25,627 bases of DNA, from positions 1-25,627 of IMG/VR virus record IMGVR_UViG_3300032278_000105. The stretch is one strand, 5' to 3'. This stretch comes from a virus. This document shows, one piece after another, positions 1 through 25,627 of this stretch; the stretch's first letter is position 1, and every line of letters starts with the position of its first letter. The position numbers and the translations under genes were made by a program. The notes beneath the pieces are model-generated. The model was not told the origin of the DNA, did not search any database, and saw only the letters and a program-made list of their open reading frames with translations.

Positions 1-86
1 TCTGGATACATTTCTGCTACTTTCTTAAAGAAAGCATCCATACATAGCTGATGCTTCTCTGCTATTGCTGCTTGTGTCCATGCCAT
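1..86 (-). CDS. Small early protein, N-terminal fragment cut by the window edge
   Basis: Only the first 28 codons are inside the window; the protein begins MAWTQAAIAEKHQLC and continues into a helical-looking, charged stretch (FFKKVAEMYP). The start is supported by an AAAGGAGGTGAG ribosome binding site about eight bases upstream, the same type used by the other small minus-strand genes. A possible extended -10 promoter lies just upstream (124-132), so this gene may head its own transcript after the noncoding gap. I do not recognise the family. Confidence 0.75.
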   Translation of the reverse strand, partial: MAWTQAAIAEKHQLCMDAFFKKVAEMYP

Positions 87-123
87 AGTGCCTCACCTCC
101 TTTCTAATTTCTAAATTATATTA

Positions 124-132
124 ATTGTATCA
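124..132 (-). promoter_or_regulatory. Possible extended -10 promoter of the leftmost minus-strand gene
   Basis: On the minus strand the bases read TGATACAAT, a TGn extension followed by a five-of-six match to TATAAT. Transcription would start about 30 bases before the ATG at 86, leaving room for its ribosome binding site. No good -35 box sits at 16-18 bases, although TTGGCA lies closer in. The surroundings are AT-rich, so a chance match is possible. Confidence 0.3.
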
Positions 133-295
133 TAAAGAAGATGCCAAGTATACTTATTTGTTCAATAGTATTGGCCTCGATCAATATCTTTTGTTCCACC
201 AATATATTACCAATAATTACATAAGACGTTATCACATAATACTTTGGCAGTCCGTTTAGAAAAAGATATTGGGCTATTGGCTATGTACGCTCCAA

Positions 296-312
296 TTTTT
301 TTTTTTTTTTTT
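296..312. repeat. Homopolymer run of 17 T
   Basis: Seventeen consecutive T on the plus strand. It is immediately preceded by a weak hairpin (ATTGG/CCAAT arms with an 11-base loop), so it has the shape of a plus-strand intrinsic terminator. No plus-strand gene ends here, so a structural or replication role, or simple slippage, is as likely. Confidence 0.8.
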
Positions 313-382
313 GGTTTTCCATATATACTAATAGGCCAATACCGAGATCCATTTCGGGACCTATTTGACCAGCGTGAGAAAA

Positions 383-540
383 CGTACACTTGTTGGGCCG
401 CCAGCCCTGGCCCAAGGCCGTGTAGGCTCCAGCACCTCGGAGTGTATGTCCAGGCGCTTGGCTGGCTCGGGCGGGGATAGAATGAGAATAGACTCCGGGC
501 CTCCGAACTTAATCGGCTGCAGTCTACAGACTACCGTGTT
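383..540. ncRNA. GC-rich hairpin-rich segment, candidate structured RNA
   Basis: This block is visibly much richer in G and C than the AT-rich genome around it and has no supported coding frame. It contains several possible helices: TTGGGCC (393-399) with GGCCCAA (409-415); GCCAGCC (400-406) with GGCTGGC (460-466); an 8-bp pairing of CTCGGAGT with ACTCCGGG, one pair being a G-T wobble; CCGA/TCGG; and AGTCT/AGACT. Some of these exclude each other. I found no tRNA T-arm and no recognisable RNase P, 4.5S, tmRNA or group I intron core. The transcribed strand is unknown. A replication origin or a packaging-related site would also fit. Confidence 0.3.
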
Positions 541-559
541 ACTCGATCAGGTACTAGAA

Positions 560-589
560 GACCTAGGACTCTTCCCTGAGTCCTAGGTC
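560..589 (-). terminator. Perfect 12-bp hairpin after the minus-strand operon
   Basis: The arms GACCTAGGACTC (560-571) and GAGTCCTAGGTC (578-589) pair perfectly around a 6-base loop. The hairpin begins nine bases past the stop codon of the last gene of the minus-strand operon. No U-tract follows in either direction, so it may be an RNA-processing or mRNA-protecting hairpin instead of a classic intrinsic terminator. Confidence 0.55.
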
Positions 590-597
590 CAAACTAC

Positions 598-1209
598 CTA
601 CCGAGCGTCAAACAGCTCAGTATCCACATCAGCTTTCGCTCTCTGATCTGGATTTGCATAGTAGTTCATGATATCTACTATACGAGCATGTTTCACTGCA
701 CGATCACCAGACTTGTACTTCGTTCTACCGAAAGTCATGGCGTAATCATTATCGTCGTCTAATAGACGGTCGATAATCGGAGCTGAGTCATGCAGCTCTC
801 TATCAGGATACTCTTCAGTCTCCTGACGTACTGACTGCATGATCATCTGCATCTGAGGAGGAGCAGACGATTCCTTAATCTGCTTCTTACTCATAACACA
901 ACTCCACTTCTTGGTGCACACCTTCGCACCACTCTTCTTCGGTTTCAGAAGAGCTTCGTACTCAGCCTTGGTCAGAGTGACCGTAGCTGATGCTGCAGCG
1001 TTACTTTTCACAGTAACCTCCTTGTTGGAGTTATCCTTGGCAGTATTGCCAAGAACTTTGGATAACGAAGATTTTACACTTTTCATTTTACTTCTCCTTG
1101 TTAAAGTTATTGTTAAGTTATATCCAACAAGTATTGTCCAGGCCTCACCCCCTTTCCAGGCTTTCCAACCAGTGGGCGCTCTTCTAAACGTCCATACTAA
1201 GGTTTGCAT
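598..1209 (-). CDS. Early protein of unknown function with two possible in-frame starts (203 or 162 aa)
   Basis: The reading frame is open from an ATG at 1209 and again contains an ATG at 1086 (residue 42). Both starts are preceded by almost the same ribosome binding site, AACAAGGAG, at good spacing. The short form starts MKSVKSSLSKVLG and is mostly hydrophilic: an Asn/Ala/Thr-rich part, a Lys-rich part with two Cys (about residues 57 and 63 of the short form), then an acidic DDDNDYAMTF region. The 41-residue extension of the long form is unusual, with four Trp. I do not recognise a family. It is the last gene before the 12-bp hairpin. The 162-aa form is the safer annotation; the long form is given because its start signal is equally good. 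Confidence 0.7.
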   Translation of the reverse strand: MQTLVWTFRRAPTGWKAWKGGEAWTILVGYNLTITLTRRSKMKSVKSSLSKVLGNTAKDNSNKEVTVKSNAAASATVTLTKAEYEALLKPKKSGAKVCTKKWSCVMSKKQIKESSAPPQMQMIMQSVRQETEEYPDRELHDSAPIIDRLLDDDNDYAMTFGRTKYKSGDRAVKHARIVDIMNYYANPDQRAKADVDTELFDAR

Positions 1210-1229
1210 TTTCTACTCCTTGTTAAGGG

Positions 1230-1469
1230 TTATCTACATCTACACATGTTACAGCGACAAGCAGAAACATGCTTGACAACATACGAGTCAATTCCTTCAT
1301 ATGTAGCTTCTACTTTGAGATACATCATATTCCCATCATTATTAACTACAATACGACGAATTACTCTGCTGTTCAAGAGATCAGACACAGCTTCACATAG
1401 AAGCTTAGCCTTGTCGCCTTTTAACCCACTCTTCTTACTGAAGAGCTTGTTACAAACAGGACAATTCAT
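1230..1469 (-). CDS. Small Cys-rich, probable zinc-binding protein (79 aa)
   Basis: It starts MNCPVCNKLF and ends in a Cys cluster, ACRCNMCRCR, just before the stop. The N-terminal CPVC knuckle plus the C-terminal cluster suggests one or more metal sites formed by the two ends of the chain. The ATG at 1469 is chosen because AAAGGAG precedes it by a normal distance; an upstream ATG at 1517 in the same frame has no such site. The middle part looks like a small beta-rich domain (VIRRIVVNNDGNMMYLKVEA). Phages often encode such small zinc-ribbon proteins to bind host factors, but no specific function can be assigned here. Confidence 0.75.
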   Translation of the reverse strand: MNCPVCNKLFSKKSGLKGDKAKLLCEAVSDLLNSRVIRRIVVNNDGNMMYLKVEATYEGIDSYVVKHVSACRCNMCRCR

Positions 1470-1529
1470 ATTTATTCTCCTTTCTTTAGTATTTTTACTG
1501 CTCAGCGTATCGATCAACGCCTAAAGAGA

Positions 1530-1694
1530 TTAGTTACCGTACATTCTCACTAAATCGTTCTCTTTCCAATTTAGTGCTTCAATCTGCAACTTAATAGCAG
1601 CAGCGTTTTCAGGATAACGCTTCAACTGTTTCTTAAGTCGCAACCTCTGCTTCTGGAGCTTCTTAATCTTCCAGCGCATAATTGAACTAGTCAT
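1530..1694 (-). CDS. Small basic helical protein (54 aa)
   Basis: It starts MTSSIMRWKIKKLQ. Residues about 7-27 are strongly basic and heptad-like (Lys/Arg/Leu/Gln), followed by a second helix to the end (MYGN). The start is fixed by AAAGGAGGTGAAATAG directly upstream. The composition suggests a short coiled coil or a nucleic-acid-binding peptide; this is inference only. Its leader is almost the same as that of the next upstream gene, which starts at 1920. Confidence 0.75.
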   Translation of the reverse strand: MTSSIMRWKIKKLQKQRLRLKKQLKRYPENAAAIKLQIEALNWKENDLVRMYGN

Positions 1695-1728
1695 CTATTT
1701 CACCTCCTTTCAGTGGATTTAGTTCATA

Positions 1729-1920
1729 CTACCGTGTGAGATGTAACCTATCTTCTTCAGATAGTGTCACAGTGATCTTAACAACCTCTTCTCCGCTCTG
1801 TTTACAATCATGGATAGCGTTGATAAGACTGTCTTCAATCATCTGTCCGATTGGTGCACCTTCACGTACGAGACGCGCAGGTACTTTAATCGTCCTTTGC
1901 AGTACTTGTTCTATAATCAT
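1729..1920 (-). CDS. Small early protein of unknown function (63 aa)
   Basis: It starts MIIEQVLQRTIKVPARLV and contains a helix (GQMIEDSLINAIHDCKQ) followed by a beta-like end (EEVVKITVTLSEED). The start at 1920 is supported by AAAGGAGGTGATATAG. The size and strand/helix/strand look resemble small DNA- or protein-binding phage factors, but I recognise no family. It lies in the minus-strand run of tiny genes, 34 bases from the next gene. Confidence 0.75.
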   Translation of the reverse strand: MIIEQVLQRTIKVPARLVREGAPIGQMIEDSLINAIHDCKQSGEEVVKITVTLSEEDRLHLTR

Positions 1921-1955
1921 CTATATCACCTCCTTTCAATTGGATTTAACTCACC

Positions 1956-2075
1956 TTACTTCTTATGCTTCTTCTCTATGTATGCAGCTATACACACCAG
2001 TATGCATGCTACCCATGCACCTGCTGCCATTGTTACTGCATACCAGAACGGGTCATGCTGTTCTGGACCTATCAT
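1956..2075 (-). CDS. Tiny single-pass membrane protein (39 aa)
   Basis: It reads MIGPEQHDPF, then a hydrophobic stretch at about residues 10-33 (with YAVTMAAGAWVACILVCIAA), then a basic tail EKKHKK. The positive-inside rule suggests the C-terminus faces the cytoplasm. AAAGGAGGTGAG precedes the ATG at 2075 at normal spacing. A role at the host inner membrane (superinfection exclusion, host takeover or lysis accessory) is possible but cannot be told from sequence alone. Confidence 0.7.
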   Translation of the reverse strand: MIGPEQHDPFWYAVTMAAGAWVACILVCIAAYIEKKHKK

Positions 2076-2204
2076 TTATCTCACCTCCTTTCTATTATCC
2101 TTGATCACACGACCATCATGGTCGGTGGTGAACAGGGGAGTAACTACGACCGATGGAGCAGGTCGTTTAAACCAATTAATAATCATACATATTGGACACT
2201 TCAT
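2076..2204 (-). CDS. Tiny CPIC-motif protein, first gene of the minus-strand operon (42 aa)
   Basis: It starts MKCPICMIINWFKRP and ends in a charged tail (DHDGRVIKDNRKEVR). The ATG at 2204 follows AATAAGGAGGTACTT, a strong ribosome binding site. The same frame stays open upstream to an ATG at 2408, but that start has no ribosome binding site and reads through the GC-rich control region. The stop falls directly before the next ATG. The N-terminal CPxC is shared with the 79-aa protein of the same operon. A single CxxC in 42 residues could bind metal only as a dimer or with a partner. Confidence 0.65.
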   Translation of the reverse strand: MKCPICMIINWFKRPAPSVVVTPLFTTDHDGRVIKDNRKEVR

Positions 2205-2234
2205 AAGTACCTCCTTATTAAGGTTAATAGTCAA

Positions 2235-2252
2235 AACACTTTTCATAGTGTT
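2235..2252. promoter_or_regulatory. Short inverted repeat upstream of the minus-strand operon
   Basis: The arms AACACT and AGTGTT are perfect and separated by six bases. The element sits about 30 bases before the first minus-strand ATG, so it could be an operator or a leader hairpin. It is short and unsupported by repeats elsewhere. Confidence 0.3.
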
Positions 2253-2313
2253 CTGTTTTAAAGGGCCCGGGGGGTAAATATTCGATCGACAAAAAACCCT
2301 TTCCCGACCCAGT

Positions 2314-2326
2314 CCCCGGATCGGGG
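2314..2326. repeat. GC-rich inverted repeat in the divergent control region
   Basis: CCCCG (2314-2318) and CGGGG (2322-2326) flank three bases. The nearby 2262-2275 stretch (GGGCCCGGGGGG) is also GC-rich, and A6 lies at 2291-2296. The region separates leftward early genes from rightward late genes. No clean terminator can be drawn on either strand, so its role is open. Confidence 0.45.
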
Positions 2327-2361
2327 GTAAAAATCCAAAATATCTGATTAACAAAAAAAGG

Positions 2362-2390
2362 TTTACAAACATATTTTTTATATGCATAAT
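2362..2390 (+). promoter_or_regulatory. Sigma70-type promoter facing the late cluster
   Basis: TTTACA (2362-2367) and CATAAT (2385-2390) each match the host consensus at five of six bases and are separated by exactly 17 bases in an AT-rich stretch. Transcription would start near 2396-2398, on top of an in-frame ATG at 2397 of the first plus-strand gene. Confidence 0.6.
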
Positions 2391-2855
2391 CAATCGATGG
2401 CTATGCAAGAAGTAGGAAAGAAAACAGGAAAAAAAAGAGTAGAGATTGTTAGGAAAATCCTTGAGGATATGGACTGTGATCCGTTTAAAGGGCTTGCTGA
2501 GATTTGTACTAGGAAAATTAAAGGTTCAAAGGACTATTTCTACGGACCTGAAATCAGAATCCCCTGTCTTAAGGAGTTGGCAGCCTATGTCGCTCCCAAA
2601 CTCAGATCTATGGAAGTTAGTGTTGACCCCAATGGAGGAAATCTCGGTTTTCAAATCATCCAATTTGGAGAAATAACAGATGGCAATAGTGCTAGGAACA
2701 ATACACAACACATCGAAGGCGGTGGACACGGATCTGTTCAGCTCCCCGTTCACGTACACAGCTCCGACGGAAGTGAGACCGGCTCCGATGAAAAAGATCA
2801 TAATCCAGGTAGCAGTGGCGACGGGGGGATCAAACCTAAGAGCATTGATAGGTGA
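2382..2855 (+). CDS. Putative small terminase subunit (up to 157 aa)
   Basis: The core (about residues 18-80) contains ILEDMDCDPFKGLAEI and later LKELAAYVAPKLRSMEVS. This fits the pattern DP-x-x-G-x-A ... L-x-x-Y-V-A-P-K seen in small terminase-like proteins of podoviruses, and the large terminase lies two genes downstream. The first ATG (2382) overlaps the predicted -10 box, so the true start is more likely ATG 2397 or 2403; no Shine-Dalgarno site is visible for any of them, which suggests a leaderless message. The last 58 codons overlap the next gene in another frame and encode a hydrophilic, Gly/Ser/Asp/His-rich tail that is probably disordered. Function is inferred from motif and position. 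Confidence 0.5.
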   Translation: MHNQSMAMQEVGKKTGKKRVEIVRKILEDMDCDPFKGLAEICTRKIKGSKDYFYGPEIRIPCLKELAAYVAPKLRSMEVSVDPNGGNLGFQIIQFGEITDGNSARNNTQHIEGGGHGSVQLPVHVHSSDGSETGSDEKDHNPGSSGDGGIKPKSIDR

Positions 2856-3036
2856 CGGTTCGACAGTTGAAACAGTTATACTCGGAACTTTGACAACGGC
2901 TCAAGTCGTTTACAATTTCGAATTGTTATGGCGTTCAGGTGACACGGTCGATTTGCAGTATAACGGAATCAGCGGTCCAATGGACGTTAACATGAAAGTC
3001 CTTCAATCAGACGATATTCAAATTTATGGCGGATAG
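2680..3036 (+). CDS. Small beta-rich virion-like protein overlapping the previous gene (118 aa)
   Basis: It starts MAIVLGTIHNTSKAVDT and is preceded by GGAGAAATAACAG, a good ribosome binding site, so the start inside the previous gene is well supported. The sequence looks like a beta-sandwich (IIIQVAVATGGSN, ...VVYNFELLWRSGDTVDLQY...), similar in style to small virion or decoration proteins of other podoviruses, but I cannot name a family. Its reading frame is +1 to the upstream gene, with a 176-base overlap. It overlaps the large terminase start by 11 bases. Confidence 0.7.
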   Translation: MAIVLGTIHNTSKAVDTDLFSSPFTYTAPTEVRPAPMKKIIIQVAVATGGSNLRALIGDGSTVETVILGTLTTAQVVYNFELLWRSGDTVDLQYNGISGPMDVNMKVLQSDDIQIYGG

Positions 3037-4345
3037 AACACAGGTCCCCGTTGACTGGGTGCCTCGTGAATATCAGTTGCCACTATTTCAATACTTACAG
3101 GCAGGTGGAAAGCGGGCAGCATGTGTGTGGCATCGTCGTGCGGGAAAAGATTTAACAGGTTTAAATTGGATTGCAGTATGTAGTATAATGAGGCCGGGAT
3201 TGTATTGGCATTTGTTTCCGACATATAATCAGGGGAGAAAAATTGCTTGGGAGGGAATGACAAAAGAAGGTCGTAAGTTTATTGATCATTTTCCTAATGG
3301 AAATATCGATGGACAACCGAATAATACAGAAATGCGGATCAAGTTTAAAACTGGATCTGTATATCAAGTGGTCGGGAGTGATAATCCTGATAGGCTGGTT
3401 GGTGCTAATCCTGTGGGTGTTATTTTATCCGAGTATAGTTTACAAGATCCAAGAGCTTGGGATTATATAAGACCTATTTTATTAGAGAATGAGGGATGGG
3501 CAGTTTTTCTTTATACTCCTCGTGGAAGGAATCATGGATATACTTTACTTAAAAATGCACAAAAATCCGCAAAATGGTTTAGTCAAGTTCTTTCTGTATC
3601 TGAAACAAAGGCAGTTAAAAGCGAAGCAATCGATGAAGAGCGCGAAGCAGGAATGCCTGAGGAGCTTATTCAGCAGGAATTTTATTGTTCATTCGATGCA
3701 GCGTTAGTAGGAGCTTATTATGGTACTGCTATGGAGGTGGCACTCAAGGCAAACCGAATTGGCGCTTTTCCTTACGACAGTCAACTTGTGGTTCATACAG
3801 CGTGGGATCTTGGTGTAGGTGATCAGACAGTAATTATTTTTTACCAAGTCTCAATGGGACAAATACGTATAATCGATTGTTACAGTAATTCAGGAGAGGG
3901 TTTAGCATTTTACGTAAACAAATTAAGGTCTGAACATCGGTCATTATATTCTTATGGAAACCATTATGCACCTCACGATATTCAAGCAAGGGATTTATCA
4001 ACCGGTCGGACTCGATTAGAGACAGCAGGTAAATTAGGTTTACGTTTTAGAGTTGTTCCAAAAGTTTCTATTGAGGATGGAATTGAAGCAGTACGTTCTA
4101 TAATGTCGAGGATATACTGGAATGAAGACAAAAATACGGAGCATCTTATTGAGGCGGGTAGACAATATAGAAAAGATTGGGATGATAAAAAGAGATGTTT
4201 TAGTGATAAACCTTATCACGATTGGACTAGTGATTTCATGGATGCTTTACGTTATTTAGCTTTATCGATAAAACGAGAAGATTCTCGAAGGAAACCTTTA
4301 CCAACACACGCCGAGAGCGATTATCCAATTTTAGGAGAACACTAA
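3026..4345 (+). CDS. Terminase large subunit (ATPase and nuclease, 439 aa)
   Basis: This is the DNA-packaging motor, which docks on the portal, pumps DNA with ATP and cuts concatemers. The ATPase part shows a Walker A-like HRRAGKD (residues 36-42), a Walker B-like GVILSEY (131-137, with Glu136 as the likely catalytic acid; Ser replaces the more usual Asp before it) and a coupling motif YTPRG (163-167). The nuclease part shows acidic residues in HTAWDLGVGD (Asp261 and Asp266), PHD (Asp318) and TSDFMDAL (Asp403 and Asp406), the RNase H-like pattern of phage terminases. Length is slightly short but complete. The start has no clear Shine-Dalgarno site and overlaps the previous gene by 11 bases, suggesting coupling. 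Confidence 0.95.
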   Translation: MADRTQVPVDWVPREYQLPLFQYLQAGGKRAACVWHRRAGKDLTGLNWIAVCSIMRPGLYWHLFPTYNQGRKIAWEGMTKEGRKFIDHFPNGNIDGQPNNTEMRIKFKTGSVYQVVGSDNPDRLVGANPVGVILSEYSLQDPRAWDYIRPILLENEGWAVFLYTPRGRNHGYTLLKNAQKSAKWFSQVLSVSETKAVKSEAIDEEREAGMPEELIQQEFYCSFDAALVGAYYGTAMEVALKANRIGAFPYDSQLVVHTAWDLGVGDQTVIIFYQVSMGQIRIIDCYSNSGEGLAFYVNKLRSEHRSLYSYGNHYAPHDIQARDLSTGRTRLETAGKLGLRFRVVPKVSIEDGIEAVRSIMSRIYWNEDKNTEHLIEAGRQYRKDWDDKKRCFSDKPYHDWTSDFMDALRYLALSIKREDSRRKPLPTHAESDYPILGEH

Positions 4346-4560
4346 TGGGTGGAGCACCAAGAATGCCTGCGCCTCCTCCTCCGCCTCCTGCGCCAATAGC
4401 AGAGACGGATCCTGGGATCGAAGCAGCAAAACAAAAAGAACTTACGCGGTTAGCAGCTCGTAAAACATCTCAAGATACTATAATGACTGGAATGACTTCA
4501 GGCGGATTTTTAGATGAATCTGATCCATCATTAATGAAAACTAAACTTGGTGGCGCTTAA
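4345..4560 (+). CDS. Proline-rich small virion-associated protein (71 aa)
   Basis: It starts MGGAPRMPAPPPPPPAP, followed by a helix (EAAKQKELTRLAARKTSQ) and a C-terminal SLMKTKLGG. Small proteins with this architecture (MGG, polyproline, Ala/Arg helix, KTLLG-like end) are common beside the portal or internal-protein genes in podoviruses, and I infer a minor virion role. It starts in a TAATG overlap with the terminase stop and ends in another TAATG overlap with the portal gene, so the three are probably translated together. Confidence 0.7.
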   Translation: MGGAPRMPAPPPPPPAPIAETDPGIEAAKQKELTRLAARKTSQDTIMTGMTSGGFLDESDPSLMKTKLGGA

Positions 4561-6188
4561 TGTTAACTCAAAAAGCCTTGGATCGAGTCGAAGAATACGT
4601 TCAACGACTAGATCAATTAAAGGGACTTCGTTCCCCTTATGAAGCAGTTTGGAACGATGCAACACAGTATATATTACCTAATAGAGGAGATTTTACTGCA
4701 ACCCGAGCTAAGGGCAGATCTCGTACTGATTTAATTTATGATGGTACTGGTCCTTGGGCTAATGAACAATTAGCAGCAGGTCTTGCAGGATTTCTTACCT
4801 CTCCTACACAACGTTGGTTTAAACTTAAGTTTATGGATGCTGACGTTGATGCGCGAAGAGATTCGCGAAAATATCTTGAAGATACAGAAAATATATTATA
4901 TGAACAAGTTTTTAATTCCCCTTCTACTAATTTTGCGCCTCAGTCCCATGAACTGTATATGGATATAGGCGCTTTTGGTTCTTCTGTAATGTTAATAGAA
5001 GACACACCTGGTTCACCTATTAATTTCCAAACATTCCATTTAGGCAATTGTTATTTTGCAGAAGACGGTTCAGGTCACGTTAATACTGTTTATAGAATGA
5101 TTACTAAGACAGCGCGTGAACTTGTTGCTAAGTATAAAGATAAATTATCTAGCGAACAGTTAGAATCGTTAATGAAAAAACCTTATGAACCTCAAGAATG
5201 TCTACATATAGTAGAGCCTAATGATGATTATGTTCCTGATTCTCCTATAAATATAAACAAGAGATTCATATCTGTTATGATTTATATGGATAAAGAAAAA
5301 GCTTTATTAGATGAATCAGGATTTAATGATTTTCCATACGTTGTTCCTAGATGGCAGAAGACAGCAGAAGAAGTATACGGACGTGGACCTGGAAGTACTT
5401 GTATGCCTGATATTAAAATGGTTAATGAAATGATGAAGACCATTATTAAAGCAGGTCAGAAAGTAACTGACCCTCCTTTGCAGGTACCCGATGACGGATT
5501 CATCCTTCCTATCCGCACCGGACCTGCTTCCCTCAATTTCTTTAGAGCTGGAATAGCCGATCGGATTGAAGAGTTTGGTAATAGAGGTCGTGTTGATATA
5601 GGATTAGATCTTTTAAGAGATCGCCATGAACATATTATGAGGACTTATCATATAGATATTATGCGTATGAAAGAAGAAGGTCCTCAAATGACTGCTACTG
5701 AAGTACTTCAACGTCAAGAAGAAAAGATGAGAAATATCGCTCCTATGACTGGACGTATGCAATCAGAGTATTTAGGTCCTATGGTCACTCGAGTTTACAA
5801 TATTGCTTTTCGTAGAAATATGTTACCTGAACTTCCAGGAGATTTAACAGGCGCTCAAATAAAAATTGAATATTCTTCTCCTGTTGCTAGAGCTCAAAAA
5901 GCTACTCAGTTACAGAATGTTACTCGATTACTTGAAGCTTTTGTTCCTTTGATTAATATCAAACCTGAAATCGCTGACAAATTTAATGGAGATGGTTATT
6001 TTGACTGGGCTCACGATTTATTGGATGCTCCGACAGCTGTATCGACTTCTAAAGATCAAGTACAAATGATTAGAGAACAAAGAGCAAAAGCACAAGAAGA
6101 TGCTCAAATGAAAGAAGATGCTATGGCAGTAACTGAAGGCGGATTAAATATGGCTAAATCTCAAAATTTAATGACTCCTAAAGCATGA
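4560..6188 (+). CDS. Portal (head-to-tail connector) protein, 542 aa
   Basis: It belongs to the T7-type head-tail connector family. The N-terminal signature RSPYEAVWNDATQYILPNRGDF (split here: RSPYEAVWND, then ATQYILPNRGDF; residues 24-45) and the following YDGTGPWANEQLAAGL are typical. The central and C-terminal parts show the family features (ERMKEEGPQMTATEVLQR-like stretch at about 377-394). Length is in the usual 500-560 range. It forms the dodecameric ring at one capsid vertex through which DNA enters and leaves. The start is in a TAATG overlap; the stop overlaps the next ATG (ATGA). Confidence 0.95.
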   Translation: MLTQKALDRVEEYVQRLDQLKGLRSPYEAVWNDATQYILPNRGDFTATRAKGRSRTDLIYDGTGPWANEQLAAGLAGFLTSPTQRWFKLKFMDADVDARRDSRKYLEDTENILYEQVFNSPSTNFAPQSHELYMDIGAFGSSVMLIEDTPGSPINFQTFHLGNCYFAEDGSGHVNTVYRMITKTARELVAKYKDKLSSEQLESLMKKPYEPQECLHIVEPNDDYVPDSPININKRFISVMIYMDKEKALLDESGFNDFPYVVPRWQKTAEEVYGRGPGSTCMPDIKMVNEMMKTIIKAGQKVTDPPLQVPDDGFILPIRTGPASLNFFRAGIADRIEEFGNRGRVDIGLDLLRDRHEHIMRTYHIDIMRMKEEGPQMTATEVLQRQEEKMRNIAPMTGRMQSEYLGPMVTRVYNIAFRRNMLPELPGDLTGAQIKIEYSSPVARAQKATQLQNVTRLLEAFVPLINIKPEIADKFNGDGYFDWAHDLLDAPTAVSTSKDQVQMIREQRAKAQEDAQMKEDAMAVTEGGLNMAKSQNLMTPKA

Positions 6189-6457
6189 AAAGTGATACAA
6201 TAGAAAAGAGATCAAAAGTCCATGACGAGATGGTGGCTTTATTTAATACACCAACAGGACAAAAAGTTTTAATTCATTTAATAAAAACACAGGGAGTTTT
6301 ACGACCAGCTCACACACATGGTAATAACTGTTGTGATACAGCTTTTCAAGATGGGAGGCGAGCTGTCGTTTTAGATATGATTCATTTTATAAATACAGAT
6401 CCTAAATATTTTACTGACTTACTGGATCTAATAGAACAGGAGAAATTTAATGGCTGA
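6185..6457 (+). CDS. Bbp19-like small structural protein (90 aa)
   Basis: The pattern FNTPTGQKVLIHLIKTQGVL ... DTAFQDGRRAVVLDMIHFIN matches my recollection of the Bbp19-like family: (V)F-x-T-x-x-G-x-x-V-L ... A-F-x-x-G-R-R ... L. Such genes usually sit between portal and scaffold in short-tailed phages, as here. The role is structural or assembly-related and not firmly known. The start overlaps the portal stop as ATGA; the end overlaps the scaffold start by eight bases. Confidence 0.75.
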   Translation: MKSDTIEKRSKVHDEMVALFNTPTGQKVLIHLIKTQGVLRPAHTHGNNCCDTAFQDGRRAVVLDMIHFINTDPKYFTDLLDLIEQEKFNG

Positions 6458-7283
6458 AGAGCAAACTTCATTATCTGAATCTGAAGCACCAGAGTTTAAT
6501 TTTAAAGAGCATTTAGCTCCCGAATTTCGTGAACATGCATCCTTGCAAGATATTACTAGTTTAGATTCGATGGCTAAATCTTACATTAGTGCTCAGGAAA
6601 TGGTTGGTCAGCAAAGATTACCATTACCTCCAGTAGATGCTGATTCAGAAACAATGGGTAAGTTTTATGATTCTATCGGTCGACCCGAAGGTAATGAAGA
6701 AAATGGTTTCGGTTATACTTTTGATACGCCAAAAGAACTTCCAGAAGGCGTAGTTAAAGATGAAAAGATGGAAAAATATTTCCGTAAATCTATGCATGAA
6801 GCCGGATTAACACAAAAACAAGCAGATCAATTGTATAATTCTCAAATTAATTATATGGGTGAATTTGTAAAACACGGAAAAACTCAACAAGAAAGTACTG
6901 AAAAAGAATGGGATAAATCTTTAAGACAAGATTTTGGATTAGCTTATACTGAACAAATGGAAGCAGCTAATCAAGCAATCGAACAATTTGGTTCAGATGA
7001 ATTAAGAACATATTTTAATCAGTCAAGAATAGGTAATCATCCTGAAATGATTAAGTTTGCAGCTAAAGTGGGGACAATGGTTATGGAATCAGGCGGAATG
7101 GGCAAGGGAGGACGTAAAGGAGGATCTCAATTAACCCCTGATCAAGCTAAGCAAGAAATAGCTAATCTTCAACAAAGTTCAGATTTCATGCATCGATATA
7201 ATGAAGCAGGAGCTGGACACATTGAAGCTGTTGAACAAATGCAAAGACTTCACAATGCAGCTTATCCGGAAGCTGCGGAGTGA
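6450..7283 (+). CDS. Scaffolding / capsid assembly protein (277 aa)
   Basis: It is placed directly before the major capsid gene, as scaffolds are. The protein is acidic and highly helical (MAEEQTSLSESEAPEF at the N-terminus), with Gln/Glu/Ala-rich helices and a flexible Gly-rich basic linker near residues 215-226 (GGMGKGGRKGG) before a C-terminal helical segment that likely binds the shell. AGGAGAAATTTA precedes the ATG. It guides procapsid assembly and is lost before DNA packaging. Confidence 0.85.
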   Translation: MAEEQTSLSESEAPEFNFKEHLAPEFREHASLQDITSLDSMAKSYISAQEMVGQQRLPLPPVDADSETMGKFYDSIGRPEGNEENGFGYTFDTPKELPEGVVKDEKMEKYFRKSMHEAGLTQKQADQLYNSQINYMGEFVKHGKTQQESTEKEWDKSLRQDFGLAYTEQMEAANQAIEQFGSDELRTYFNQSRIGNHPEMIKFAAKVGTMVMESGGMGKGGRKGGSQLTPDQAKQEIANLQQSSDFMHRYNEAGAGHIEAVEQMQRLHNAAYPEAAE

Positions 7284-7362
7284 TCGGATAACCTTCGGGT
7301 CCGCGTCAAAATAGCCGTGACGTTAATCGGTTAGTCAAGGTCCGTTATCGGGTAGCCAGGAC
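7284..7362 (+). promoter_or_regulatory. Repeat-rich leader of the capsid gene
   Basis: Three imperfect copies of TCGGnTAnyC occur at 7284, 7327 and 7348 (43 and 21 bases apart, close to whole helical turns). Copies two and three extend into a longer direct repeat of about 20 bases (7321-7340 and 7344-7362). A CGTCA/TGACG hairpin and a UUCG-loop hairpin lie between copies one and two. This is the largest gap in the late cluster and precedes the most highly expressed gene, so a promoter, operator or mRNA-stability element is likely. No sigma70 promoter is obvious. Confidence 0.45.
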
Positions 7363-7366
7363 GAGA

Positions 7367-7381
7367 GTTAATATTATTAAC
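7367..7381. repeat. 15-base palindrome before the capsid gene
   Basis: GTTAATA and TATTAAC are perfect inverted arms around a single T. It lies 20 bases before the capsid ATG. It could be an operator or a small hairpin in the leader; AT-rich palindromes this short also arise by chance. Confidence 0.45.
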
Positions 7382-7401
7382 ATTTTCTGAGGATATACGT
7401 A

Positions 7402-8292
7402 ATGTCTAATCAGATCACTACCGCATTTGTGAATCATTATCGTTCCAATGTGGATTTCCTTTTGCAACAAAAAGGTTCTGTGATGAGACCATTTATGCGT
7501 AATGAAACTCAGAATGCAGAATTCGATTTCTACGATCGGATTGGTGCAACTTCGGCTATTGAAGTATTGACTCGTCATGCTGATACACCGTTAGTTGAAA
7601 CACCACATGATCGTAGGAGATGTCATTTGAGAGATTTTGATTGGGCGGATTTAATCGATCGTAAAGATCGTATTAGAATCCTGATCGATCCTACATCTCC
7701 TTATGCTCAGAATGCTGCATTTGCTCTCGGTCGTTCTATAGATGACGTTATTATCGAAAATATGTTCGGTACGGCGTACACTGGAAAAACTGGGTCTGGG
7801 ACTTCTGTGCATGATGTAACTAATAACAGAACCTTAGTCGATTATGTAGAATCAGGCGGTGCTGCTGATTCTGGATTGACTATTCCAAAACTTCGTAACG
7901 TGCGTCAAAAACTCGTTGCGAATCAAAACGATAAATCAGAAGCTCGTTATATTGCATTATCTGCAAAACAGATGACTGATTTATTAGCCAACTCCTTGGT
8001 ACAGAGTATTGATACTAATGAAATCAAAGCCCTGGTTCATGGAGAAGTTTCTACATATATGGGGTTCAAATTCATTGAATCTGAACGCCTCTCAGTAACC
8101 ACGTCAACGGCACATAGACGACTGCCTTGTTGGGTACATTCTGGTATGGTATTTGCATCAGGTGCAGAAATCAACGCAGAGATCGGTCCGCGACGTGATA
8201 AACGTAACTCGACTCAAGTATACTGTTCTGCTTCATTCGGCGCTGTTCGAATGGAAGAGAATAAGATGTATGAGATCGAATGTGATGAATAA
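7402..8292 (+). CDS. Major capsid protein (296 aa)
   Basis: It matches the podovirus capsid family with the conserved block RHADTPLVETPHD (residues 58-70), DFDWADLIDRKDRIRILIDP (split: DFDWADLID, RKDRIRILIDP; 78-97) and SPYAQNAAFALGRSIDD (99-115). N-terminal MSNQITTAFVNHYRSNV is also typical. The length of about 300 residues fits the family's HK97-fold shell subunit. GAGG nine bases before the ATG is the ribosome binding site. It follows the scaffold and precedes a decoration-like protein. Confidence 0.95.
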   Translation: MSNQITTAFVNHYRSNVDFLLQQKGSVMRPFMRNETQNAEFDFYDRIGATSAIEVLTRHADTPLVETPHDRRRCHLRDFDWADLIDRKDRIRILIDPTSPYAQNAAFALGRSIDDVIIENMFGTAYTGKTGSGTSVHDVTNNRTLVDYVESGGAADSGLTIPKLRNVRQKLVANQNDKSEARYIALSAKQMTDLLANSLVQSIDTNEIKALVHGEVSTYMGFKFIESERLSVTTSTAHRRLPCWVHSGMVFASGAEINAEIGPRRDKRNSTQVYCSASFGAVRMEENKMYEIECDE

Positions 8293-8303
8293 GGAGATAA
8301 ATT

Positions 8304-8726
8304 ATGGCGACTGTTAGCGGTGTAAATTACACTAAACAGACAAGCACGCCGGCTGATTTGGTTCTCCCTAGAGACTCACATGGTCGTGTGCGAGTAATGT
8401 ATGACACATATGAAGCATCTTCATTGGCGAATCCATCAACGATTCAGTTGTTTAAAATCCCAATAGATGCTCGCGTGATCGATTTTAAGATTTGGCATGA
8501 CGCCTTGGCTTCAAGTACTACTTTGGCTTTTGGCGATGCTGATGATCCTGATCGTTTCATGGCAGCTGCTAGTTCTGCTTCAGCTGGTATTATGATCCCT
8601 CTCATCGGTAAAATTGATGGCTTTGCTGGATACACGTATTCCGCTGAAACACTTCTCTCTATAACAACTGGAGGGGCGGCAGCTACAGGTACTATCCACG
8701 CGTATGTTATGTACGTTGTAGATTAA
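8304..8726 (+). CDS. Capsid-associated, decoration-like protein (140 aa)
   Basis: It follows the capsid gene by 11 bases with an AAGGAGATAAATT ribosome binding site. The pattern with GRVRVMYDTYEASS, then IPIDARVIDFKIWHDAL, then STTLAFGDADDPDRFMAAA fits small beta-rich proteins found right after the major capsid gene in many podoviruses, thought to be capsid fibre or decoration proteins. Ala/Ser/Thr-rich and compact. The exact role is inferred from position and pattern. Confidence 0.7.
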   Translation: MATVSGVNYTKQTSTPADLVLPRDSHGRVRVMYDTYEASSLANPSTIQLFKIPIDARVIDFKIWHDALASSTTLAFGDADDPDRFMAAASSASAGIMIPLIGKIDGFAGYTYSAETLLSITTGGAAATGTIHAYVMYVVD

Positions 8727-8740
8727 TAACCTTAAAGGGA

Positions 8741-8760
8741 CCCCCGGTTTCGGCCGGGGG
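8741..8760 (+). terminator. Strong GC hairpin after the capsid operon
   Basis: CCCCCGG (8741-8747) pairs perfectly with CCGGGGG (8754-8760) around a six-base loop. It lies 14 bases after the decoration-protein stop. Only AAACTTCTTC follows, so it is probably a partial terminator or an mRNA 3' protecting hairpin that lowers expression of the tail genes relative to capsid. Its 3' arm also holds the only G-rich stretch near the next ATG. Confidence 0.65.
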
Positions 8761-8770
8761 AAACTTCTTC

Positions 8771-9358
8771 ATGGCAACTTCAAAAGTTCAAATAGCAAAT
8801 TTAGCTTTAATGCATGTTGGTGAAAAATCTATTACATCTTTCACTGATGGATCTAATGCTGCAAATACAGTTAATCAAGTATATGATGTAGTACGAGATG
8901 CTGTATTGATTGATCATCCTTGGAATTTCGCTGTTAAACGAATTATTCCTAGTTTAGATGTTACAACTCCTGTCTTTGGTTTTTTATATAGATTTGATTT
9001 ACCTACCGATTATTTAAGATTGATGGAAATCGATGGAAATCCAGAATATAAAGTAAGTGGTCTTTTTATTGAATGTGATTCTAATCCGATAAAAATAAAA
9101 TATATTGCAAAAAATGATACAGCGATAGAATATGATCCTTTATTTGTTCAAGCTCTTGCTCTGAGATTAGCTGCTACGATTTGTGAAAGATTAACACAAA
9201 GTTCGAATTTAACAAAAGAATTATTAGAAAGTTATATCAAGGCTCTTTCAGCCGCTAAATCTGTAGATGCTCAATCAGATTATCCTGACAATATAGAGGC
9301 TGATCTTTGGCTAGATTCTAGACTTAAAGGGACTTCTATTGGTTCAGGAGATCTTTAG
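8771..9358 (+). CDS. Tail tubular protein A (T7 gp11-like), 195 aa
   Basis: The N-terminal pattern VQIANLALMHVGEKSITSF (residues 6-24), followed by NAANTVNQVYDVVRD and HPWNFAVKR, is the hallmark of the gp11-like gatekeeper family, as is the length of about 195 residues. The protein forms the ring joining portal to the tail nozzle. The ATG lies 10 bases after the GC hairpin and lacks a free Shine-Dalgarno sequence; only the hairpin's GGGGG is near. The stop overlaps the next start as TAGTG. Confidence 0.9.
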   Translation: MATSKVQIANLALMHVGEKSITSFTDGSNAANTVNQVYDVVRDAVLIDHPWNFAVKRIIPSLDVTTPVFGFLYRFDLPTDYLRLMEIDGNPEYKVSGLFIECDSNPIKIKYIAKNDTAIEYDPLFVQALALRLAATICERLTQSSNLTKELLESYIKALSAAKSVDAQSDYPDNIEADLWLDSRLKGTSIGSGDL

Positions 9359-11754
9359 TGGCAACTCGACAAACTAAAAAACCCGCTGATTCTGGTATTC
9401 GTTCAGAACCTTTTCAAACTAATTTTACCGCAGGTGAATTTAGTCCTTTATTAGAAGGACGCGTTGATTTAGCTAAATATCCTAATGCCGTATCTAAAAT
9501 GGAAAATTTTTACGTTTTTCCTCACGGTCCTGCAGACAAAAGACCTGGTACTAGATATATAACTTCAGTTAAAACTTCGTCTGCTGTTACTAGATTAGTT
9601 CCTTTTATCTTTAATACTGTTCAAGCTTATATTATCGAATTTGGAAATGCCTATTGCCGATTTTATAAAGACGAAGGACAAATCTTAGATGGTGGCGCTT
9701 ATGAAATAGTAAGTCCTTATGCAACGGCTGATTTACCTGATTTAAAATTTACTCAATCTGCGGATATTTTATATATCTGTCATCCTAATTATAGACCAAG
9801 AGAATTAACCAGGACTGGACATACAGCTTGGACATTTTCTAATTATGATTATGGCGATGGTCCTTATTTAGCTATAAACTCAACAGCTACTACTCTCTCT
9901 CCTAGTGGAACAACTGGTAGTGTTACAATAACGGCTTCTACTGCTACATTTACTTCTGCCGCTGTTGATGTGGGACGAACAGTTCGAATAGAACAATCAT
10001 CTGAATGGGGCGCTGCTATTATAACAGGCTTTACTAGTACTACTCAAGTGACAGCTACTGTGATAGATGACGATGATTCTGCTTTTTTAAACACATCTGC
10101 TGTTACTACTTGGAGATTAGGGGCTTGGTATGGACTAGACAACTGGCCCTCAGCACAACCAACATTCTTTGAAAATCGTCTCGTTTTCGGTAATACTACA
10201 GACGAACCTAACGCTTTTTGGTGTACTAGATCTTCTGATTTTAATAGTCATAAACCTACAGCTAGAGATGGGACTGTTACAGATGATCTTGCTATTAATC
10301 GTTTAATCACAGATAATCAAGTAAATGCTATACACTGGTTAACTGTTGATAACGCTTTTATGTTTGCTGGAACAAGTGACGGACCTTTTAAAATCTGGTC
10401 TGGACAAGCGAGTCAAGCTTTTGCTCCAACTGCTCTTAAAGTAGATAAACAAACAGAAGACGGAGCAGGTAATTTTGGTACTGTAAAAGCAGGAGACGCC
10501 GTCTTATATGTATCTCGATCTGGTATTAAAGTCAGAGAGTTAATCTTTTCATTTGAAAACGATAAACATTTATCTGCTAATTTAGCTTTATTATCTGAAC
10601 ATTTACCAAGAACTGGAATCGCTCATATTGAATATCAAGAAGAACCTAATGGAATGGTTTGGGTTCTTTTAACAAATGGTACTTTAGTCTCATTTACTTA
10701 TAAACGAGATGAAAAAGTAGTTGCCTGGCAAAAACAAATTCTTGGAGGTTATTTCGGGAATGTTACTATTACTGTAACCGATTATTCTAATATTGCTACA
10801 GGCGCAACACTCGTATTAAACAAATCAGATGGAACGACTGTTACATTTACTTGTCAGGGACCTGGAAGTTCTCCGACACCAGAAACAAATAAATTTTTTC
10901 ACAACGAATCTAACGACACGACAGCAGATAATATTTATACTGCTATTAATCTTCATGAAGATTTTACTGTAGCTAATCCAGCTGCTAATGTAGTTACAGT
11001 TGAAGAAACAGTACATGGTCTTGGATACCTTACAATAACTAGTTCCGATACCACTAGACTTGCCGTTACAAGCGAAGCTGAACCCATTGTCGAATCTATT
11101 GCAGCTATTCCATCAGTTGATGGAAAATCAAATACATTATATTTAATAGTAAAAAGAACAGTTAATCAAGCAACTACTCGATATATTGAATTCATAGAAG
11201 AACGATTTGAACCAACTTCTAATACAGATAAAGATGATGCGTTTTTTGTAGATTCTGGATTAACTTACAATGGAGCTGCTGCAAGTACACTAACAGGATT
11301 AGATCATTTAGAAGGAGAAACAGTTAAAATACTAGCTAATGGAGCTGCTCACGCTGACAAAGTTGTCGCATCAGGTCAAATTGTTTTAGATAGAACTACG
11401 ACAAAAGCACAAGTAGGTTTAGGGTATACTTCAACTTTAGTTACATTACCTTTAGAAGTAGCTACTCCTACAGGTACATCTCAAGGAAAAAAGAAACGTA
11501 TTTCTCAATTATTATTGCGATTTTATCAATCTTTAGGAGGACGTTTTGGTCCTGATGAAGACACACTTGAACGAATATTAACTCGATCAGGATTAGATCC
11601 TATGGATGCTTCTCCTCCTTTAGAAACAGGAGATCGAATTTTAAGTTTTGATGGTCCACATGATACACAGGCTAAATTAGCTATTGTTCATGATGAACCT
11701 TTACCTTTTACTTTATTGGCAATAGGACCTCGACTTGAAGTCCAAAAAAGATGA
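9358..11754 (+). CDS. Tail tubular protein B / tail nozzle (T7 gp12-like), 798 aa
   Basis: The block TNFTAGEFSPLLEGRVDLAKY (split: TNFTAGEFSP, LLEGRVDLAKY; residues 21-41) and FPHGPADKRPGTRY (54-67) is diagnostic, as are WYGLDNWPSAQPTFFENRL (257-275, read in two parts) and later VKRTVNQATTRYIEF (598-612). It builds the tail nozzle. A non-family insert of about 110 residues (about 465-575; TDYSNIATGATL ... DGTTVTFTC ... ITSSDTTRLAV) interrupts the usual GG...VESIAAIPS junction. The start is GTG in a TAGTG overlap, with AGGAG seven bases upstream. The end overlaps the next gene as ATGA. Confidence 0.9.
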   Translation: MATRQTKKPADSGIRSEPFQTNFTAGEFSPLLEGRVDLAKYPNAVSKMENFYVFPHGPADKRPGTRYITSVKTSSAVTRLVPFIFNTVQAYIIEFGNAYCRFYKDEGQILDGGAYEIVSPYATADLPDLKFTQSADILYICHPNYRPRELTRTGHTAWTFSNYDYGDGPYLAINSTATTLSPSGTTGSVTITASTATFTSAAVDVGRTVRIEQSSEWGAAIITGFTSTTQVTATVIDDDDSAFLNTSAVTTWRLGAWYGLDNWPSAQPTFFENRLVFGNTTDEPNAFWCTRSSDFNSHKPTARDGTVTDDLAINRLITDNQVNAIHWLTVDNAFMFAGTSDGPFKIWSGQASQAFAPTALKVDKQTEDGAGNFGTVKAGDAVLYVSRSGIKVRELIFSFENDKHLSANLALLSEHLPRTGIAHIEYQEEPNGMVWVLLTNGTLVSFTYKRDEKVVAWQKQILGGYFGNVTITVTDYSNIATGATLVLNKSDGTTVTFTCQGPGSSPTPETNKFFHNESNDTTADNIYTAINLHEDFTVANPAANVVTVEETVHGLGYLTITSSDTTRLAVTSEAEPIVESIAAIPSVDGKSNTLYLIVKRTVNQATTRYIEFIEERFEPTSNTDKDDAFFVDSGLTYNGAAASTLTGLDHLEGETVKILANGAAHADKVVASGQIVLDRTTTKAQVGLGYTSTLVTLPLEVATPTGTSQGKKKRISQLLLRFYQSLGGRFGPDEDTLERILTRSGLDPMDASPPLETGDRILSFDGPHDTQAKLAIVHDEPLPFTLLAIGPRLEVQKR

Positions 11755-11972
11755 CATGCAAAGAGTGTTATTCAAGAAGTTTTTCTTTTGATATAGATAC
11801 TATTTTTGGAACACCACACGAATTCGCTGATTGTAATGATTGTATTTGTTTATATGTTAAACGTATTGATACAGGTGAATGGATAGAATCTTCTTCTTTA
11901 ACGCATCAGAGGGATATTGGAAAATCGACGGGTCAACAATCGCTTCAAAGATACCCTGGTAGTGCCATTTGA
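11751..11972 (+). CDS. Small protein with two CxxC pairs (73 aa)
   Basis: It starts MTCKECYSRSFSF and carries a second pair in FADCNDCICLYV (about residues 28-33), so four Cys could bind one zinc. The start overlaps the tail-protein stop as ATGA, implying coupling; no independent ribosome binding site is clear. The C-terminal 18 codons overlap the next gene in another frame. I do not recognise the family and cannot say whether it enters the virion. Confidence 0.6.
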   Translation: MTCKECYSRSFSFDIDTIFGTPHEFADCNDCICLYVKRIDTGEWIESSSLTHQRDIGKSTGQQSLQRYPGSAI

Positions 11973-12396
11973 AAAATGGCACCTTGACTGGATTGACTTT
12001 AATCTAGATGCTTTTCAATCTATGATGAGAGTACCTTGTCCTACTGCAGATCATGCTAAAGCTTTAGCTATGTTTAGTGATGCTTATACTGCTTTAAGAA
12101 GAGGAAAAGTAGTTGGTTGTGCTGGAATTATACCTCTTTGGAATGGAGTAGCTGATTTATGGATGTATTTAGGAAAAGAAACATTTACAGACAAGTTGTT
12201 TGCGTGTAAGATAATAAAGTATTACTTGAATGACATAATTAAAAGACATGATATACACAGAATACAGGCTGTAGTAAAGGCTGATTATTGTCAAGGAATT
12301 AGATTTGCTGAATTGTTTAAATTTAAACCAGAAGGTACTATGAAAGCTTACGGGCCTAATAAAGAAGATTTTATTCGATATGCGAGGGTATTATGA
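11917..12396 (+). CDS. GNAT-type acetyltransferase-like protein (159 aa)
   Basis: The C-terminal half reads like a GNAT fold: LRRGKVVGCAGIIPLW (beta strand pair), DLWMYLGKE, IHRIQAVVKADYCQGIRFAELFKF (helix and strand; split motif), then EGTMKAYGPNKEDFIRYARV, which closely fits the E-G-x-M-R-x-Y-G-P-x-G-x-D ... Y-A-R end of phage acetyltransferase-like proteins encoded beside tail genes. The classical Q/RxxGxG/A acetyl-CoA loop is not obvious, so it may have a structural rather than enzymatic role, as suggested for gp13-position proteins. The start is TTG, the only usable codon after an in-frame stop at 11899; AGAGG lies four bases upstream. Confidence 0.7.
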   Translation: MENRRVNNRFKDTLVVPFEKWHLDWIDFNLDAFQSMMRVPCPTADHAKALAMFSDAYTALRRGKVVGCAGIIPLWNGVADLWMYLGKETFTDKLFACKIIKYYLNDIIKRHDIHRIQAVVKADYCQGIRFAELFKFKPEGTMKAYGPNKEDFIRYARVL

Positions 12397-12929
12397 CAGG
12401 AGCTGAACTTGCAGTAGCTTCGATGGTAGTAACCGGTATAAGTACTGCTGTATCTATATATGGTCAAATACAAGCAGGAAATGCTGCTGAAGAACAAGCT
12501 AACTATGACGCTAAAATAAAAGAAAACGAAGCGTTATCTATAAAGTACGCTCGTGACGCTAATAAGAAACTAGAAGCTAAGCGTCATAGAGTAGGTCTTG
12601 GTAAAGATAAAAATGCAGCAGGTTCATCAGGAGCCGCAGGTTTTGATGACATTTTTAGAGACGACGTTTATACTTATGAAAGTTCAGCTTTGATAGCTGA
12701 CTATAATGCATCTGTCGGTCAATATAATAAAAAGGCTGCAGCAACTTCTATTCGTTATGAAGGACAAGCTTTAAAAGCTAAATCTAGAACTGACGCCTTA
12801 TCCACTGGGCTAAAAGGAGTTGGTCAAGGAATAAGCCAATATGGGGATTATAAAGCAGCAACATCATTAGGTGGTGGCGTACCTGTACGCGAAACAGTAC
12901 AAGGATATGATGGACTCTCTGGTCATTAA
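12393..12929 (+). CDS. Internal virion protein, T7 gp14-like (178 aa)
   Basis: It has a hydrophobic N-terminal segment (about residues 5-27, AELAVASMVVTGISTAVSIY), then an Ala/Lys/Glu-rich long helix (QAGNAAEEQANYDAKIKEN in two parts), then a Gly/Ser hinge and the GFDDIFRDDVYTYESSALIADYN segment. Size, position after the acetyltransferase-like gene and before the giant internal proteins, and the N-terminal membrane-active stretch fit gp14-type ejection proteins that form an outer-membrane pore. The start overlaps the previous stop as ATGA. Confidence 0.65.
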   Translation: MTGAELAVASMVVTGISTAVSIYGQIQAGNAAEEQANYDAKIKENEALSIKYARDANKKLEAKRHRVGLGKDKNAAGSSGAAGFDDIFRDDVYTYESSALIADYNASVGQYNKKAAATSIRYEGQALKAKSRTDALSTGLKGVGQGISQYGDYKAATSLGGGVPVRETVQGYDGLSGH

Positions 12930-12954
12930 AGTTAAATACTTGGGGAACAATTAA

Positions 12955-15900
12955 ATGGCAACTAAAGGTCAATTAACACCTTACGACGATATTCAAACAC
13001 GCCAAGTAAGCTCTAATATGAGTGAAGGCTTGCTTGGATCTAGTGCTGCTAGACAACAACTGGCATCGGCTAAGAATTTAGGCGAAGCCGGTCTTTCCAT
13101 CGCTGATAAAATCGCTGCTTATGGAAGAAAACGTCAGCAACAAAAAGATATTGAAGGATCTTTAAAGAAATTAGAATTCCTTAATCAGCAATATGAAATA
13201 ATTCTTAAAGAAGAGAAAAATAATTGGTTACCTGAAGATCCCGCTTTTAAGCGCGATGAAGATTATCCTTCTTTAACCGAACGTGTACGAGAAAGAATGA
13301 ATGAAACAGACGCCAATTTCCTTGAAAACAATACTTTTACCCAAGGTGAAAGGGATTTATTCAACGTGGCTCAGGCAAAAGCTCGTATACAACTTGGCAG
13401 TAGAGCCTTTACTGAAGAACAAGCTCAAGATACGGCACAACGTACACTTGAAATGGAAAATACAATTGAATTAGCTTCAACAAGAGCCTTTGAGCAAGGA
13501 AATACAAAAGATGGATTAGCTATTTATAAAGATTATCTTGCTATTTTATCGTCAGATCCAGAAGCATATACGGAAAAAACTTTTGAGAAATTAAAAGATA
13601 AATTATCAAATGTTGCTCATTCAACCGCTCTTGGATTAATGACAAATCATCCTGGACAATTGATAAAGGATTTAGATGCTAAATTATACAATGGCATATT
13701 AAGTGAACCAGAAATAATAGCTTTAAGAAACGCCGCTGGAGTAGAATTAAGACGGAAAGATTCAGGTACTGATACATTAAATCGCGCTGCTGCTAATGGG
13801 CAGATAAATAAAGTTCTGCGAGGTGAACTAAGAGCCGACGCAGTTAACCCAATTGGCTGGCATAATAAAGATAATAAGTTATTACATGAGAAAAAACTTA
13901 TAGCAGCTCAAACTACGTCTGATATGCTTAAAGGTATGGGAACTGTATCAAGATCTGCTTTCATGGACAAGGTAAAATCATTTGAAGATATAAAGAAATC
14001 AAGTGATGATATATCAAGAGGTTTTTACGAGCAATTCAATAGTTTTTTCTATGGAGCTATAAAGGATTTTAATGAGGCTATGGATAAAGATCCTATTGGA
14101 GCTATGGCGGAATATAATCCTGGATTATTTGAGCAATTAAGTGACATGAATACAAATGATCGAGGATATTTAGAAGCCATAACTAATTGGCAAAAAGATC
14201 AAGGGATTTTATCTGCTAATATTAGATTAATTTCTAATGCTGAACTCGACCAGATAGGTAATGATCTTGCGTTGACTAGGAAAAATATTAATGTAACAGA
14301 TTTACAAAATCATGCGCCTATCGATCAAATAAGAAACACTTTTTTACAATTACACCAAAAATACGGACCGAATTATAGCAGAATTACAGCAGAACTGCAA
14401 CTTCATTCTAAGAAACATGATATTAGTGAAGCTGAGATTATTGCTAGTGCTTATATAAATAAACCAGATTTGTTTGCTTTAATGATTAAAACAAGTATGA
14501 TGACAGAGCAAGATTGGGATGCTCTTGAGAAAATCAGTGGTCTTAACGATAGTGAAATAGACGCTGTGTCTGAAGCAGTCTTAAGAAACGAACGAATACA
14601 AAAATTTTTAACTCAATTTGGTCAATTTCAAAAACCAGCCAGAGTTGGTCAAATGATGCAAGATGTCGGTAAAGCTTTAGCTTATTTACATAAAACAACT
14701 ACGGGTATTGATAAAAAAGTAGAAGATCTGTTTTTAGAGGGTCTTGGTAGCTATTCGTTACAAACGCAAGGAGGCGATACACACGAAATTTTTTTTAATA
14801 GGAAAATTACCATGAAAGAAGGATGGTCCTTCGAGCAAAACATGGTAGATCCTAATTGGTTCTTTAAACACGGTGCTATGCTTAAAATTCCAAATATGAC
14901 GACTCAATTAACAGCTGCTTTTTATGCAAACATGGCTTATCCTTGTCCTACGACTAATGGAGACGGAAAATACAATCTATGCGTGTTTGATAAAGAAGCT
15001 GCAGGACAAACCCAACGGCGATTGTTAAATAGATCAAGCGAATTAATATCAGTTCGGGAAGTAGATCTTTTTGTACCTATGGATATGACTGTTTCTAGAC
15101 AGGATCAAAGGATGAAACAGTTTGGTAAAAGAAACTCAGGTAGTCTCGGAGCAGCTTTTGACAATACATTTAAAGCAATTGTATTTCTTAATAGATGGAA
15201 CGCAGAGAAACAAAGAGAACTTCTTGATAATGCTATCGGTCCTGGAGTAGATTTATCTTTAGAAAATGCCCATAAATTACTTCCAATGACAGAAGTACCA
15301 CCAGATGCAGTTAAACAAATATATCCAGGCTTAACTCTTAAAAATATTTTAAGAAATTCAAATCCAGAAACTCCTGAACAAACGGAAGAAAGACAACAAA
15401 AAAATGAAGCTTTTTACGTAAAAAAAAGAGATATGGCAATTAGTTGGTCAAATCAAATGCGAAAACTAGATTATTCTAAAAACGTAAAACCTGAAACAAT
15501 GAATCAATATGAGAATAAGATTAATGATTTAGTAAACTTTGCTGATATAAGTCAAACAATAGATAGTAATAAACGACGTCATATTGACAAATTACTTTCA
15601 GAGATTAGGACATCGATACATACAAAAGATGACAGACTTGTTAAACGGGGGATAAATAAAATAGCACTTGAAATAAAATTTCTTTTTGGTCAGTCTGTTA
15701 CTGATGGTGATTTAACTACACCTCTTACTGCAATGCGTACGCAAATTCTTGATGGCCGTTTGGTTAAGACTCCTAATGATCTTAAATCTCAAACAATGGT
15801 GGTCGATGGTATAGAAACAGAAATAGAAGTAGAAGACAAATCATTGACTTATGAACAAGCTGTAGCGAAACTAGAAGAAATTCATGGGAAAGAAGATACT

Positions 15901-16284
15901 GAATTTATGGTTAAGCAAAATATACAATCCTTAAATGAAGAAGGAATTGTATACGAGGATGCAGCAGGAGTTAAGAGGCAAAAAGGAAAAACAGTAAAAG
16001 AAAAAGTAGATAAATCTATGAAAAAATTAGAAAAGATGTTAACGAAACCTAATCTAAAAGCTTTAAGTAAAAAGGAATCTGCTAGATTAAAAGATTTGAT
16101 GAATCGACAAGAAACCTATACTAGATTATCTGGTAAAAAGAAAAGTCAGTTTGGAGCAGGGAGTAAAAAGCCTAAAGATTTAAGTTACTTTGAAAAACAG
16201 GAATTAAAGCAATTATCTGAAAGATACCAGAAAAATTTTGAGTGGAATCAAAAACATGGATTATTACCTCCAGCTGAAGGTTAA
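12955..16284 (+). CDS. Large internal virion (ejection) protein, gp15-position, 1109 aa
   Basis: This long, mostly helical, hydrophilic protein starts MATKGQLTPYDDIQTRQ, with an early Ala-rich helix (SSAARQQLASAKNLGEAGLS) and many Gln/Lys/Glu-rich helices. The C-terminus is strongly basic (KKLEKMLTKPNLKALSKKESARLK in two parts; GSKKPKDLSYF). No signal peptide or membrane span is evident. Position between the gp14-like gene and the two other giant genes, and size, match the gp15-type core/ejection protein that lines the conduit across the periplasm. A Cys pair (PCPTTNGDGKYNLC) near residue 664 is unusual. Start supported by position; GGGGAA is a weak ribosome binding site. Confidence 0.6.
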   Translation: MATKGQLTPYDDIQTRQVSSNMSEGLLGSSAARQQLASAKNLGEAGLSIADKIAAYGRKRQQQKDIEGSLKKLEFLNQQYEIILKEEKNNWLPEDPAFKRDEDYPSLTERVRERMNETDANFLENNTFTQGERDLFNVAQAKARIQLGSRAFTEEQAQDTAQRTLEMENTIELASTRAFEQGNTKDGLAIYKDYLAILSSDPEAYTEKTFEKLKDKLSNVAHSTALGLMTNHPGQLIKDLDAKLYNGILSEPEIIALRNAAGVELRRKDSGTDTLNRAAANGQINKVLRGELRADAVNPIGWHNKDNKLLHEKKLIAAQTTSDMLKGMGTVSRSAFMDKVKSFEDIKKSSDDISRGFYEQFNSFFYGAIKDFNEAMDKDPIGAMAEYNPGLFEQLSDMNTNDRGYLEAITNWQKDQGILSANIRLISNAELDQIGNDLALTRKNINVTDLQNHAPIDQIRNTFLQLHQKYGPNYSRITAELQLHSKKHDISEAEIIASAYINKPDLFALMIKTSMMTEQDWDALEKISGLNDSEIDAVSEAVLRNERIQKFLTQFGQFQKPARVGQMMQDVGKALAYLHKTTTGIDKKVEDLFLEGLGSYSLQTQGGDTHEIFFNRKITMKEGWSFEQNMVDPNWFFKHGAMLKIPNMTTQLTAAFYANMAYPCPTTNGDGKYNLCVFDKEAAGQTQRRLLNRSSELISVREVDLFVPMDMTVSRQDQRMKQFGKRNSGSLGAAFDNTFKAIVFLNRWNAEKQRELLDNAIGPGVDLSLENAHKLLPMTEVPPDAVKQIYPGLTLKNILRNSNPETPEQTEERQQKNEAFYVKKRDMAISWSNQMRKLDYSKNVKPETMNQYENKINDLVNFADISQTIDSNKRRHIDKLLSEIRTSIHTKDDRLVKRGINKIALEIKFLFGQSVTDGDLTTPLTAMRTQILDGRLVKTPNDLKSQTMVVDGIETEIEVEDKSLTYEQAVAKLEEIHGKEDTEFMVKQNIQSLNEEGIVYEDAAGVKRQKGKTVKEKVDKSMKKLEKMLTKPNLKALSKKESARLKDLMNRQETYTRLSGKKKSQFGAGSKKPKDLSYFEKQELKQLSERYQKNFEWNQKHGLLPPAEG

Positions 16285-16290
16285 ATAATT

Positions 16291-18300
16291 ATGGCATTTG
16301 GAATGGTAGGACCGATTATTACTGAGCCACAGGATCATTTAGGATTAACAGAAGCGCCTAATTATAATGCTCCTTTTGAAGTTTATGGTCCAGCTGTCTT
16401 AAAACAGGCTCAAGAAGTCTTGTCGATTGAAGCGGTAACTGATTATGCTCATTTAGGTCGTGTTCGCGGATCTGAATCAGATAACGTATTTGGACAAGCT
16501 TGGGACGGATTCTATGGTAACGAAAAAATGTCGCCTGAAAGTAGAATCATGGATCCAGAAGAAGCTACTGAAGAATATGGTTTTGATTTAGAAGGAAACA
16601 AAATTCTTAATTTTAAAGATCCTATTAGTGTTGATGAAGCTAAACTTAAACGATCAGAAAAAATAGCAGAAAATCAACGATTACTAGTTATCAGTCGTAT
16701 TGAAGGTTTCTGGCCAACTGTGGCTGAATTCTCTTTAGATATAGTTACTGGTTTTGCAGATCCTTTAGCTCTCGCTGCAGTTTTTTTTCCTTATTTCAAA
16801 GGAGTCCGTACTTTTGGAAAAGGATTTGTTGAAGCTTCTCTTGGTACTGGAGTCATAATAGCTCCTGGAGTTGTTAAAGAACAAGAATTTCAAAAAGAAT
16901 GGGGCGTTACTGAGACCTTGTTTACTATGGGATTAGGTGGAGTTATAGGTGGAACAATTAGTAAAGGTTTAGGTATGTATGCTGCACGGAAAATGGAAGG
17001 TGTAGAAAAAGACGTACAAGATTTTGTCGATGCATTAGGACAAGAAACTATACCTTTAGAAGGAGATACTTTAGCCAGATTTCAAGTTCATTTAGGAGAA
17101 GCTTTAGAAACAGGGAAAATTAATTCTTTTGACTCTATTGATAATATTGTTACATTACAACAATCTACACAAAAGCAACAAGAGTTAAATAAAGAAGTTA
17201 AAAGACTCGTTGATCTTAGAAGACAACTTCAGAAATATGAAGATTCTCCTGAAAAAATAGAATTTTTACGTCAACTAGATGAAGCTATTAAAGAAAATAG
17301 AATACTATTAGGACAAGTTAAAAAAATCAAGTTAAAAGAAGAAACAGGTCAACCTGCGCCTAAACCTGCGCCTAAAGAAGAGTATGGACCTGAAGTCAAA
17401 TTTACTAAAATCGAGGATAGTATACCTAAAGAATCAAAGAAAGGTCTTACTAGAGAAGAAAATAGAGAACGTATTGCTCGACGAAATAATGAATTACAGA
17501 AACATTTAGATACTATCGCTATGCGAAGTATTGGTGCTCTAGACGATCCAGCATCTCAAAATATAGTCAGAAATTCCTTGCGAATGCTATTAAGTGAATT
17601 CTCTAATCCTGAAGTTGCTTATTGGGTTAAAACAGCTCCTTATGAAGAGATAGATGCTATTATTAATAAAGTTCGAGAGAAAAAGAAATTTGATTCTTAT
17701 GATGATGGCGATTTAAAAAAAGAAGGGTGGGAAGTTAAAGAACCTGCTCATGAACCTAGTTTTCATAGAGATCCAGGTGGAGAACTTGAATTAATATACA
17801 AAGAACCTCGTTACCAAAATTGGCAAGCTAAAGCTTTACGAGATCTTTTTAGAGATGAGATTAATAAAAGATCATTAACTATTGGAAAAGCAGCGTATCA
17901 AAAAAATCTAAGTGATTTTAAAAGTACTGTAAGTCGAGCAGCTTCTGATGACCTAGAAGCTCCTGATATTCCAGATAAACCCGATGCTTCTAATAACTAT
18001 ACTAATGCTGAATCTGCTCAAGCTGTCGCAGATGGTGAAACTTTAAATATCGTTCATGAAATGACAGGTGGCCAAGCAACTACCGGTGATGATTTAGGTT
18101 CTTTAATTGGGCAGGCTAAATTACAATTAAAAAAGACTACTAACAAAGCAGAGGCTACTGAATTACGACTCTATATAGCAAAATTAAAAAAAATGGAAAT
18201 AGAAATTAAAAATACAAAAGAAAAATTAAACTCAGATAAAGATGTACAGGATAGTATTGACAGTGCAGGTAATTGTATTGATGATGATGTTCCATACTAA
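16291..18300 (+). CDS. Internal virion protein with membrane-active N-terminal region (669 aa)
   Basis: Residues about 142-168 (TVAEFSLDIVTGFADPLALAA, read in parts, ending FFPYFKG), 183-195 and 207-229 (LFTMGLGGVIGGTISKG) are hydrophobic. The D-P-L-A/V-x-A-A-x-F-x-P pattern followed by E-A-x-x-G and Q-E-x-x-x-x-W-G fits my memory of the membrane-inserting region in gp16-like ejection proteins of podoviruses. The second half is charged, helical and acidic, with a Pro/Ala linker (PAPKPAPKE, about 353-361). No lysozyme motif is evident. It is six bases from the previous stop and two from the next gene. Confidence 0.6.
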   Translation: MAFGMVGPIITEPQDHLGLTEAPNYNAPFEVYGPAVLKQAQEVLSIEAVTDYAHLGRVRGSESDNVFGQAWDGFYGNEKMSPESRIMDPEEATEEYGFDLEGNKILNFKDPISVDEAKLKRSEKIAENQRLLVISRIEGFWPTVAEFSLDIVTGFADPLALAAVFFPYFKGVRTFGKGFVEASLGTGVIIAPGVVKEQEFQKEWGVTETLFTMGLGGVIGGTISKGLGMYAARKMEGVEKDVQDFVDALGQETIPLEGDTLARFQVHLGEALETGKINSFDSIDNIVTLQQSTQKQQELNKEVKRLVDLRRQLQKYEDSPEKIEFLRQLDEAIKENRILLGQVKKIKLKEETGQPAPKPAPKEEYGPEVKFTKIEDSIPKESKKGLTREENRERIARRNNELQKHLDTIAMRSIGALDDPASQNIVRNSLRMLLSEFSNPEVAYWVKTAPYEEIDAIINKVREKKKFDSYDDGDLKKEGWEVKEPAHEPSFHRDPGGELELIYKEPRYQNWQAKALRDLFRDEINKRSLTIGKAAYQKNLSDFKSTVSRAASDDLEAPDIPDKPDASNNYTNAESAQAVADGETLNIVHEMTGGQATTGDDLGSLIGQAKLQLKKTTNKAEATELRLYIAKLKKMEIEIKNTKEKLNSDKDVQDSIDSAGNCIDDDVPY

Positions 18301-18302
18301 TT

Positions 18303-21300
18303 ATGCCAGTTCTTAGAAAATATAAAGGTAAATGTGCTGTTTTTCTTAAGAAGATACCTGGGTTGTCTTCTAGTGAAAGAGATCAATTACTCAATAAACT
18401 AGTAAGGTTTATTGAACAGAAAAACAAAGGTCTTTATGGAGATAAAATAGACAAATCTATTAAAGATTTTGCTTTTCGCATGCGAGAAGAATATAAAGTT
18501 GATCTGACTAATCGCATGAATATTGAATTAAATACTATTAAGGTAGAATTCGAAGTTAAAAAATTTGTAGATAGATTCGGAAAAAATTCAGTTGAAGCTA
18601 TAATGGCATTGATGCAAGGATCAAATAGAAGGATTAAAGGAGCGAAAAGTAGTGTAAACGGTAAACAAATGTCCCAGTTCATGCAATGGAAATCTAGTTT
18701 TATCGAGGAAATAAAATTGATTCCTGGAGCTGATGAAGCTTTACAAAAAGGTACATTGAACAGAAAAATAATGCATGAATTTTATCGGCAATTTAAAATG
18801 CATGGAAAACCTAGTAAGAATGCTACAGTTATTAAAATAGCCGAAGTTATGCATAAATATGATCAAATAATAGTTAACAGATTAAACAAAGCAGGAGCTA
18901 GAATCGATCGACATCCTGGATTTCTTTTTAGAATGGGACATGACAAAGAAAAACTTGTAGATTTCGATGCATGGAAAAAAGATACGAAGTCTCTTCTAGA
19001 TCGTAAAGCTATGGAGCGTGATTTAGAAATGGATTATGACACTTTTTTACGCGATATATTTGATGATTTACGTACTGGAAGTTATATAAGAGCTCAAGGA
19101 ATCGATGAATCTAATGTTCCTTTAGGTTTTTTATCGAGTACTGCAAATACAGCCCGCAAAGTAAGTATGCAAAACAGGCTTAAATTTAAGAATGGAAAAT
19201 CCCATTTCGATTATTTAAAGAAATACGGTAATGAACATGTTCAAGTAATTGATTCTGTAATATACGCCTTTGAACACTCTTCTAGAAACACGGCTTTAAT
19301 GGAAACATTCGGTCCAAATCCTAGAAATCTAATTCAAAAGGTATTAGCAGAGAAACACAGAGAGTTTCGTAAACTTAGTACAAAAGTAACAAATCAGTTT
19401 GTTGTAGGAGAAAAAACAGGAGGTCTTCCAAGAGCAATAGATGCTGTTCTTAAAGATCTTGACGGATCTGCTAGAGTTCCAGCCAATGAAATGTACGCTC
19501 AGTTCTTTAGAAATGCAAGAATTATCATGAATCAATCTCTTCTTGGAAATATTCTTGTTAAATCAATTAATGATTTTGCTAGTATGTTATCTGTTTCAAG
19601 ATATGCAGGACAACCTTTCGGTGATTTTATTGATGCTAAAGCAAATTCTTTAATGAGTTTTTTAAGTTCTAAAACAGAAGCGCGTGAATTTGCTAAACTT
19701 TATGGTATAGGTCAGGAATCATTAACAGGCGATTTAATCTCTATGACTGGTACAAATGATCTTTTTCATGGATTTTGGTCTAAATTTCAACGGCACTTTT
19801 TTAAATGGACAGGTATTGCTAGATGGAATGATTCATTAAAAAGCGCTTATGCTATGTCATTAGCAGGACATTTAGGTAACATGTCAAAGATTAAAAAAGC
19901 TCCAAAAAATAAAGAAAAACTAGAGCAATGGACACGATTTAAAAAAATGCTAGAAGATTTCGATATTGATGATACTGACTGGGCGACTTTACAGAGAACT
20001 GTCTGGAGTGATAAAGAAATCCCAGGGATCAAGAGTAAAGGCCGATCGTTCATGACTCCTGATCGAATTAAAGAATTGAATGACGAAGTTGTTGCGGCTT
20101 ATTTACGACGTAAAGGGGTTATGGGAAAAGATATAAAACCTATAACTGCTTATTCGTTAGAATTAGATGCTGTTGAAAAAAGATTAAGTGACTGGAAACA
20201 TAGAATAAGAAAAGAAAAATCGCAAGCCGTTAAAGATTTAGATGACGAAATAGATATATTAGAAAGTTCTAAAGCAGAACATCAAGAACCTTTAAATGAA
20301 GCACGACAAAGATTAAAAAGGGTTGAAGATCAAATAAAACATAATAAGAAACTTGAAGACAAACATTCAATACATAGTAAAGAATATGCTAAACAAGCTT
20401 ATGATATTGATAAACAAGAACTACGAGCATTAAAAATTGAAATTACAAGAAGAGAAGCTGCTTTAGAAAAAATATCTGATAAAATTAAAGATAAAAATGA
20501 GCAGATTAAAACTGAACTGGCAATTAGAGAAGATCAAATAACATCTACAGTTTCAGCAGAAACTGCTCCAGAGTTTAGAACTATGCAAAAAGGTGGCGGC
20601 AAGGTTGGTATACAAGAAGTTGAAGGTTTTACTAGAAAACAATTAGATGATGCTCGAGAGCAGTTAGCGCAAAAAGTAAGTGTTTTAATTCAAACGAATA
20701 ATGATGCGGCTGTTATTATTCCTGGAGCTAGAGAACGAACAGCTTTTCATAGAGGGTTTCAACCAGGTTCGGCAGGAGGTGAAATAGGTCGACAAATTGG
20801 TCAATTTAAAACTTTTCCTACTTCAGTGTATACAATGCACCTTGAACGTATTATGATGGCTGGAGGTTCTAAAACGGCCTTTGAAGGATTAAAAAAAATA
20901 GGACGAGCTGGAGGAGCAGATCTACCAGCTGCAGCTGCTTTCATAGCTACTATGATTGGTTATGGCGCTTTAGGGCTAGCTATAACTGATAAAGTAACAT
21001 TAGGACGAACTCAAAGGGATTGGTCTGATTGGCATTCTTGGATGCGGGCTGCTGTTAGTGGAGGAGCCCTCGGTTTATATACTGATTATATTATAGCTCC
21101 TTATGCTCAAGAAGAAACATTTAAGGTATGGAGAGGTTTTGCAGGTCCTGTTGCTAATCAATTTGCAGATACTGTAGATCTTTTCTTTGCCGCTACTAAA
21201 GGAGATCCTGCCGCTCAGAAATTAGTTAATGTTATTCATAACGTAACGCCTTATGCTAGTATGTTTTATCTTAGGCGTATCTTTGATTATTTAATATGGT

Positions 21301-21452
21301 ATAATTTAAAAGAAATGATTGATCCTGGTTCATTAGGTAAAATGGAAAAAAGATTAAGAGATAGAACAGGACAAGAAATGACCGGTGGTATAGTTCCTGG
21401 TCTTCAGGAAAAACCTAGTAGTGTTATTGCTCATGGAGGAGGATTTAGATGA
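18303..21452 (+). CDS. Large internal virion protein, gp16-like C-terminal half (1049 aa)
   Basis: The C-terminal 250 residues fit the end of giant gp16-like internal proteins: GRQIGQFKTFPTSVY (829-843), a hydrophobic segment (about 873-895), LGRTQRDWSDWHSWMRAAVSGGALGLY (read in parts, 900-926), DLFFAATKGDPAAQK and NVTPYASMFYLRRIFDYLIWY (980-1000). In other phages these parts and the membrane region of the preceding gene often occur in one long chain, so the pair looks like a split giant. Residues about 615-745 are a strong coiled coil (Glu/Lys/Arg/Ile/Leu heptads). It would be ejected to complete the DNA conduit. The end overlaps the fibre start as ATGA. Confidence 0.65.
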   Translation: MPVLRKYKGKCAVFLKKIPGLSSSERDQLLNKLVRFIEQKNKGLYGDKIDKSIKDFAFRMREEYKVDLTNRMNIELNTIKVEFEVKKFVDRFGKNSVEAIMALMQGSNRRIKGAKSSVNGKQMSQFMQWKSSFIEEIKLIPGADEALQKGTLNRKIMHEFYRQFKMHGKPSKNATVIKIAEVMHKYDQIIVNRLNKAGARIDRHPGFLFRMGHDKEKLVDFDAWKKDTKSLLDRKAMERDLEMDYDTFLRDIFDDLRTGSYIRAQGIDESNVPLGFLSSTANTARKVSMQNRLKFKNGKSHFDYLKKYGNEHVQVIDSVIYAFEHSSRNTALMETFGPNPRNLIQKVLAEKHREFRKLSTKVTNQFVVGEKTGGLPRAIDAVLKDLDGSARVPANEMYAQFFRNARIIMNQSLLGNILVKSINDFASMLSVSRYAGQPFGDFIDAKANSLMSFLSSKTEAREFAKLYGIGQESLTGDLISMTGTNDLFHGFWSKFQRHFFKWTGIARWNDSLKSAYAMSLAGHLGNMSKIKKAPKNKEKLEQWTRFKKMLEDFDIDDTDWATLQRTVWSDKEIPGIKSKGRSFMTPDRIKELNDEVVAAYLRRKGVMGKDIKPITAYSLELDAVEKRLSDWKHRIRKEKSQAVKDLDDEIDILESSKAEHQEPLNEARQRLKRVEDQIKHNKKLEDKHSIHSKEYAKQAYDIDKQELRALKIEITRREAALEKISDKIKDKNEQIKTELAIREDQITSTVSAETAPEFRTMQKGGGKVGIQEVEGFTRKQLDDAREQLAQKVSVLIQTNNDAAVIIPGARERTAFHRGFQPGSAGGEIGRQIGQFKTFPTSVYTMHLERIMMAGGSKTAFEGLKKIGRAGGADLPAAAAFIATMIGYGALGLAITDKVTLGRTQRDWSDWHSWMRAAVSGGALGLYTDYIIAPYAQEETFKVWRGFAGPVANQFADTVDLFFAATKGDPAAQKLVNVIHNVTPYASMFYLRRIFDYLIWYNLKEMIDPGSLGKMEKRLRDRTGQEMTGGIVPGLQEKPSSVIAHGGGFR

Positions 21453-23419
21453 CAGTCTCCACAACCGCTTCAGTTAAACAGTATACAGGAAATACTTCTA
21501 CTACTATATTTTCGTTTCCGTATAAAGTGTTTAACAGTACCGATTTTATTGTAACTATTCTTAACAGTTCAACTCTTGCAGTTACTACCCAAGTTAACGG
21601 CGGTTCTGGTACCTATGACTATTCGGTAACCGTTGCCGCTGATAAAAATTCAGCTAATATTACATTTAATAACGCTCCTTTATCTGCTCATAAGATAACG
21701 ATTGAGCGTAAGATGAGTTTAATCCAATCCACGGATTATACTCCTAATGATCCTTTTCCTGCTGAAACTCACGAACAAGCCCTTGACGAACGAACCTTGA
21801 TGGTTCAGCAAGTACAGAATTCCTACGAACTTAATACATTCAGATTCGATAAAAACGTAACAGATGCTGGTGTAGTTGCGATTAATAAAACAGTCGCAGA
21901 ACGTGGAGACAAGTTCCTTGCATTTGATACAGCTGGCGATTTAACAGCAACTCAAGAGATAGGAACTCTTAGAGGAAATTGGGCTGCATCAACTGCTTAT
22001 GCTGTACGAGATCTTGTTAAAGATTCTTCTAATAGTAATTTTTATATTTGTATTGTAGCTCATACTTCATCTGGATCAACACCAGTTTCAAGTAATACTG
22101 ACGTTGCTAAATGGACATTAATCATTGACGCCGCAGCAGCGGCAACCTCAGCTACTGCGGCAGCGGCAAGTGCTACTACGGCCACAGCGCAAGCAGTAAT
22201 AGCAACAGCAAAAGCTGTTTTAACTGCAAGCGATGCAACCGATACAGCAGCAGACTTAGTTGAAACAGCAGCAGATGTTGTTTTAGCGGAAGCTGCAAAA
22301 ACTGCAGCAGAAACTGCTTACGATAATTTCGATGATCGCTGGCTTGGGAGCAAGTCATCCGATCCGAGTGTTGATAATGATGGGGCAACTTTGCTTGACG
22401 GAGCAGCCTATTTCAACACCAGTAATAATGTATTAATGGTCTACGATCTTGGAGGAACAACTTGGAATCGTACTACTCCTACAAGTGGGGATCAAGCTAA
22501 AATTAATACGTTGTCTGCTGCTGCTGTAATAACTGATATGTCAATACTAGCAACTGCTGACATTGTAGAGGATATGTCAATCTTAGGTACTGCGGATGTG
22601 GTAACTGACATGTCGATATTGGCTACTTCTGACATAGTTACAGATATGTCTATATTGGCTACACCAGATATAGTCACCGATATGTCCATATTAGCCACAT
22701 CAGATATAGTTACCGACATGTCAATCTTAGCTACTTCGGACATAGTAACTGATATGTCTATATTGGGAACTGCTGCCGTAGTAGAAGACATGTCTATATT
22801 AGCTACGCCAGATATAGTAACTGATATGTCTATCCTAGGCACGGCAGCTATTGTAGAGGATATGTCTATTTTAGGTACAGCAGATGTTGTAGAAGATATG
22901 TCGATATTAGCTACGCCAGCTATCGTTGAAGATTTATCTATTTTAGGTACAGCAGCTATTGTTGAAGATTTGTCAATATTAGGAACTGCTGCGATTGTAG
23001 AAGATTTGGAAACCTGTGCAGATAATCTTGCAGGAATAAGTAATTTTGCAGCTAGATATAGAGTCGATAGCTCAGACCCAACAGGAAGTCTGGATGAAGG
23101 CGATCTCGCATATAACTCTACAGCAAATGTACTAAAATATTATAACGGAAGTGCTTGGGTAACTATTGTAGCTGGTAGTCTTACAGATATAGTTCAAGAT
23201 GGCTCTCCTCAATTAGGAGGTAATTTAGATACTCAGACCTATACCTTGAGCAACGCTGCGTTAGCTCAAGGTGGTGTATTTAGCAACCCAAATACGGTTA
23301 CTGGTAATACAACAGTTACAACGGCAGCATTAAAGAATATGTTTATGATGGGGCAGATTTCTGTCAACGATACTTATACATGGACAATCGCTGGTGACGG
23401 CGTACTTTCTATTATTTAA
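21449..23419 (+). CDS. Tail fibre protein with 12-residue repeats (656 aa)
   Basis: The N-terminal about 170 residues (MTVSTTASVKQYTGNTSTTIF ... FSFPYKVFNSTDFIVTI ... ERKMSLIQSTDYTPNDPFPAETHEQALDE, all in short pieces) are the T7 gp17-like tail-binding domain. Next come a GNWAASTAYAVRDLV...HTSSG module (177-225) resembling a small carbohydrate-binding module, an Ala/Thr-rich helix (227-290), a DRWLGSKSSDPSVDNDG...YFNTSNNVLMVYD module (296-333), and 13 tandem 12-residue units of the type IVTDMSILATSD (360-515). A second SSDPTGSLDEGDLAYNST module and a DIVQDGSPQLGGNLD motif end the chain. It overlaps the previous gene as ATGA. Confidence 0.9.
   Translation: MTVSTTASVKQYTGNTSTTIFSFPYKVFNSTDFIVTILNSSTLAVTTQVNGGSGTYDYSVTVAADKNSANITFNNAPLSAHKITIERKMSLIQSTDYTPNDPFPAETHEQALDERTLMVQQVQNSYELNTFRFDKNVTDAGVVAINKTVAERGDKFLAFDTAGDLTATQEIGTLRGNWAASTAYAVRDLVKDSSNSNFYICIVAHTSSGSTPVSSNTDVAKWTLIIDAAAAATSATAAAASATTATAQAVIATAKAVLTASDATDTAADLVETAADVVLAEAAKTAAETAYDNFDDRWLGSKSSDPSVDNDGATLLDGAAYFNTSNNVLMVYDLGGTTWNRTTPTSGDQAKINTLSAAAVITDMSILATADIVEDMSILGTADVVTDMSILATSDIVTDMSILATPDIVTDMSILATSDIVTDMSILATSDIVTDMSILGTAAVVEDMSILATPDIVTDMSILGTAAIVEDMSILGTADVVEDMSILATPAIVEDLSILGTAAIVEDLSILGTAAIVEDLETCADNLAGISNFAARYRVDSSDPTGSLDEGDLAYNSTANVLKYYNGSAWVTIVAGSLTDIVQDGSPQLGGNLDTQTYTLSNAALAQGGVFSNPNTVTGNTTVTTAALKNMFMMGQISVNDTYTWTIAGDGVLSII
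22526..22993 (+). repeat. Thirteen 36-bp coding repeats in the tail fibre
   Basis: Thirteen units of 12 codons, consensus (I/V)V(T/E)DMSIL(A/G)T(S/A/P)(D/A), follow each other without gaps; a fourteenth, degenerate unit (IVEDLETC) follows. The DNA differs widely between units at third positions while the protein is held. The last two complete units use DLSIL instead of DMSIL, and E replaces T before D progressively toward the C-terminal end. Confidence 0.9.
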
Positions 23420-23430
23420 AGGAGTAAATT

Positions 23431-24372
23431 ATGGCTTCAACTCTTGAAGTAGATCAAGTCAAGCACTCCAGCGGTGTTGCATTTACATTACCGCAAGCTG
23501 ATGGTTCTGCTGGACACTTATTAAAAACGAATGGCAGTAGAGTATTGAGTTTTACTGCTGATACGGATACAGGAATATTAAATGTTGTAGAGGATACGAG
23601 TCCTCAACTCGGAGGATTCCTAGATGCAAATGGAAATTATATCCAGATGCAGAAAGGTGGCGATATAGCTTCCGCTTCACCTACTGTTATAGATACTGAT
23701 GGTGACTTCTTTATCTGCACCGGCACAACCGGATTTTCAGCTTTTACGGTAGATGCCGATAGACATTTCTTTTTAGAGTTCTCTGGTGCTTTGATTATGA
23801 CTCACGGTGCTGGGACTCTTGATCTTCCAGGCGGAGCGAATATAACTACTGCTGCAAGTGATGTAGGTGAATTTGTTTCAACCGCATCCAATGTAGTTAC
23901 TTGTGTAAATTATACTAAAGCAACTGGCAAACCAGTTATTACTGATTTTGCTAACGCAGATATAAATGCTTCCGCAGGAATTGCTGTAACTAAGATTGCG
24001 GCTATGCCTTATGATATAGGTTTCACGGCAGGGTTTGATGCGGATATGGTTAAAGAAGATGTAGCTGTAGCCACTTACGGTGAAATGGTAATGGCTAGAG
24101 CTTGTACTATAACTGGAGAAGTTGCTTATGTTGATACGGCTCCTACTGGGGCAACCCTGATTATGGATATAATGAAAAATGGAACAACCATTTATGCTTC
24201 TACTAAACCATTGATTGCGATTAGTGCCAACACACATACGGTTGGTGTAGCAACGACAACGGCATTAGCATCGGGCGATAGGGTGACTTTTAAAATTACA
24301 CAAATAGGTTCTTCAGAGCCTGGTGAAGGAGTTAGATTCACTCTAAAATGTAAAACCAATACTAATGAATAG
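23431..24372 (+). CDS. Second fibre-like virion protein (313 aa)
   Basis: It starts MASTLEVDQVKHSSGVAF and has a strong AAAGGAGTAAATT ribosome binding site. The motif NVVEDTSPQLGGFLDANGN (split: NVVEDTSPQLGG, FLDANGN; about residues 51-69) is the same module as DIVQDGSPQLGGNLD of the tail fibre. The middle holds FFICTGTTGFSAF and a beta-rich jelly-roll-like stretch; the C-terminal half (ACTITGEVAYVDTAPTGATLI, then MDIMKNGTTIYAS, and GDRVTFKITQIG) resembles a compact receptor-binding or tail-appendage head. I infer a tail appendage. Confidence 0.65.
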   Translation: MASTLEVDQVKHSSGVAFTLPQADGSAGHLLKTNGSRVLSFTADTDTGILNVVEDTSPQLGGFLDANGNYIQMQKGGDIASASPTVIDTDGDFFICTGTTGFSAFTVDADRHFFLEFSGALIMTHGAGTLDLPGGANITTAASDVGEFVSTASNVVTCVNYTKATGKPVITDFANADINASAGIAVTKIAAMPYDIGFTAGFDADMVKEDVAVATYGEMVMARACTITGEVAYVDTAPTGATLIMDIMKNGTTIYASTKPLIAISANTHTVGVATTTALASGDRVTFKITQIGSSEPGEGVRFTLKCKTNTNE

Positions 24373-24381
24373 GATTTAATT

Positions 24382-25332
24382 ATGTTCTTAATAAATACAA
24401 AAGCAGTTGGTAGAGCAGGAGCGGCAACTTATGATGCTCACTTCTTAATTGTTGGTGGAGGTGGATCAGGTAATAATATTGGTTATGGTCATATGAATTC
24501 AGGAGGAGGTGCAGGAGGTCTTCGGACAAGTTGGGCTGGCGGTTCTGGAGGGGGTGGCCCATCAGAATCTCAAGTAACTTTTGCGGCAGGAGTTGTCTAT
24601 ACTATTACAGTTGGTGCTGGCAACAATGTTCGATCTGTAATTGCTCCGTCTTCTTCAATTGTAGGTACTGGCGTAAGTCTTATTAGTTTAGGTGGTGGTG
24701 CGGCATCTTATAATGGGCCAATTACAGTTGGGCCTACTATTGGTGGATGCGGAGGGGGTGGCTTCGGAAATTCTGGGACTCCCGGTGCTGCTGGCACAGC
24801 CAATCAGGGGTATGCAGGTGGAGATTCAGGAGCGGCTGTACCTACAAGATATCCCGGCGGCGGTGGTGGTGGAACCGGGGCAGTAGGTATTTCTTGTGGC
24901 CCAAATTACACACCTAATGGACACGGAGGTGCAGGATTTCAAGTAAACATCGACACAAATAATTATTATTGGGGTGGAGGGGGAGGTACTGCTTCGCATA
25001 GTCCTGGCTACCCTGCAAATGGTGGTATTGGCGGTGGAGGACGAGGGATGCAATACGTCACTGCTTCATCAGGAACGGCTGGAGGTTCTGCAATAACTTC
25101 GGATGCTGATAGCAACGGTGGAACAAATACTGGCGGTGGAGCGGGGGGAACAACATGGTATTACCCAGCACATCCAGCAACGTCTGGAGGTTCTTCAGGA
25201 GGTTCTGGTTGTGTAATCCTTAGAATCCCAACTGCTAGTTATACTGGAACTAAAACTGGAACGTCAACAGTGGCAACAGACGGTTCAGATACAATAGTAA
25301 CGTGGACTGGAACTGGGAGCTATACAGCATAA
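24382..25332 (+). CDS. Glycine-rich adhesin / tail tip protein (316 aa)
   Basis: The protein begins MFLINTKAVGRAGAATYDAHFLIVGGGGSG (read in pieces) and is dominated by short Gly runs (GGGAGGLR, GGCGGGGFG, YPGGGGGGTG, YYWGGGGGT, GGIGGGGRG, GGGAGGTTW) separated by variable, often polar or aromatic spacers. It ends with GSGCVILRIP followed by a Thr/Ser tail. This is the Gly-rich domain pattern known in phage adhesins, in which Gly-rich helices pack in a sandwich and the spacer loops bind receptor; T-even gp38 is the best-known analogue. It is a probable host-range determinant. GATTTAATT precedes the ATG, so the ribosome binding site is weak. The stop overlaps the next start as TAATG. Confidence 0.75.
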   Translation: MFLINTKAVGRAGAATYDAHFLIVGGGGSGNNIGYGHMNSGGGAGGLRTSWAGGSGGGGPSESQVTFAAGVVYTITVGAGNNVRSVIAPSSSIVGTGVSLISLGGGAASYNGPITVGPTIGGCGGGGFGNSGTPGAAGTANQGYAGGDSGAAVPTRYPGGGGGGTGAVGISCGPNYTPNGHGGAGFQVNIDTNNYYWGGGGGTASHSPGYPANGGIGGGGRGMQYVTASSGTAGGSAITSDADSNGGTNTGGGAGGTTWYYPAHPATSGGSSGGSGCVILRIPTASYTGTKTGTSTVATDGSDTIVTWTGTGSYTA

Positions 25333-25627
25333 TGGCACACTTCGCAGAGCTTGATAAAAATAATATAGTTATAAGAGTTATCGTTGTAGATAACGAAGTC
25401 ATAACAAAAGACGGTGAGGAAATAGAACAACTGGGTATAGATTTCTTGGAAGGACTTTTTGGACATTCTTCGTGGGTACAAACCTCATACAATGGAAAGT
25501 TTAGAAAAAGTTATGCTGGCGTAAGAGATAGATATGATAAAGATCAGGATGCTTTTATCCCTCCACAACCATTTCCTTCATGGATTTGGAATGTCGAACA
25601 AGGTTATTGGGAGGCTCCTGTTGAATG
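25332..25627 (+). CDS. Small protein after the adhesin, truncated by the window end (98+ aa)
   Basis: It begins MAHFAELDKNNIVIRVIVVDN and includes FGHSSWVQTSYNGKFRKSYAGV (in parts), then DAFIPPQPFPSW and a final WEAPVE. I recall very similar short proteins following fibre or adhesin genes in many environmental phages, with the conserved pattern MAHFAxLDxxNxVxxVxVVxN ... TSYN-x-x-x-R-x-x-YAG-x-G/R ... FIPPxPxPSW. The role is not established; tail-assembly or fibre accessory is possible. The start is in a TAATG overlap. Coding reaches the last base of the window, so the C-terminus is missing. Confidence 0.75.
   Translation, partial: MAHFAELDKNNIVIRVIVVDNEVITKDGEEIEQLGIDFLEGLFGHSSWVQTSYNGKFRKSYAGVRDRYDKDQDAFIPPQPFPSWIWNVEQGYWEAPVE

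Follow-up and report, generated by a model that had tools for sequence, protein, structure and literature searches.

A conserved composite hairpin beside a GC-rich noncoding block at the proposed end of a leftward transcription unit in an HTVC010P-like phage

The window analysed here, all 25,627 nt of IMG/VR record IMGVR_UViG_3300032278_000105 (38% GC), is a 25.6-kb piece of the genome of an HTVC010P-like podovirus and carries terminase, portal, capsid and tail genes. Near its left end, a 512-nt gap (positions 86–597) separates two leftward genes, one ending at 598 and the other starting at 85. From left to right, the gap holds a sigma-70-like leftward promoter, CCAATA/TATTGG repeats, a T-tract, a GC-rich block and, where the right-hand gene ends, a hairpin. 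The promoter (118–150, minus strand; TTTACT/A-17-TATAAT in relatives) serves the left-hand operon. The gap adjoins replication genes, and in relatives L170 and L172 this operon encodes a family-A DNA polymerase, an archaeo-eukaryotic-type primase and helicases. The repeats (160–345) are candidate protein-binding iterons, with six in 270 nt compared with 0.37 expected in shuffles, and 5–9 per relative. The T-tract carries a single-copy TATATAGGG motif; on the minus strand, the single-copy motif TATTAGTATATATGGAAA followed by an A-tract (316–333; a T-tract on the plus strand) was kept in the eight phages compared and is possibly a second leftward promoter or an origin unwinding element.

The comparison set consisted of the window and seven other distinct relatives that share this gap, obtained from a portal scan and DNA patterns, and the region was conserved in all seven. 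A search for more members using DNA patterns and terminase and flanking-gene scans gained only a near-copy (L204), and a phage database searched by DNA and by flanking protein gave no match. The right-hand gene (598–1209, minus strand), the mRNA of which bears the hairpin at its 3′ end, encodes a 203-residue product with no match in Pfam, PHROG or the PDB and a predicted fold of low confidence. The product is longer than in most relatives (approximately 136–153 residues; 184 as called in G009), and its N-terminal part is unrelated to that in relatives. Further to the right, a ribosome-binding leader that lies between small minus-strand genes occurs as an 89% near-repeat at 1688–1721 and 1914–1948.

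The interval 383–589, described in the initial annotation as a GC-rich noncoding block in an AT-rich phage, does include the noncoding stretch with the highest GC content in this phage, and the most GC-rich 120-nt stretch of the window starts at 391 (64% GC). Alignments revealed that the block has two conserved edges, at 380–407 (CGTAC..TTGTTGGGCCGCCAGCCC; GCGCGGCGAGCC in relatives) and at 480–520 (GAATGAGAATAGACTCCGGGCCTCC...), enclosing a fast-changing GC-rich core (408–479) with a length of 72–97 nt across the phages. Within the right edge, folds and the alignment point to a probable small minus-strand hairpin, CCGA/UCGG, at 503–516 (HP2); its place is taken in relatives by GCCUC(UUA)/(UA)GGAGGC, which is mostly conserved sequence, so that little covariation is seen. 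The absence of a coding signal was borne out, as no conserved reading frame spans the block: a frame stays open in two relatives, whereas stops or indels interrupt it in the window and in L011 and L138, and a small protein on the minus strand was rejected on this account.

We analysed the folding of the region against shuffled controls. The whole interval 383–589 showed a folding excess on both strands (z = −2.7 on the plus strand and −2.4 on the minus strand), which vanished when the hairpin was removed (z = +0.9 and −0.3 respectively), showing that the excess is due to the neighbouring hairpin and not to the GC block. The block itself, compared with dinucleotide shuffles on both strands in eight phages, showed no folding excess (z from −0.9 to +1.6); in the window it is stable in absolute terms, approximately −48 kcal/mol for 132 nt, but no more so than its shuffles. 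RNAalifold energies of the block equalled those of column-shuffled controls except for one minus-strand set (z = −2.3), in which the signal was gone once the window was left out. A helix joining the two edges covaried at chance level (148/500), and none of the Rfam 15 families scored above the gathering threshold, in line with the first impression that no known RNA family could be recognized. Thus the GC block itself, having failed on folding, on RNAalifold with column shuffles and on pair counts, does not by these tests qualify as a structured RNA on either strand, and the ‘at least five helices’ noted in it are no more than its composition yields. The core is very variable and its alignment consequently uncertain, so a divergent structure could be missed.

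The structured element lies immediately to the right. The perfect 12-bp hairpin reported next to the block was found (560–571/578–589) and proved to be the tip of a larger composite hairpin in the minus-strand RNA, hereafter named HP1, which runs from 605 to 543 and thus past the end of the interval at 589. HP1 is an intercistronic hairpin of 63 nt and 24 bp between two minus-strand genes, built of an outer helix of 11 bp (605–595/553–543), an asymmetric internal loop of 4 nt (594–591) and 5 nt (558–554), an inner helix of 13 bp (590–578/571–559) and an apical loop (577–572); it overlaps the stop codon (600–598) of the right-hand gene. This architecture of an 11-bp helix, a 4/5-nt loop and a 13-bp helix is kept in seven of the eight phages compared, each of which has a single copy, invariably where the right-hand minus-strand gene ends. 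The internal loop has the form GUNN/NNUAR in all seven.

Folding, covariation and a covariance model all supported HP1. Its folding z was −4.8 in the window and ranged from −4.8 to −7.1 across the seven phages, and no other 80-nt window of the record is more stable. Fifteen of the 24 pairs changed on both sides among the seven phages (0/500 shuffles were as good); 96% of the alignment cells were paired, with a covariation of 0.665 compared with 0.279±0.039 in shuffles (0/500). The minus strand was more stable than the plus strand in 7/7, with G-U pairs favouring the minus strand. A leave-one-out covariance model built from the six relatives without the window gave HP1 as its top-scoring match there (29.7 bits, E = 9.5e-5), and a sequence-only model returned no match; both searches were run with the speed filters off, and with the filters on there was no match. 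Taken together, the suggestion that a structured RNA is present here holds for the adjoining hairpin and fails for the GC block, for which eight phages gave no folding excess, no consensus structure and no covariation above chance. Elsewhere in the record, another very stable 80-nt fold (−39.4 kcal/mol) was observed at approximately 22172–22251 on the minus strand, within a long plus-strand gene.

The eighth phage, L011, keeps the GC block and lacks HP1; therefore the block and HP1 can be separate and need not act together. In two distant relatives (G001 and G006), an intrinsic terminator consisting of a hairpin and a U-run occupies the same slot and there is no GC block, suggesting that the slot ends the upstream transcript. 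HP1 resembles an intrinsic terminator in being a hairpin in this slot, between the right-hand minus-strand gene and the left promoter region. However, no U-tract follows it in any of the seven phages, and it has an extra outer helix and a conserved internal loop. Since the U-tract is absent, HP1 is no plain intrinsic terminator.

HP1 also resembles the R1.1 RNase III signal of phage T7, an intercistronic RNA of 60 nt that has an asymmetric internal loop of 4/5 nt (PMC6121014). Both are intercistronic hairpins of approximately 60 nt, or two helical turns, with two stacked helices and a 4/5-nt internal loop, and their predicted folds share the loop geometry. When R1.1 was scored with the HP1 model, it was the top match, at a non-significant 7.4 bits. 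HP1 differs from R1.1 in overlapping the upstream gene's stop codon and in its longer inner helix, and its cleavage is putative, suggested by the likeness to R1.1. A search of 11 relatives for a T7-type RNA polymerase (PF00940) found none, a result that leaves the absence unproven because the search had no working positive control. The HTVC010P-like phage for which a detailed description exists lacks its own RNA polymerase, and that description identified no terminators (PMC10504331). A T7-like promoter reading of a TATAGGG motif was set aside because PF00940 detected no phage RNA polymerase in the 11 relatives, in a search in which the control likewise gave nothing.

For the GC block, the closest likeness is to Rho-dependent terminators, in which a C-rich, G-poor region lies downstream of a stem-loop (PMC9927376). 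As in the Escherichia coli galETKM operon (PMC9927376), a stem-loop after the last gene is followed by a C-rich, G-poor stretch: the C/G ratio of the core on the minus (sense) strand was 1.4 in the window and 1.5–2.4 in the relatives, giving 1.4–2.4 across the eight phages. In the record, the C-over-G excess of the block in the minus sense tops that of every other minus-sense window, and the block is the highest C-over-G stretch of the leftward region in 7/8 phages and within the top 0.2% in the eighth. The excess in the window is nevertheless modest (28 C and 20 G), reached by 11% of record windows when either strand is counted. Unlike the galETKM terminator, the block has a high GC content and some predicted structure, and a role for Rho is proposed here by analogy. 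Rho sites are expected to have little secondary structure, and the block, although no more stable than its shuffles, is stable in absolute terms. The core may be regarded as a candidate Rho-binding stretch.

On this basis we propose that one leftward transcription unit ends in this region and the next begins there, making it an RNA 3′-end or termination region that insulates the replication operon; we put the probability of this reading at approximately 0.5. The leftward transcripts of the small genes (598–1694) would end in HP1, which would most likely be cut by host RNase III or would block 3′–5′ exonucleases, and such processing would fix the mRNA 3′ end. The GC block behind HP1 would give rise to a C-rich, G-poor leftward RNA, most likely a stretch for Rho-type termination, and termination there would insulate the replication operon, whose own promoter lies further left. 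We infer each of these steps, and any joint action of HP1 and the block, from structure, composition and likeness to known systems. A bolder version, which we regard as speculative and quite improbable, makes HP1 and the C-rich block a compound switch, in which ribosomes terminating at the stop codon in the outer helix would open or close the putative RNase III and Rho sites; if this were so, the expression of the next operon or replication (or an origin at the adjacent iterons) would be tied to translation of the upstream gene.

Other readings of the region were weighed against this one. A role for HP1 as a simple transcription terminator or mRNA stabilizer, without involvement of RNase III or Rho, is in keeping with its place after a stop codon and with the intrinsic terminators of G001 and G006 in the same slot, but we consider it unlikely, given the lack of a U-tract in 7/7 phages and a conserved 4/5-nt loop and outer helix that a simple terminator does not require. 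A somewhat better, although still tentative, alternative is that the whole intergenic region is a replication origin, in which an initiator would bind the CCAATA iterons, the T-tract/TATATA would be the unwinding element and the GC block would form a flanking part. The number of CCAATA/TATTGG motifs in 270 nt (0.4 expected; five to nine per relative), the single-copy T-tract motif and the position directly upstream of the operon that in L170 and L172 encodes DNA polymerase A, primase and helicases are all consistent with an origin. However, no initiator was identified, and G001 and G006 have the same module without a GC block beside it, so the block is not needed for the module. A DNA origin would also leave the strand-specific RNA covariation of HP1 unaccounted for, and GC skew is unable here to tell replication from gene direction. 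The earlier idea of a replication element finds circumstantial support for the surroundings of the block, in the repeats by the replication operon.

Two further readings concern the block alone. It could be a structured noncoding RNA in its own right, probably of the plus strand, in which pairing of the edges closes the fold and the GCCUC/GAGGC hairpin ends it: the conserved edges are able to pair in RNAalifold, G exceeds C and T exceeds A on the plus strand in 8/8 phages, and a hairpin with a U-rich tail comes after the block in several relatives. We find this improbable, since neither strand folds better than its shuffles in the eight phages, alifold energies match column shuffles, edge pairing covaries no better than chance, Rfam gave no match and plus-strand transcription would have no conserved promoter. 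Least probable of all is a packaging (cos/pac) site, although the block is GC-rich and noncoding, has conserved edges, belongs to a tailed phage and lies less than 3 kb from terminase genes. The block is missing in G001 and G006, the relatives share no common contig end here (a lead only), and a better candidate exists in a separate GC-rich conserved element directly ahead of the small terminase gene. This second conserved noncoding element (2258–2345, plus strand; GGGCCCGGGGGG...CCCCGG..GGGGG) has counterparts in the wider group, and in distant relatives related CCAATA-type motifs are found again to the right of this putative packaging site. A promoter-like TTTACA-17-CATAAT (TTAACA-17-TATAAT in relatives) was observed at 2362–2390 on the plus strand ahead of the late genes.

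The region is thus best read as an ordinary but well-supported piece of mRNA-end anatomy, together with a hairpin family missing from Rfam and a pair of conserved block edges that this reading does not cover. It also gives a caution: GC-rich blocks that look rich in hairpins may be a matter of mere composition, with the true signal adjoining them. HTVC010P-like phages are widespread in the sea, and HP1 is an RNA element of this group that is supported by covariation, offering a concrete site for testing how such phages separate their transcription units with host enzymes.
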